In this document: positions 1 to 64,000 of the stretch, piece after piece
How positions within the stretch are numbered: position 1 is the first letter of the stretch
Layout: each line of letters opens with the position of its first letter
Assembly: GCA_005885405.1 (NCBI GenBank)
Contig: VAYN01000012.1
Coordinates: 138,553 to 202,552, forward strand
Direction of reading: 5' to 3'
Source: Actinomycetota bacterium
Lineage (GTDB): Bacteria > Actinomycetota > Thermoleophilia > Solirubrobacterales > 70-9
Length of the DNA: 64,000 bases
Made by a program: the position numbers and the translations under genes
The notes under the pieces: generated by a model
Told to the model about the DNA's origin: nothing
The model's database searches: none
Seen by the model: the letters and a program-made list of their open reading frames with translations, nothing else

Positions 1-1061
1 TCGAGGAAGTCCACGTGCGCGGACTCGAAACCGCTGCGGGCGAGAGTCGAGCGCAGCTCGTCGAGCCGCCGCGGGCGGGTGCCGATGACGACCTTGAGCG
101 CCGGGTCTCGTTCCTGGCGGTGCCTTAGGAGGTCGAGGATCTGCTCCAAATCGTCGCGCCGGTGGGCGTCATCGATGATGAGGAGGGAGATGTCGAGAGG
201 CAGCTCGTCTAGCCCCTCCGGGGTCGCCGGTACGTTGGCGGCCAGATGGACGACGTTGCTCCGGCCGTCCCCGTCCACCTCGTCGGCGAACGCGGTCAGC
301 AGGCGGCTCTTGCCGATCCCTCCCCGGCCGGGCAGGACTGCCACACAGCGGTCCGAGCTGCGGAAACGTCGCAGCGCCTCGAGCTCCTGGTCGCGACCGA
401 CGAGGTCCCATCCCTGGTGGAAGAGGCGACTCTCGTCGGCGCTCTCCGCGGACACCGAACCTGCGCTGAGGAACAGCGCGGGGCCGGTGCGGCCTAGGAA
501 GCGCTGACGCCAAGCGGCCCCGAAGTGGGTCTCGACCAGCCGGCGGGCTTTCTCCGGCGGCAGGCGCCGGACAAGGCGGGAGATGTCGCCGACATCAAAG
601 AGCTCCCACCTCGAATGCGCGTCGATGGCGCGCCGCGCCCCGGCGGTCGCCTCGCGGCTAAGCAGGATCCAGTAGCGATCGGCCTGGTAGGTGGTGCTCG
701 CCACCGCGTTATCCACAGCCTTTGCGCCGAACTGCTTCTCCTGCTTGCACTGCACGCCCAGCTTGGCTCCGCCGACGAACTCGACGACGATGTCGATGCC
801 TTCCTGGGTGGACCCAGAGCCACCGAAGAGGTACGCGGCCTTCACCTCGGGCTGAAGCTCGAGTAGCTCGACGCAGAAGCCCTCGAACTGCGGCCATTCG
901 AAGCCGTCCTGTTTGTGAAGCGGAAGGAGGATCGAGCGAGGGCTGAGCGGCGGCGGGAGGCCGGGCGGCGGTGGGGGGATGGTGTCGCGGACCTTCGGCG
1001 GCTGCTCGGAGGTTGCTTCGAAGAGCTCCTTGAGCGGATCTGGCGAGTGCTCGTCGCTCAC
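1..1061 (-). CDS. PD-(D/E)XK/Mrr-like domain + STAND/AAA NTPase (runs off the window; GTG start at 1061)
   Basis: Not in ORF track because it is open at the left edge. My reverse-strand translation starts MSDEHSPDPLKELFEATSEQ..., with nuclease-like GIDIVVEFVGGAKLGVQCKQ, Walker A VLPGRGGIGKSRLL and Walker B DISLLIIDDAH. GTG overlaps the TGA of the upstream sigma gene (GTGA). Confidence 0.75.
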   Translation of the reverse strand, partial: MSDEHSPDPLKELFEATSEQPPKVRDTIPPPPPGLPPPLSPRSILLPLHKQDGFEWPQFEGFCVELLELQPEVKAAYLFGGSGSTQEGIDIVVEFVGGAKLGVQCKQEKQFGAKAVDNAVASTTYQADRYWILLSREATAGARRAIDAHSRWELFDVGDISRLVRRLPPEKARRLVETHFGAAWRQRFLGRTGPALFLSAGSVSAESADESRLFHQGWDLVGRDQELEALRRFRSSDRCVAVLPGRGGIGKSRLLTAFADEVDGDGRSNVVHLAANVPATPEGLDELPLDISLLIIDDAHRRDDLEQILDLLRHRQERDPALKVVIGTRPRRLDELRSTLARSGFESAHVDFL

Positions 1062-1615
1062 TCGAACCGGTCCGGGGTCAGTCCGCGACGGCGGAGCTCG
1101 GCCTCAAGCCGGGCGCGCCCGTGGTGATAACAGGCCTTGACCGTGCCCTCGGCACAGCCGAGCATCTCGGCGACCTCCTTCACGCTGTGACCTTCGGCGC
1201 GGAAGTACGTCACAGCGCGCTGTCGGGCGGGGAGGGTACGGAAGGCTTCGATCAGTTCGACTTCCTCAGCGGGAGTCAGGCCCACCGTGATCCGATCCAG
1301 CAGATCCCGGTCGAGGGGCTCCGCGCCGTGCGCTTTCTCCCTGGCGATCACCTTCTGGGTGCGGTTGGCCGTAACCGTCTTCGCCCACGAGGAGATCTTC
1401 GACGGGTCGCCGAGCCCGTCGAGACTGTTCGCTATGTCGAGAAGCGTCTCCTGGATCGCGTCCTCTGCCACCCAGACACCTGGGCCGATGATGCTGCGGG
1501 CCGTCTTCGCCACGATCGGCCGCAGGGCCTCGAATAGCTGATCGCGGGCCGCAGGATCGCCCGCCTGCGCTGCGGCGGCGAGATCAGGGAGCGTGGCGAG
1601 GGCGGTGGTCTGCAT
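1058..1615 (-). CDS. ECF-type RNA polymerase sigma factor
   Basis: 185 aa; sigma region 2-like (EDAIQETLLDIANSLDGL...ISSWAKTVTANRTQKVIARE) and region 4-like (LPARQRAVTYFRAEGHSVKEVAEMLGCAEGTVKACYHHGRARL). Confidence 0.85.
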   Translation of the reverse strand: MQTTALATLPDLAAAAQAGDPAARDQLFEALRPIVAKTARSIIGPGVWVAEDAIQETLLDIANSLDGLGDPSKISSWAKTVTANRTQKVIAREKAHGAEPLDRDLLDRITVGLTPAEEVELIEAFRTLPARQRAVTYFRAEGHSVKEVAEMLGCAEGTVKACYHHGRARLEAELRRRGLTPDRFE

Positions 1616-1797
1616 GTCCGTCTATTTATAAAGAGCGCAGAGTGAACCGAAAGGTTTAGTGGGGGCTCAGTGAGTCATGCCTCCTCCAGCGGGCGACCTG
1701 GCAGCGCAACGTCCCCCATGGTGGCCGTCAGGCCGAGTAGTGAACTTCGGGTAGCCACGCGCGTCGGGGGCGGGCATCATGAAGGAGCGGCTACGCC

Positions 1798-4600
1798 CTA
1801 GAGGGAGCAGTCGAGAACAAAGGCGCTCACTTCAGCGGTCCCGTCGGCGCTGACCGTTTCTGCCTGCTGTGCGAAAAAGTCTCGGCTGGCTTGGAAATCC
1901 CGGCGACGGCAGCGGCGGCAATTGACGCTATCGGATGCATCCCAGTCAGGAGAGTCGAAGTGGGCGACGACGTAGATCCCTTGTCGATGATCACCGTCGA
2001 GATAGCGATCGACCAGTTGCTCCTTCATGGCCTTATCCAGATCTCCGTGCCAGCAGCACTTCAACTCGATCACGACCCGTACGATCGGCGACCCCTCGAC
2101 ACGCTCGCCAGCCACCGCCTCGCAGACGATGTCGACCGATTCACCCATGTAGCCCGCGGGGTTTGCCTTGATCTCCAGCTCGCGGCCGACGAAGATCCCC
2201 TGGCCCGCGAGATCCTCCTTCAAGCGGTCCGCCAGCCACAGGGCGACCTGGCGCTCACGCTTCGGGCGCAGCGGCTTGGAATCCCAGAGGAGGGAGACCA
2301 CGCCCTCTTGGCCCTGGAGCTTCTCCTGGCACCGTTTGAGTCCGAAGATCAGGACCTCGCGAAGCTCGCGGTCTGAGCGGACATATCGCCGCCTGCCGTC
2401 CTCGGAGAGCATGAGGACATCGCGCGGCCGGGGCGGCTCCCACTCGGAGCGTTCGAAGATCTCCTCGGCGTCGTGCTGGTACCGCTTGATCCCGATCATC
2501 TTGGGAAACATCCCTGCCAGGCGGGCCAGCGTGTCTACCGCTTCTCGGGTCCCCTGGGCGGCGATCACGCCGATGATCCGCCACCGCCACGTTCCGATCT
2601 GCTCGCGGGGACTCGGGCCGTGTACGCCCTCTACTTGTGGATCCTCTGCGGACGGGAATTGCTCCTCGACCCATAGGTAGAGCTTGGCAGCGACCGCGGC
2701 CGGAAGGTTCGCCGCGATCTGCACCTCGCGCTCGGCGAGACGCAGCACGAGGTCGCGACCGAAGTCGACGTCGTCTTGCATCAACCTCCAGATCCGCTCC
2801 CACTCGGCCGCGCCTCGCTGCTCAAGGAGCACCATCGCCACCTTGACAGCGAGAGCCCGTCGACCGGGACCCCCGGCAAGAGCTCCGGGGACGACGAGTC
2901 GCCTGGCGTGTTCGAGCCCAGTGATCGATCCGTTCGCCACCAGGGTCCGCAGAAGTTCGGCGCGCCGATCCGGATCGCGCCGGGACCGCATAGCTCGCCG
3001 CAGGATCACCTCCTCGAGCTCGGGAGCCCATACGCGTTCGACCAACTTCAACGAGAAGAGGGTCCGCGCGGCTCGGAGGTCGCGGTCGAGGAGTTCGGCG
3101 AATCGATCCGCTCCCTCTTGTGGGGCCCTAGAGAAGAGGTGGTGCAACATCCAGTCGTTGAAGGTCGTCTCGTCGGAGCCGACAGTCGCGTCTCTGAACC
3201 AGCCGACGATCACGGCCCCCCAGCTCTCCCAGACGGAATCAGGTAACTGGGCGAATTGCACCTGATCGCGGTTGGCGAGCAGGCGAAGCGCTCGATAGCC
3301 AGCCCAAGCGGGCCAGAAGACCTTCTGCTGGCGTAGCCATCGCTCGGGTTCCGCGCCGCCCTCGCGCAGGTAGGACGGAGCGAAATCCAGAAGGCGCTGC
3401 CGGTCGACGTCGCCGATCAGAGACCAGCCGGTCAGCGCCGTGAGGTCGGAGATCAGGTACTCCCGGTGGCGGCGCTCATTGATCTCCATCCACTTGGTTG
3501 CGACCCAGAAGCCAGCACGATCGCCGCCTTCGAAGTCATCAAGCGCCGACTTGACCCGGCCGGGGATATTGAGGTCGGGTTCCGGTTCGTCGTCTTCCTC
3601 CACCGTCGCCTCGATGCGGACGACATGGAACTTCCGCATCTCCTCAGCGATCGGCGAATCGATCTCCACGGGCTCGAATCGCGGCCCGCTCAGCTGGTCG
3701 AGCACAGAGCTTTCGCCGAGCGCTTCCAGTATCGCCAGCTCGGACCCACCGAGGACAGGTAGACGGTCGATCAGTTCCGCCAGCGGGCGCTCAAGCTCCG
3801 TGCCGCGGGCGGCACGGAGCTGTTCGAGCAACCAGTCGACATCGTCTGCGGCCAGCAGCCTCGGAGCGGCGAAGAGGACGTTGACAAGCGTCAACTCTCC
3901 CGTGGCCATTAATGGAATTAGGCCCTCGACCAGGCTTCGTCGGCCAGCTTGCTCGACGAAGACCTCCGGGTGGTCGGTCAGCGTTGAGTGGGAGAGCAAA
4001 TTGACGTTCTCTCGTAGCAACGGCTCGAGTGCATCGAGAAACGCCTCGCGAATGTCCTCGTCGCTGACGATGGCTGGCCAGGCCATCACGAAGATCTCTT
4101 CGCGAAGCGTCGAAAGCTCGTCGGTCCCGAAGTGGGAGACGGGCACGCCTGACGCCCAGCGCAGCATGGGAGCTAGGTGGCCCGTCTCCAGGCCGTCGAC
4201 CAACTCGCTCGCCAGGAACATGCGGTAGCCCCCGATGAGATGCTCGCGCTTCGGCTCGGTCAGTGATGCGACAAGTTCTTCGACGCCGATCACGTCGGGC
4301 CAGAGGATCCTCAGTGCGGCCGCCTTCAGCTCGTCGTCCTCGTCCTCGTCGAGCGGCTCGGACGCGAGCGGTCGGACTCTCTCGAGCTGTGCCTCGTCGC
4401 CGAGGTCACCGAGCGCCGACGTGGCTGCCACACGGACCTGAAGGTCGGTTCTCGGATCGAGGGCGAGGTCGGTCAGGGAAGGGACCAGCCCGACCAGCCC
4501 GCATCCCGCCGCTAGATCGCAGGCGATTTGGCGTGCCCAAGGTGAATCGGTCTCGTCGGCGAGGATCGAGCCTGATCTCGCGCGCCCTCCATCAGCGCCT
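1798..4600 (-). pseudogene. C-terminal part of a large NACHT/STAND protein: HEAT-like helical repeats and terminal PD-(D/E)XK-like segment; separated from N-terminal part by a frameshift
   Basis: Called ORF 1798..4431 (877 aa); the frame stays open and protein-like upstream to ~4590 (GSILADETDSPWARQIACDLAAGCGLVGLVPSLTDLALDPRTDLQVRVAATSALGD). C-terminus contains ESVDIVCEAV...VVIELKCCW. Confidence 0.6.
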
Positions 4601-5897
4601 CTACCGCCCGTTCGCGCCCACCATTATCGAGCCCCCTCGGCTCGGAGCGCAGTAGGACCAGGGGGTCGCGATCGAGCAGCATCGCCTCGAATTCGGGGGA
4701 CAGTTCGGCGAGGGACACCGCGACCTCTCGCAGTTGGGGGACCACCCTGCCGGTTGCCGCACCGAAGAGGAGGTCATCGCGTTGGCGCGCGGATAGTCCA
4801 CCGTCAGCAATCCAACGCGCGGCGAGGAACTCGCTGTGGCTGGTCTGGGCGAACCGGCTCCGGCCAGCGCCCGCGCCGGCGAAGATCGCGGTGCCGAGCG
4901 CATCTTCCACTGCGGCCTCGTCGATGTCGAGGTTTCTTTCCACCCCAACGTGCCGGTCGATTTCGTGGCCGCCCGCGAGTTCGGCCAGCGTGGCTTCGTC
5001 GGGCCCGGGGGTGCCGGGTGCCGTCCGAATCACGCTCCGCCCGGAGAGCATCGTCGCCGCGGCGACCCTGGCGGAGACGGCCATACGGGAAGAAGGGGAT
5101 GTCTGCCCTATCCGCCGATCCTCGTCGGGCTCGCGGCACAGTAACTTGAGCCCCTGCTCGAAAGCATCCGATCTCCGGGTCGGGATGCTTCCGCTCTCAC
5201 GGTGGATCCCAACGAGGAACTTCAGCGATTCGGGGACCATTGCCAGTGACTGCAGCTCACTCGCGATGATTTCGCCGACGAAATTCTCAGGGTCGACTTC
5301 TTCTGCCTTGGCGGCCGCTTCCACGTCGGAGCGGGTGAGCGGCGCCAGCTCGCGCACTTCGAATCGCTCGCTTCCGAACCAGCCGCTCAACTCGTTCTCC
5401 AGCGTCTGGTGGCGATCGGCACTGCGGCAGCTGAGCCGGACGACGAGACGCTGATGAGGCGCGTCCTCGAGGCCGCGGATCAGGAGCTTCGCGGCCGTCT
5501 CCAGCCGCATCCGTGCCTCGTCGAGGGAATCGAGGTAAAGGTGGAGGCGGCCCTCGCCTGCCCGCCATTCCTCGAACTCTTCCGAGCCGAAGATCCTTTC
5601 CTCCAGCTCCGAGGCCACCCTGGTGAAGCCGAGTTCGACCAACAGAGCGTGGTCGCCCTCCCGCAGTGAGGCGTTGACCCGGCGATACTCGGCCTTGAGC
5701 TCGGTCGTCTTGCCGAGCCCGGGCTCGCCGATTAAGACGAGGCAGTCAATGTCTGCCAGCTCGGAGAGTCGTTTCGCGTCGGGCGTCGCCGCCGCGAGGA
5801 AATCGGATCGATCCGTCATGAACCCGGAATCGAGCATCGGGATTTCCTGTCCCTCCGGAAGCCAAAAGCGGTACGCGCGGAAGCCCCCTGCCTTCAC
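4512..5897 (-). CDS. N-terminal NACHT/STAND NTPase portion (frame lost near 4565-4600)
   Basis: 461 aa with Walker A LIGEPGLGKTTELKAEY, Walker B-like LHLYLDSLDEARM, and FAQTSHSEFLAARW typical of NACHT/AAA proteins. Confidence 0.7.
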   Translation of the reverse strand: MKAGGFRAYRFWLPEGQEIPMLDSGFMTDRSDFLAAATPDAKRLSELADIDCLVLIGEPGLGKTTELKAEYRRVNASLREGDHALLVELGFTRVASELEERIFGSEEFEEWRAGEGRLHLYLDSLDEARMRLETAAKLLIRGLEDAPHQRLVVRLSCRSADRHQTLENELSGWFGSERFEVRELAPLTRSDVEAAAKAEEVDPENFVGEIIASELQSLAMVPESLKFLVGIHRESGSIPTRRSDAFEQGLKLLCREPDEDRRIGQTSPSSRMAVSARVAAATMLSGRSVIRTAPGTPGPDEATLAELAGGHEIDRHVGVERNLDIDEAAVEDALGTAIFAGAGAGRSRFAQTSHSEFLAARWIADGGLSARQRDDLLFGAATGRVVPQLREVAVSLAELSPEFEAMLLDRDPLVLLRSEPRGLDNGGRERAVEALMEGARDQARSSPTRPIHLGHAKSPAI

Positions 5898-6027
5898 GAA
5901 CCGATTTTCCCAGTCGAACCGGCGCCCCTGGTGCCCTGCAGTGAGGTCGTCACAACACAGCGGCGCCCGAGGCGGTCACGCCCGAGCTGCGGCGTAGAGG
6001 AGCCCGCGCTTTCCCTAGGCTCCGATC

Positions 6028-7059
6028 ATGCCCGACGATGGAGTTTCGCCCCTTGATGCACTGCTCCAAGTAGTGAGAAAGGTCTTCGAGCAGAGGGGGA
6101 AGTGGCCGACGCGACAATATGTGCAGGCGGTACTCGATCAGGATTTCTCCTTAGATCTAGATGATGCACTTCAGGCAGCACCGCGGGCCCTCGTCTATTC
6201 CACCGGCACCCAAGAAGGCTCTGATGTGATCCTTACGGTCGCGGGCCTAGCGGCAGCGGGTGATAGCGAAGACGTGCAGCGCTTCATTGAAGCGCTGCGG
6301 TGGTGTGTAGCCGAACAATTGGGCTTCCGACCGGCGGACCCCGGAGAGACGGAGCAACTTCGCTTAGAGGCCGAGCAATTCAGGAGCGAATGGGCTTCCC
6401 GAGGCCAGTCGGTGACGGCGACCGAGATGGACAAGCTGCGGGCGATGTTGACGACCGAGGGTATCTATAGCTCGATCGGCGGAGAAGGAGATAGTTGGAC
6501 TGTCACCCTGGATCGCCGAAGCGTCTACCCCTACCGCGACGTGCAAACGACTGAGGATTACCTGGCTGTGAAAGGGGCATCTACCGCCACGCCAGCCCCT
6601 CCTGTCCTAGAGCTAGAACTGCCGGGACGCGAGCTTCCAAGGGAGGTTTCATCTTTGCAACTGGGCCTCGACGAGCTTCCCGCCAAAGTGAGGGAAGCCT
6701 GCGCGATCCTTTTCCTCCACGGACACTTTGCGCAGGGTGTACTCGAGGCCGCCAAGGTGATGCGGGATGTCCTGCGCCAAGCAAGCGGCCTCGACCTCGA
6801 TGGTGATCGACTGGCTGGCAAGGCCCTCAACCCGGACAACCCTTTGATCGTCCTGGGGGACCTGGCTACCGAGACCGGTAGGAGTCGACAGCGCGGAGTG
6901 ATGTTGGTCGCCCAAGGGATCTTTGGGGCTGTGCGCAACCCACTTGCCCACCACCGCATAGTCCTTCGTCCGACGGAAGCCCGTCAGATGGTGGCGATGA
7001 TCGCGTTTGTCGTCGAGGCCGTGGAAGCCCGCCGAATGCAGCCAGCGTCAGCCGGCTAG
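6028..7059 (+). CDS. TIGR02391/Hypoth_Ymh-family C-terminal domain protein
   Basis: 343 aa; C-terminal pattern GHFAQGVLEAAKVMRDVLRQASGLDLDGDRLAGKALNPDNPLIVL...RQRGVMLVAQGIFGAVRNPLAHH matches the Ymh family motif. Confidence 0.75.
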   Translation: MPDDGVSPLDALLQVVRKVFEQRGKWPTRQYVQAVLDQDFSLDLDDALQAAPRALVYSTGTQEGSDVILTVAGLAAAGDSEDVQRFIEALRWCVAEQLGFRPADPGETEQLRLEAEQFRSEWASRGQSVTATEMDKLRAMLTTEGIYSSIGGEGDSWTVTLDRRSVYPYRDVQTTEDYLAVKGASTATPAPPVLELELPGRELPREVSSLQLGLDELPAKVREACAILFLHGHFAQGVLEAAKVMRDVLRQASGLDLDGDRLAGKALNPDNPLIVLGDLATETGRSRQRGVMLVAQGIFGAVRNPLAHHRIVLRPTEARQMVAMIAFVVEAVEARRMQPASAG

Positions 7060-7399
7060 GCCCCGCCGATATCGCAAAGAGAACAGTTGTCGCACCAGAA
7101 CTTGAATTGCGCCCCGCCAGGCTCTCGAGTTCGCATGGTCAGCTCGGATCAGCGACAGGGCTGTTCTAGGTGGCCGTTTGGTGTACCCACTGCAAAATCG
7201 AGGGAGGAGATCGGGGACCGTCCTGCTCTATTTTGCGAGCGGGCCTGCTCTATAGAGAGAGCAGAACCCATTTCTCCCAGCAAGCCGATTTATCGGACGA
7301 ACTGCTGGACGGGGACGAGGAGGTCAACAAGCTAGCTTGCTGAGCGCGTAGACGCGGAGCTCGCCAGACGCTCTAGGACCTACATCTTGAGGTTAGGCT

Positions 7400-7984
7400 T
7401 TGGCTGTGAGCTACCAGTGGGCTGAGTCCTTCGCCGACATCGACGGTATTTCTTGGGACCCGCTTGTCCCGATTGATCGTAGTTCGCTGCTCGGCATCGA
7501 TTCCCGACCAACGGTTGAGCGACTCGCGGGAAGCAGTCCTGCAAGCCAACACGAGCGTCACTTTGAAAGTGACTCGGATCTGGCCCCGAGGACGATCGCC
7601 AAGCGGGTGAGCGAGATGCTCACTCTTCCTGGTTCGCGGTCTGACTACCACTTCGGAATGCTCCAAGCATGGGAGGCTCTTTACGCAGCACGGCGTCGAG
7701 ACGGGCGCGTATTCGACTGGATCGAGTCCCTCTGTTTGGCCGACATCGAACTGATGGAGCAGGGCCCCGAGCTCGTGTTCGCCGAGGATCACTGGAACAA
7801 CCTGGATCAGGGCTATCCGATCTTCCCGGCTTTTCAGCGTCTCTCGAGCCTTTACCAGCGCGAGGGGTATCTGGCCGATGCGGTCGAGATAGAGAAACGA
7901 TGCGCGGCGCTTGGCGCCGCACGCCCCGTGGGGGAGGAGGCGATCGAGCGCCAGAAGGCCCTGCTCGAGGAGGATGGACGCTGA
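7400..7984 (+). CDS. Hypothetical protein, first gene of overlapping three-gene operon
   Basis: 194 aa, TTG (7400) or GTG (7406) start; 11-nt overlap with the downstream helicase start. Confidence 0.6.
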   Translation: MAVSYQWAESFADIDGISWDPLVPIDRSSLLGIDSRPTVERLAGSSPASQHERHFESDSDLAPRTIAKRVSEMLTLPGSRSDYHFGMLQAWEALYAARRRDGRVFDWIESLCLADIELMEQGPELVFAEDHWNNLDQGYPIFPAFQRLSSLYQREGYLADAVEIEKRCAALGAARPVGEEAIERQKALLEEDGR

Positions 7985-10049
7985 GCCTGCCCACCTCGCC
8001 CTTCGCTCGGAATCGTTCCTTGAGTCCTGCTTTCTACGGTGGGTGCTCGCGCCGGCGACCGATGCCAAGATTATCGATTACGTCACCCCGCAGGCAGAAA
8101 CTGAGATCGATGGACGTACCTACAAAGTCGATTACGAGATCGCGGGCGAGGCGCTGCGCCTCGCGGTCGAGCTCGATGGCTTCGCTTTTCACTCCGACCG
8201 ACAGCAGTTCACCTATGACCGTTTCCGCCAGAACGACCTTCAAGGAGCTGGCCTGGCGGTTGTCCGCTTCTCCTATGACGCAATCCGCTTCGAGACCTCC
8301 CGCTGCGTCGCGCAGCTGCAGCAGTTGCTTGACCACGATCCCCTGCTGGCCCGCTTCGTCGTCGCTGATCCCGTTGTCGAAGCGCCGACTGACATGGAGG
8401 CCGATCCGCTCTTCGCCATGGCTGGTGTCGCGAGGAGCGCGATGACTTCGCCTGAGACCTACTTCGATTCGGCACGTCAGAAGATCAATCGCCAGACGCT
8501 GCGCGAATGCCAAAGTGAGGCCTTCGAGGCACTTGCCAACTACTACGGCCGAGGCGGCACCAACGCTGCGACGGTGATGGCCGTCGGCGCCGGCAAGACC
8601 GCCTTGGGTGTCCTTGCCTGCCTCGGCTTCGCGCACAGCCGTGCGCTGGTCATCACCCCGGGGTCCGTGATCCGAGGGACCTTCGATACCGCGCTCGATC
8701 ATCGCGATCCGAACAACGTGCTCTATGGCCTCCCGGGCGGCGCGCTTATTCCAGGGTGTCCGCCACCCAAGGTCCGGGTGTTAGACCGCGATGACGGACC
8801 CATCCGCGACGTGACCCGGACTGAGCTGCTGGAGGCCGACATTATCGTGACCAACTTCCACTCCCTGGGAACTGGCGAGGATGAGGACGACCTCTTGGCC
8901 AAGCTCGCCCCCGACGACATCGACTTCGTCGTCGTGGATGAGGCCCATATCGCCGCGGCCGAGAGCTACCAGCGGACGTTTCGCCACTTCTCCACCGCGC
9001 GCAATCTGCTGATGTCAGCCTGCTTCCAGCGCCTCGACGGCAAACCGATCGAGGCCGATGTCGTCTACCGCTACCGACTGATCGACTCGATTGTCGACGG
9101 CAACGCAAAGCAGCTCCGGGTTCGCCGCTTCGCCTCTCAGCCGGAGGCGACGACCTACGAGATCGTCTGGCCCGACGGCCTGCGGGAAGAGATCGTCGGT
9201 CGCGACGCGCTGCTCGAGATCATGAGAGACGAGCGCAAGCTGGCTCGGGTGACGGCCAAGTCCACCGAGCCGATCCGCCAGGTGATGCGCTCGGTTCGGG
9301 AGGCTCTTGACCGGCAGGCCGAGCTCTTCAACCCGATCAAGCCGCGGGTCCTCTTTGCCGCCCTCGGACACCGGCACGCAGAGCAGATTGCGGCGATAGC
9401 CAACGAGCACGGCATTGCTTCGGGAGTCCTTCATCACTCGATGACCGAAGGACAGATCCGCGAGGTGCGGCGGCGCTTCGAGTCCGAGGCCGGCGATCTG
9501 CAGGGAATCGTCCAGCTGCGGATGCTGGGTCAGGGTTACGACTTCCCGCCGATCTGCGTCGTCGCCCCGATGCGCCCGTACGGCTCCTTCAGCGAGTTCT
9601 ACCAATTCGTCGGTCGCGGGATCCGCGTTATCCGTCACCCCGCACTCGAGGGGCGGGTTCCCCCGTCCGAGCAGTGGCTGGATGTCGTCTATCACGGCGA
9701 GCTTGGTCTCGACGCGCACATCGACACGATCTACGCCGAAAACGACATGGATCCCCTCACCGAGCACGAGTACCCCGACGACTGGGACCGCGAGGGCTCC
9801 GATGACGAAGGGCTGGCGCTCGGCGGTTCAACCGGGATCGACGTCGCCGGACGACCGATGGCTTTCGTCATGTTCGAGCGCGGCGACGTCGAACAACGGG
9901 TCGTCCACAACGAGGAGCACGTGCAGGCCCGCAAGGCCGAGCGCGAGCGCCAAGCCCTAGCGCGTAAGTACGCAGAGTACGCGCAGGGCACCGATACGCC
10001 AATCACCTTCGATCAGTACGTCGAGGTCATGCGGCAACTCGCGGGATGA
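7974..10049 (+). CDS. SF2 (DEAH-box) helicase with N-terminal DUF559/Vsr-like nuclease domain
   Basis: ORF track starts at 7911 but ATG 7974 (MDAEPAHLALRSES) is more likely. N-term YKVDYEIAGEALRLAVELDGFAFHSDRQQFTYDRFRQNDLQGAGLAVVRFSYD is Vsr/DUF559-like; motif I VGAGKTALGV, motif II VVDEAHIA, motif VI-like FYQFVGRGIRV. Confidence 0.8.
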   Translation: MDAEPAHLALRSESFLESCFLRWVLAPATDAKIIDYVTPQAETEIDGRTYKVDYEIAGEALRLAVELDGFAFHSDRQQFTYDRFRQNDLQGAGLAVVRFSYDAIRFETSRCVAQLQQLLDHDPLLARFVVADPVVEAPTDMEADPLFAMAGVARSAMTSPETYFDSARQKINRQTLRECQSEAFEALANYYGRGGTNAATVMAVGAGKTALGVLACLGFAHSRALVITPGSVIRGTFDTALDHRDPNNVLYGLPGGALIPGCPPPKVRVLDRDDGPIRDVTRTELLEADIIVTNFHSLGTGEDEDDLLAKLAPDDIDFVVVDEAHIAAAESYQRTFRHFSTARNLLMSACFQRLDGKPIEADVVYRYRLIDSIVDGNAKQLRVRRFASQPEATTYEIVWPDGLREEIVGRDALLEIMRDERKLARVTAKSTEPIRQVMRSVREALDRQAELFNPIKPRVLFAALGHRHAEQIAAIANEHGIASGVLHHSMTEGQIREVRRRFESEAGDLQGIVQLRMLGQGYDFPPICVVAPMRPYGSFSEFYQFVGRGIRVIRHPALEGRVPPSEQWLDVVYHGELGLDAHIDTIYAENDMDPLTEHEYPDDWDREGSDDEGLALGGSTGIDVAGRPMAFVMFERGDVEQRVVHNEEHVQARKAERERQALARKYAEYAQGTDTPITFDQYVEVMRQLAG

Positions 10050-12358
10050 GCTCGACGTCGCAAAGCTACGGAGCGCGCTTCGCGACCGCTGGTCCCAGCC
10101 AGCGGGCGGAGCTCCACCTTGCTGAGGGCAAGCGAGACGATTTCGCGGCCTATGACGCGGCCCTCGGAAGGCTTCTTGAGCGGGCGATCCGCGGTGAGGA
10201 GGTTTTAGACCTTCAGCTCGCGAAGCGCCGCACCCAGACCGATGTCGTGACGCTGAGAATCGACGAGGAGGAGCGGACGGTCCTGGCTGCGGTCCTCGCG
10301 CCAGAGGCCCAGCAGGCCCGCGGGGTCTGGTACCTGCCCGAGTCCCACAAAGCGCTCTTAGGCCTAGTCGAGTACGGACACTGGGCAGACGTCCAACCGC
10401 GGTTCTCGATCTCGGCCGCCGACGCGCAGCGCGCCTCCCTCGCCTTGGACACGGTTGACGCGATCGTCATCTGGGCCGTGCTCGAACCGGTCCTCGAGGC
10501 GCTTTACTTGCCGATCAAGCTGCGCTCGGGCTACTGGCTCGGCGATCGCCGCCCTGATCAGATGGAGAAGGACTGGGCGGCGGTGCAGCACACCTACTCG
10601 CTGCTCGGAGTGGCCCAAGGACCGCTGGAGCTGTTTGTGGACGGGCGTCGCTGGGCCGGACTCCAGATCGAGGAGGTAGTTGATGCCCGCCGACAGCTCA
10701 TGGACGCATGGCGAAATGCTCCGGAGGATGTCGGGGCACGGGCGATTGCGCTTCTAGTCGATCCTCTGGTCGAGCGCTATTACAAGAAAGCGAAGAACGG
10801 CCAAGCTGAGCGGACCAAGGTTCTCAACAAAGGCCTGGAGCGCTCATTGACGGCCGTATACGGAGGAGATTGGCTGGCTTTCCTCGATTACCTTGGGGAG
10901 CAGGCCCACCCCGCCGAGAAGATTTCGACTTCCGTCGAGTCGACCACGCTTGTCGTCTCCGGGGACCAGGAGCGACGCGAAAAGGCCGCGGCAGCCACCG
11001 GGGTTCCCGTCGAGGAGATCGACGCGATCCTTTCTGCCTACTGGGGCGACGCCGAGGGTTCTCCGGTCGAACAGCGTGCCGATGTGATGCGGCGCTGGTG
11101 GCGAGAGTTCGACGAGGTGCATGCCGCTCAGTCGCAAGAAGATCCTTCGCGATGGGGGTTGATTGGTGATCGGTTCGAGGACGCGATGCAGAGCGTCGAG
11201 GACGGCCGGTTCACGCCCCAGGCGTATCGGCAGTTGTCGGCGCCTCTCAACGAACAGATCGAGCAGTTGTGGGGCACCGCCGTTCTCCCACGCTGGCCGG
11301 AGGTCTTGGTCAGTGAGCCGTTCCCACACGCCGCATTCGCTGAAGCCTTCGGGCCTGGGGCATCTCTATGGCATGAGATCGCACTGACCTGTTGGTTCAT
11401 CTGCGAGGGCCCCTACAGCCGGACCAGCGTAGGCGGAATGCCTAACTACTACGAAGAGCAGATCAAGGCGTTGGAGGAGCTGGGGTGCCCGATCGACTTC
11501 GACATGTTCGGCGAGTTGCGGGATGCCGAGGCAAAGTTGACCGACCGGCCTCCAGATCCCGGCGACACTCACGAGACCGATTTGGGCGACGGCTTGACGA
11601 TTTCGGTGACGATGACCGTAGGGCCGGGAAAAAAAGATGGCTTCGAGCGGCTTCGGAATGTGGTGACGCGATATCGCCGAGCCTGGGCCGAGCGCCATCT
11701 GGAGAGCTATCTCCAGGCCCGATGGGGACAGGACCTGCGCGGCACCGGCGATAGTTATCACCGTCACGTCGCCGACAAGGGCCGTCCACCGACGAGGAAG
11801 CAGTTCGCGAAGCTCGCGGCCCATGGAGCAAACCTCTGGTTCGGCGGAGATCTCGCTGCTCTTTCGAGCGCCCTCAGAATTCCTGCTCCGGATCCGCAAG
11901 AGCGTCGCCGGCTACTGCCGCACGATCGGGCAGCCTTTGTTGAGGAGGTCAGGAAGACGCTCGGGGGACAACGCTGGGCTCAGTCCGCCAATGACCTGGA
12001 TCGCAAAGAGCGGGAGCGACTGATGCGTCTGTCGGACCTCGCCGAGCGATCACCGGGCGTCGTTCAGATGTGGGAGGCAATGGGTGAGCCTCCTCCGCTC
12101 AAAGGGAACGGCTGGGCTCGCTATCGCCTCGAAGCAGCGTTCGGTTCCGATCTGGAAGCTGGCTGGGCAACCTACATCCAGGCGATCGGCACCGTGCTCG
12201 ATGGCTCCCGGCCCACCTCATCGCCATCTGTTGATCCCGAGCATGCCCAACCGCCAAATATTGCTGCCAACGGCATCACGAACCCGACCATCGAGACGGA
12301 CGAAAAGAGCGCGCAAGAGGGCGGTGTCCGTGGATTTCTCAACCGCCTTCGTCGCTGA
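10046..12358 (+). CDS. 770-aa protein of unknown family, last gene of the helicase operon
   Basis: ATG overlaps helicase stop (ATGA at 10046-10049). No family recognised by reading. Confidence 0.75.
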   Translation: MSSTSQSYGARFATAGPSQRAELHLAEGKRDDFAAYDAALGRLLERAIRGEEVLDLQLAKRRTQTDVVTLRIDEEERTVLAAVLAPEAQQARGVWYLPESHKALLGLVEYGHWADVQPRFSISAADAQRASLALDTVDAIVIWAVLEPVLEALYLPIKLRSGYWLGDRRPDQMEKDWAAVQHTYSLLGVAQGPLELFVDGRRWAGLQIEEVVDARRQLMDAWRNAPEDVGARAIALLVDPLVERYYKKAKNGQAERTKVLNKGLERSLTAVYGGDWLAFLDYLGEQAHPAEKISTSVESTTLVVSGDQERREKAAAATGVPVEEIDAILSAYWGDAEGSPVEQRADVMRRWWREFDEVHAAQSQEDPSRWGLIGDRFEDAMQSVEDGRFTPQAYRQLSAPLNEQIEQLWGTAVLPRWPEVLVSEPFPHAAFAEAFGPGASLWHEIALTCWFICEGPYSRTSVGGMPNYYEEQIKALEELGCPIDFDMFGELRDAEAKLTDRPPDPGDTHETDLGDGLTISVTMTVGPGKKDGFERLRNVVTRYRRAWAERHLESYLQARWGQDLRGTGDSYHRHVADKGRPPTRKQFAKLAAHGANLWFGGDLAALSSALRIPAPDPQERRRLLPHDRAAFVEEVRKTLGGQRWAQSANDLDRKERERLMRLSDLAERSPGVVQMWEAMGEPPPLKGNGWARYRLEAAFGSDLEAGWATYIQAIGTVLDGSRPTSSPSVDPEHAQPPNIAANGITNPTIETDEKSAQEGGVRGFLNRLRR

Positions 12359-12411
12359 TCAATCTCGCTGTCTTCAACCCAGATGGAACGAAGTTGGCGA
12401 TGGTCTGAATG

Positions 12412-12433
12412 ATTCGCTGTCCCGTCAGCGAAT
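12412..12433. terminator. Hairpin downstream of the 770-aa gene
   Basis: attcgctg-tcccgt-cagcgaat, perfect 8-bp stem 54 nt past the stop; no T-tract. Confidence 0.3.
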
Positions 12434-12634
12434 GCCGCGGCGCGATGCCGGGCATCGCGTTATATATGGGAAGTGCGAGCCGCGTCGGAGTTGCCAGCTC
12501 GATGTCCTCGCGAGTCATCCGCCTGCCTTTTTTGTGCCGCCGGCAACAAAACGGCAACGGCGCTCGGGTGATAGCGGCAGGCTGTTCTTGACGAGTGGAG
12601 GCTCTGACCGACCCGGGCATCTTGCTGACGGGTG

Positions 12635-13560
12635 TCAGACACTGCGCCGCAGGAAGTCGATCTGGTCACCGACGATCCTGTCGAACAGGGGTTCGACGTA
12701 GGGGTCGAAATGGCCGCACTCGTAGCTGAGCACCTCCCCTTTGGGGATGCGTCGAGCGGCCTTCAGCGCGACCTTATAAGGAGTGACGACATCGTCTTTG
12801 GCGAGTTGGACCAGCGTCGGGCACGTGATCTTGCCTGCGACCCGGCCGGGTGAATAGAAGGGCACTCGCAGCGCAATCCGGGCGGCGACGTCGTTCTGAG
12901 GCAGAAGCTCCTCGTACCGGTCTCCCGCCAGACGCTTCATCATCGCCGTGGCGTCGGGCGTGGTCATCATCGCCAGGGTTCCGGGCTCTCCTGCCGCCGG
13001 GAGGCGGAGCGGCTCTCGCCCGAATGCCGCCCCCAGTTGATCGCGGAGCCCGGCGAGACCCAGGCGCATCATCGTCAGCGGGGAGCCGGCAAAGGCCGAC
13101 GCAGGTCCACTGATATGGGGAACCTGGGCGACGATGGCGGCCAGTCCGTGATCTTCGGCGGCGATGCTCAGCACGTGCCCGGCCCCGAACGACGAACCCC
13201 ACGCGGCCACATGGCTCGTGTCGACACCGTCAAGTTCCCGGGCGAAAGCAAGTGCCGCCCGCCAGTCGTCCTGCTGGCCGCCGATGTCGAGCACCCGACG
13301 TGGCTCGCCGGCACTGTCACCCCAGCCCCGGTAGTCGAATACCAGGACGGCGAAGCCGGCTTCGGCGAAGCGCTCGGCGTAAGCGGCAAGACGCAAGGCG
13401 CGCATCGCGGCGAAGCCGTGGGCCATCACGATGATCGGCGGCCGCTCGACGCCGCCCGGTCGGTAGAGCCAGGTGGCGCACGCCGTTCCGCCGGATTCGA
13501 AGGTCGTGTCTTCTCGGGTGTAGGTGCTCGTTTCGATGATCAGCTCCTGACTGTCGGGTG
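12635..13560 (-). CDS. alpha/beta hydrolase family protein (start uncertain)
   Basis: IIVMAHGFAAMRALRLAAYAERFAEAGFAVLVFDYRGWGDSAGEPR, nucleophile-elbow-like AAWGSSFGAGH, C-terminal GHFDPY. The called ORF to 13876 extends into other coding sequence. Confidence 0.8.
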
Positions 13561-13580
13561 CGTATTTCCGGTTCTCCGGG

Positions 13581-13772
13581 TCAACGGCGGCGAAGCTCGC
13601 GGAGCGCAGAATTCGCCGCGTTGAACCCGCACATCCCGTGGGCCCCGGCGCCGGGTGGGGTGGAGGCGGAGCAGAGGTAGACGCCGGGGATTCCGAGGGC
13701 GTAGGGGTCGCGGGCCGGACGCGGGCGGAAGAGTAGCTGGCGGAGGTCGTTGGCCCCGCCGACGACGTCGCC
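13581..13772 (-). pseudogene. 3' remnant of a phytoene-dehydrogenase-like FAD-dependent oxidoreductase
   Basis: Only the C-terminal ~63 aa remain: GDVVGGANDLRQLLFRPRPARDPYALGIPGVYLCSASTPPGAGAHGMCGFNAANSALRELRRR*; sequence upstream is unrelated. Confidence 0.7.
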
Positions 13773-13778
13773 GCGGAG

Positions 13779-14162
13779 GTGAGAATCGCGCCCGAGTCGA
13801 TCGAGATCCTTGCTCGGCGTGTCGTCGAGCTGGTCGGCGGCAACGGCGCTGCCCACGATCGCCGTGAGCGGATCACCGCCGAGGAGGTATCCAGGTGGTG
13901 GGGCGTCAGCCGGCGCTGGGTCTACGACCACGCCGAGGAGCTGGGCGCCCGGCGTCTCGGATCGGGCCGGCGCCCCCGCCTTCGCTTCGATCCCGAGGAG
14001 GTTGCCGAACGCCTTGGGCCGCCCGCCGACCACGGTCGCGGTGGCCCATATATGCGGGGATCGCGAGCGATCGCCGGGGACTACAAATCCCGCTCGCTTT
14101 GTGCGCCGAGCAGAGCTACTGTCGCTCAGCGAAATAAACGAAGGCCGGGGCGGGCGCTATGA
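13779..14162 (+). CDS. Excisionase/MerR-like helix-turn-helix protein (possibly 5'-truncated)
   Basis: ITAEEVSRWWGVSRRWVYDHAEELGARRLGSGRRPRLRFDPEEVAERLG, typical excisionase-type HTH. Confidence 0.65.
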   Translation: MRIAPESIEILARRVVELVGGNGAAHDRRERITAEEVSRWWGVSRRWVYDHAEELGARRLGSGRRPRLRFDPEEVAERLGPPADHGRGGPYMRGSRAIAGDYKSRSLCAPSRATVAQRNKRRPGRAL

Positions 14163-14267
14163 ACGCCCCCCCGACCAGGCGCCGGTTATGGCGGCGCAAC
14201 ATCAAGGCTAGAACCCTGGCCTATTTGTTGCCAGCCCCCCTCCGGCACCGGAACGGAGGAGGCCGGT

Positions 14268-15926
14268 ATGGCGGCTAAGGCAAAAGGCGAAGTGATCGAA
14301 ACCCCGCTAAAGGGCGGAGCCAGTTTCGCGCTGAGGCTCTCGGCATACGGCGAACGGCCCTATGTCACCCTCGGGTTCGATCACGAAGGCTGGACCCCGG
14401 AGGCGGCGGAGGAGAAGCTGAAGGATGTACTGGCGGAAGTTCGGCTCGGTATGTGGGTGCCGCCGAAGAAGAAGCGGCGTCGGCAGGCCGAGGTAGATGC
14501 GCCGGGTGGACCTGACGAGTTCCCCTATTTCGGACCGTTCGCCATCGACCTGATCGAGGCGCGGGAAGGACAAGTCAGCGAGAACACCACCGCTCACGAG
14601 AAATGGTCTCTCAGTCACCTGCTGCCGTTCTTCGGGGATTGGCCACTCCCCGATATCGACGCCGAAGCGATAGACGACTACCGCGCTTTCAAGGTCAAGG
14701 AGTCGGCCGCCCGGGCGCGCGCCATCGAGCGCGGCCAGCCCCAGCGGAACGAGCACAATCAAGTCCTCAAACCGCTGTCGGCGCGGTCGATCAACAAGAC
14801 GATTGACGCCCTTCAATTCATTCTGGCCGTTGCCCTAGAGCGAAAGCGCGTAACCGGCGTCACCGAGAACGCCGCGGTTGGGAAAAAACGGCGCCTGAAG
14901 CCCCCGCCGAAACGGCCGGTGCACCTCGACTCGGCGGGACAGATCGAGGCGCTGCTGGAGGCGGCTGCTGAGATGGACCGCGACCCTCGCTGGCGCGGGA
15001 CCCAGAGGCAGGCGGTCCTCGCGACCCTGATCTTCGCTGGCCCCCGCGCCCATGAGTTGTGCAACTTGCTCTGGCGCGACGTTGATCTCGCCAGCAGCAT
15101 CATCTTCGTTGGCCGCTCGAAGACGCAGGCGGGGCTCCGCGAGATCAGGATGCTGCCGATCCTGCGGGACATATTGGCCGCCCACAAAGCGGCCACCTAT
15201 CAAGGCAACCCTGACGATCACGTCTTCCTCAATATCGCGGGCGGGGTCTTGAACAAGGACACCCTCCGCACCGGGATTCTGGAGTCAGCGTTTGAGCAGG
15301 GCGACGAGTTGCTCAGGTCCCGCGGGCAGGTTCCCCTTCCTGTCGGCCTCACGGCGCACAAGCTGCGACACACCTTCGCCTCGGTGCTGGTCGCGATTGG
15401 GGAGGACCCGGTCTCGGTGATGCGGCAACTCGGCCACAAGGATGCGGCCTTCACGCTGGAGGTCTACACGCATCTAATGAACCGGAACCCCGAAGAGCGG
15501 AACCGGCTAAAAGCCTTGGTCCGGGGAGAGCGGGTTGCCGCGCAGCTCGCGCCCATGCCAGCGCAGCTCGATTCGACCGACTACGAGCTGCCGATCCTGC
15601 GGGCGCTGGTCAACAACGGCGGCGGTGGATCAGCCCGCGAGATCATCGCGGCGGTGGGCCGCAGAATGGCCCCGTTGCACACGGCGCGCGATACGGAGGC
15701 GCTTCCCAGCGGGGCGCCCCGCTGGGAAGCCCGCACCCGTAAGGCCCGAGCGCGACTCGTGGAGCGGGGTTGGGTCAAATCGAAATCGCCCCGCGGCCAG
15801 TGGGAGGTCACGAAGATCGGCCGCGCCAAACTACGGCGCGACGATCAGAAGGAGAACCGGGGGCGCCGGCTCCGCCCGATTACCTCGGCGGCGAATGCCG
15901 AGCCGGAGATGGCGGTGGCGGCATGA
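14268..15926 (+). CDS. Tyrosine recombinase/integrase with C-terminal Mrr_N-like winged helix
   Basis: 552 aa; catalytic pattern GPRAHELCNLLWRDVD, LTAHKLRHTFASVLVAIGEDPVSVMRQLGHKDAAFTLEVYTHL; C-terminus DYELPILRALVNNGGG...PRWEARTRKARARLVERGWVKSKSPRGQWEVT. Confidence 0.9.
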   Translation: MAAKAKGEVIETPLKGGASFALRLSAYGERPYVTLGFDHEGWTPEAAEEKLKDVLAEVRLGMWVPPKKKRRRQAEVDAPGGPDEFPYFGPFAIDLIEAREGQVSENTTAHEKWSLSHLLPFFGDWPLPDIDAEAIDDYRAFKVKESAARARAIERGQPQRNEHNQVLKPLSARSINKTIDALQFILAVALERKRVTGVTENAAVGKKRRLKPPPKRPVHLDSAGQIEALLEAAAEMDRDPRWRGTQRQAVLATLIFAGPRAHELCNLLWRDVDLASSIIFVGRSKTQAGLREIRMLPILRDILAAHKAATYQGNPDDHVFLNIAGGVLNKDTLRTGILESAFEQGDELLRSRGQVPLPVGLTAHKLRHTFASVLVAIGEDPVSVMRQLGHKDAAFTLEVYTHLMNRNPEERNRLKALVRGERVAAQLAPMPAQLDSTDYELPILRALVNNGGGGSAREIIAAVGRRMAPLHTARDTEALPSGAPRWEARTRKARARLVERGWVKSKSPRGQWEVTKIGRAKLRRDDQKENRGRRLRPITSAANAEPEMAVAA

Positions 15927-16417
15927 CGGCGCAATGGATAGAGGTGGACGGCGACGTAATCGACGCGATCAAAGCCGCGGCCGAGCCCTTCGTGGACAAC
16001 CCGAATCGCGTTCTTCGGCGCCTGTTGGGGCTGCCAGCTATCGACCACGATAGAACTGCATCGTTGCCGTCGAGCATCCCGCGGGCTCCGAGAGGATCGC
16101 TGTGCCCGCTGGCCGAGTTCGACGTGCCGATTCTGAGCGCTATATCCGAGGCTGGTGGTTCGGCCCCGCGGGGGGCGGTGCAGGACTCGGTCTCGAGGGC
16201 GCTGAAAGATCGGCTGTCGGATCTCGATATGAAGCCGTTGGCGAGCGGCAGGATTCGCTGGATGGCCCGGGTCGACCAAGCCCGGAACCTGCTGGTCAAG
16301 CGCGGACTTCTCGAATCAGCCACTCCGGGGCTTTGGACGCTAACCGAGGCGGGCGCCGAGTACCTGGACCGCCGGCTCAAATCGAGGGCCGCTGCCGAGC
16401 GGAGCGAAGTCGCATGA
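15923..16417 (+). CDS. RHH (SeqA-N-like) + Mrr_N-like winged-helix protein, copy 1
   Basis: MTAQWIEVDGDVIDAIKAAAEPFVDNPNRVLRRLLGL then EFDVPILSAISEAGGSAPRG...LASGRIRWMARVDQARNLLVKRGLLESATPGLWTLTEAG. ATGA overlap with integrase stop. Confidence 0.75.
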   Translation: MTAQWIEVDGDVIDAIKAAAEPFVDNPNRVLRRLLGLPAIDHDRTASLPSSIPRAPRGSLCPLAEFDVPILSAISEAGGSAPRGAVQDSVSRALKDRLSDLDMKPLASGRIRWMARVDQARNLLVKRGLLESATPGLWTLTEAGAEYLDRRLKSRAAAERSEVA

Positions 16418-16716
16418 CCGCTGACCATCGACAGCTTGCGTCCGGCGAAACGATCCCGGTCGATCTACTCCGTGATTTTCTCGGCTTCGTCTTCCAGCAC
16501 GATGCCCTCCGCGACGTGCTGACCGCCGAGGTGGCCGATGCGATCGAAGGGCCGCATTCCGTTGACGCCCTGCGTTTTCGAGCGTTGGGTTCTCAGCTGC
16601 CAAGGCTGGTCACCGAGGTACTTGATGCCGCTGACCCTTTGGATTGGCTGGCGGTGGCAAAAGGCTTCATTGAGAACGCTCGGGGGGAAACGCCGAACGG
16701 TGGTGATCGTCCATGA
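16414..16716 (+). CDS. Partner protein, copy 1
   Basis: 100 aa, ATGA overlap with both neighbours; resembles the C-terminal half of 17602..18195. Confidence 0.6.
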   Translation: MTADHRQLASGETIPVDLLRDFLGFVFQHDALRDVLTAEVADAIEGPHSVDALRFRALGSQLPRLVTEVLDAADPLDWLAVAKGFIENARGETPNGGDRP

Positions 16717-17225
16717 AGACGCATTGGATCGAGGTGGACGATGAGGTAATCGGCGTGATCCGCCGCGCGGCTGAGGCGTTCACCGATTCTCCCAATGACG
16801 CTCTCCGCAAAATGTTCGAGCTTGGTCCGGCGGCGTTATCCACCTGTGCTGAGCGCCCGATCTCCCGGCGTCCGCGCCCCGGCTGGAGGAAGAGCCGGGC
16901 AGCGGACGGGGAGTTGGTTCCGCAGTCCGAGTACGAGCTGCCGGTCCTCCGCGCCCTATCGCAGCTAGGCGGCGCGGCGCCAGCCTGGCAGGTTGTAGAA
17001 GCCGTTAAGCCCATGCTGGCCGACCGGCTCGGGGCGGCGGATTTCGGCCGGATGGCTAACGGCGAGGAGCGCTGGGAAAATCGCGCCCGCTTCGCTCGGC
17101 TGAGGGCGGTTGAACGTGGATTCCTGCGATCCGATTCTCGCCGCGGCATTTGGGAGCTGACCGATGAGGGCATCGCGCGTCTAGGCGAGCTTGAGGCCGA
17201 TCAGCAGAAGGCGAGGCCAGAATGA
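16713..17225 (+). CDS. RHH (SeqA-N-like) + Mrr_N-like winged-helix protein, copy 2
   Basis: MKTHWIEVDDEVIGVIRRAAEAFTDSPNDALRKMFEL...EYELPVLRALSQLGGAAPA...RWENRARFARLRAVERGFLRSDSRRGIWELTDEG. Confidence 0.8.
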   Translation: MKTHWIEVDDEVIGVIRRAAEAFTDSPNDALRKMFELGPAALSTCAERPISRRPRPGWRKSRAADGELVPQSEYELPVLRALSQLGGAAPAWQVVEAVKPMLADRLGAADFGRMANGEERWENRARFARLRAVERGFLRSDSRRGIWELTDEGIARLGELEADQQKARPE

Positions 17226-17548
17226 GCGCGACCGCCGTCGGCCTCGCAATTCTCGGCCTACTTGGCTTGTGGGTCTTCGGCGGGTTCGCGCTCCGTCTCG
17301 CCGGGGTCCTGGTCTTCATCAGCGGGGCGGTGTCGACCGCGAGCGGCCACGCGGGCGGCATCATCGCCGCCGCCCTCGGAGTCGTCACTTGGCTGGCTGG
17401 TCATTGGCACTACGCCCTCCGGCATCAGGAATACAAGAGCCCGCTCGCCCGGCACCTGTTTTCGCGGTGGCCGCTTGCCTGGCTGGACCCGACCCGAGAT
17501 TGGTCGGTGCCGGTCGAGCGCGGCGACGGGAGGCGGTGGTCGCGGTGA
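17222..17548 (+). CDS. Small membrane protein
   Basis: 108 aa, hydrophobic N-terminal segments; ATGA overlap with upstream gene. Confidence 0.55.
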   Translation: MSATAVGLAILGLLGLWVFGGFALRLAGVLVFISGAVSTASGHAGGIIAAALGVVTWLAGHWHYALRHQEYKSPLARHLFSRWPLAWLDPTRDWSVPVERGDGRRWSR

Positions 17549-17601
17549 CGGGCGCCGGTTCCCCCAACGCTTTCAGTCAAGGCAACCCGAAGGAGGCGGC
17601 C

Positions 17602-18195
17602 ATGCTCGCTGCAACCGATCCCGCCACGATGAAGCTAGACGAGAAGATCGCGCCGATTGATCTCTCAACCGAAACCGCGGTCGCGGAATGGTTCCGCGCG
17701 CTGCTGGCGCGGGGGGTCAACTTCCACCCCAAGGAGAGTTTCGCCGAGCTGGTCAACGGCGAGACCGGGCGCCCGCTATTCGGCGCTGAGGATGCTGAGC
17801 GCCTCGATGCCCTGATGGGGATCGCTTACGAGGTCTGTGATCCGTGCGCCCTGGCGGTGCGGCTGGTTCGGGGAACGGATACCGATCCGGCGAGGCCATG
17901 TGGCGACGACTCGCCGCCCGCGATGAGGGAATCCGAGCAGGGCAGCAAGATCGATGTCACCTTGATTAGGTCATTTCTGCGTTCCGCGCTCGGCGACGAC
18001 GCCGTTATCGACAAGGTGAACAACCTGATCTTTGACGCCGTCGCCGGGGGCGGGTATCACCGAACCGTCGTCGCTGAGTCACTGCCCGGCTACATCAACG
18101 AGATCCTCAACACCGCAACCGAGGCTGATTGGCAGGCGGTTGCCGACGATCTCCTCGCTGAGGGGCACGAACTACTTAGTGAGGGCGGTGGTTGA
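17602..18195 (+). CDS. Partner protein, copy 2 (longer)
   Basis: ATG at 17602 preceded by aaggaggcggcc RBS; C-term IDVTLIRSFLRSALGDDAV...LPGYINEILNTATEADWQAVADDLL resembles 16414..16716. Confidence 0.6.
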   Translation: MLAATDPATMKLDEKIAPIDLSTETAVAEWFRALLARGVNFHPKESFAELVNGETGRPLFGAEDAERLDALMGIAYEVCDPCALAVRLVRGTDTDPARPCGDDSPPAMRESEQGSKIDVTLIRSFLRSALGDDAVIDKVNNLIFDAVAGGGYHRTVVAESLPGYINEILNTATEADWQAVADDLLAEGHELLSEGGG

Positions 18196-18602
18196 TGGAG
18201 CGGTGCCAAATGCGCCCAATCGTCCTCTACGTTCCGACCGGCGGTCGGGCGACCCCGCGGATTCCTCGCGGGGCGGCAATCGTTGCTCAACCGCAGTGCG
18301 GGGCATCCGAGGTCGAGATCTATTTCGAGGGCGTGGGATCGGGGAGGCAACGGCATTTGTGGACGCTGGCTGATCGGGCGCTGTCCGCAAGCGGCCGTCT
18401 GCTGGAGCGTGCGGCGTTCACCGGCTGTCTCCTCGTTCCCCCTGCGGGATTGACCGTCGTCGGGACCGTTAACTTTCCGGCCGGCACGATCGCGCTCACC
18501 GGACCCCACTCAGCGCGGGCCGTTGCAGGCTGGCTCGGCACCGGCCAGCTCGACCCGGCGGAGCTGCGCGAATCGGGAGCATCGTCGCCCGGACCCACAT
18601 AA
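18195..18602 (+). CDS. Hypothetical protein
   Basis: TGATG overlap with preceding stop; last gene of the coupled block. Confidence 0.5.
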   Translation: MERCQMRPIVLYVPTGGRATPRIPRGAAIVAQPQCGASEVEIYFEGVGSGRQRHLWTLADRALSASGRLLERAAFTGCLLVPPAGLTVVGTVNFPAGTIALTGPHSARAVAGWLGTGQLDPAELRESGASSPGPT

Positions 18603-18767
18603 CGCGCCCCCGCCGCAAGGACCTGTGCAGCACCGCCCTCCGATCACACACCGCCCCGGTGCGTCGTCCGTCCGGGCCACCGCCGCGATACCAGCCGCCC
18701 AGCTGAGCGCCCCGCGTGGCGAGTAGGACCGAGCCGATCTACGGCCGGCTATCGGGTCCCATCGGCA

Positions 18768-19265
18768 TCACCGGAAGCAACCCCGTTCCTGATCGTCGTC
18801 TTCATCCTCTTGCCGGAGACGGCGCTGTCGCTCCGAGATTTCGTGCTCCTGTTGCACCGCACGCTTGAGGCGCTGCTGGAACTCTGGATCAGCCCGCCGT
18901 GCGGCGATGTGCCTTTCGATCGCCGCTCGCGCATCCTCCGAAACGGGTGCATCCTCGGCTCCACCACCACCGATAGGCATCCCGGGGTTCGTCGGCATCC
19001 CCAACAAGCCCTCACCGAATAGCAGCCGTTTGAAATGAAGGGCGGGGCGGCTGGGTTGCAAACAGAATCCGTCGCTAAAGACGAGGCCCTCGTCGTCAAG
19101 CCTGCGGAGGGCGCGGGCGAGAGCGATGCCTCCGGTGAGGGTCTGAGGGTTCGGGAGGAGCCGATTCGCGACGGTCGGCAGCGTCAGCACTTCGGGATGC
19201 TCGCGAAGGACAAGGGCCAAAATGGCAAGCTGCATTTCAAGATCGCATCCGGCCGAAGAAGTCAT
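18768..19265 (-). CDS. Hypothetical winged-helix-like protein
   Basis: 165 aa; LALVLREHPEVLTLPTVANRLLPNPQ...GGIALARALRRLDDEGLVFSDG suggests wHTH. Confidence 0.5.
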   Translation of the reverse strand: MTSSAGCDLEMQLAILALVLREHPEVLTLPTVANRLLPNPQTLTGGIALARALRRLDDEGLVFSDGFCLQPSRPALHFKRLLFGEGLLGMPTNPGMPIGGGGAEDAPVSEDARAAIERHIAARRADPEFQQRLKRAVQQEHEISERQRRLRQEDEDDDQERGCFR

Positions 19266-19576
19266 TGACCCCGGCCCCCTTTCCTAAGTAGAGGGGAGGC
19301 CGGGGATTCGACATAGAAGTCACCGTCAACGTGATAGCCCGCGCGCCACTCCAGCCCGGCGAGAAGTACGCAGGGCGACTGGTTCGTAGCGGCGGCGAGT
19401 TTCAGGATGGTGTCCGCTCGCACCATTCGCTGACCTAGCTCGATGGCGCCGATGGCGGTGCGGGCCATCCCTACGGCGGCGGCCAATTCGCCTTGCGTGA
19501 GAAAGCCCGCCCGGCGCCGGCTCCGCCAGAGGTTCCGGCCGAACCGCTCGCCGAGCGGGGTCAACCTCACGTCCAT
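19262..19576 (-). CDS. XRE-family HTH regulator
   Basis: FGRNLWRSRRRAGFLTQGELAAAVGMARTAIGAIELGQRMVRADTILKLAAA. Confidence 0.8.
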   Translation of the reverse strand: MDVRLTPLGERFGRNLWRSRRRAGFLTQGELAAAVGMARTAIGAIELGQRMVRADTILKLAAATNQSPCVLLAGLEWRAGYHVDGDFYVESPASPLLRKGGRGQ

Positions 19577-20358
19577 CAGGTCTCACCCCTCCCGGCGATC
19601 CTGCGCACCTCGCGCATCCACTCTTCCCTCGCCGCCCGCCGGGGGGCGGCCACCTTCTCGATGAGGACGGCCAGATCGGAGCCATCACCGTCGAGGGCCT
19701 TGCAGATCTCGCGAAACATGCGGAGGGCTGGGTTGGAGCATTCGGCCTCCTCGAGCTGGGCGATGAAGGCGGCGGTGGTGGGAGCCTTCGAAGCGAGCTG
19801 ATCGCGGGTCAAGCCACGCTCCTCCCGCAGCGCTTTCAAGGCCGCCCCCGCCCGCACCAACCACGATTGATCGGGGGGCTGGTGACGAGGGCCCTCCGGC
19901 GCGTCGTCGCTCAACGCATCGAGGATATCTCGCTCGTGCGGGTCTTCCCCCATTTGTCTGAGGCGGTCCTTAAACCGCTCCCTGCTCTCGTAGCCGACAG
20001 GCGATATTCGGAACCCGCCCGGAAGGTCGAAATCAAGCACCTCGTAGCCGCTCATCTCAGCGATGGCAGGTGGGGTCTCGTAACTTTCATGCCGGGGCGG
20101 GTCCCACCACAGCCAAGCTACGAGCTGGCACGTGCTGACTTCCAGACCTGCGGCCAGCACGAGGATCGTGTCGAGGCGGGGCACCTGCTCGCCGCGTTCG
20201 ATCTTGCTGAGAACTTGGCGCCTCATCCCGATGCGCGCTGCAAGCTCCTGCTGCTGGAGACCGGCTTCGATCCGAAGCCAGACAACATTCGCGCCGAATC
20301 GCTCGCCCATCGTCCACTGTTTCATCACCCAGGCGTCTTCGATGCCGAGGCCGCTCAT
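19576..20358 (-). CDS. XRE-family regulator with two HTH domains
   Basis: HTH1 FGANVVWLRIEAGLQQQELAARIGMRRQVLSKIERGEQVPRLDTILVLAAGL; HTH2 LKALREERGLTRDQLASKAPTTAAFIAQLEEAECSNPALRMFREICKAL. Confidence 0.8.
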   Translation of the reverse strand: MSGLGIEDAWVMKQWTMGERFGANVVWLRIEAGLQQQELAARIGMRRQVLSKIERGEQVPRLDTILVLAAGLEVSTCQLVAWLWWDPPRHESYETPPAIAEMSGYEVLDFDLPGGFRISPVGYESRERFKDRLRQMGEDPHERDILDALSDDAPEGPRHQPPDQSWLVRAGAALKALREERGLTRDQLASKAPTTAAFIAQLEEAECSNPALRMFREICKALDGDGSDLAVLIEKVAAPRRAAREEWMREVRRIAGRGET

Positions 20359-20720
20359 TTCGAGCCCCCCTTCGGGGGCGGGTCAAGCTGGATAGCCAAC
20401 CCCATGAGCAGCTCGCAGGGCTCCGTTTCAAGCGCCCCTCCGAGCCTGACGATGGTGTCGAGCCGCGGGGTCCGGCGGCCCCTCTCCAACAAGCTGATCT
20501 CGCTACGGGTCAGCCCTGCGCGGTCGGCGGCGCCCTCTTGGGAAAGGCCCCGCCCCCGGCGCAGCACTACTAGGTTCTCGGCGAACATGCGCGGGACCTC
20601 CGCGCTCGCCTTGGACTGCGCGATGGTCCGCGGCGGACGCTCCCGCAGACTCGTCACCGCTTCAACCCACTTCGGATCGGGCTCCGGCACGTCGAAACCG
20701 AGATTTAGGTTCAGGTCCAT
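20355..20720 (-). CDS. XRE-family HTH regulator
   Basis: FAENLVVLRRGRGLSQEGAADRAGLTRSEISLLERGRRTPRLDTIVRLGGAL; 4-nt overlap with next gene. Confidence 0.8.
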   Translation of the reverse strand: MDLNLNLGFDVPEPDPKWVEAVTSLRERPPRTIAQSKASAEVPRMFAENLVVLRRGRGLSQEGAADRAGLTRSEISLLERGRRTPRLDTIVRLGGALETEPCELLMGLAIQLDPPPKGGSK

Positions 20721-20726
20721 CGCTTC

Positions 20727-21035
20727 TCACGCCCCTTCCTGAAGCTCGGAGAATCGAATCGCCGCCCGGGTTGGGCGCACGGACTCGCCTTCGGGCAGGA
20801 CGGGGTGGAGGAGACCGGCGGCTGCGAGTTCGCGGATTGCCCGCTCATTCGCATCGACCGTCGTGTCGGTCGGCCTACCGCCGGTCATTTCGCGGATCAG
20901 CTCGGCCTTGGTGAGCGTGCTCGGGTGGAGATCGAGCACCTGGCCGAGTACCGCGCGCTCCTGATGATGGTCTTCTTCGTACGTGGTCTGGAACCGCTGA
21001 GTCGTGCCGCGGTCCGTAGGGTTAGAACCAGCCAT
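20727..21035 (-). CDS. Winged-helix-like hypothetical protein
   Basis: MAGSNPTDRGTTQRFQTTYEEDHHQERAVLGQVLDLHPSTLTKAELIREMTGG...; called ORF starts farther upstream at 21164 but ATG 21035 is preferred. Confidence 0.5.
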   Translation of the reverse strand: MAGSNPTDRGTTQRFQTTYEEDHHQERAVLGQVLDLHPSTLTKAELIREMTGGRPTDTTVDANERAIRELAAAGLLHPVLPEGESVRPTRAAIRFSELQEGA

Positions 21036-21118
21036 TAGGGAGGTACCGCCTTCCTTTTGGTCAGGTCTCCGGCGGCGTTGCCGCGCCGTCCGGAGGCCGC
21101 TTATGTTCTCGTGGGGGT

Positions 21119-21208
21119 GGACGCGATTCCTCGGGGGCCAGAACCGCGGCGGCCGGGTCCCCACCCACCGCCGCGCGGCTCACGCCCGGCCCCCGAGGAA
21201 TCGCGTCC
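21119..21208. repeat. Perfect 21-bp inverted repeat with 48-nt spacer
   Basis: Left arm 21119-21139 ggacgcgattcctcgggggcc; right arm 21188-21208 ggcccccgaggaatcgcgtcc, exact reverse complement. Confidence 0.9.
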
Positions 21209-21220
21209 GAGGGCTGCCGC

Positions 21221-21562
21221 TCAGGCGAGGTCGTATTCCCGCGGCTTCTTGTTGGTCAGCTTCACCTTGCCGGCCTTCTCCAGCCGTTCGAGGCAGTTAG
21301 CGATAGCGCCGGGGGAGCGTTTGATCCCGCGGCCGACGACTCCCGAGGTGGCGGGCAGCTTCGCCCGGTTCCTCTTCATGTAGCCGATCACTAGCCCGTC
21401 GAGTGCCCCGGGGCTGAGGCGGCTGCCGCCGTCGTTTTTGGAGACTTTCGCCCCCGCCGAGGTGCGTTTCGTCTTGGCGCTTTTGCTGCCTTTGCGGGTG
21501 CTGCCGCCGGCCTTGCTTTTGCTGCTTCCGCCGGCCGTGCTTTTGGTTGCGGTGGCGCTCAT
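21221..21562 (-). CDS. Basic-tailed (histone H1-like) winged-helix protein
   Basis: 113 aa; N-term Lys/Ser/Ala/Gly-rich; C-term LSPGALDGLVIGYMKRNRAKLPATSGVVGRGIKRSPGAIANCLERLEKAGKVKLTNKKPREYDLA. Confidence 0.65.
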   Translation of the reverse strand: MSATATKSTAGGSSKSKAGGSTRKGSKSAKTKRTSAGAKVSKNDGGSRLSPGALDGLVIGYMKRNRAKLPATSGVVGRGIKRSPGAIANCLERLEKAGKVKLTNKKPREYDLA

Positions 21563-21784
21563 CCTCGATCTCCTATTTCCGTTGGGGCGTCGCCGTTGCG
21601 ATGCCGGTACGGATGTCTTAGCTCTGGTGGCCGGCCAAAGCGAGCGGAATCAAGGGCAATCGACGCGAATCGCCGCATATCTAGCCCCCATCTGCCAGTT
21701 TCTGCCAGGTAGGGGGCCGATTTTCGGTCTCGGTTTAAACGGATGCCGAAACCCGATCTTGCGACATGCAGGGGGTTTCGCCGA

Positions 21785-21857
21785 TGGAGCTAGGCGGATT
21801 CGAACCGCCGACCTCCTGGGTGCGATCCAGGCGCTCTGCCAGCTGAGCTATAGCCCC
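21785..21857 (-). tRNA. tRNA-Ala(CGC)
   Basis: GGGGCTATAGCTCAGCTGGCAGAGCGCCTGGATCGCACCCAGGAGGTCGGCGGTTCGAATCCGCCTAGCTCCA; anticodon loop ATCGCAC. Confidence 0.95.
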
Positions 21858-21950
21858 GGGCTTTGCAGGGCGGAAAGTCGGGCTTTCCGTTCCTCGCGGA
21901 GAGGAAGGATAGCTGCAAGGTCTTAGTATCGGGGCCGTTCGTCCCCTGCT

Positions 21951-23777
21951 TTGAGGAGATCCCTTTTGACTGTCTCGTCGCCTTTAGTTGCCGTTCGCGT
22001 GTTCTTGGCCCTCTGCGCGGTCGTTCTGCTCTCGCTTGTCGTCAAGGTTGGCGCTGCGGATGCGGATGCAATCGGCCCGCAGTTCCCGATCAGCTCGGGC
22101 AACCATCCTTCCGAAGGGCTGCAGGCCGGCTTCCAGGATGAGGTCTTCAACGAGAAGACCGGTCAGTATCTGGTCGTCTACGTCGCCGCGACTACGGCCG
22201 AAACGGATGACATCTACGGCCAGTTCGTCGACGTCAACGGCAACCTCGTCGGCGGCGAGTTCCGGATCTCCACCACCTCGGCCGACCACGGCGAATACAA
22301 CCCCGCCAGCGTCGGTTACGACTCGGAGACCGGGCGCTACCTCGTTGCCTGGGACCGCGACGAAACGGTGCAGGCGCGCGTCCTCAACCCGGACGGCAGC
22401 CCCGTGACCGGCGAAACCCCGATTGCGGCCAAACAGGACGACATTGAGACGGAGGCGATCGCCTACAGCCCCGTCAGCCACGAGTACCTGGTCGCCTGGA
22501 AGGCATTTTCCGATGGTCGCGTCTACGTCCAGCGGTTGAACCAGGACGGCGGTCAGGTCGGCCCTGACGACCAGGTCGTCGGCGGCAGTCCGACGCTGAG
22601 AGTTGACGACGCGCTCGACGTCGCCTACAACGCGACCAGCCTCGAGTACATGGTCGTCTTCAACGCCGAACCCGAAGCCGGCGGCGGCGAGGAGGTCTTC
22701 GGCCAGCGCCTCGACCTTGGAGCGAACCAGATCGGCAAAGACGACTTCCCGATTTCCGAGATGGGCCCCCCGGGCGACGAAAGCACCACCTTCGAAGCTG
22801 CTCCGCCGAGCATCGTCTGGAACTCGAACCTGAACCAGTACCTCGTCGCCTGGCACGGCAACGACGGGGTGCCGCCCTTTGCCACCAACGAGCGCGAGGT
22901 CTTCGGCCAGCTGCTCGCGGCTGACGGGACCCAGATCGGCCCGGACGACTTCCGCATCTCCGACGTTGGCGTTGACGGAGACGCGAAATCCAATGCTTTC
23001 CGCCCGCGGATGGCCTATGACCCGTTCGGCAACCAGTACCTCGTCGTCTGGCACGGCGACGAGATCATCTCGCCGCTGATCGACAACGAGTTCGAGATCT
23101 ACGGTCAGTACCTAGCGGCTGACGGCGCACAAATCGGCAACAACGATTTCCGCATCTCCGACATCCAGCCGGACGGAAACAAAGAATTCTCCGCGAACCG
23201 GCCCCAGGTCGCCTACAACACCGTCACCTGTGACTACCTCGTCAGCTACTTCAGCGGCGAACCGAACAGCACCGACGACGCCGACTCAGCCGTGTTCGGT
23301 CGCCGTGTGGCCGGGTCGGTGTGTCCGGACCGAGCGGCTCCTGTGCTGAGCGCCCTGAAAGTGACTCCGAAGAAGATCGCTTCCGGGATCAAGCTGAAAC
23401 GCCGTAAGGCAACGGCTTCCGCTGCTGCCAAGGCAGCGCCTAAACGGGCAAAAGCTCGCTACACCCTGAGTGAGTCCGCCAATGTTGTCTTCACCGTCGA
23501 GCGCAAGGTCCCCGGCAAGAAAGTGGGCGGTAAATGCCGGAAGCTGAAGAAAGGCGAGAAGCCGGGCGCCCGGCGCTGCGCCCTCTGGGTCAAGACCGGC
23601 AAGAAGCTGGAACAGGGCGCTGTGGCCGGTGCCAACGTCAAGTCGTTCTCGGCCAAATCATTCCGCAAGAAGGGCCTGAAGCCCGGCGCCTACCGCCTCC
23701 TCGCGGTGGCCACCGACGCCGCTGGCAACGTCTCGGGCCTGGCCCTCGCCAGGTTCAACGTCGTCCAGCCGCGCTGA
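21951..23777 (+). CDS. Secreted beta-propeller-like repeat protein
   Basis: Signal-like N-term; repeats of YLVVWHGD...EVFGQxLxADGxQIGPDDFRIS; Lys-rich C-terminal region. Confidence 0.75.
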   Translation: MRRSLLTVSSPLVAVRVFLALCAVVLLSLVVKVGAADADAIGPQFPISSGNHPSEGLQAGFQDEVFNEKTGQYLVVYVAATTAETDDIYGQFVDVNGNLVGGEFRISTTSADHGEYNPASVGYDSETGRYLVAWDRDETVQARVLNPDGSPVTGETPIAAKQDDIETEAIAYSPVSHEYLVAWKAFSDGRVYVQRLNQDGGQVGPDDQVVGGSPTLRVDDALDVAYNATSLEYMVVFNAEPEAGGGEEVFGQRLDLGANQIGKDDFPISEMGPPGDESTTFEAAPPSIVWNSNLNQYLVAWHGNDGVPPFATNEREVFGQLLAADGTQIGPDDFRISDVGVDGDAKSNAFRPRMAYDPFGNQYLVVWHGDEIISPLIDNEFEIYGQYLAADGAQIGNNDFRISDIQPDGNKEFSANRPQVAYNTVTCDYLVSYFSGEPNSTDDADSAVFGRRVAGSVCPDRAAPVLSALKVTPKKIASGIKLKRRKATASAAAKAAPKRAKARYTLSESANVVFTVERKVPGKKVGGKCRKLKKGEKPGARRCALWVKTGKKLEQGAVAGANVKSFSAKSFRKKGLKPGAYRLLAVATDAAGNVSGLALARFNVVQPR

Positions 23778-23786
23778 ACCGGCCAA

Positions 23787-23817
23787 AGGGTCCGACCGCT
23801 GTTTCGGCGGTCGGACC
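23787..23817. terminator. Strong terminator-type hairpin
   Basis: gggtccgaccgc-tgtttcg-gcggtcggaccc, perfect 12-bp stem 10 nt after the CDS stop. Confidence 0.7.
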
Positions 23818-23903
23818 CCGAGGCTGGGAAGTTGCTCGCAGGGCCTCGCACGATCAGGGATAACCGCATAGTCTTTGGCAGCTTCCCCGAGGGAACCTTG
23901 AGC

Positions 23904-24818
23904 ATGAGCATCCTCGACGACGCAATCCGAGAGCACCTGGAACTGAAGCGCCAGCACGGCGCCGACGAGTCCGAGATCAAACGTCTGGAGGACGAGGCGT
24001 TCGGGCCCCCTGGGCGGCCCGAGGAGCCCGACCCGATGGCCGAGGCGCCGACCGAGTTCATGGCCACCCCGGAGGCGGCCGAGGCTGTTGAGGGCGCGGA
24101 GCTGGAGGGTGGCCGTCGGATCAACATCGCCGACCTGCAGGAGCCGCCGCAGCCGGCCGCCCCGGCCGAGGACCCGGTCCAGGCCGCGCCGCCCGCTGAG
24201 GAGGAGCCGCTCGAGGTCCTCGACGAGGAGCAGGCGATGGAGCACGACGCGGAGGTCGAGCCGCCTGAGCCGGCCCACTCGACCGAAGAGCGCCACGCGA
24301 TCGCCGAACAGCCGACGGAAATGTTCGACATCGAGGCCGAGATGGGGACCGAGGACGCGCCCGCGACCGAGGCTCCCAGCCCCTCCGACGAGGAGATCGT
24401 CGAGGAGGAGGCCGCCGAGCCGCGACTGGCGCCAGTCGAACCGGCGACCGAGATCCACGCGATCCGCACCGAGGCGCCCGAGGAGGCTGCCGCGGACGAG
24501 GAGGAAGAGGACGACGACTTCTGGAACGAGCAGCGCCTCTCCGACGAGCTCGACCAGGCACTCGAGGCACCGCTCAGCGAGGAGCCGGCCGTGGAGGAGC
24601 AGCAGCCGCTCGAGCCGATCTCAGAGGAGCCCGAGCAACCCGCGCCCCGCGCGGCGGAGCCCGCCCCATCCGAGCCCGAGCAGCAAACCGACTACGACCC
24701 GGACACCGGCCACGAGGACGTGCTCGAAGACACGCCCGAGTTCCTCGAGGACGCCCCGGAGGACGACGAGCTCTGGTTCGAGCAGAAGCCTCCGAAGGAC
24801 TTCGACTTCGACGACTAG
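23904..24818 (+). CDS. Highly acidic, low-complexity Glu/Pro/Ala-rich protein
   Basis: MSILDDAIREHLELKRQHGADESEIKRLEDEAFGPPGRPEEPDP..., continues as E/P/A-rich sequence to DFDFDD*. Confidence 0.65.
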   Translation: MSILDDAIREHLELKRQHGADESEIKRLEDEAFGPPGRPEEPDPMAEAPTEFMATPEAAEAVEGAELEGGRRINIADLQEPPQPAAPAEDPVQAAPPAEEEPLEVLDEEQAMEHDAEVEPPEPAHSTEERHAIAEQPTEMFDIEAEMGTEDAPATEAPSPSDEEIVEEEAAEPRLAPVEPATEIHAIRTEAPEEAAADEEEEDDDFWNEQRLSDELDQALEAPLSEEPAVEEQQPLEPISEEPEQPAPRAAEPAPSEPEQQTDYDPDTGHEDVLEDTPEFLEDAPEDDELWFEQKPPKDFDFDD

Positions 24819-24822
24819 CCAG

Positions 24823-24895
24823 TGGAGCCAGCCGGGTTCGAACCGGCGACCTCCTGCTTGCAAAGCAGGCGCTCTGCCAACTGAGCTATGGCCCC
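24823..24895 (-). tRNA. tRNA-Ala(TGC)
   Basis: GGGGCCATAGCTCAGTTGGCAGAGCGCCTGCTTTGCAAGCAGGAGGTCGCCGGTTCGAACCCGGCTGGCTCCA; anticodon loop TTTGCAA. Confidence 0.97.
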
Positions 24896-24940
24896 GCAGA
24901 GCGGATTGTAGGTGTCGCGCCCTAGTCAGCAGCCGAGTTC

Positions 24941-25912
24941 TTAAGACGCAAGCAGGCTCTCCGCCCGATGCCCCTCGGGCAGGTTCTGGTCGGCGTGGTA
25001 GCTGGAGCGGACCAGGGGGCCGGCGGCGACGGACTCGAAGCCGAGGTCGTAGGCGGCTTGCTCGAGGGCTTTGAACTCGTCCGGGTGCCAGTAGCGGACT
25101 ACCGGCAGGTGGTTCTCGGTCGGGCGCAGGTACTGGCCGACGGTGAGGACCTGGACCTCGTGCTCGCGGAGGAGGCCGAAGGTCTCGACCATCTCCTCGA
25201 AGGTCTCGCCGAGGCCGACCATCAGGCCGGACTTGGTGACGACCTCGTCGCCGCCCATCTCCTTCGCCATCCGCAGGACCCGGGCCGAGCGCAGGAACTC
25301 GGAGCCGCGGCGGGCCAGCGGGTAGAGGCGCGGCACCGTCTCGACGTTGTGGTTGAAGACGTCGGGCCGCTCGTGGACGACCTTCGCCAGCGGCATCTCC
25401 TGGCCGCGGAAGTCGGGGGTGAGGATCTCGACCTTGCACTCCGGCGCCAGCATCCGAATCGAGCGGATGACGCCGACGAAGGCGCTTGCCCCATAGTCGG
25501 GGAGGTCGTCGCGGTCGACCGAGGTGACGACGGCGTGACGCAGCCCCATCGCCTTCACCTGGTTGGCGACGCGTAGCGGCTCCAGCGGGTCGTTCCAGGT
25601 CGGCTTGCCGGTCTGCACGTTGCAGAAGCCGCAGCGCCTGGTGCAGACGTCGCCCAAGATCATGAAAGTCGCGGTGCCGCGCTCCCAGCACTCACCGACG
25701 TTCGGGCAGTTGGCCTCCTCGCAGACCGTGTGGAGGTTGTCGGAGCCGATCTTCTCCTTCAGCCGCCGATAGTTCGGACCGCCGGGCGCCGGCACCTTCA
25801 GCCACGGCGGCTTGCGTGCGCGCCGGAAGGGGACGGTGCCCTCGGCCTCGGCGGCGGTGCCGCCGGGCTTGGCGCGGGAGCGGGTGACGTGGATGCGATC
25901 GGTGCTGGACAC
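24941..25912 (-). CDS. lipA: Lipoyl synthase
   Basis: CEEANCPNVGECWERGTATFMILGDVCTRRCGFCNVQTGKP radical-SAM LipA signature. Confidence 0.97.
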   Translation of the reverse strand: MSSTDRIHVTRSRAKPGGTAAEAEGTVPFRRARKPPWLKVPAPGGPNYRRLKEKIGSDNLHTVCEEANCPNVGECWERGTATFMILGDVCTRRCGFCNVQTGKPTWNDPLEPLRVANQVKAMGLRHAVVTSVDRDDLPDYGASAFVGVIRSIRMLAPECKVEILTPDFRGQEMPLAKVVHERPDVFNHNVETVPRLYPLARRGSEFLRSARVLRMAKEMGGDEVVTKSGLMVGLGETFEEMVETFGLLREHEVQVLTVGQYLRPTENHLPVVRYWHPDEFKALEQAAYDLGFESVAAGPLVRSSYHADQNLPEGHRAESLLAS

Positions 25913-25955
25913 CGACGCCTACGTTAGCTGGAGCGCCGCGCCGCCCGGGTCCGTG

Positions 25956-27530
25956 TCAGCCGGCGATCGGCTTCACTCGCCAGCCGAAGCGGGCCGGCGT
26001 CGGGTCGACATTGCCGAAGCGGTCGATCCCCCGCACCTGGAAGAGGTGCTTGCCCGGCATCACCGAGCTCTTGAACGGGTTGACGCAGGCCTTCCACCTC
26101 TTCTTGTCGAGCTTGCACTGGAAGTGGGACTGGGCCTCGCTCGAGGCGAAGCGGAACTGCGCCTGGCGCTTGTAGGTGGTCCGCGGCGGACCGCTGACGA
26201 TGCGGGTGCCGGGCGGCGTCCGGTCAGTAGGCGTCTCGGAGACGAGGATCGGGCTGCTTCCTCCACTCGCGCCCGGCGGCGTCGACGGCGGCGTCGGCGC
26301 TTGCAGCTCGAAGGCCCCGATGTCTGATCCGTCGCCACCTTCTTTGTCGCTGATCTCCAGGAAGTTGCTGGGGCGGGGAAGGCCGCGCTGGTCGGTAGTG
26401 GCGCCGAAGGAGTTGCCGCGGTCGATCGCGAGGCTGCCCGCGAGCAGGGCGTGGGTGAGGGTGGGCCCGCCGTTGTCCTTCAATTGCGGATCGAGGCCCG
26501 CGGGGAAGCCGACGAGGTCACTTCCTTCCTCGAGCCCGCAGCTGTCGTCTTCGTCGAGGTTGTAGCCGCCTGAATCGAGGTTGTCCAAGCAGCTCTCGGC
26601 GTCCCCCTTTGGTTCGGCGACGATCGTGTCGCGGAGAACCCAATCTCCCGGCGCGCGGAGGTTCGAGCCAGACGTCCCCCCTCCAAGCGCCGAGTTGGCG
26701 GTCAAGGTCACGCCGGTGAGCTGCCCGGTAGCCGTGGCGAAGAGGCCACCCCCCGCGGCGATCGCCCCCGTTCCCTCTTCGGCGAAGACGGCGTTGCCGC
26801 TGATGGTGCTGAGGTCGATGGTCGTTTTGGCCTGCGCGTAGATCCCGCCGCCGAGCGCGGAGCGGGGCCCGCTTCCGCCGCTGAGATCTCGGGCAACATT
26901 GCCGCTGACCGTGCTGCGGTCCATCGTCAGCTCACCGAGGGCGAAGATCCCCCCTCCCTCGGCGCCGGCTTCCCCGGCGCCTTCGGCAACCGCACGGTTG
27001 CCGCTGACGGTCGATTCGCGCAGCGTCAACGGTCCGAGGCTGTAGATCCCGCCGCCACGAGCTGGCCCTTCAACCACACTTGCCGTCGCTTCGCTGCCGA
27101 CCACTGCGACCTTGGTCAAGGTGAGTCCGCCGACCCCGTTCTGGATTGCGCCACCGAGGTTGGAGTCGCCGTCTGCGATTTTCACCCCTTCGAGCGAACT
27201 GGTGCCGCCATTGAAGTCGAGGATCCGAAAGGTCCCCGCCAGCACGGACCGTTTGATCGTCAGGGTCGTCGCACCGGGGCCGGTGATCGCCAGATCCTCT
27301 TCGATAGTCGGCAGCGAGTTTTCGAGCAGAATCGCCCCCGTCACTTCAATGGGTATCGAGTCGTCTCCGCTGTGCTCGTTGGCTTCTTCGATCGACGTCC
27401 GCAAGGTGCCTTTGGCCCCGCTGTCAGCGCTGCTGGTGACGGGATAGGGGAGCGCGGACGCGGAGCCGGCCGGGAGGAGGATGGCCGCGACCAGGGCGAG
27501 CAAGGCAAGCGAGGGGAGGGGGCGGCGCAC
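25956..27530 (-). CDS. Secreted right-handed beta-helix (choice-of-anchor/CSLREA-like) protein
   Basis: Signal peptide; YPVTSSADSGAKGTLRTSIEEAN; repeated GGGIYSLGPLTLRESTVSGN; DIGAFELQ end motif. Confidence 0.8.
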   Translation of the reverse strand: MRRPLPSLALLALVAAILLPAGSASALPYPVTSSADSGAKGTLRTSIEEANEHSGDDSIPIEVTGAILLENSLPTIEEDLAITGPGATTLTIKRSVLAGTFRILDFNGGTSSLEGVKIADGDSNLGGAIQNGVGGLTLTKVAVVGSEATASVVEGPARGGGIYSLGPLTLRESTVSGNRAVAEGAGEAGAEGGGIFALGELTMDRSTVSGNVARDLSGGSGPRSALGGGIYAQAKTTIDLSTISGNAVFAEEGTGAIAAGGGLFATATGQLTGVTLTANSALGGGTSGSNLRAPGDWVLRDTIVAEPKGDAESCLDNLDSGGYNLDEDDSCGLEEGSDLVGFPAGLDPQLKDNGGPTLTHALLAGSLAIDRGNSFGATTDQRGLPRPSNFLEISDKEGGDGSDIGAFELQAPTPPSTPPGASGGSSPILVSETPTDRTPPGTRIVSGPPRTTYKRQAQFRFASSEAQSHFQCKLDKKRWKACVNPFKSSVMPGKHLFQVRGIDRFGNVDPTPARFGWRVKPIAG

Positions 27531-27542
27531 GGTCGCGGCAGC

Positions 27543-28211
27543 CTACGCGGGGACGTTGCCGGCGGCAACTGGCTCTTTGTCGAAAACGCGCGCGTAGGCG
27601 GCGACGAGCGTGTCGGCGAACGCAGCCATGTCCTGCTCGGCGCCGAGCTCGCGCGAGAGCGAGGTCATCGCCACGCCCTCGATCCCGCAGGGGACGACCC
27701 ACTCGAACGGCTGCAGGTCGTTGTTGACGTTGACCGCGAGCCCGTGGGTGGTGACGCCGCGGCTGACGTGGAGGCCGATCGAGCCGATCTTGCGGGTGCC
27801 GACCCAGACTCCGGTGAGGCCTTCGATGACGCCGGCGCGGACGCCCGCCTCGGCGAGCGCGCCGGTCATCGTCCGCTCCAGCCCGCGGACGTACTCGTGG
27901 ACGTCGCCGCCATAGCCGCGCAGTTGCACGATCGGGTAGGCGACGAGCTGACCGGGCCCGTGGTAGGTGACGAGGCCGCCGCGGTCGGTGTCGAGGACTT
28001 CGATCCCCTGCGCTTCGTACCACTCGGCCCCCATCGGCAGCTCCTCGGGCTTGGAGCGGCGCCCGCGCGTGTAGACGGGCGGGTGCTCGAGCAGCAGCAG
28101 GACGTCACCGATCTCCTCGCGCTGGCGCTGCGCCTGTAGCCGCCGCTGCAGCTCCCAGGCTTCCGCGTAGGGGACGGTTCCGCAGCGCACGACCATGATC
28201 TCGCCGGCCAT
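27543..28211 (-). CDS. lipB: Octanoyltransferase
   Basis: LLLLEHPPVYTRGRR, GGLVTYHGPGQLVAYPIVQLR, TGVWVGTRKIGSIGLHVSRGVTTHGLAVNVNNDL. Confidence 0.95.
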   Translation of the reverse strand: MAGEIMVVRCGTVPYAEAWELQRRLQAQRQREEIGDVLLLLEHPPVYTRGRRSKPEELPMGAEWYEAQGIEVLDTDRGGLVTYHGPGQLVAYPIVQLRGYGGDVHEYVRGLERTMTGALAEAGVRAGVIEGLTGVWVGTRKIGSIGLHVSRGVTTHGLAVNVNNDLQPFEWVVPCGIEGVAMTSLSRELGAEQDMAAFADTLVAAYARVFDKEPVAAGNVPA

Positions 28212-28256
28212 TTCACAATCGTCGCAGGCGGCGGCCCTATCCTGTGGGGGCCGCCC

Positions 28257-29885
28257 ATGGTCCAGTCCAAGCCGTTTCGACCCGATTGGCTCCCGGCCGT
28301 GGCGCTCAGCGCTCTGCTGGCGCTGGCGATGCTGCTCTGGAGCCCACCCGTAGGAGACCTCGCCGCGCAGGTCTTCCGCACCGAGCTGTTCCAAGACGCC
28401 GGCCTCGCGATCTGGAACGGCAGCTGGTACGGCGGTCACTACACCCTCACCTACAGCGTCCTCTTCCCGCCGCTGGCGGCGCTGCTCGGGCCGCAGGTGG
28501 TGGGGACGCTCGCCGTCGTCTCCTCCTCCTACCTCTTCGACCGCCTCGTCCGCGACCGCTGGGGGGTGGAGGCGCGCTGGGCGACGCTCTGGTTCGCGGC
28601 CGGCGTCGTCACCCTGCTCGCCGACGGGCAGCTCACCTTCGCCCTCGGCGTCGCCCTCGGGCTGGCGTCGCTGCGCTGCCTGCAGACCGGGCGCGGGGCC
28701 CTGGTTATCGCTACCGCCGCGGCCTGCCCGCTGGCGAGTCCGGTCGCCGGTGCCTTCCTCGGCGGCGTCCTCCTGGCCGGGGCCGCGGAACCGGGCCGCC
28801 GCCCCAACCGCCTCGCGATCGCCGCCGGCGCCCTCTCGCTCACCCTTGTCCTGGTGCCGAACCTCGCCTTCCCCGAGGCCGGCCACTTCCCCTTCGTCTT
28901 CTCCTCCTACGTCGCGATTCCGCTCTGGTGCGCCGGCGCCCTCGTCCTCACGCAAGGGGTGCGCGAGGAGGAGCGAGCGCTGCGGCGAGTGCTCGTCGCC
29001 TACGTCCTCGCCGCGACCGTGATCTGGCTGGCGCCGAACGCGATGGGCGGCAACGCGGTCCGGCTCGGGGCGCTCTTCGGTGGCCCCGTCCTCGCCGCCG
29101 TCCTGCTCTCGCGGCGGCCGCGCCCGACCGTCCCGACATGGTTCTTCGCGCCGCTCCTGGTCCTGGCGATCGCCGGCAGCCTCTACTGGCAGCTGACTGC
29201 GAGCGTCACCCAGATCGCCCGCTCGGTCGGCGACCCCTCGACCAAGGCGGCCTACTTCCACCCGGCCGCCCGCTGGCTGCGCGTCCACGGCGGCGAGGGG
29301 ATGCGGATCGAGGTGCCACCGACCGCCAACCACTGGGAGTCCGCCTACCTGGCGACGAAATTCGAGCTAGCTCGCGGCTGGCTGCGCCAGCTCGACACCA
29401 CCCGTGACGACCTCTTCTACGACGAGAAGAAGCTGACCGTCGACAGCTACGGCGCCTGGCTGCGCGCCAACGCGATCTCCTACGTGGCGCTCCCCGACGC
29501 GCCGCTCGACTACTCCTCGGTCGCCGAGCGGCGGCTGATTCTCGGCGAGCCCTCTTACCTGGAGCCGCGCTTCCACTCCGAGCACTGGCGCATCTACGCG
29601 GTGCGGGACCCGAAGCCGCTGGTCGCACCGCTCGGCACCGCCGCAGCCGAGGTCCTCTGGTTCGGCCGCCAGGGCTTCGCCCTCGACGTCAAGCGACCGG
29701 GCGAGTTCCTCGTCCGCGTCAACTTCACCCCCTACTGGTCGATCGCCCACGGCAAGGGCTGCATCCTCCACCACGGCGACTGGACCGTCGCCCGCGCCAA
29801 CCGCCCCGGAGTCTTCCGCGTCGCCGCCGACTTCAGCGTCGGCCGGGCGTGGAACGCGGTCACCGGCGCGAAGAAGACCTGCTGA
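28257..29885 (+). CDS. Polytopic membrane protein
   Basis: 542 aa with many hydrophobic segments and an extracytoplasmic C-terminal region. Confidence 0.7.
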   Translation: MVQSKPFRPDWLPAVALSALLALAMLLWSPPVGDLAAQVFRTELFQDAGLAIWNGSWYGGHYTLTYSVLFPPLAALLGPQVVGTLAVVSSSYLFDRLVRDRWGVEARWATLWFAAGVVTLLADGQLTFALGVALGLASLRCLQTGRGALVIATAAACPLASPVAGAFLGGVLLAGAAEPGRRPNRLAIAAGALSLTLVLVPNLAFPEAGHFPFVFSSYVAIPLWCAGALVLTQGVREEERALRRVLVAYVLAATVIWLAPNAMGGNAVRLGALFGGPVLAAVLLSRRPRPTVPTWFFAPLLVLAIAGSLYWQLTASVTQIARSVGDPSTKAAYFHPAARWLRVHGGEGMRIEVPPTANHWESAYLATKFELARGWLRQLDTTRDDLFYDEKKLTVDSYGAWLRANAISYVALPDAPLDYSSVAERRLILGEPSYLEPRFHSEHWRIYAVRDPKPLVAPLGTAAAEVLWFGRQGFALDVKRPGEFLVRVNFTPYWSIAHGKGCILHHGDWTVARANRPGVFRVAADFSVGRAWNAVTGAKKTC

Positions 29886-31143
29886 CCCAGCTGCGGGAGC
29901 TCCGCGGCCTGATCTGTAGGTGGAGCATGACCCCGTTCTCGTCCAGCGTGTAGGACGTCATCCGCTCCTCGTCCACTTCCACCAGGTCCCACTCGGGGAG
30001 CGCGTCCTGTTGGGCCGCCGGATCGCGCTGCCCGGCCGAGGACCTCTCGCGGAAGGTCGCGGCCCAAACCGCGCGGGCCTCCGCCGCCGAATCGAGGCGC
30101 GAGCCGGCCAGCGCCTCGTAGATCCCTCGCTCGACTCCGAGGAAGGCCTCGGCCTCGAGGCCGGGCGAGAGCGGCACCGTGTAGGCGGCTCCCCTGAAGG
30201 CGCCGAGCGGGGTCTCGAAGAACCGCACCTCCTCGGCTCCGCCGTCCCCGGGCCCGCCGCCGATCTCAAGCAGCGTCGCCTCGTGGATGTCGATCAGCAG
30301 GCGCCGAAACCTCGGCAGGTCGATGACGAGATCCTCCTCGCCGCTCTTCTGAACCGAGGGCACCGCCTCGCGATCGGGCTCGGCGGGTGGCCCGACCCAG
30401 ATCTCGTCTCCCTCCGGGTCGAAGGCCTCCGCGAGGATCACCCTCTCGTTCATCGAGCTTGCGACGACCACCCCGGGGGGCGGCTGGAACCCGCCCGCCC
30501 ACCCGACGCCCACCCCGTGCAGCTGCCTCGCCGCGCTTGCCAGTTCCGGCGCACCCGGAGGCGTGGACTTGCCTTTGCACTCGAGGCTGTGGACCTCGAC
30601 GGGTTCACCGGGAACCCACTTGATCACGAAGTAGTCCGGCCGGCTCCCCCTCTTCGATCGCTGCCCGAACGCGAAACGCCCTGCCTTGGCAGCGGCGATG
30701 GCCACGTCGGCGTCAATCGGCACGACGAAGGCATCGCGGGCACCGAGCTTCAAGTGCCGCTCCATCACGCTCAACCCGATGGCGATTCCCAGCTGTTCGG
30801 AGAGGAGCGCCTTCCGCCGCCCTGCCAACTGTGCCGCTGGAGTCGAGAGCCGCAGGGGCTTGCCGCTCGCGGGAGAGGCAAAGGCCCACAGGTACGGGAC
30901 CCAGCTCCAGCGCGCGACGAAGGCCATGTAGCCGTGCCCCAGAGCGGGTAGCGAGACTGTCATCAATCTCTTCAGCGCGGCTGCCGGCGTCAGCATCATC
31001 GACCCTGACGGGGAGAAGGGCGGCAGGGGTTCCAAAGGCTTGGCCGGCCGCGTTGCCAGTGCCCGCCGGTTGGCGTCTTCGCAGCGCGAGCGCTCGGAGC
31101 TGATCTGCAGTTCCTGGCGGCGCCAGGCGTCGAACGGGCCCAC
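29860..31143 (-). CDS. Hypothetical protein with PD-(D/E)XK-nuclease-like motif
   Basis: 427 aa; RPDYFVIKWVPGEPVEVHSLECKGKST (D...ExK spacing). Tail overlaps 28257..29885 by 26 nt. Confidence 0.55.
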   Translation of the reverse strand: MGPFDAWRRQELQISSERSRCEDANRRALATRPAKPLEPLPPFSPSGSMMLTPAAALKRLMTVSLPALGHGYMAFVARWSWVPYLWAFASPASGKPLRLSTPAAQLAGRRKALLSEQLGIAIGLSVMERHLKLGARDAFVVPIDADVAIAAAKAGRFAFGQRSKRGSRPDYFVIKWVPGEPVEVHSLECKGKSTPPGAPELASAARQLHGVGVGWAGGFQPPPGVVVASSMNERVILAEAFDPEGDEIWVGPPAEPDREAVPSVQKSGEEDLVIDLPRFRRLLIDIHEATLLEIGGGPGDGGAEEVRFFETPLGAFRGAAYTVPLSPGLEAEAFLGVERGIYEALAGSRLDSAAEARAVWAATFRERSSAGQRDPAAQQDALPEWDLVEVDEERMTSYTLDENGVMLHLQIRPRSSRSWVSRSSSRR

Positions 31144-32142
31144 CTATATGGAGGTGCCCTCGAGGGTCGCCAGCGCCGCCTTGACCACGTGCTCCTCGTG
31201 CGGGATCGCCGCCTGCTCGAGGCGTTTGGAGTACGGCATGTGGACGTCGGCGCCGGTCACACGCTGGACCGGGGCGTCGAGGTAGTCGAAGGCCTGCTCG
31301 GTGATCAGGGTCGAGAGGTTGGCGCCGACGCCGCCGTGCGGCCAGCCCTCCTCGACGATGACCGCGCGGTTGGTCTTGCGGACGGAGGCGAGGATCGTGT
31401 CGAGGTCGAGCGGGCGCAGAGTGCGCGGGTCGATCACCTCGGCCTCGACCCCGTGCTCGTGGGCGAGCTGGCTCGCCGCGCCCTCGGCGACGTGGGCCAT
31501 TTTGAGGACGCCGACGATGGTGACGTCTGAGCCTTCGCGCCGCACCGCCGCCTGGCCGAAGCGCAGCGGCTCCGCCCCGTTCTCGCCCTCGGGCACCTCG
31601 CCCCGCACGCCGTAGAGGCTCTCGTGCTCGATGAAGACGACCGGGTTGTCGTCGCGGATCGCCGCCTTCAGCAAGCCCTTGCCGTCGGCCGGGGTGGAGG
31701 GGCAGGCGACGAGCAGTCCCGGCACCTGCAGGTAGAGCGCCTCGAAGCTGTGGGAGTGGGTGGGGCCGAGCTGGTGGCCGCCGCCGCCCGGCATCCGGAT
31801 CACCATTGGCACCTTCGCCTGGCCGTTGAACATGTATGGGATCGCGGCGGCGTGGTTGACGATCTGGTCCAGCGCGAGGAGGCTGAAGTTGACGGTCATC
31901 AGCTCGACGATCGGCCGCAGGCCGTTCATCGCCGCCCCGACGCCGGTGCCGACGATCGTGTTCTCGGAGATCGGGGTGTCGCGGACGCGCCGCTCGCCGA
32001 ACTCCTGCAGCAGGCCTTCGGTCACCTTGAAGGCGCCTTCGAAGACGCCGACGTCCTCGCCCATCACGAAGACGGACTCGTCGGCGCGCATCTCCTCGAG
32101 CATCGCGTCGCGCAGCGCTTCCCGCATCCGCAGCTGCGCCAT
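31144..32142 (-). CDS. pdhB: Pyruvate (2-oxo acid) dehydrogenase E1 beta subunit
   Basis: AQLRMREALRDAMLEEMRADESVFVMGEDVGVFEGAFKVTEGL...VRDTPISE. Confidence 0.93.
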   Translation of the reverse strand: MAQLRMREALRDAMLEEMRADESVFVMGEDVGVFEGAFKVTEGLLQEFGERRVRDTPISENTIVGTGVGAAMNGLRPIVELMTVNFSLLALDQIVNHAAAIPYMFNGQAKVPMVIRMPGGGGHQLGPTHSHSFEALYLQVPGLLVACPSTPADGKGLLKAAIRDDNPVVFIEHESLYGVRGEVPEGENGAEPLRFGQAAVRREGSDVTIVGVLKMAHVAEGAASQLAHEHGVEAEVIDPRTLRPLDLDTILASVRKTNRAVIVEEGWPHGGVGANLSTLITEQAFDYLDAPVQRVTGADVHMPYSKRLEQAAIPHEEHVVKAALATLEGTSI

Positions 32143-33347
32143 CAGTCTTTGTCCTCCTCGCCGGGGGCGACGTCGCCATCCGGCGCTTCCACCTGCTCCT
32201 CGTCGCCCTCCTGGACGTCACCCTGCGCGGCCGGGTTCGGCCGCGGCCCCTCCGCCTGCCCCGCGTAGGCGGCACCGGCCTCGGCCAACTCGCGCGCCGC
32301 CTCGGGCATGTGGCCCTCGTCCTCGCCGCGGTGCGGCTCGGGGCTGCGCTCGTCGACGGCGTACCAGCCGCCCGGCTCGGTCTGCGCGTAGAGGTTTTCG
32401 TACATCGTGTCGAGCGCGGGCTCGGGCGATTCTTCGGCGAACTTCACCGCTGCTTTGACCGTCTCCTCGGCCGCCTCGCGCGCCTGCACGACCTCGCGCT
32501 CGCCGAGCACGTCGGCCTCCCGACAGCGCCGGGCGAAACTCTCGATCGGGTCTTTCTCCTGCCACTCCTCGACCTCCTCGCGCTCGCGGTAGACCTCGGG
32601 GTCGGCGGCGGAGTGGCCTTTGTAGCGGTAGGTGAAGGCCTCGAGCAGGGTCGGCCGCTGCTCCTCGCGCGCCAGCCGGATCCCCTCGGCGACGCCCTCG
32701 CGGACCTCGGCGACGTCCATCCCGTCGATCCGCTCGCCGCTGATCCCGTAGCCCTCGGCCTTCTTCGAGAGGTCGGTCTGGGCCGAGTGGCGCTCGACCG
32801 AGGTCCCCATCCCGTAGAGGTTGTTCTCGACCAGAAAGAGGATCGGCAGCTTCCACAGAGCCGCCAGGTTCATCGTCTCGCCGAAATTGCCGGTGTTGGA
32901 GGCGCCGTCGCCGAACATGCAGACCGTGACCGCGTCTTCGCCCTTGTACTGGGAGGCGAGGGCGAGGCCGGCGGCGATCGGCAGGTTGCCGCCGACGATC
33001 CCGTAGCCGCCCATGAACCGCTTCTCGGCGTCGAAGATGTGCATGCTGCCGCCGCGGCCGCCGCTGGTCCCGTCGACGCGTCCGAACAGCTCCGCCATCA
33101 CCCGTTTCGGCTCGGTGCCGCGGGCGATCGCGTGCCCGTGGGTGCGGTACGTGCCGATCAGGAAGTCTTCGTCGCGCATCACCGAGGTGGTGCCGACGAT
33201 CGTCGCCTCCTCGCCGATCGCCAGGTGCAGGAAGCCGCCGGCGCGGGCTCGCTGGTACTGGCGCCCCGCCTCCTCCTCGAAGCGGCGGATCAGCGCCATC
33301 CGCGCAAGCAGCTCGTAACAGGTGGCGGCGTCAGGCAGATCTGCCAT
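32142..33347 (-). CDS. pdhA: Pyruvate dehydrogenase E1 alpha subunit
   Basis: GFLHLAIGEEA...MFGDGASNTGNFGETMNLAALWKLPILFLVENNLYGMGT (TPP motif). Confidence 0.95.
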   Translation of the reverse strand: MADLPDAATCYELLARMALIRRFEEEAGRQYQRARAGGFLHLAIGEEATIVGTTSVMRDEDFLIGTYRTHGHAIARGTEPKRVMAELFGRVDGTSGGRGGSMHIFDAEKRFMGGYGIVGGNLPIAAGLALASQYKGEDAVTVCMFGDGASNTGNFGETMNLAALWKLPILFLVENNLYGMGTSVERHSAQTDLSKKAEGYGISGERIDGMDVAEVREGVAEGIRLAREEQRPTLLEAFTYRYKGHSAADPEVYREREEVEEWQEKDPIESFARRCREADVLGEREVVQAREAAEETVKAAVKFAEESPEPALDTMYENLYAQTEPGGWYAVDERSPEPHRGEDEGHMPEAARELAEAGAAYAGQAEGPRPNPAAQGDVQEGDEEQVEAPDGDVAPGEEDKD

Positions 33348-33358
33348 CGCCTTTCACC

Positions 33359-33869
33359 TTAGCTGCGTGCTGCCGCCTCCACTGCGTCCTCGAGCCGGTC
33401 GTCGCCCCAGAAGACCTCACCGTCCACGACGACCGCCGGGACGCCTTCGACGCCGAGGTCGCCGGCACGGTCGGTCGCTTCCCGCAGCGCTCCCTTCACG
33501 CCTTCGGTTTCGACCGCTTTCAACAGCGCCCGCGGGTGCAGCTCGCAGGCGGCGCCGGCGATCATCACGTTGTCAACGTCGGTGAGATCGCGGCCGGCGG
33601 CGAAAGCCTGGCGGAAGCCGGCGAGGGAGAAGGAGACGGCGCGGCCGGTCTGCTTGGCAAAGGTCGCTGCCCGCATCGCCACCAGCGTGTTCCCGGGCCA
33701 CGGCTTCGGCCAGGCGAGCGGCGGCAGCCCGTACTCGGCGGCGCGCCGCTCGATCTCGGCGATCCCCTCCGCCCGCGCCGGCGTTTCCGACCACGAAGAG
33801 CCCGCTGATCCGCTCGGCGGAGAGGTACGCGTAGGGCGAGCCGAGGTCGTAGTAGAAGGTCGCGCGCAC
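33359..33869 (-). pseudogene. 2-hydroxychromene-2-carboxylate isomerase/DsbA-family protein with internal deletion + frameshift
   Basis: N-term MRATFYYDLGSPYAYLSAERI in one frame, continuation SGSSWSETPARAEGIAEIERRAAEYGLPPLAWPKPWPGNTLVAMRAATFAKQ in another; junction ~33800-33812. Confidence 0.65.
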
Positions 33870-33926
33870 GGGGAGAATCTATGCGAACGGCTGCGCGCCG
33901 GCCGCAGTTGTGGCAGGCTGATCCCC

Positions 33927-35345
33927 GTGTCGTCCCGTTCGAAGGCCGTGCCGCTCGTCATTGCGCTCTTCGCGCTGCTGCTCTGCGCCGGCCCCGCCGC
34001 GGCGGAGACCTACACCGTCACCCGCACCGACGACCCGGTCCCGGGTGCCTGCGAACCGGCCGATTGCTCGCTGCGCGAGGCGCTGATGGCCGCCAACGGG
34101 ACGACGGCAGTAGACGACATCGTGGTCGTGCCGGCGAGCGCATCTCCCTACCTGCTCCAGTACGAAATGCTCTACCTGCCGATCTCCGACGAGGTGGAAG
34201 TGCGGGGTGCCGGGGCCGACAAGACCGTCGTCAAAGGGAACGGGGAAGAGTCGATCTTCGGCACCTTCTCGAACCGATCGGTTCTGTCGGGGCTGACGAT
34301 CGCGGGCGGTCAAGCGGCGATACAGAACAGCAGTGGCGAGTTGATCGTTCGCGGCGTCAGCATCGAAGGCAACAGATGGAACGGCGGCACCGCCGGCATC
34401 ATCAGCAACGGGCCGGTGACGGTCGAATCGAGCTTCCTTGGCTTCAACCGGACCGAAAACGTGTCCGGCGGCGTCATCTTCGCGAACGCGCCGGTGACCG
34501 TGGTCAACAGCACCATCGCCCACAACACCTCCGAAAAAGGTTTGGGGGCGATCAGCGGCAACTCGTCGGTGACGCTCGTCAACTCCGCGGTCGTCTCCAA
34601 CCGCTCCGAAGCGGCGTCGATGGCCGCGGTGGGAGGAACGCCGCTGACCGTCCGCAACAGCGTCTTCGCCGACAACCGCGACGCAGGCGGGCTCCTCAAC
34701 TGCATCTCGACCGGGCCGCTCACTTCCTTCGGCGGCAACGTCAGCGACGACGGCAGTTGCGGCGCTGGCGGCGGCGACAAGCCGAACGTCAACCCGCTGC
34801 TCGGCCCGCTCGAGCTGCACGGCGGTACTACCCGGGTCTTCAGCCTCCTCGCCGGCAGCCCGGCGATCGACGCGGCGCAGCAGTGCCCGGCGGTGGATCA
34901 GCGCGGCGTCCCGCGCCCCCAAGGGAGCCCCTGCGACAGCGGACCGTACGAGTTCGCTGCGCCTCCGTCCCCTCCGCCAGGGGACAGTGAGTTCGCCATG
35001 AAAGTCGGGAAGAAGCTGCGCTTGACCAAGAAAAGGGTTATTCGGGTCCCTCTTACCTGCCCCGCCTCCGAGGTGAGCCCGCCCTGTCGCGGCAGGGTGA
35101 GGATCGGCAACCTTCCCCTGCGCTTCGACGGCCCGCACACCTTGCAAATGCGATTTCTCTCCGCCCGGTTCTCAATCCCGGCGGGCAAGACGAAGGCGGT
35201 GGCAGTCAAGAGCCCCCGGTCCACCAGGATTCACCTGCCGACCGAGCGAGGGACGTGGAAGGTCCTTCTGCGGGTCGCCGCCGAAGACGCTGCCGGCAAC
35301 AAGTGGGAAGTTCGAAAAAAGCGGGCCCGGCTGATTCGCCGCTAA
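33927..35345 (+). CDS. Secreted CSLREA-type beta-helix repeat protein
   Basis: GTG start; signal peptide; YTVTRTDDPVPGACEPADCSLREALMAAN; parallel-helix repeats; Lys/Arg-rich C-term. Confidence 0.8.
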   Translation: MSSRSKAVPLVIALFALLLCAGPAAAETYTVTRTDDPVPGACEPADCSLREALMAANGTTAVDDIVVVPASASPYLLQYEMLYLPISDEVEVRGAGADKTVVKGNGEESIFGTFSNRSVLSGLTIAGGQAAIQNSSGELIVRGVSIEGNRWNGGTAGIISNGPVTVESSFLGFNRTENVSGGVIFANAPVTVVNSTIAHNTSEKGLGAISGNSSVTLVNSAVVSNRSEAASMAAVGGTPLTVRNSVFADNRDAGGLLNCISTGPLTSFGGNVSDDGSCGAGGGDKPNVNPLLGPLELHGGTTRVFSLLAGSPAIDAAQQCPAVDQRGVPRPQGSPCDSGPYEFAAPPSPPPGDSEFAMKVGKKLRLTKKRVIRVPLTCPASEVSPPCRGRVRIGNLPLRFDGPHTLQMRFLSARFSIPAGKTKAVAVKSPRSTRIHLPTERGTWKVLLRVAAEDAAGNKWEVRKKRARLIRR

Positions 35346-36712
35346 GCGTGAATCGCCCAGCCGTCGACGGCTCGAGCCGCGTCCAGCACAGCCTCGGAGA
35401 CCGTCGGGTGCGGATGCACGATCCGCGATAGCTCCTGATAGCCGCCCTCGAGCGCCTGGGTTGCGACCAGCTCGGCGATCATGTCGCAGGCGCGGTTGCC
35501 GACGATGTGGGCGCCGAGGACCTCGCCGTACTTGGCGTCGACGACGAGCTTGACGAGGCCGTCTTTGTCGTCGTAGACGACGCCCGCGCCCTCGCCGGCG
35601 ATTTTCTGCTTGCCGACCTTGACCTCGTGGCCGGCCTCTTTCGCCTGCGCCTCGGTGAGGCCGACGCTGGCGACCTGGGGGGCGCAGAAGGTGGCGCCGA
35701 CGATCAGGTTCTGGTCGACCGGGTGGGTCTCGACGCCGGCCGCGGTCTCGACCGCGATCACGCCCTCCTCGGAGGCCTTGTGGGCGAGCGCCTTCTGGTT
35801 GACGAGGTCGCCGATCGCGAAGACCTTCTGGTTGGTCGTCCGCTGGAACTCGTCGACCTTGATTTTGCGGCCGTTCTCCTCGAGCTCGACCCCTGCCTCC
35901 TCGAGACCGAGCCCCTCGACGTCGGGAGCGCGGCCGCCGGCGACGCAGAGGTAGTCGACCTCGGCGCTCTGGTCGCCGTAGGTGAACTTCACCGAGCTCT
36001 CTCCGGCCTCGACGTTCTCGACGGGCGCCCCGGTCGAGATATCGATCCCCTGTTTCTTGAAGACGCGTTCGACGACTTTGGCGATGTCCTTGTCCTCGGC
36101 CGGGAGGATCTGGTCGAGCATCTCGATCAGCAGGACCTCGGTGCCGAAGCGGGCGTAGGCGGAGGCGAGCTCGGCGCCGGATGCGCCGGCGCCGACGACG
36201 GCGATCTTGTTCGGGCGCTCGGGCAGCGACCAGGCGCCCCAGGTTTCGAGGACGCGGCCGCCGAACTCGACGCCGGGGATCGGCAGCGCCACCGAGCCGG
36301 TCGCGAGCGTCACCGCCTTCGCCTCGTAGGTCTCGTCGCCGACCTTGACGTTGCCCTCGGCGGTGAGGGAGGCGTCGCCGTGGACGAACTCGATCTTGTT
36401 TTTCTTCCACAGCCCTTCGACGCCGCCGGAAAGAGCTGCCGAGACGTCCTCGCGCCTCTTATGTAGAGCGCCCCAGTCGAGCTGGACGTCGTTGCCGACG
36501 ACGCCGAGCTCGGCGCTCGACTGCGCCTCGTGGAAGATCTCCGCCGTCCGCAGCACCGTCTTCGCCGGGATGCAGGCGTAGTTGAGGCAGCGGCCGCCGG
36601 CTTTGTCGCGCTCGACAACAGCGGTCTTCTGGCCCAGCTGCGCGGCGCGGATCGCGGCGACGTAGCCGCCCGGGCCCCCGCCGATGACGATCTGGTCGAA
36701 GGAATCGGCCAT
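35342..36712 (-). CDS. lpdA: Dihydrolipoyl dehydrogenase
   Basis: IGGGPGGYVAAIRAAQLGQKTAVVERDKAGGRCLNYACIPAKTVL; AIGDL; C-term HPHPTVSEA. Confidence 0.95.
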   Translation of the reverse strand: MADSFDQIVIGGGPGGYVAAIRAAQLGQKTAVVERDKAGGRCLNYACIPAKTVLRTAEIFHEAQSSAELGVVGNDVQLDWGALHKRREDVSAALSGGVEGLWKKNKIEFVHGDASLTAEGNVKVGDETYEAKAVTLATGSVALPIPGVEFGGRVLETWGAWSLPERPNKIAVVGAGASGAELASAYARFGTEVLLIEMLDQILPAEDKDIAKVVERVFKKQGIDISTGAPVENVEAGESSVKFTYGDQSAEVDYLCVAGGRAPDVEGLGLEEAGVELEENGRKIKVDEFQRTTNQKVFAIGDLVNQKALAHKASEEGVIAVETAAGVETHPVDQNLIVGATFCAPQVASVGLTEAQAKEAGHEVKVGKQKIAGEGAGVVYDDKDGLVKLVVDAKYGEVLGAHIVGNRACDMIAELVATQALEGGYQELSRIVHPHPTVSEAVLDAARAVDGWAIHA

Positions 36713-36754
36713 GCCTCGTGAGCCTATAGAAGGTGGGGCTCGGGCATTTTCCGC

Positions 36755-37156
36755 TTAGCCCTTCTTCTGTCCCGGCATCCGACCGGCCAGCCGGGACAGC
36801 GGCCCAACCGCCCCCTGCAGCGTCTCGACGCTGCCGTTGAGTCCGTCGATCCCGGTCAGGATCCGCTCCATCAGCTCGCTGAGCCGGGCGAGGCTCTGGT
36901 CCATCCGGTCGATGCCGTTGTCGACCCGGTCCAACGTCTCCGGCAGGGCGCCGATCCTTTTCATGTCCTCGCGCATCTCCGGCAGCACGTCGGTGGCGGT
37001 GGCGACGCGGTCGAGCGCCTCGGCGACCTGCTCCAGCGCCGCCGTGTGCTCCTTCATCGCCCGCGTGTTGTCAGCGATCTCGGGCAGCCGGCGGAGCGCC
37101 GCGACGGCGTCGCTGGGCAAGGAGGCGAAGCCGCCGAGGGAGGGCAGGTTCGCCAT
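36755..37156 (-). CDS. Coiled-coil hypothetical protein
   Basis: 134 codons; heptad-like helical sequence. Confidence 0.55.
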   Translation of the reverse strand: MANLPSLGGFASLPSDAVAALRRLPEIADNTRAMKEHTAALEQVAEALDRVATATDVLPEMREDMKRIGALPETLDRVDNGIDRMDQSLARLSELMERILTGIDGLNGSVETLQGAVGPLSRLAGRMPGQKKG

Positions 37157-37158
37157 CC

Positions 37159-37668
37159 CTATTCCCGCGGCTCGCGGGTCGGCATCTGAATCCGGGCCAT
37201 TGCCTTGACCATGAAGTAGAAGAAGGTCCCGGCGACGGCGAGGAGGGCGAGCGTGCCGAGAATCTGGCCGACGCTGGAGGCGCCGACGACGAGTCCGAAG
37301 AAGGCGCTGAAGAGGATGACGACGAGGATCAGCTGGAAACCGAGGACCGCCCAGTAGCGGGCGTGCCACATCCCCCAGGCCATCATCCCCATGATCACGG
37401 CAGGGGCGACGACCTGCGGCAGCCGCGGCTGTTCGCCGTTGACCTCGACCCCGGCGGCGTAGCCGATGACGATCGAGAGCGAGATCAGCGCCGCGACGAC
37501 GGCGCCGACCGTGACCACGGTCGGGCGCTCGCCCTCCGCCAGTGGCTCGAGCGCTTCCCGCGCTTCCTGGTTTCGCTGCTCGGCCTTGGCGTAGCCGCGG
37601 GTCATCGGGTTCGCCTTGGGCCCGCCGCCGGCACCCCGCTGCTTGCGCTTGAGCTTCTCGTCAGGCAT
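37159..37668 (-). CDS. Membrane protein
   Basis: 169 aa with about four hydrophobic segments. Confidence 0.65.
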   Translation of the reverse strand: MPDEKLKRKQRGAGGGPKANPMTRGYAKAEQRNQEAREALEPLAEGERPTVVTVGAVVAALISLSIVIGYAAGVEVNGEQPRLPQVVAPAVIMGMMAWGMWHARYWAVLGFQLILVVILFSAFFGLVVGASSVGQILGTLALLAVAGTFFYFMVKAMARIQMPTREPRE

Positions 37669-37676
37669 CGCACACC

Positions 37677-38363
37677 TCAGCCACCGGGGGCGACGCCCTT
37701 CTCGGTCTTGGCGAAGGACTGGCGCAGCTCGGTCGCCGCCGCTGCCGGGTCGGCAGCATCGCGGATAGCCCGCACCACGCAGAGGCGCTCGGCGCCGGCC
37801 TTGACGACCTGCTCGGCGTTGCCGGTGTCGATGCCGCCGATCGCGAAGAACGGGTGCGGCGCGTTCGCCGCGGCGTGCTCGATCAGCTCCGTCCCGACCC
37901 CGGGCCGGCCCTCTTTCGTCGGCGTCTCCCAGACCGGCCCGACGCTGACGTAGTCGACGGGGCGGCCGGCGCTGGCGGCGAGCTGCTCGGTGGAGTGGGT
38001 CGAGAGGCCGACGATCGCGTCGGGCCCGAGCAGCTCCCGCGCCTGCTCAGCGCTGACGTCGTCCTGGCCGACGTGGACGCCGTCGGCGTCGCAGATCCGC
38101 GCCAGCTCCGGGTCGTCGTTGAGGATGAAGAGGGCGCTGAAGGTGTCGGCGACGCGGCGGAAGGTGCCCGCGGCGCGTTCAATCTCCGCCCGGCCTGCCT
38201 CCTTCTCGCGCAGCTGGACGATGTCGGCGCCGCCGGTCAGCGCCGCCCGCAGCAGCCCTTCCAGGTCGGTCTGGGGGCGGGCGTCGCAGACGAAGTAGAG
38301 GCGGGCGGTTCGCAGGCGCTCGCGGCGCAGCGGGCCGTCGCCCTCGGGCAGGGACAGGCTCAT
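37677..38363 (-). CDS. thiE: Thiamine-phosphate synthase
   Basis: GADIVQLREKEAGRAEI, FILNDDPELARICDADGVHVGQDD, GLSTHSTEQL, DYVSVGPVWETPTK. Confidence 0.95.
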   Translation of the reverse strand: MSLSLPEGDGPLRRERLRTARLYFVCDARPQTDLEGLLRAALTGGADIVQLREKEAGRAEIERAAGTFRRVADTFSALFILNDDPELARICDADGVHVGQDDVSAEQARELLGPDAIVGLSTHSTEQLAASAGRPVDYVSVGPVWETPTKEGRPGVGTELIEHAAANAPHPFFAIGGIDTGNAEQVVKAGAERLCVVRAIRDAADPAAAATELRQSFAKTEKGVAPGG

Positions 38364-38404
38364 GCCTTGATTATGGAGGGGCGAGCGCGGCGGAGGGGTA
38401 GCAT

Positions 38405-38495
38405 CGGTGGAGTACGGGAGCCCGAGAGGGCTGAGAGGGTGGCACCGAGGTCACCGACCGTTGGACCTGATCCGGGTAATGCCGGCGGAGGCAAG
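38405..38495 (+). promoter_or_regulatory. TPP (THI-box) riboswitch upstream of thiO-thiSG
   Basis: acgggagcccgagagggctgagagggtggcaccgaggtcaccgaccgttggacctgatccgggtaatgccggcg has both THI elements (CTGAGAG and GACCTGATCCGGGTAATGCCGGCG). Confidence 0.93.
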
Positions 38496-38497
38496 GC

Positions 38498-40665
<2,168 letters not shown>

Positions 40666-40691
40666 CCGCTCCCGTCTACCATGGGCACTTC

Positions 40692-40765
40692 GCCCCTGTA
40701 GCTCAGCTGGTTAGAGCGGCGGCCTTTTAAGCCGCGCGGCGCGGGTTCGAGTCCCGCCGGGGGCA
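40692..40765 (+). tRNA. tRNA-Lys(TTT)
   Basis: gcccctgtagctcagctggttagagcggcggccttttaagccgcgcggcgcgggttcgagtcccgccgggggca; anticodon loop cttttaa. Confidence 0.96.
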
Positions 40766-40934
40766 TTGTGAGGAGATCGATTCAGGTCTTGAGCTCGTAG
40801 ATAAAGTGGCGGCTCCTAGCCGCCTCGGACCTCCTACATGCAACAGCGCCGGGGTGGGGCATTCGGGGCTGGTAGCGGCCACTGGCTGCGATCGGCTTCC
40901 ATTTGCTTAGGAAAAATCTACTAGTCTCGACAGA

Positions 40935-41573
40935 ATGGTGCTCGGGACTCTCGAGACGGTCAAGACCTTTAGCGATATCGCCTCGAATGTCGCCACGATC
41001 ACGGCGATCGTGATAGGCGGGATCTGGAGTTACCGGAGCTTCTTCAGAGAACGGGTCCACTGGCCGAAGGCAACCGTCGAGCTGGTGATGTCACATCGCG
41101 AGTTGACGTCGGAGTGGTCGCTGTTGAACGTCAAGGTCAAGGTCCACAACACCGGCAAAGGACTGATGAAGTTGACCTCCTTGCGAGTCGACGTTTACCA
41201 AGTTCTGCCGCTGACGGAGGAGAAACACAAGGAACTCGTGGATCAGACCCTCAAACCGAAGGATGGTGTGGGGGCCAAGTGGCAGCCGCTCCAGCAGGCG
41301 ATGGCACGATGGGGTCAGAACAGCCAAAAGTGCGAGCCCGAGCTCGAGCCCGATGAGAACGAAGAGTTCGGTAACGACTTCATCGTCCCTGCCGTCTTAG
41401 AGACGGTATACGTCTACGTCTACATCGCCAACGAGGCAAAGCGGAGCCGTAGAAACCTAGGCTGGACGGTCACCAGCTATTACGACCTCAAAGGTAAGGC
41501 CGGGGGCGAGTCGGCAGTCAACGTAATTGCCGGCGAGCCAGCGGTTAACGTGGTTGCAAAGGAGGCGGCATGA
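40935..41573 (+). CDS. Hypothetical protein with N-terminal membrane segment
   Basis: 212 aa; ASNVATITAIVIGGIWSYRSFFRERVHW; immediately after tRNA-Lys. Confidence 0.6.
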   Translation: MVLGTLETVKTFSDIASNVATITAIVIGGIWSYRSFFRERVHWPKATVELVMSHRELTSEWSLLNVKVKVHNTGKGLMKLTSLRVDVYQVLPLTEEKHKELVDQTLKPKDGVGAKWQPLQQAMARWGQNSQKCEPELEPDENEEFGNDFIVPAVLETVYVYVYIANEAKRSRRNLGWTVTSYYDLKGKAGGESAVNVIAGEPAVNVVAKEAA

Positions 41574-41770
41574 GCGAGAACCAGCGCGAGGAGCCGGACG
41601 ACCAGCGGCGCCGCAAGAAGATCCAGCGCCGATTGAAGAGAAGCTTCCTGCGGCGGAAGAGGATGCAGCAACCCCAGGAGCCGGACCCGTTTGGAGAGGA
41701 AGCAGCGGCGGAGGCTGCGGCTGAGTACCAGCGGGAGCCGGAGGACGATCCGTTCAAGCAGGGCGCTTAA
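41570..41770 (+). CDS. Small charged protein (66 aa)
   Basis: ATGA overlap with 40935..41573; MSENQREEPDDQRRRKKIQRRLKRSFLRRKRMQQ.... Confidence 0.5.
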   Translation: MSENQREEPDDQRRRKKIQRRLKRSFLRRKRMQQPQEPDPFGEEAAAEAAAEYQREPEDDPFKQGA

Positions 41771-41866
41771 CCGGCGCCACGATCATCTTCGGCCGGCCGG
41801 GAAGTTGGTCACGCCGATAGTTCCTCGAGCTCTGGTCTCGCGCCCGGTCTGTTCTACTTTTGAGCG

Positions 41867-42595
41867 ATGGCAGGCGGGGACGGAGCAAACGGCAATGGGG
41901 GTCGCCACGACCGGCACCTGCTGCGTGTCCCGGCTGACAAGGAGAGTGACGACGAGCGCCGCCTCGACCGCATCCACAAAGAGGTCGAAGGCGCCTTCCG
42001 GGCGTTGCGGGACATCGACGAAGGGGTCTCCATCTTCGGCTCGGCCCGGGTCGAGGAGGGCCACCGCTGGTACGAGCTCGCCCGCGAGACCGCGGCCTGC
42101 CTCACCCATCACGGCTACACCGTCATCACCGGCGGCGGCCCGGGGTTGATGGAGGCGGCCAACCGCGGTGCTTCAGAGGCCGGCGGCCTCTCGGTCGGGC
42201 TCAACATCGAACTCCCGCACGAGCAGGCGATCAACCCCTACGTCAACCGCCAGTACGAATTCCACTACTTCTTCGCCCGCAAGCTGATGTTCGTCCGCTT
42301 CGCCCGCGCCTTCGTGATGATGCCCGGCGGCTTCGGCACCCTCGACGAGATGTTCGAGTCCCTGACCCTGATCCAGACCCACCGCATCCAGGCCTTCCCG
42401 ACGATCCTCGTCGACTCCGAGTTCTGGGACCCGCTGCTGGAGTGGATCGACCGCGGCCTCGAGGACCACGGCCTGATCTCACCGGGGGACAAAGAGCTCT
42501 TGGTCGTCGCCGACGAGCCCGAGCAGGTCTGCAAGCACGTGATGCGCGCGAGCGAAGTGCAGCGCCAGCAGAGCGAACAGGCCGCTCAGGCCTAA
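41867..42595 (+). CDS. LOG-family (TIGR00730) Rossmann-fold protein
   Basis: VSIFGSARVEEGHRWY...VITGGGPGLMEAANRGA...FVMMPGGFGTLDEMFE. Confidence 0.92.
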   Translation: MAGGDGANGNGGRHDRHLLRVPADKESDDERRLDRIHKEVEGAFRALRDIDEGVSIFGSARVEEGHRWYELARETAACLTHHGYTVITGGGPGLMEAANRGASEAGGLSVGLNIELPHEQAINPYVNRQYEFHYFFARKLMFVRFARAFVMMPGGFGTLDEMFESLTLIQTHRIQAFPTILVDSEFWDPLLEWIDRGLEDHGLISPGDKELLVVADEPEQVCKHVMRASEVQRQQSEQAAQA

Positions 42596-43542
42596 CGCAG
42601 CGGTTGCCATGCGGGAAAGATCTCCTCGGTGCCGGGACGGTGGGCCGGAGCGCCACCGGTGGGCGCGCCGCCCGCGGTCAGCATCGCCAGCTTGAAGTGC
42701 AGCTGGCCTGGCTTGGACGTCTTCTGCGTGAAGACGATCATCCGCCCGTCCGGTGACCACGCGGGCGAGATGAACTCCTGACTGCAGCTGCGGCGGAGAA
42801 AGCGAGGGCGTCCGTCGTTGAGCCCGACCGAGAGGAGCGCGAACCGCAGATGGCGGTCACCCCCACCGCAGCGGCGCTGGCCGGTGAAGACGAGGCGGCG
42901 GCCGTCAGGAGAGAAGTCGAGTTCCTGAGCGCTGCCCTTGGTCAGCCGGCGGATCTCGCGGGTGCGGAGATTCCGCAGGCCGATGCCGCCACCGTCGCCC
43001 TCACGCGAGTAGGCGAGCCAGCGCCCGTTCGGCGAGATCACGGGGGAGCTGCCGTCAAAGACCTGGGGACGCAAGCCGCTGCCGTCGATGCGGACAGAAT
43101 CCACGGTCCAGCTCCCTTCGTCGTAGATGGTGAAGACGAGGCTCTGCCCGCCGGGGAAGAACGAAGGCTGCAGGTCGTCCTCCGCGGTATCGACGACGAC
43201 CCGCTTTTCCGTGCCGTCGCTTCTCATCAGCCAGATGTCCGCGTCTTCGCCCTCCCGCCGGACGTAGGCGATCAGGCGTCCGTCAGGCGAGAAGGCCGGC
43301 GAGGTCTCTTCCACCCCGGGGCTGGTGGTCAGCCGCCGCTGCTTCCCGGAGCGGCTCTGGATCCAGATGTCAGACGGGCTCCGCGCGGAGCTCGACCGCG
43401 CGAAGGCGATCGCGCCGTTTCGTCCGGGGAGAGAGGCCTGGGCTGCAGCGGCCAGCAGGAGGAGCGCGAGAAGGGAGGAGAGGATCAGGATGAAGGCGGT
43501 TGCAGCGGGCAGCCGCCGATCTGAATTTCGAAGTGAGTTCAT
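42592..43542 (-). CDS. TolB-like WD40/PD40 beta-propeller protein
   Basis: Signal peptide and repeats such as SPAFSPDGRLIAYVRREG, PVISPNGRWLAYSREG, ELDFSPDGRRLVFTGQ. Confidence 0.85.
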   Translation of the reverse strand: MNSLRNSDRRLPAATAFILILSSLLALLLLAAAAQASLPGRNGAIAFARSSSARSPSDIWIQSRSGKQRRLTTSPGVEETSPAFSPDGRLIAYVRREGEDADIWLMRSDGTEKRVVVDTAEDDLQPSFFPGGQSLVFTIYDEGSWTVDSVRIDGSGLRPQVFDGSSPVISPNGRWLAYSREGDGGGIGLRNLRTREIRRLTKGSAQELDFSPDGRRLVFTGQRRCGGGDRHLRFALLSVGLNDGRPRFLRRSCSQEFISPAWSPDGRMIVFTQKTSKPGQLHFKLAMLTAGGAPTGGAPAHRPGTEEIFPAWQPLR

Positions 43543-43615
43543 GCCTCGAGCGTGCCTGTTCGGGGTCGCCGGTCAAAGGCCACCTCTGGCGAGAACCGAG
43601 CCGCAGATGGCCCGG

Positions 43616-45232
43616 TTAGTGCCGGAAGTGCCGGTGCTTCGTGAACACCATCGCGACGCCGGCCTGCTCGCAGGCCTCGATCACCTCGGCGTCGCGTTTG
43701 CTGCCGCCGGGCTGGATGACTGCCGTGGTGCCGGCTTGGATCGCCAGCTCGGGTCCGTCGGCGAAGGGGAAGAAGGCGTCGGAGGCTAGGGCGGAGCCTT
43801 TGAGGAGGGCGTCGGCCTCGGCGCCGCGCGCCTCGCGGCACTTCTCCACCGCGAGGCGGACGGAGTCGACGCGGCTCATCTGGCCGGCGCCGATGCCGAG
43901 GGTGGCGCCGCCCTTGGCGATGACGATCGCGTTGGAGCGGACGCGGCGGCTGACGGTCCAGGCGAAAAGCATGTCCTGCCACTGCTCGTCGCTGGGCTCG
44001 TTGCCGGTGACCGCCTCCATGATCTCCCTGGGCTCCGGGTCGCCGTCGCGGTCCTGGATCAGCAGCCCGCCCTGGACCCGCTTGACGTCGCGTTCGCTGG
44101 GGTCGGGCTGGCGGCGCTCCTCCTCGCAGAGGATCCGGATCGCCTCCTTCTGCGTCAGCACGTCGAGGGCGCCCTCCTCGTAGCCGGGTGCGCTCAGCAC
44201 CTCGACGAAGTTCTTGTGCAGCTCCTCGGCGAGCTGGCGGCCGATCGGTCGGTTCAGCGCGATGACACCGCCGTAGGCGGAGACCGGGTCGCAGGCCAGG
44301 GCCTCCAGGTAGGCGTCGAGCGCGTCGGTTCCGACCGCCACCCCGCAGGGGTTGTTGTGCTTGACGATCACGCAAGCCGGCTCCTCGAAGTCACTCGCCA
44401 GGCTGCGGGCCGAGTCGAGGTCGAGGACGTTGTTGAAGGAGAGCGCCCGCCCGTGCAGCTTCGAGGTCCGCGAGAGGATGTGGCTGCGCAGCCCCGACTC
44501 GGCGTAGAGCGCGGCCCGCTGGTGGGGGTTCTCGCCGTAGGAGAGGTCGAGCACCTTCTCGTAAGCGACCGCCAGGTGTTCGGGGAAGTCCTCGTACTCC
44601 ATCGAGAACCAGCGGCTGATCGCGGCGTCGTAGCGCGCGGTCTGGGCGAAGGCCTCGTTGGCAAGCCAGTGGCGGGTCGCAGCGGAGATCTCGCCGCCGC
44701 TCTCTTCGAGCTCGGCGCAGACCGCGTCGTAGGACTCGGGCTTGACGATCACCGCCACGCTCTCGTGGTTCTTCGCCGCGGCCCTGATCATCGTCGGCCC
44801 GCCGATGTCGATGTTCTCGATCGCGACGTCGTGCTCGACGTCGGCAGCGGCGACGGTCTGCTCAAAGGGGTAGAGGTTGACGCAGACGACGTCGATCGGC
44901 TCGATCCCCTCGCGCTCCAGCGTCGCCATGTGCTCCGGGTCGCCGCGCCGCGCCAGCAGCGCTGCGTGCAGCCGCGGGTGCAGCGTCTTCACCCGGCCGC
45001 CGAGGATCTCTTCCTGGCCGGTGAACTCGGAGACGTCGGTGACCTCGAGCCCCGCATCGCGCAGCGCCGTCGCGGTGCCGCCGGTGGAGAGGATCTCGAC
45101 CCCGAGCGCCGCCAGCCCTTTGGCGAAGTCGGCGACCCCGGTCTTGTCGGAGACCGAGATCAGGGCGCGGCGCACTCGCACCTGACCGTCGCTGAGGCTG
45201 TCGGTCTGGGTGTCGGTGGCGGGGTCAGTCAT
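43616..45232 (-). CDS. purH: AICAR formyltransferase/IMP cyclohydrolase
   Basis: RRALISVSDKTGVADFAKGLAALGVEILSTGGTATALRDAG...GGRVKTLHPRLHAALL...C-term VVFTKHRHFRH. Confidence 0.97.
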   Translation of the reverse strand: MTDPATDTQTDSLSDGQVRVRRALISVSDKTGVADFAKGLAALGVEILSTGGTATALRDAGLEVTDVSEFTGQEEILGGRVKTLHPRLHAALLARRGDPEHMATLEREGIEPIDVVCVNLYPFEQTVAAADVEHDVAIENIDIGGPTMIRAAAKNHESVAVIVKPESYDAVCAELEESGGEISAATRHWLANEAFAQTARYDAAISRWFSMEYEDFPEHLAVAYEKVLDLSYGENPHQRAALYAESGLRSHILSRTSKLHGRALSFNNVLDLDSARSLASDFEEPACVIVKHNNPCGVAVGTDALDAYLEALACDPVSAYGGVIALNRPIGRQLAEELHKNFVEVLSAPGYEEGALDVLTQKEAIRILCEEERRQPDPSERDVKRVQGGLLIQDRDGDPEPREIMEAVTGNEPSDEQWQDMLFAWTVSRRVRSNAIVIAKGGATLGIGAGQMSRVDSVRLAVEKCREARGAEADALLKGSALASDAFFPFADGPELAIQAGTTAVIQPGGSKRDAEVIEACEQAGVAMVFTKHRHFRH

Positions 45233-45842
45233 CGATCGCAACCTTTCGCGGGTCGCTGGGGTCGATCCTAACCCTGCCCTCCGCGATCATGCGGATCGCC
45301 TCCGGGTAGAGCTCGTGCTCGACGTTGTGGACGGCGGCCTCGAGCACCCCGCGTTCGCGGCCGACCGGCACCGGCACGCGCCGCTGCAGGATCACCGGGC
45401 CGGTGTCGATCCCCTCGTCGACGAAATGGACGGTGACGCCGGTCTCCTCCGCGCCCGCCTCCAGGGCCTGGCCGATCGCATCTAGGCCCGGGAAACTCGG
45501 CAGCAGGGCGGGGTGGATGTTGACGATCCGCCCCGCGAAGCGGGCGACGAACGGTTCGGTCAGCAGCTGCATGTAGCCGGCGAGGACGACGAGGCCGGGA
45601 TGGTGGGATTCGACCCAGTCGCCCATCGCCGCATCGCGGCCCATCCGGTCCGGGTAGGCGTCGGCGGGAAAGACGGCCGTGTCGACGCCGGCCCGCGCAG
45701 CCCGCTCCAGCGCGCCGGCGCCCGGCTTGTCCGAGCCGACCCCGACCACCTCCACCAGTCCCTGCCCGTGCAGCCTGTCGAGAATCGCCTGCAGGTTGGT
45801 GCCGCTGCCCGAGGCGAGAACGACGATCCGGAAGGCGCTCAC
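45225..45842 (-). CDS. purN: Phosphoribosylglycinamide formyltransferase
   Basis: FRIVVLASGSGTNLQAILD...VVLAGYMQLL...NIHPALLPSFPGLDA...VHFVDEGIDTGPVILQ; GTG start at 45842. Confidence 0.95.
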   Translation of the reverse strand: MSAFRIVVLASGSGTNLQAILDRLHGQGLVEVVGVGSDKPGAGALERAARAGVDTAVFPADAYPDRMGRDAAMGDWVESHHPGLVVLAGYMQLLTEPFVARFAGRIVNIHPALLPSFPGLDAIGQALEAGAEETGVTVHFVDEGIDTGPVILQRRVPVPVGRERGVLEAAVHNVEHELYPEAIRMIAEGRVRIDPSDPRKVAIDD

Positions 45843-45955
45843 GCGGGCATCTTCGCAGGGGCGTTTTGCGAAAGAAATATTCGGCGGTGGCGGCGCCATT
45901 TCCCTCTAGAGTTCTGGTGCGGGGCGGGCAAGCACTTCAAACGCCAGGGGGAGAA

Positions 45956-48900
45956 TTGAGTACTGCAGGCAGATCGATTTCGAGTCGCTGGCTTTTTGCC
46001 TCTCTCCTCCTGAGCCTGGCGCTCCTCTTCCCAGGAGTAGAGGCGCATGCGGCTTCCCCCGCCAACGACACCTTCGCCGCCGCGACCGGCCTCGCCGGCA
46101 CCTTCCACGACGCCAGCCCCGGTAGCACCGTCGAAGCGACCAAAGAGGAAGGCGAGCCCGATCACGCCGAAAGCCTGGCCACGCACACCGTCTGGTACTC
46201 GTGGACGCCGACCGAAAGCGGACCCGTCGGAGTAAAGGTCCGCTCCTGCCTGGGCCAAACGTTCGAACCGGTCATCGCCGTCTACACCGGCGCCGCGGTC
46301 AACGCACTCACCCCCGTCGCCGACAACGCCCCGTGGTTCAGCAGCGGCTGCATCTTCTCCGAGCCGGGGCTGGCCGAATTCGAAGCGATGGCCGGGATCA
46401 CCTACCGGATCGCGGTCGCCGGCGCCGACGAAACCTCGGGTACGTTCGAACTCGAATTCGAAGCGGCCCCCGCCAATGACGACTTTGCGAACGCCAAGAT
46501 CGTAGAAGCGCAGCTGCCGCAGACCCTCACGTCGACGAACGTAGTCTCGACGAAGGAGCCGGAAGAGCCCGATCACGCCGGCGACCCCGGCGGCCACTCG
46601 GTCTGGTTCGAATGGACGCCGACGGTGAGCGAACCGGTCGACGTCTCGACTTGCGCCCAGTTCGGCCGGATCGACGCTGTCCTTGCCGTCTACACCGGCT
46701 CTTCGCTCGGCAGCCTGACCGAGATCGCGAGCAACGACGACGGCCCGGAAGCCGTGTCGAACTTCGAATGCCTGGGCAATGACAGCGGCGTCTCCTTCGA
46801 AGCAGAAACCGGCACGACCTACCGAATCGCCGTTGACGGCGCCGGGGGGACCGTGGGCAGGTTCAACCTGCGGATCCGCGGGCGGCCCGAGAACGACGAC
46901 TTCGCGAGCCCGCAGGTCCTGCCGCCGAATGTCCAGGTCTTCACCAACAAGCTGACCAACAAAGGGGCGACGAAGGAGCCGGAAGAGCCCGATCACGCCG
47001 GCGACCCCGGCGGCCACTCGGTCTGGTTCGAATGGACTCCTCCGGCCAGCGGGCGGTACGGGATCTCGACCGAGTGCGGCGACGGCAACCTCGATTCGCT
47101 CCTCGCCGTCTACACCGGCTCGGCGGTCGGCGGCCTGACCGAAATCGCCGGCAACGACGACTCGCCCTCGGCCTGCAAGAACACCGCTAGTCAACTCGAA
47201 TTCGAAGCCACCGCCAGCACCTCTTACCGGATTGCGGTCGACGGCAAGGCGGGCAGCACCGGCAGCTTCGCGGTGAAAATCGACCCCGCCCCGGAGAACG
47301 ACGCCTTCGCCGCCGCCGATGATCTCAGTCCCGAACTCCCTACTGACAACCTGAACTGGACGAGGGGCGCCTCAAAGGAAGTAGGCGAGCCTGAACATGC
47401 CGGCGAGCCGGGCGGTCATTCGGTCTGGTACTCGTGGACCCCGCGGGCCCGACACCCTCCTCGCCGTCTACACCGGCTCCTCTCTCGGCGGGCTGACCGA
47501 AGTCGCGAGCAACGACGACTCGCCGCGCTCCTGCCGTTATTTCGGCAGCGAGGTCGCGATCGAAGCCAAAGCCGGCACCACCTACCGGATCGCCGTCGAC
47601 TCCAAGGAAGGGGCAAGGCAGGGCCACTTCATGCTCGAACTATCGGGGCCGCCCGCCAACGACGACTTCGCCGCGGCGCAGGATCTCGGGGCCTCGGTCC
47701 CCTTTGGCACGACCGCGTTCGCAACCAGCGAGCCGGAAGAGCCCGAACACGCTGGTCGGCCGGCCGACCATTCGGTTTGGTTCGAATGGACCGCCCAGAC
47801 GAGTCGGACCGTGATCGCCAAGGCATGCGGTGTTGGGGTTGAAGTCGACACCCTCCTCGCCGTCTACACCGGCGCCTCGCTCGGCTCGCTGACTCCGGTC
47901 GGCTCCGCCGATGACACCGGCACCACCGCCCCCGGCGAAAAGTGTGGCCTGCCCAGCGACAGCCAGGTCGAATTCGAAGCCGAAGCCGGCACCACCTACC
48001 GGATTGCCGTCGACAGCAAGGAAGGCGAAGGCCAGTTCTACCTCGCCGTCGAAGGGGCGCGCTCGAACGACGACTTCGCCAGCCGGGAACGCCTTACCGG
48101 GCCGTTCCCGCTTTTCGCCGCTCCTCCCCTCGAGCTGACGACCAGTGAGCCGGAAGAGCCCGAACACGCGGGTCAGCCGGCCGCCCATTCGCTCTGGTAC
48201 TGGTGGAAGGCGCCGAAGAACGAGTCGGTCGCCTTCTACACCTGCACCCGCTCCGGCGACGTCGATTCGCTGCTGGCGGTCTACACGGGCTCCTCGCTCG
48301 GCGGCCTCTCCGAAGTCGCGAGCAACGACGACACGCCCACCGTCGTCAGCCACTGCCGCTCGACGGACAGCATGGTGGAGTTCAGCGCCGTCGCCGGCAC
48401 CGCCTACCAGATCGTGGTCGACAGCAAGGGAGGGAGCGACGGCCAACTGCAGATGATCGGCCAGACCGTCGCGGCCAACGACGACTTCGGCAAGGCCCAG
48501 CCGCTCGGCGGCGGATCCTCCGCCCAGGGGTTCGGCTCCAGCGGCTTTGCGACGCGGCAGGCCGAAGAGCCCGAACACGCCGGCGACCCCGGCGGCCACT
48601 CGCTCTGGTTCAAGTGGACGGCTCCGCGCAGCGGCGAATTCAGCCTCGACACCTGCGACAGCGGCTTCGACACCCTCCTCGCCGTCTACACCGGCTCCTC
48701 CCTCAGCAGCCTGACCGAAGTCGCCAGCAATGACGACGGTGGCGGCGCCTGTTCGCCCCAGAGCCGGCTCACCTTCGAAGCTGTTGCCAACACCGTGTAC
48801 CGGATTGCCGTCGACGGGGGAGGCGGCGCCCAAGGGCCGCTCTGGCTGCACCTCGACAGCCCGCCTGCGAACGACGCATTCGAAGCGGCCGAAACGATTC

Positions 48901-49697
48901 CCGGATCGACCGGATGGTGGCTGCCGGGCTCGACCCAGCTGGCGACGAAGCAGTCCGGGGAGCCCGAACACGAAGGCGATCCCGGCGGCCACTCCGTCTG
49001 GTACTCCTGGACTCCCGCGAAAGGCGCTGAAGTCGAAATCGACGTCTGCAGCGGCGGCTTCGATTCCCTCGTCGGCGTCTACACCGGCTCCGCCGTCGGC
49101 GCCCTCACCCCAGTGGTGACCACCGAAGGCAGCAGCCCCGACTGCGACGAAGGCCACGGCGCGGTCTTCGAAGCCCACTACGGGGTCAACTACCGGATCG
49201 CGATCGACGGCGCCGGCGGCGATGCCGGACATTTCGAAATGCACCTGCGCGGACTGGTTCCGATCCTGCACGAACTGAAGCTGGCGGCGGCGGGTGGGGG
49301 CTCGGGTGCGGTTCTCGCCAACCGGGGAGGCTTCGACTGCGAATCGACCTGCAGCCAGCGGTTCCAGGAGGGCCTGTCGGTGACGCTGGAGGCCGACCCG
49401 GCCCCGGGCTCCACCTTCACCGGCTGGTCGGGTGGGGGCTGCTCGGGCACCGGCAGCTGCCAAGTTGCCCTGACCGACGACCTCGGGGTCACCGCGCAGT
49501 TCGCCTCAACCCCCTCCGGGGGTGGCGTAGAGACCCCATCCACCGCACCCTCCGGGTCGACGATGACGCCGCCGACGACGGCACCCGCGAAAAAGCCCTT
49601 CAAGTGCAAACGCGGCTTCAAAAAGAAGCTCGTCCACGGCAAGCGCCGCTGCGTGAAGCCGAAGCACCGGCAGAGGAAACATCGCGGGCACCGCTGA
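45956..49697 (+). pseudogene. Large secreted tandem-repeat protein with internal frameshift/deletion at ~47441-47452
   Basis: TTG start 45956, signal peptide; about eight ~130-aa repeats (EPEEPDHAGDPGGHSVWFEWT...LLAVYTGSSLGGLTEVASNDD...GTTYRIAVDG). Frame switches between ORFs 45866..47842 and 47397..49697. Confidence 0.75.
46548..47037 (+). repeat. 70-bp exact direct repeat within the tandem-repeat gene
   Basis: cgacgaaggagccggaagagcccgatcacgccggcgaccccggcggccactcggtctggttcgaatggac at 46548-46617 and 46968-47037, spaced 420 bp. Confidence 0.9.
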
Positions 49698-49703
49698 GAG
49701 GGA

Positions 49704-50840
49704 TTAGGAGAGGGCGCGGCAGAGGGCCGCCGCCTGCGCCTCCGTAATCGCCTTCGCAACCTTCTGCGACCCCTCGCCGCCGGGGACGATCTGGGCGTTG
49801 GCGACGAAGACGACCGAGCGCTCGCCGTCGGCGCTGGCGGCGATGAAGACGCGGTAGCCGGGGAAGGAGCCGGTGTGGCCGTAGACGGTGCCGCAGCCGG
49901 TGTGGTAGCGGAAGATCCCGAGCCCGGCGAAGTTCTTGCCTGGGCCGGGGGGAGAGGACGACCCCGGCCGGAAGCGACCCGTGAGCCCTTGCGTCGCCCG
50001 CAGCATCGTCGGCACGTAGGAGCGGAGGAAGTAGGAGAGGTCAAGGGAAGTGGAGACGATGCCACCGGATGCCCAGGCTCCCGCCGGATTCAGCAGTTCG
50101 CTCACGTCCTCGGGCTTCTTCCCGGGCGCGACGTCGAACCCGTGCAGGAAGGGCCGCGGAATTCGCGGGGTCACAGGCAGGCTGCTGTAGGCCATGCCCA
50201 GCGGTTCGAACACGAGTTTGGCCAGCACCTGCTGGTAGGGCACCCCGAACGCTTTCTCCTCCAGCAAGGCTGCGGCAATGTTGTCGGTATCCGAATAGTG
50301 GTACTTCGAGCCGGGGGCGAACTCGAGCGGCGCGTCGCGGACGAACCCGGTCAGCTCGGTGGGGGAGAAGTAGCGCTTAGGGTCGGCGGTCAGCTGTTCG
50401 ACGAAGGCGGGGGCTTGGATGTACTCGGCAAGGCCGCTCGTGTGCTGCAGCAGCTGCCGCAGGGTGACCGCTTCGGCGGCGGGCAGGGTTCCCGGGATCG
50501 ACGAGCCGAGGGTGGTGTTGAAGGAGAGGCCGCGGTTGAGCAGCTTCGCTGCGACGTAGGCGTTGAACGCCTTGCTGACGCTGGCGATCCGGAACCGGAG
50601 TTCGGGCCTGAGCAACAGCCCTCCCCCGGCGCTGCCAGCCCTGAAGAATTCCTTGTGGCCACGGCGCCGGATTAGCACCGAAATCCCGGGTGGCCCGCCC
50701 TTCGAGCCGACGATCGCCTCGATCTGGCGCTGCAGGTGGGAGTCGGGATCGGTCTTGAACTTGGCCGCCGCCGAGGAGGCGGGGAGAAGGCTCACCAGGG
50801 CGACGACGACCGTCGCAAAGATGAGTTGCCTGCCGCCCAT
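49704..50840 (-). CDS. Class C beta-lactamase-like serine hydrolase, secreted
   Basis: Signal peptide; RIASVSKAFNAYVAAKLL (SxxK), YHYSDTDN (YxN), GHTGSFPGY. Confidence 0.9.
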   Translation of the reverse strand: MGGRQLIFATVVVALVSLLPASSAAAKFKTDPDSHLQRQIEAIVGSKGGPPGISVLIRRRGHKEFFRAGSAGGGLLLRPELRFRIASVSKAFNAYVAAKLLNRGLSFNTTLGSSIPGTLPAAEAVTLRQLLQHTSGLAEYIQAPAFVEQLTADPKRYFSPTELTGFVRDAPLEFAPGSKYHYSDTDNIAAALLEEKAFGVPYQQVLAKLVFEPLGMAYSSLPVTPRIPRPFLHGFDVAPGKKPEDVSELLNPAGAWASGGIVSTSLDLSYFLRSYVPTMLRATQGLTGRFRPGSSSPPGPGKNFAGLGIFRYHTGCGTVYGHTGSFPGYRVFIAASADGERSVVFVANAQIVPGGEGSQKVAKAITEAQAAALCRALS

Positions 50841-50853
50841 GAGCGGCTTCACC

Positions 50854-52299
50854 CTAGCCCCCCGCCGGTGCCGCGGCGATCGTCTCGAGGGCGAATTTGC
50901 CATCCGCCTCGTTGGGATCGCCAAGCGGATAGTGCCCGGTGAAGCAAGCGTCGCAATGTTCGCCGGGATCGCCTTCGATCGCCTCGTAGACCCCGGCGAT
51001 CGAGAGGTAGGCGAGGCTGTCGGCTTCGAGCTCGTCGGCGATCTCCTCGATCGAGCGATCGTGGGCGATCATCTCCTCGCGGGTCGACATGTCGACGCCG
51101 TAGTGGCAGGGGTTGCGGATCGGCGGCGCCGAGATCCGCAGGTGCACCTCGCTGGCGCCGGCGTCGCGCAGCATGCCGACGATCTGGCGGGTGGTGTTGC
51201 CGCGGACGATCGAGTCGTCGACCACGACGAGGCGCTGGCCGGCGACGATCTCCGGCAGCGGGTTGAACTTCAGCCGCAGGCCATGCTTGCGCAGCTCCTG
51301 GCCGGGCTGGATGAAGGTGCGGGCGACGTAGCGGTTCTTGATCAGGCCATCGTCGCGGGGGAGCCCCGAGGCGCGGGCGAATCCCGCCGCCGCCGGGTTG
51401 CCGGAGTCCGGCACCGAGATCACCAGGTCGGCCTCGACCGGCGCCTCGCGCCAGAGGATCTCGCCCATTCGCCCGCGGGACTGCTGCAGGACTTTGCCCT
51501 CGAGCCGGCTGTCGGGGCGGGAGAAGTAGATGTGCTCGAAGACGCAGGTGGCCCGGCGCTCGGCCTTGACCACCTGGCGCGTCTCCAATCCGCGCTCGGT
51601 CAGGGAGACCATCTCGCCCGGGTGGACCTCGCGCATCAGCTTGGCGCCGATGATGTCGAAGGCGCAGCTCTCCGAGGCAACGACGAAGCGGTCGTCGAGG
51701 CGACCGAGGCTGAGCGGCCGGATCCCGTGCGGGTCGCGGAAGGCGACGATCGCCCGCTTGGTCATCACCACGGTCGAGTAGGCGCCCTGCAGCCGCGGCA
51801 TCGTGTCGGCAACGGCGTCCTCGATCATCTTCCCGTCATGGGAGGAGAGCAGGGCGGCCATGATCTCCGAGTCGGAGGTGCCGCGGAACTGCAGCCCCTT
51901 CTCCTTCAGCTCGCCCCAGAGCTCGACCGCATTGGTGAGGTTGCCGTTGTGGGCGAGGGCGACCTCGCGGCCGTCGTCGCGCCAGATCGGCTGCGCGTTC
52001 TCCCAGGAGCCGCCGCCGGTGGTCGAGTAGCGGACGTGGCCGATCGCCATGTCCCCTTGCAGCGCTCGCAGTTTCTCCTCGTCGAAGACCTGGGAGACGA
52101 GGCCCTGCTCGCGCATCGTCGTCAGCATTCCGCCCTCGCAGGTAGCGATCCCGGCCGACTCCTGGCCGCGGTGCTGCAGCGCGTAGAGGCTGAAGTAGGC
52201 GAGCCGGGCGACGTCGTGCCCGGGTGCGTATACGCCGAAGACGCCGCATTCATCTCGCGGCCCCTCACGGTCAAAGCTGAACCCCTGGTCGGGAGTCAA
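50854..52299 (-). CDS. purF: Amidophosphoribosyltransferase
   Basis: ECGVFGVYAPGHDVARLAYFSLYALQHRGQESAGIAT...VVVDDSIVRGNTTRQIVGMLRDAGASEVHLRISAPP. Confidence 0.97.
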   Translation of the reverse strand: MTPDQGFSFDREGPRDECGVFGVYAPGHDVARLAYFSLYALQHRGQESAGIATCEGGMLTTMREQGLVSQVFDEEKLRALQGDMAIGHVRYSTTGGGSWENAQPIWRDDGREVALAHNGNLTNAVELWGELKEKGLQFRGTSDSEIMAALLSSHDGKMIEDAVADTMPRLQGAYSTVVMTKRAIVAFRDPHGIRPLSLGRLDDRFVVASESCAFDIIGAKLMREVHPGEMVSLTERGLETRQVVKAERRATCVFEHIYFSRPDSRLEGKVLQQSRGRMGEILWREAPVEADLVISVPDSGNPAAAGFARASGLPRDDGLIKNRYVARTFIQPGQELRKHGLRLKFNPLPEIVAGQRLVVVDDSIVRGNTTRQIVGMLRDAGASEVHLRISAPPIRNPCHYGVDMSTREEMIAHDRSIEEIADELEADSLAYLSIAGVYEAIEGDPGEHCDACFTGHYPLGDPNEADGKFALETIAAAPAGG

Positions 52300-52428
52300 A
52301 GCGCGTATTCCTCGCTGCGGTCGAAGACGGACGCGCAGACAGACAGGCTGCCTACTCGCGCAGGGTAGCAGCGCCCTGCGGCTGCGCTATCCGTCTTCGA
52401 CTACCGCAAATTCCCGGGTTCGGCAGGG

Positions 52429-52944
52429 CTACGCAAGCTGCAGCGCGCCCTCCACCGGCTCGCCGATCACGAGGCCGAAGCGCTCGAGCAGCTCGGGGAC
52501 GCTCTCTGGCTGCATTTCCAGCCCGTAGTGGTCGTTGAGGGCCGCCAGCTTCTCCTCGGTCGCGTTGACGACGCCGCCCATGTCGACCAGCTCCTCGAAG
52601 AAGTGCTCGAAGCCGGCCGGGGCGATGATCTCGAGGATCCGGCAGGGCTCGTCGCCGGCGTTCCAGAAGGTGTGCCACTCGTTGCGCGGCTTGAAGACGA
52701 GCTCTCCGGGGCCGGCCTCGACCACCTCTTCGCCGAGCAGCCCGCCCATCCGGCCCTCGAGCACGAAGCTGTACTCGTCCTCACGGGTGTGCCGGTGCAG
52801 CGGCGCCGCCAGGGCTCGTGGGGAGAGCGGGTGTTCGACCAGAGAGAAGTCTCCGCCCGCGTCCTCGCCGTTGAGCATGAACCGCACTCCGATGCTGCCG
52901 AGGAACCCTGCCTTGCCGTCGCTGGGACCAATAACCGTTGCCAT
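52429..52944 (-). CDS. Cupin-domain protein
   Basis: PLHRHTREDEYSFVLEGRMGGLLGEEVVEAGPGELVFKPRNEWHTFWNAGDEPCRILEIIAP. Confidence 0.9.
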   Translation of the reverse strand: MATVIGPSDGKAGFLGSIGVRFMLNGEDAGGDFSLVEHPLSPRALAAPLHRHTREDEYSFVLEGRMGGLLGEEVVEAGPGELVFKPRNEWHTFWNAGDEPCRILEIIAPAGFEHFFEELVDMGGVVNATEEKLAALNDHYGLEMQPESVPELLERFGLVIGEPVEGALQLA

Positions 52945-53003
52945 CTCAAATCTCCTTCTAAGTTTCGTTGAACACCGCTGTTTCGCGAAAACCGTAGCGA
53001 CAG

Positions 53004-53019
53004 TTGACGGATCTGTCAA
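53004..53019. promoter_or_regulatory. Putative operator between divergent cupin and TetR genes
   Basis: ttgacggatctgtcaa: TTGAC-N-GATC-N-GTCAA, near-perfect palindrome. Confidence 0.55.
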
Positions 53020-53035
53020 GATTGGTCGTACACAC

Positions 53036-53632
53036 ATGTCCGATGGAAAGCGAAAGTACGAGAAGAAGCGCCGCGCCGAAGCCGAGGCGCAGACGCGGCT
53101 GCGGATCACCGAAAGCGCCGTCGAGCTGCACGGAACCCTCGGCCCGGCCCAGACGACGATGAGCGCGGTCGCCGAGCACGCCGGCGTTCGCCGCTCAACC
53201 CTCTACCGCCACTTCCCCGACGAGCGCGCCCTCTTTGGCGCCTGCTCGGTGCACTGGGCGGAACAGAACCCGCCGCCGGACATCAGCCGCTGGGAGCAGG
53301 TCGAGGATCCGGAAGAGCGGCTAGGTCAAGCTCTCGAGCGGATGTACGCCTACTACCGCCGCAGTGGGGGGATGATCGACCGGCTCCTGCGCGACGAAAA
53401 GTCGGTGCCGGTCGTAGCCGAGAAATTCGCCCCCTACCACCAGTTCCTGGAGATCGCGGGGGAGATCCTCATGCGCGGCCGCAACCTCCGCGGCAACGCC
53501 GCCAAGCGCACCCGCGCCGCGATCGGCCACGCCCTCTCCTTCCGCACTTGGCAGGACCTGACGGAGGTTCAGGGTCTCGATGACGAGGGGGCCGTCGCCT
53601 TGATGTCATCCCTGGCCGTCGCTGTACGCTAG
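53036..53632 (+). CDS. TetR/AcrR-family regulator
   Basis: RLRITESAVELHGTLGPAQTTMSAVAEHAGVRRSTLYRHFPDERALFGAC. Confidence 0.92.
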   Translation: MSDGKRKYEKKRRAEAEAQTRLRITESAVELHGTLGPAQTTMSAVAEHAGVRRSTLYRHFPDERALFGACSVHWAEQNPPPDISRWEQVEDPEERLGQALERMYAYYRRSGGMIDRLLRDEKSVPVVAEKFAPYHQFLEIAGEILMRGRNLRGNAAKRTRAAIGHALSFRTWQDLTEVQGLDDEGAVALMSSLAVAVR

Positions 53633-53711
53633 GCGAATGCTCAAATATCCTTGACTTTGCTCTCGCTGCCGATTACCACTCCCTTTTCAACAAGCAAAGG
53701 GAGATGGGCAG

Positions 53712-54383
53712 ATGAAAATAGGAACGAGGGCCTTTGGGCTCGTGGCGGCCACTGTCATGGCGACCCTGATGTTGGGGGTCGCGGGCGCGGGCGCTGCGCA
53801 ATTCAAAGCCGACACTTACACGGCAAATATCACCGGGGAACAGCTCGGGACCGGGACAGGCGGCGGCGGGGGAGAAAGCGGGACAATCCTCTCCTTCGAA
53901 GGGCAAATGACAGAATGCGGCTCGGCTGGATTCGCCGGAGAACTGAAAGCGGCGTCGACCCAGTTGTCGGTCGGCCAAATCGGCGTGGGCTGCACCGCAT
54001 TCGGGTTCATGACCGCCCACCTGGCGACGAACGGCTGCACCTACCGGCTCAACATCGGCTCCGGCTCGGTGGACAACTACAGCGGGACGGTCGACATCGT
54101 CTGCCCGGCCGAAGCGAAAATGGTCCTCACCTCCGAAAGCTGCGAAATCCAGATCGGCTCTCAGAACGGGCTGTCGACGGTGAGCTACGAAAACCTGACA
54201 AAAGAAAGCCCGAAAAAGCTGCGGGTTGTCTTCAACGTCAGCGGGTTCACCTATACGAAAACCAAAGACGGCCTCCTCTGCCCCCTGAACGGGACCGGGG
54301 TTGCCACCGACGGGAAACTCGTTGGGTCGACGAAAGTCTTCGCGACCAGCGGCGGTACCGCGACGGGCTTGAGAATCGAATAG
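53712..54383 (+). CDS. Secreted hypothetical protein
   Basis: Signal peptide MKIGTRAFGLVAATVMATLMLGVAGAGAAQ; Cys-containing extracellular sequence. Confidence 0.7.
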   Translation: MKIGTRAFGLVAATVMATLMLGVAGAGAAQFKADTYTANITGEQLGTGTGGGGGESGTILSFEGQMTECGSAGFAGELKAASTQLSVGQIGVGCTAFGFMTAHLATNGCTYRLNIGSGSVDNYSGTVDIVCPAEAKMVLTSESCEIQIGSQNGLSTVSYENLTKESPKKLRVVFNVSGFTYTKTKDGLLCPLNGTGVATDGKLVGSTKVFATSGGTATGLRIE

Positions 54384-54389
54384 GACTCG

Positions 54390-54416
54390 GGCCGCGGCGG
54401 CAGTGGTCGCCGCGGC

Positions 54417-54417
<1 letters not shown>
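54390..54417. terminator. Bidirectional terminator-type hairpin between convergent genes
   Basis: ggccgcggcg-gcagtggt-cgccgcggcc, perfect 10-bp stem between stops at 54383 (+) and 54417 (-). Confidence 0.65.
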
Positions 54418-55592
<1,175 letters not shown>

Positions 55593-55603
55593 CGGTTTGC
55601 TCC

Positions 55604-56446
55604 TTATCCCTTGACGGCGCCGGCGGTGAGCCCGGCGACGATTCGGCGCTGGAAGATGAGTACGAAGATGATGATCGGCACCGTCACCACCACCGCGGCG
55701 GCGGCGATGCTGCCGGTCGGTGCGGTGAACGACGATTCGCCGGTGAAGAAGGCGAGGGCGGCGGGAACGGTTCGCGAGGCGTCTGAGCTGGTCAGCGATA
55801 TCGCGAAGAGGAAGTCGTTCCAGCAGAAGATGAAGACGAGGATCGCGGCGGTGAAGACGCCCGGCGCCGCCAGCGGCACGATCACTTTCGTGAAGGCCTG
55901 GAACGGGGTCGCCCCGTCGACCTGGGCCGCCTGCTCGAGCTCCCACGGGATCTCCCGGAAGAAGGCGACGAGGACGTAGATCGCCAGCGGCAGGGAGAAG
56001 GTGAGGTAGGGGATGATCAGCCCCAGCCAGGTGTCGTAGAGCCCGAGCGCCCGCCACATGTCGAAGAGCGGCCCGACGGTCGAGATCGGCGGGAACATCG
56101 CAATCGCCAGCGCCCCGGCGAGGATCACCCGCTTGCCGGGGAATTCGAGGCGGGCGATCGCGTAGGCGCAGAAGGAGGCGAGGACGATCGAGATCGCGGT
56201 CGTGATCAGGGCGATCCCGATCGAGTTGATCAGCGGCTTAATGAAGGGGCTGTCGTCGATCCCGCCTTCGAACAGGCTCTTGTAGTTGTCGAAGGAGACG
56301 TCGGAGGGGATGAAGCGCTGGTCGGTCAGCGCTTCCGGTGGCTTCAGCGAGATCGAGATCAGCCAGACCACCGGGATCAGGGCGAAGATCACCACCAGCG
56401 CGATGGCGATGGTCCAGAGGGCGTAGTCGCGTCCGCTTCGTTCCAT
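55604..56446 (-). CDS. Carbohydrate ABC transporter permease (MalG-like)
   Basis: Polytopic; EAA-like [27 protein letters not shown]. Confidence 0.92.
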
Positions 56447-56447
56447 C

Positions 56448-57386
56448 TCAGCCTCCCGGTCGTCCTTCCTCGACCTTGGCCCCGAAGCCCTTGACGAAGA
56501 CGAAGGCGATGAGGAAGACGCAGAGGAAGATCAGCACCGAGACCGCCGAGCCGAGCCCGAGGTTGAGGCGGCTGATCAGCTGGTTGTAGCCGAGGATCGA
56601 GACCGATTCGGTGTCGAGCGCACCGCGGGTCATGACGAAGATCGTGTCGAAGACGCGGAAGGCGTCGAGGGTGCGGAACAGCAGGGCAACCAATATCGCC
56701 GGCTTCATCAGCGGCAGGGTTATTCGGGTGAAGCGCTGCCAGGCGCTGGCGCCGTCGACTTTTGCCGCCTCGTAGAGCTGGCTGTCGATCGTCACCAGCC
56801 CGGCCAGCAGCAGCAGCGCCATGAACGGGGTCGTTTTCCAGACCTCGGCCATGATGATCACGGCGAAGGAGCTGAAGCGGCCGCCGAACCAGTCCATTTC
56901 GTCGGAGATCAGCGGCAGGTTGTTGACGAACCCGGTTTCCGGGCTGAAGGCGAATTGCCAGGCGAAGGCGGCGACGACGGTGATGATCCCGTAGGGGATG
57001 AGGACCGAGGTGCGGACGACGCCACGGCCGAAGATCGCCCGGTGCATGACCAGCGCAATCGCCATCCCCAGCACGAGCTCGATCGAGACCGAGATCAACA
57101 TGATGAAGACGGTGTTGAAGATGTCCGTCCACCAGAGGTCGGAGCTGAGGACGGCGCTGTAGTTGCTGAGGCCGACGAAGCCGCCCTCGTCGGGGAAGCG
57201 GAGGTCGACGTCCTGCAGCGAGAGGATGATCGCGTAGGCGATCGGATAGGCGGTGACGAGCAGCATCGCCAGCACCGCCGGCGCGCACAACATCCAGGCG
57301 AGTTTGTGCTCCGAACGGGTCCGCGAGGAGGCTTTGGCCGGCGCGGCCTCCGGCGGATTTGGATTGGCGGGCGCGTTGACCGTCAT
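56448..57386 (-). CDS. Carbohydrate ABC transporter permease (MalF-like)
   Basis: Polytopic; EAA-like [27 protein letters not shown]. Confidence 0.92.
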
Positions 57387-58660
57387 CAGAGCAGCCCTTC
57401 CCGCTTGACCGCGTCTTCGACCTTGGACTTCAGTTCGTCGTAGATCGATTCGGTGTCACTCGCGTCGATCTTGTCCGGCGGGTGCAGCGCCCGCTGGACC
57501 GCCAGCGAGACGTCCTGGTAGGCGGGGGTGGTCGGCCGCGGCCCCGATTCTTCAATTGATTCCTTCACCAGCTGGGCGAAGCCGGGATACGCTTTCGTCA
57601 CCGTTTTGTCGGTGTAGAGGTCCGAGCGCGACGGGGGCAAGCCGTCGAGTTCGACCGCCGTTTTCTGGCTGGTTTTGTTGGATAGGCAGGTGGCCGCTTC
57701 GAAGGCGACGTCCTTGTTCTTCGAGTAGGAGCTGACCGCGAGGTTGAAGCCGCCGAGCGGCGGTTTGCTCGGCTTGCCCTCGTCGACCTGCGGGAAGCGC
57801 GCGTAGCCCATCTCTTTGCCGATGTCCGGCGCTTCTTCCTGGGCGCTCGCGTAGGCGAAGGTGTAGTTGGTCATGAAGGCTGATTCGCCGGCCTCGAAGG
57901 CGAGCCGGGCGCTGTCCTCGTCGGAAGTCGAAAGGCTCGGCGGCGCGGCGCCGCCGTTGGCGAGCTTGCCGATCACCGCCAGCGCCTGTTCGGTCGGCCC
58001 CTGTTCGAGGTCGACTTCTTCGGGGCCGGAGAGGATTTCGGTGCCGGCGCTCTCGATCAGCGCGTTGACGAAGACCATGTAGCCCTCGTAGCGGCTCGCC
58101 TGCACCTGGATCGAGCCGGCTTCTTTTAACCCTTCGGCCTGTTCGATCATCTCGTCCCAGGTTTTCGGCGGCTGCTTGACGAGGTCTTTGCGGTACCAGA
58201 GCAGCTGGGTGTTGGTGTTGAACGGCGCCGCGTAGAGCTTGTCCTCATAGGAGGCCGTCTCGATCACGTTGGGGAAGACCTTGTCGGTGACCGCTTTCTT
58301 GTCGGCGCCGGTCCATTCTTCGACCCAGCCCGCGTTGGCGAACTCGCCGGTCCAGATCACGTCCATGCCGATGATGTCGATCGAGGAGTCTTCGGCCCCG
58401 AGCCGCCGCACCAGCTGTTCGCGCTGCTGGCTGGCGTCAGTGGGAAGGAATTCCGGCGTGATCGTGTACTTGCCTTTCGATTCTTCCGAGCACCGTTTCG
58501 AGACTTCCTCGATCGTCCCGCCCGGCTGGATCGCGACGAAGAAGGTGAGCTCCGGCGGACCGCTTTCGTCCGAGGAGCCGCCGCAGGCGGCGAGGGCGAC
58601 GGCGGCCAAGGCCGAGGCGACGAGACAGACTCCGGCTCGTCTCACCCAACTGGATTTCAC
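57386..58660 (-). CDS. Extracellular sugar-binding lipoprotein
   Basis: Lipobox-like ALAACGGSSDES; SBP family 1 pattern (DIIGMDVIWTGEFANAGWVEEW, MTNYTFAYASAQ). Confidence 0.92.
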   Translation of the reverse strand: MKSSWVRRAGVCLVASALAAVALAACGGSSDESGPPELTFFVAIQPGGTIEEVSKRCSEESKGKYTITPEFLPTDASQQREQLVRRLGAEDSSIDIIGMDVIWTGEFANAGWVEEWTGADKKAVTDKVFPNVIETASYEDKLYAAPFNTNTQLLWYRKDLVKQPPKTWDEMIEQAEGLKEAGSIQVQASRYEGYMVFVNALIESAGTEILSGPEEVDLEQGPTEQALAVIGKLANGGAAPPSLSTSDEDSARLAFEAGESAFMTNYTFAYASAQEEAPDIGKEMGYARFPQVDEGKPSKPPLGGFNLAVSSYSKNKDVAFEAATCLSNKTSQKTAVELDGLPPSRSDLYTDKTVTKAYPGFAQLVKESIEESGPRPTTPAYQDVSLAVQRALHPPDKIDASDTESIYDELKSKVEDAVKREGLL

Positions 58661-58740
58661 GATTGCTTCTCCATCCCGGCGCCCCTTCCCAAGGGGTGCA
58701 TTGAAGAAGTTGCCCGGGTGACTGCTTGTCTAAACCGGCA

Positions 58741-59358
58741 CTAGCGGTCGAGCAAAGCCTGGAGCGCCTGCTGCAGACCGGCGACCGCGGAGGCGAGCGG
58801 GGCCTCGTCGCCGGCGGCGCGGGCTCGCACCAATGCCCCCTCGATCGTCGAGACGACGAGGCCGGCGAAGTTGGCGGCGTCCGCTGCGGCGACGCCTTCC
58901 TCGCGCAGGGCGGCGGCGATCGGCGCTTCCCAGCTTTCGAAGGCGGCGGTGGCGGCGGCGGCGAGGGCGGGGTCCTCGGGCCGGGCCAGCGCCGCCGCGG
59001 CACAGGGGCAGCCAAGGCGCTCGGGCTTGTCCTTGACGCGGCGGCGGAACATCTCGCCGAACGTGGCGAGGGTCTCGGCGAGGCCGAGCTCGGCAAGCGA
59101 GCTCTCGATCGCGGCGCGGATTTCGCGTCCCTCGAGTTCGGCCGCCTCGACCGCTAGCTGCTTCTTGCCGCCGGGGAAGTGGTGGTAGATCGAGCCGCGG
59201 GGAGCCTTGCCGCTGACGGCGACGTCGCGCAGCTCCATCCCCGCGTAGCCCTTCTCAGCGAGCAGCTTGCGGGCGCCGTTGAGGAGCCGGTCGCGCCCGT
59301 CCCGGCGGGTCGGCTCGACCGCTTTCGCATCGACTAGTCGCGTTATGCCCACGGTCAT
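58741..59358 (-). CDS. TetR-family regulator
   Basis: RLLNGARKLLAEKGYAGMELRDVAVSGKAPRGSIYHHFPGGKKQLAVEA. Confidence 0.92.
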   Translation of the reverse strand: MTVGITRLVDAKAVEPTRRDGRDRLLNGARKLLAEKGYAGMELRDVAVSGKAPRGSIYHHFPGGKKQLAVEAAELEGREIRAAIESSLAELGLAETLATFGEMFRRRVKDKPERLGCPCAAAALARPEDPALAAAATAAFESWEAPIAAALREEGVAAADAANFAGLVVSTIEGALVRARAAGDEAPLASAVAGLQQALQALLDR

Positions 59359-59395
59359 AGTATAGTCGCCACCACGATGTATGACCGCGGTCATA
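59344..59395. promoter_or_regulatory. Two TetR operator-like palindromes, each overlapping a start codon
   Basis: 59380-59395 tatgaccgcggtcata (perfect 16-bp palindrome) and 59344-59359 tatgcccacggtcata (14/16 match), 36 bp apart. Confidence 0.75.
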
Positions 59396-60780
59396 GAGCG
59401 AGCGTCCTCATCGCTTGCACTGGCGCCTTCCTCGTCTTCCTCGACACGACGATCGTCAACATCGCCTTCCCGGACATCTCGGCCTCGTTCCCGGAGGCGA
59501 GCCGTGGTCTCCTCTCCTGGGTCCTCGACGGCTACTTCGTCGTCATCGCGGCGCTGCTGGTGCCGGCCGGCGGCCTCGCCGATCGCTTCGGCCACAAGCG
59601 CGTCTTCCTCGGCGGGCTGACTCTGTTCACCCTCGCGAGCCTGCTCTGCGCTGCCGCCCCCTCGCTCGAGGCGCTGATCGCCTTCCGCGTCCTCCAGGGA
59701 TTCGGGGCGGCGGCGATCGCGCCGACCTCGCTGGCGATCGTCCTCGACAGCTTTCCCGCCGAGAAGCGATCGACCGGGGTGGGCCTCTGGGGCGCCGCCG
59801 CGGCAGCCGCGGCGGCGACCGGGCCGACCCTCGGCGCCGCCCTGGTCGAACTCGACAGCTGGCGCCTCGTCTTCCTCGTCAACCTGCCGCTGGGCGCTGC
59901 GCTTCTGCGCGCCGGCCGCCGACTCCTCCCCGAGCAGCCGATTCGCGACAGCCGGCTACCCGACCTGCCCGGCGCGCTAATGCTGGCGCTCGGGCTGGCG
60001 GCGGTGACCCTGGGGATCGTCGAGGGCAATGACTGGGGCTGGACCTCGGCCGAGACGCTCGCCGCCTTCGCGGCCGCCGCGCTCCTGCTCGGCACCGTCG
60101 TCGCCCGCAGCCTCCGCCACCCGCGACCGATCGTCGAGCCGGCGCTCTTCGCCCACAGCTCCTTCTCGCTCGGCAACCTCGGGACGCTGCTCTTCGCCGC
60201 CGCCTTCTTCTCGCTGATCCTCGGCAATGTCCTCTTCCTCACCACCGTCTGGGGCTACAGCATTCTCAGCGCCGGCCTCGCCGCTCTCCCCGGCCCGGCG
60301 ATGACCACCCTCGTCTCCGGCCCCGCCGGCAAGCTCGCCGACCGTTTCGGCCACCGCGCCGTCGTCGTGCCGGGGACCATCGTCTTTGCCGCCGGCGCCC
60401 TGGTCCTCCGCGCCGCCGGCGCCGAGCCCGACTACGTGGGCCTCTGGCTTCCTGGGGCGATCCTGACCGGGATCGGTATCGGCCTCGCCTTCCCCACCTT
60501 GGGATCGGCCGCCGTCCGCGACGTCGCCGACGACCGCTTCGCCACCGCCAGCGCCGTCAACGCAGCGTTCCGCCAGGTCGGCGCCGTTCTCGGCACCGCG
60601 ATCCTGATCGCGATCGTCGGCGAACCGGCCGACTTACGGCAGGCGCTGCACGTCTCAGACAGCGCCTATCTCTTCGCCGTCCTCGCCTCGCTCGCCTCTG
60701 GCGCCGTCGCGCTCGGGCTTGCCCCGTCGCTCCGGCGGGAGGATCCAGCGGTCGCGCTCGGCGCTCCCGGGCGCCCTTAA
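59377..60780 (+). CDS. MFS (DHA2-type) efflux transporter
   Basis: Many-TM; ACTGAFLVFLDTTIVNIAFPDIS, LVPAGGLADRFGHKRVFLGGLTLFTLASLLCAAAPSLE. Confidence 0.95.
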   Translation: MYDRGHRASVLIACTGAFLVFLDTTIVNIAFPDISASFPEASRGLLSWVLDGYFVVIAALLVPAGGLADRFGHKRVFLGGLTLFTLASLLCAAAPSLEALIAFRVLQGFGAAAIAPTSLAIVLDSFPAEKRSTGVGLWGAAAAAAAATGPTLGAALVELDSWRLVFLVNLPLGAALLRAGRRLLPEQPIRDSRLPDLPGALMLALGLAAVTLGIVEGNDWGWTSAETLAAFAAAALLLGTVVARSLRHPRPIVEPALFAHSSFSLGNLGTLLFAAAFFSLILGNVLFLTTVWGYSILSAGLAALPGPAMTTLVSGPAGKLADRFGHRAVVVPGTIVFAAGALVLRAAGAEPDYVGLWLPGAILTGIGIGLAFPTLGSAAVRDVADDRFATASAVNAAFRQVGAVLGTAILIAIVGEPADLRQALHVSDSAYLFAVLASLASGAVALGLAPSLRREDPAVALGAPGRP

Positions 60781-60805
60781 ACATCTAAGTTCTCTGTCTA
60801 ATGCA

Positions 60806-60840
60806 GAAAGCTTCATTCTCTATCAGGGAGTGAGGCTTTC
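60806..60840 (+). terminator. Hairpin downstream of MFS gene
   Basis: gaaagcttcattc / gagtgaggctttc pair over 13 positions with two G-U wobbles. Confidence 0.45.
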
Positions 60841-60893
60841 CCTATGTATACGCGTGTCTATAGAAGAAATCCGAGATATTCGGCGATCGGAAC

Positions 60894-60923
60894 TTGACAA
60901 AGATATGTGAAGGTGTCTATCTT
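60894..60923 (+). promoter_or_regulatory. Sigma-70-type promoter for the 61030 gene
   Basis: TTGACA (60894-60899), 18-nt spacer, TATCTT (60918-60923), in locally AT-rich DNA. Confidence 0.5.
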
Positions 60924-61029
60924 GCCGCAACTTCGCACGGGGATACCTCGCTAGAGGGGTGCGGAGCCGAAACAGGGAAACGAGCCGGCAGGTCCCGGCT
61001 CACTCAGGGCCAGGGAGAGGGGTTTGCTT

Positions 61030-64000
61030 TTGAATCGGGATCGAGGCGTTTCGGCGGTTTGGACCGTTCCGACTTTTGCTCTGCTCGTCGCCCTTGCGCT
61101 GCTGGCGATCGGCAGCGTCCCGGCTTCGGCCGCGACCGGTCGCTCGCTGCTGCAGACGATGAGCGTCGGGCCGAACACCAACCCCAACGGGCTCGCCCTC
61201 GACTCCTCCGGCAACGTCTACACCGTCGCCGTCGAAGGGCAGCCGCGGGTGATCAAACTGAGCCCCAGCGGCGACCCGGTCCCGTTCAGCGCCACCGCCT
61301 CCTACATCGCGGGCAACACTTTGACCGGGCCCGGGGGAGGGACGTTTGGAATCCTGCCCTGGTTCGGCGCCTTCCTCGCCGTCGACCGCTCCGGCGGCCC
61401 CGCGGACGGCAACATCTACCTGGGTCGGAGCAACGACAGCGAACACGACGTCGCCGTCTTCGTCTTCGACGAGACTGGGACCTACCTCGGCACCCTCGGA
61501 CCCCATCGAGCCCAGGGTCCGTTCGGCATCTGCGGCGTCTCCGTCAACCAGGCGACCGGCGCCGTCTACGTCACCGACACCCAAGCCGACACGGTCAGCA
61601 GGTACGCGCCCCCGACCGGCAACCCGGCGCTGGCGAAACCGAACGGAGTCCTGCACGGAGACTTCTGTCCCGGCGAGGTTGACTCGAGCGGTGCCGTCTA
61701 CGGCGGCTACCCGCTGACCAGGTACCCGGCCTCCCAGTTCGACCTGCCCTCTCCGGTCGGCACCGTGATCGAACCGGACACCTCGGTGCCGCGGCTGGGG
61801 GTCGACCCGGTGAGCGACCACCTCCTGGTCGACCGCGGCCACGAGCTGCTGGAGCGGGACACCACCGGCGCCGCCGTGGGCTCGCCCTTCGGTTCGACCA
61901 CGGGCTCGGCCGGGATCGCCGGCGACGGCAGCGGCAATGTCCTCGCCGCCGACGCGGGCGGCGGCATCTTCGTCTATGGCTCGGGGGAGGTGCAGCTGCC
62001 GACGGCGACGACGGGCGAGGCGAGCGAAGTCGGCACCTCCACCGCCAAAGTCGAAGGCTCGGTCGACCCCGACTCGGCCGGTGGGATCGTCGGCTGCGAG
62101 TTCCGCTTCGGCGAGGACTCCGGCTACTCGGACGGGTCGGCGCCCTGCGTCCCGGCCGCCTCCCCCGGCACCCCGATCGCGAGCCCGACCTCGGTCACCG
62201 CGAATCTCACTGGCCTCGTCTCCGGGACGACCTACCGCTACCGCCTCTTCGTCACCAACGCCAACGGCACCAACGTCGGCGGCGAGCGGACCCTCACCAC
62301 CTCCCAGGCGATCGAAGGCGTCTCCACCGGCGCGGCAAGCGACGTGACGAAGGAGAGCGCGACCCTCCACGGCTCCTTCGTCGGCGACGGCAGTGACACC
62401 CACTACTACTTCGAATGGGGAGCGTCGGTCGACTACGGCAACAAAACCCCGGCGCCGCCCGGCAACGACGCCGGCTCCACCGCCGGTCAGCAGGAAGTCG
62501 ACCCGGTCGCGCTCGGCGGCCTGCAGGGCGGCACGACCTACCACTACCGCCTCGTCGCGGTCGACGCCGACGGAACCTCCCGCGGCCAGGACGAAAGCTT
62601 CACGACCGCACCCGCCGTCACCAACCTCACCGCCGACCCGCCAACCGCGGTCACCAGCGAATCAGCCGAGCTCAACGGCTCCTTCGACGCCGACTCCCAC
62701 GAAGTCCACTACTACTTCGAATGGGGCGAGACCACGAGCTACGGGAACACGACCCCGCTGCCGCCCGGCAACTCCGTCGCCCCCGGCAGCGGTCGGGTCG
62801 AGGTCCCGTCGGTCACCGTCTCTGGCCTGACGGAAGGCGGTATCTACCACTACCGCATCGTCGCCTCCAGCTCGATTGGGACCACCTACAGCGCCGACGC
62901 CACCTTCAAGGCGGCGGAACCGCCGATCGTCAACAACATCTTCACCCGCAAAGTCTTCGCCACCTCGGCCGAACTCGCCGGTGAAGTCAACCCCCGCTAC
63001 GGCGAGACGACCTACTACTTCGAATGGGGCCAGAACTTCAGCTACGGGAACAAAACGCCGGTCGGCGACGCCGGCTCCGGCACCGCCTTCGTCCCGGTCA
63101 GCGCCCAGATCGTGAATCTCGTCGAGGGTGTCACCTACCACTTCAGGCTGGTCGCCGAAAACGAGTACGGGAAAACCGTCTCCCCCGACCAGACGTTCGG
63201 CTTTTACCCGCCCGCCTGCCCGAACGCGCAGCTGCGCCAGGAAACGGGTTCCAACAGCCTGCCCGACTGCCGCGCCTACGAGCTGACCACGCCGGAAAAC
63301 TCGCAGGGGACCCAGATCTTCCCGCTCGGGGGACCGACCAGCCCGTACGCGACGAGCCCCTCGCGGATCGCCTACACCGGTGACTTCGGCGTCTTCAACG
63401 AGGAAACGGGCGAACCGGCGAACGTCACCGGTGACCTCTACGTCTCCACGCGCACCGACGAGAAATGGACGCAGAGGTTCATCGGCAAACCGGCCTCAGA
63501 AGGGTTCCAGATGGGCCGCCCGCCGCTGAACTCACTCGACGAATACAGCCAGTCCACGGTCGGGATTAGCAAGTGGCAGCGTGACCTGCTGACCGACCCG
63601 GGCATGGACCGGATCGTCCAGTGGGACCGCGCTTGGCCCGGTGGCGGCAACGTCCACGGCCTCAACGGCGACCCGTCGAACGCTCCGTTCGTCTGGGACA
63701 GCACCTCCGGCGAGCTGCTCGAACGCTGGCCGACCAACGTCGACGAGGTCGCCGGCGGCTACGACTTCGTCGGCCTGCCGACTGCCTCGGAGGACCTCAG
63801 CCACTTCGTCTTCTCCTCCAACGTCGTCTTCGCCTCCGGCGGAACCGGCTTCCCCGAAGAGATCGCCTGCTGCAACCCTTACGAATTCCCGCCGCTCCCC
63901 GCCGCCTCGATCTACGACAACGACCTGGCGACGGGATCGGTCGAGCTCGCCTCCGTGCGGAAGGACGGCAGCCCCTTCATGGGTTGGCTCTACGACGTCT
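61030..64000 (+). CDS. Large secreted NHL/FN3-like repeat protein (continues beyond window)
   Basis: Open at right edge so absent from ORF track. TTG start; LNRDRGVSAVWTVPTFALLVALALLAIGSVPASAATGRSLLQTMSVGPNTNPNGLALDSSGNVY; repeats HYYFEWGxxxxYGNxTP...TYHYRLVA. Confidence 0.8.
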   Translation, partial: MNRDRGVSAVWTVPTFALLVALALLAIGSVPASAATGRSLLQTMSVGPNTNPNGLALDSSGNVYTVAVEGQPRVIKLSPSGDPVPFSATASYIAGNTLTGPGGGTFGILPWFGAFLAVDRSGGPADGNIYLGRSNDSEHDVAVFVFDETGTYLGTLGPHRAQGPFGICGVSVNQATGAVYVTDTQADTVSRYAPPTGNPALAKPNGVLHGDFCPGEVDSSGAVYGGYPLTRYPASQFDLPSPVGTVIEPDTSVPRLGVDPVSDHLLVDRGHELLERDTTGAAVGSPFGSTTGSAGIAGDGSGNVLAADAGGGIFVYGSGEVQLPTATTGEASEVGTSTAKVEGSVDPDSAGGIVGCEFRFGEDSGYSDGSAPCVPAASPGTPIASPTSVTANLTGLVSGTTYRYRLFVTNANGTNVGGERTLTTSQAIEGVSTGAASDVTKESATLHGSFVGDGSDTHYYFEWGASVDYGNKTPAPPGNDAGSTAGQQEVDPVALGGLQGGTTYHYRLVAVDADGTSRGQDESFTTAPAVTNLTADPPTAVTSESAELNGSFDADSHEVHYYFEWGETTSYGNTTPLPPGNSVAPGSGRVEVPSVTVSGLTEGGIYHYRIVASSSIGTTYSADATFKAAEPPIVNNIFTRKVFATSAELAGEVNPRYGETTYYFEWGQNFSYGNKTPVGDAGSGTAFVPVSAQIVNLVEGVTYHFRLVAENEYGKTVSPDQTFGFYPPACPNAQLRQETGSNSLPDCRAYELTTPENSQGTQIFPLGGPTSPYATSPSRIAYTGDFGVFNEETGEPANVTGDLYVSTRTDEKWTQRFIGKPASEGFQMGRPPLNSLDEYSQSTVGISKWQRDLLTDPGMDRIVQWDRAWPGGGNVHGLNGDPSNAPFVWDSTSGELLERWPTNVDEVAGGYDFVGLPTASEDLSHFVFSSNVVFASGGTGFPEEIACCNPYEFPPLPAASIYDNDLATGSVELASVRKDGSPFMGWLYDV

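What the first reader, a model, noticed from the sequence alone, without database searches (positions are those of the whole stretch)
7400..12358. Candidate undescribed three-gene nuclease-helicase system
Seen: three genes locked together by overlaps (11 nt at 7974-7984; ATGA at 10046-10049): a 194-aa protein, an SF2 DEAH helicase with a Vsr/DUF559-like nuclease N-terminus, and a 770-aa protein I cannot place in any family. Knowledge: nuclease/helicase fusions with large uncharacterised partners are typical of anti-phage systems. Inference: the neighbourhood (two STAND/nuclease proteins, a Ymh protein, an adjacent integrative element) makes this a plausible new defence operon.
Basis: partly seen in the sequence, partly recalled or inferred. 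Interest (0 to 1): 0.85.

Follow-up and report, generated by a model that had tools for sequence, protein, structure and literature searches.

The report
Unnamed nuclease-helicase defence operon
Three overlapping genes here form a conserved unit that jumps between bacterial phyla and sits among known anti-phage genes; it pairs a DNA-cutting motor protein with two proteins unlike anything described, so it is probably a new bacterial immune system.

Summary
In detail: three co-directional overlapping genes at 7400-12358, called A (194 aa), B (691 aa; Vsr-like nuclease plus SF2 helicase) and C (770 aa).
The same A-B-C order was found at 22 further loci: Streptomyces chromosomes and plasmids, Paractinoplanes, Rhodococcus and a same-genus MAG. 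Partial B-C loci occur in Myxococcota and Thermomicrobiota.
In 298 Streptomyces genomes, B occurs in five. All five carry C directly next to it, and B never occurs without C.
No A, B or C match reached a curated cut-off for a named system in PADLOC 2.0.0 or NCBIfam June 2026. C has no detectable domain except a Streptomyces-only TerD tail. Its confident AlphaFold model has no PDB or viral fold match. A is helical and TPR-like.
Genes flanking the operon match 85 PADLOC families (Wadjet, Druantia, Lamassu, Mokosh, pPIWI, RM), against 8 generic ones in control chromosome-arm regions.
Four B-less A-C loci exist: two are clean two-gene operons, one keeps a stump of deleted B. A-C looks like the core and B the detachable motor-nuclease.
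Best reading: an undescribed anti-invader system in which C/A recognise the trigger and B translocates and cuts DNA. Protection is untested.

The parts
7400..7984 (+). gene A: 194 aa, helical, TPR-like predicted adaptor; start TTG 7400 or GTG 7406
   Evidence: ORF; 23-member family; AlphaFold pLDDT 82.5, pTM 0.80, all alpha; only sub-significant TPR matches; single copy in 16 of 17 operon-bearing genomes searched, absent from the 17th
7974..10049 (+). gene B: 691 aa nuclease-helicase fusion
   Evidence: ATG 7974 overlaps A by 11 nt; Pfam domains; 57-64% identical to full-length B in other A-B-C loci, 73% to the partial Thermomicrobiales B
8097..8324 (+). Vsr-like REase domain of B (MTES_1575/DUF559); conserved D53 and E66-x-D68 at about 8130 and 8169-8177
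   Evidence: Pfam E 4.2e-8 and 5.5e-6; residue conservation
8496..9029 (+). ResIII/DEAH helicase domain 1 of B (GAGKT at 8586, DEAH at 8937)
   Evidence: Pfam 1.7e-12; motif positions
9342..9629 (+). Helicase_C domain 2 of B (QFVGRGIR at 9603)
   Evidence: Pfam 4.5e-6; motif position
10046..12358 (+). gene C: 770 aa orphan protein, predicted sensor/recognition subunit
   Evidence: ATGA overlap with B; 28-member family; AlphaFold pLDDT 81.9, pTM 0.75; no reliable PDB or viral fold match (best E 0.67 and 0.20)
11780..12205 (+). two GxPP(T)-type repeats near the C-terminus of C, resembling homing-endonuclease-associated (DNA-binding) repeats; weak
   Evidence: PF18780 in 6 of 28 members, best E 0.0063; repeat positions

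Best explanation
A mobile three-gene anti-invader (anti-phage or anti-plasmid) system. C, helped by the TPR-like adaptor A, recognises a feature of invading DNA or of infection. It loads or licenses B, an ATP-driven SF2 translocase whose N-terminal Vsr-like nuclease cuts the DNA, in the manner of Type I HsdR or SauUSI enzymes but with recognition placed on a separate, fast-evolving orphan protein. Shown: gene linkage, domain make-up of B, defence-island setting, horizontal spread and separability of B. Inferred: protection, the C-A-B complex, DNA as the target, and C as the sensor.
For: Conserved A-B-C operon in the window plus 22 loci. B and C occur in the same 5 of 298 Streptomyces genomes, always adjacent (C also as a fragment in a sixth); with independence, about 3e-10. 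Patchy, cross-phylum distribution: 3 of 399 genomes in the window's own phylum, Streptomyces about 2%, Myxococcota 1 of 242; the closest B is in Thermomicrobiota (73%) while the same-genus B is 63%. Flanks match Wadjet, Druantia, Lamassu, Mokosh, pPIWI and RM models: 85 families against 8 in control. B's helicase is nearest to SauUSI-like helicase (7clg), Type I R subunit and RadD. The nuclease has conserved D and ExD residues. No methyltransferase was seen among the genes examined next to the operon. In the distant pairs compared, A and C are about 30-40% identical where B is about 57-65%, as expected of a variable recognition side and a conserved motor.
Against: No phenotype. C has no identified recognition or catalytic domain, and its DNA-binding-repeat match is weak. 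B is absent in four lineages, so A-C must be able to persist without this nuclease-helicase, which a simple restriction enzyme would not predict. In Nannocystis the nuclease N-terminus of B is replaced, A was not found, and C is frameshifted. Fast evolution of A and C could be relaxed constraint.
Confidence: 0.55

Rival explanations
1. Abortive-infection version of the same operon: A-C sense infection and B, once released, degrades host and phage DNA, killing the cell.
For: No methyltransferase was seen next to the operon to protect self DNA (and the gene lists); a TPR-like adaptor and a large sensor-like protein resemble regulated suicide systems; the Nannocystis B carries a possible effector-associated-type N-terminus (EAD7 E 0.052, sub-threshold).
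Against: B has a translocase-type helicase like restriction motors; no toxin-antitoxin-like pairing seen.
Confidence: 0.2
2. A DNA-maintenance or repair module of linear replicons (end processing or recombination) rather than immunity.
For: B resembles RadD; mirror copies lie near both ends of two Streptomyces chromosomes, which fits terminal inverted repeats (G633 and G655), and it is on Streptomyces plasmids; one lineage has A-C next to a Mre11/Rad50-like pair.
Against: Present in about 2% of Streptomyces and in groups not known for linear replicons such as Solirubrobacterales and Nannocystis; too patchy for maintenance; surrounded by defence genes.
Confidence: 0.1
3. An inter-element competition module (anti-plasmid or anti-conjugation) of integrative elements and plasmids.
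For: An integrase gene is adjacent in the window (14268-15926) and probably in L023 (by eye); four plasmid records encode it.
Against: None directly; no match in phage records or viral contigs. The evidence does not separate it from anti-phage function.
Confidence: 0.15

Closest known systems
SauUSI (Type IV modification-dependent restriction enzyme; PLD nuclease + SF2 helicase-like ATPase + target recognition domain, PMC7913695)
   Same: Nuclease fused N-terminal to an SF2 helicase of the same broad group; B's profile finds 7clg (a 953-aa 'putative helicase' whose entry code is cited in the SauUSI paper) at 1.1e-11; no partner methyltransferase seen.
   Different: Different nuclease (Vsr-like, not PLD); recognition domain absent from the chain; two extra subunits A and C without known relatives.
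Type I restriction R subunit (HsdR/EcoAI)
   Same: PD-(D/E)XK-type nuclease followed by ResIII helicase in one chain.
   Different: No HsdM or HsdS seen next to the operon; B hits EcoAI at 32.5 bits against a cut-off of 550; the nuclease is of Vsr/DUF559 type.
Hhe/ProA and other helicases with an MTES_1575 nuclease
   Same: Helicase with an MTES_1575 Vsr-like nuclease in one chain, in a defence setting.
   Different: Those carry an SF1-type AAA_11/AAA_12 helicase with the nuclease C-terminal; B is SF2 with the nuclease N-terminal. An Hhe/ProA-like gene is only a neighbour in L050.
Ter-related and EAD/VMAP conflict systems (PMC7159879; PMC3710099)
   Same: TerD domain on C in the Streptomyces clade; helicases of a related Type I-like group occur as effectors there; possible EAD-like swap in Nannocystis.
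   Different: No vWA, MoxR or VMAP component identified; TerD absent from the window and deeper branches.

Membership tests
Type IV restriction (SauUSI-like) | nuclease + SF2 helicase in one chain | tested here: met
   Pfam domains of B, 7clg match
Type IV restriction (SauUSI-like) | PLD-type nuclease | tested here: not met
   MTES_1575/DUF559 fold instead
Type IV restriction (SauUSI-like) | modified-base recognition domain in the same chain | tested here: not met
   no Pfam domain above cut-off after Helicase_C in B
Type IV restriction (SauUSI-like) | cleavage depends on DNA modification | not testable with these tools
   needs biochemistry
Type I restriction-modification | HsdM and HsdS partners | tested here: not met
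   A and C match no MTase or specificity family; one Type I RE-MTase hit appears among all flanks scanned, not as a partner
Named systems in PADLOC 2.0.0 | A, B and C match models of one system | tested here: not met
   A 0 hits, C family 0 hits in 28 members; B only weak helicase hits (best 2.5e-10) to unrelated systems
Named antiphage families in NCBIfam June 2026 | score above curated cut-off | tested here: not met
Systems in DefenseFinder or recent preprints | listed there | not tested
   DefenseFinder and bioRxiv not held; 9 searches of PMC open papers found no description
Anti-phage defence system in general | defence-island setting and horizontal spread | tested here: met
Anti-phage defence system in general | protection phenotype | not testable with these tools
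   needs phage challenge

The most novel reading that the evidence does not exclude
A and C are the core of a new immune sensor module: C is a large protein of a fold not represented among solved structures, and A-C can work with interchangeable DNA-processing machines (Vsr-helicase B in most, an altered-N-terminus helicase in Nannocystis, a Mre11/Rad50-like pair in one actinomycetote) or with host nucleases alone.
Probability: 0.3. Interest if true: 0.85.

Novelty: new variant of a known kind. Interest (0 to 1): 0.68.

Why it matters
It adds a probable immune system with two protein families that have no name, no detectable domain and, for C, no structural counterpart found in the PDB. The clean A-C operons without the nuclease-helicase make it possible to ask which part senses and which part kills. 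It occurs in culturable Streptomyces species, so it can be tested directly with existing phages.

Tried and rejected
Single-sequence scan of genome contigs with C found nothing; a four-row alignment found 27 loci. Chance ORFs rejected. Phage-borne origin: no match in phage records or viral contigs. Fold searches for A (TPR-like, best E 0.72) and C (best E 0.67 in PDB, 0.20 in BFVD) gave no reliable match. The ToxA_N (E 0.51) and 2yln (E 0.4) hits to C were rejected as noise. B hidden elsewhere in the B-less genomes rejected: no strong B hit (best 1.5e-7) in the genomes of L023, L026, L030 and L049. TerD as the defining feature rejected: it is an add-on of the Streptomyces clade. An EAD-like N-terminus of Nannocystis B is only suggestive (EAD7 E 0.052). 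The search for HyoA/EruA papers gave only unrelated meanings.

Full report
OBSERVATION. Three co-directional genes at 7400-7984 (A), 7974-10049 (B) and 10046-12358 (C) are present as described, with overlaps of 11 and 4 nt. Coding-type base composition and shuffling exclude chance ORFs. B holds a Vsr-like REase (MTES_1575 4.2e-8, DUF559 5.5e-6) followed by ResIII (1.7e-12) and Helicase_C. A and C have no significant match in Pfam, NCBIfam, PADLOC or PHROGs.

CONSERVATION. tblastn with C found four Streptomyces plasmids, and a four-row profile found 27 loci in 85,488 species genomes. Scoring every ORF of these loci with profiles of A, B and C shows A-B-C in the same order and orientation in the window and 22 further loci: 17 Streptomyces loci from genomes, two Streptomyces plasmids, Paractinoplanes, Rhodococcus and a same-genus MAG (SZAS-9). 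Short overlaps recur: in Streptomyces mostly 4 nt for A/B and 11 nt for B/C. A is single copy in 16 of 17 operon-bearing genomes searched and absent from the 17th, Nannocystis. In an even sample of 298 Streptomyces genomes, B occurs in five and C in the same five (plus one C fragment), always adjacent, and B never alone; if independent, the chance is about 3e-10 (my calculation). Two of these genomes carry mirror-image copies near both ends, which fits location in terminal inverted repeats (inference).

DISTRIBUTION. Matches are rare and scattered: 3 of 101 relatives, 3 of 399 genomes of the phylum, 6 of 298 Streptomyces, 1 of 242 in the Nannocystis phylum, plus a Thermomicrobiales contig. The same-genus C is 33% identical, no closer than Streptomyces C (34-36%); the B most identical to the window's (73%) is the partial one from Thermomicrobiales. 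The simplest reading is horizontal transfer. No copy was found in phage records or viral contigs.

NEIGHBOURHOOD. 112 non-redundant flanking proteins match 85 PADLOC families at 1e-10, including JetC/JetD, DruE, LmuA, MkoC, pPIWI and restriction enzymes. 110 proteins from twelve chromosome-arm regions of three of the same Streptomyces genomes match only 8, mostly generic types such as WYL or subtilase. Family counts are not protein counts, since one protein can match several models, but the kinds named differ plainly. In SZAS-9 the operon starts about 15 nt after an Hhe/ProA-like helicase gene. In the window its neighbours are a NACHT protein related to HyoA/EruA (frameshifted), a Ymh HEPN protein and an integrase fused to an Mrr N-terminal domain.

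MODULARITY. Four lineages have A-C without B, and their genomes hold no strong B hit. The tree of C needs four separate changes of this state. Sphaerisporangium keeps about 30 codons of B between A and C, a deletion relic. Blastococcus and a Solirubrobacterales MAG have clean ATGA A-C overlaps, which look functional. In G434, A-C is followed by Mre11/Rad50-like genes on the same strand, with gaps, so a functional link is unproven. Nannocystis has B and C, but B lacks the Vsr domain, A was not found and C is frameshifted.

THE PROTEINS. A: AlphaFold pLDDT 82.5, pTM 0.80, all helical; TPR-like hits are below significance. C: pLDDT 81.9, pTM 0.75, mostly helical with small strands; the best PDB hit has E 0.67 and TM about 0.1, so no known counterpart. 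15 of 28 C proteins, in the Streptomyces clade, carry a C-terminal TerD domain. GxPP(T) repeats near the end resemble homing-endonuclease-associated DNA-binding repeats, weakly. In the distant pairs compared, A and C share about 30-40% identity where B shares about 57-65%.

MECHANISM. Shown: linkage, B's domains, setting, patchy spread, separability. Inferred from the families: B is an ATP-dependent DNA translocase with a nuclease head, like Type I R subunits and SauUSI (PMC7913695 shows SauUSI translocates and shreds DNA). No methyltransferase was seen among the neighbours examined, so self/non-self discrimination would lie in what C recognises. I propose C senses, A bridges, and B cuts. The suicide and anti-plasmid readings remain open.

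KNOWN OR NEW. No named system matches A, B or C in PADLOC 2.0.0 or NCBIfam June 2026, and nine full-text searches found no description. DefenseFinder and bioRxiv were not available, so a very recent naming cannot be excluded. The motor-nuclease is a known kind; its partners are not. Hence 'new variant of a known kind'.

Noticed in passing
window 1798-5897 (-): Two adjacent ORFs (461 and 877 aa) in different frames match successive parts of the antiphage NACHT proteins HyoA/EruA (NF058534 4.5e-35, NF058535 1.1e-33 and 9.3e-16); probably one gene with a frameshift near 4500 (natural or assembly).
   Followed up: partly
window 14268-15926 (+): Tyrosine integrase fused at its C-terminus to an Mrr_N domain (Pfam 3.5e-10), next to the defence genes.
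   Followed up: no
window 6028-7059 (+): Ymh HEPN protein whose Ymh region also matches PD-Lambda-3_B (1.7e-17); its first 200 residues are unassigned.
   Followed up: no
C proteins of window, L018, L022, L023, L024: C proteins without TerD often end in a disordered linker plus a short basic amphipathic tail (GFLNRLRR, GLLDRLLGR, GLFRRLLGR, GFLGRLFSR, GLVGRLFRSLR); possible partner or membrane anchor, in the place where Streptomyces has TerD.
   Followed up: partly
L026 3534-3680: Stump of a deleted B gene (VSSTTRLVDLIRGESFLENAFIKWVL) between A and C in Sphaerisporangium.
   Followed up: yes
L049 3886-7786 (-): Mre11-like phosphoesterase and Rad50-like ATPase genes downstream of A-C where B is absent.
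   Followed up: partly
L013, L025, L028, L029, L010, L007: A recurrent large protein (up to 1796 aa, AAA/NACHT-type), in four of them with a 394-aa partner family, repeatedly lies near the operon in Streptomyces; no named family beyond the ATPase domain.
   Followed up: partly
window 7215-7270: Upstream of A: repeated CTGCTCTAT and a near-palindrome CTGCTCTATAGAGAGAGCAG, a possible operator.
   Followed up: no
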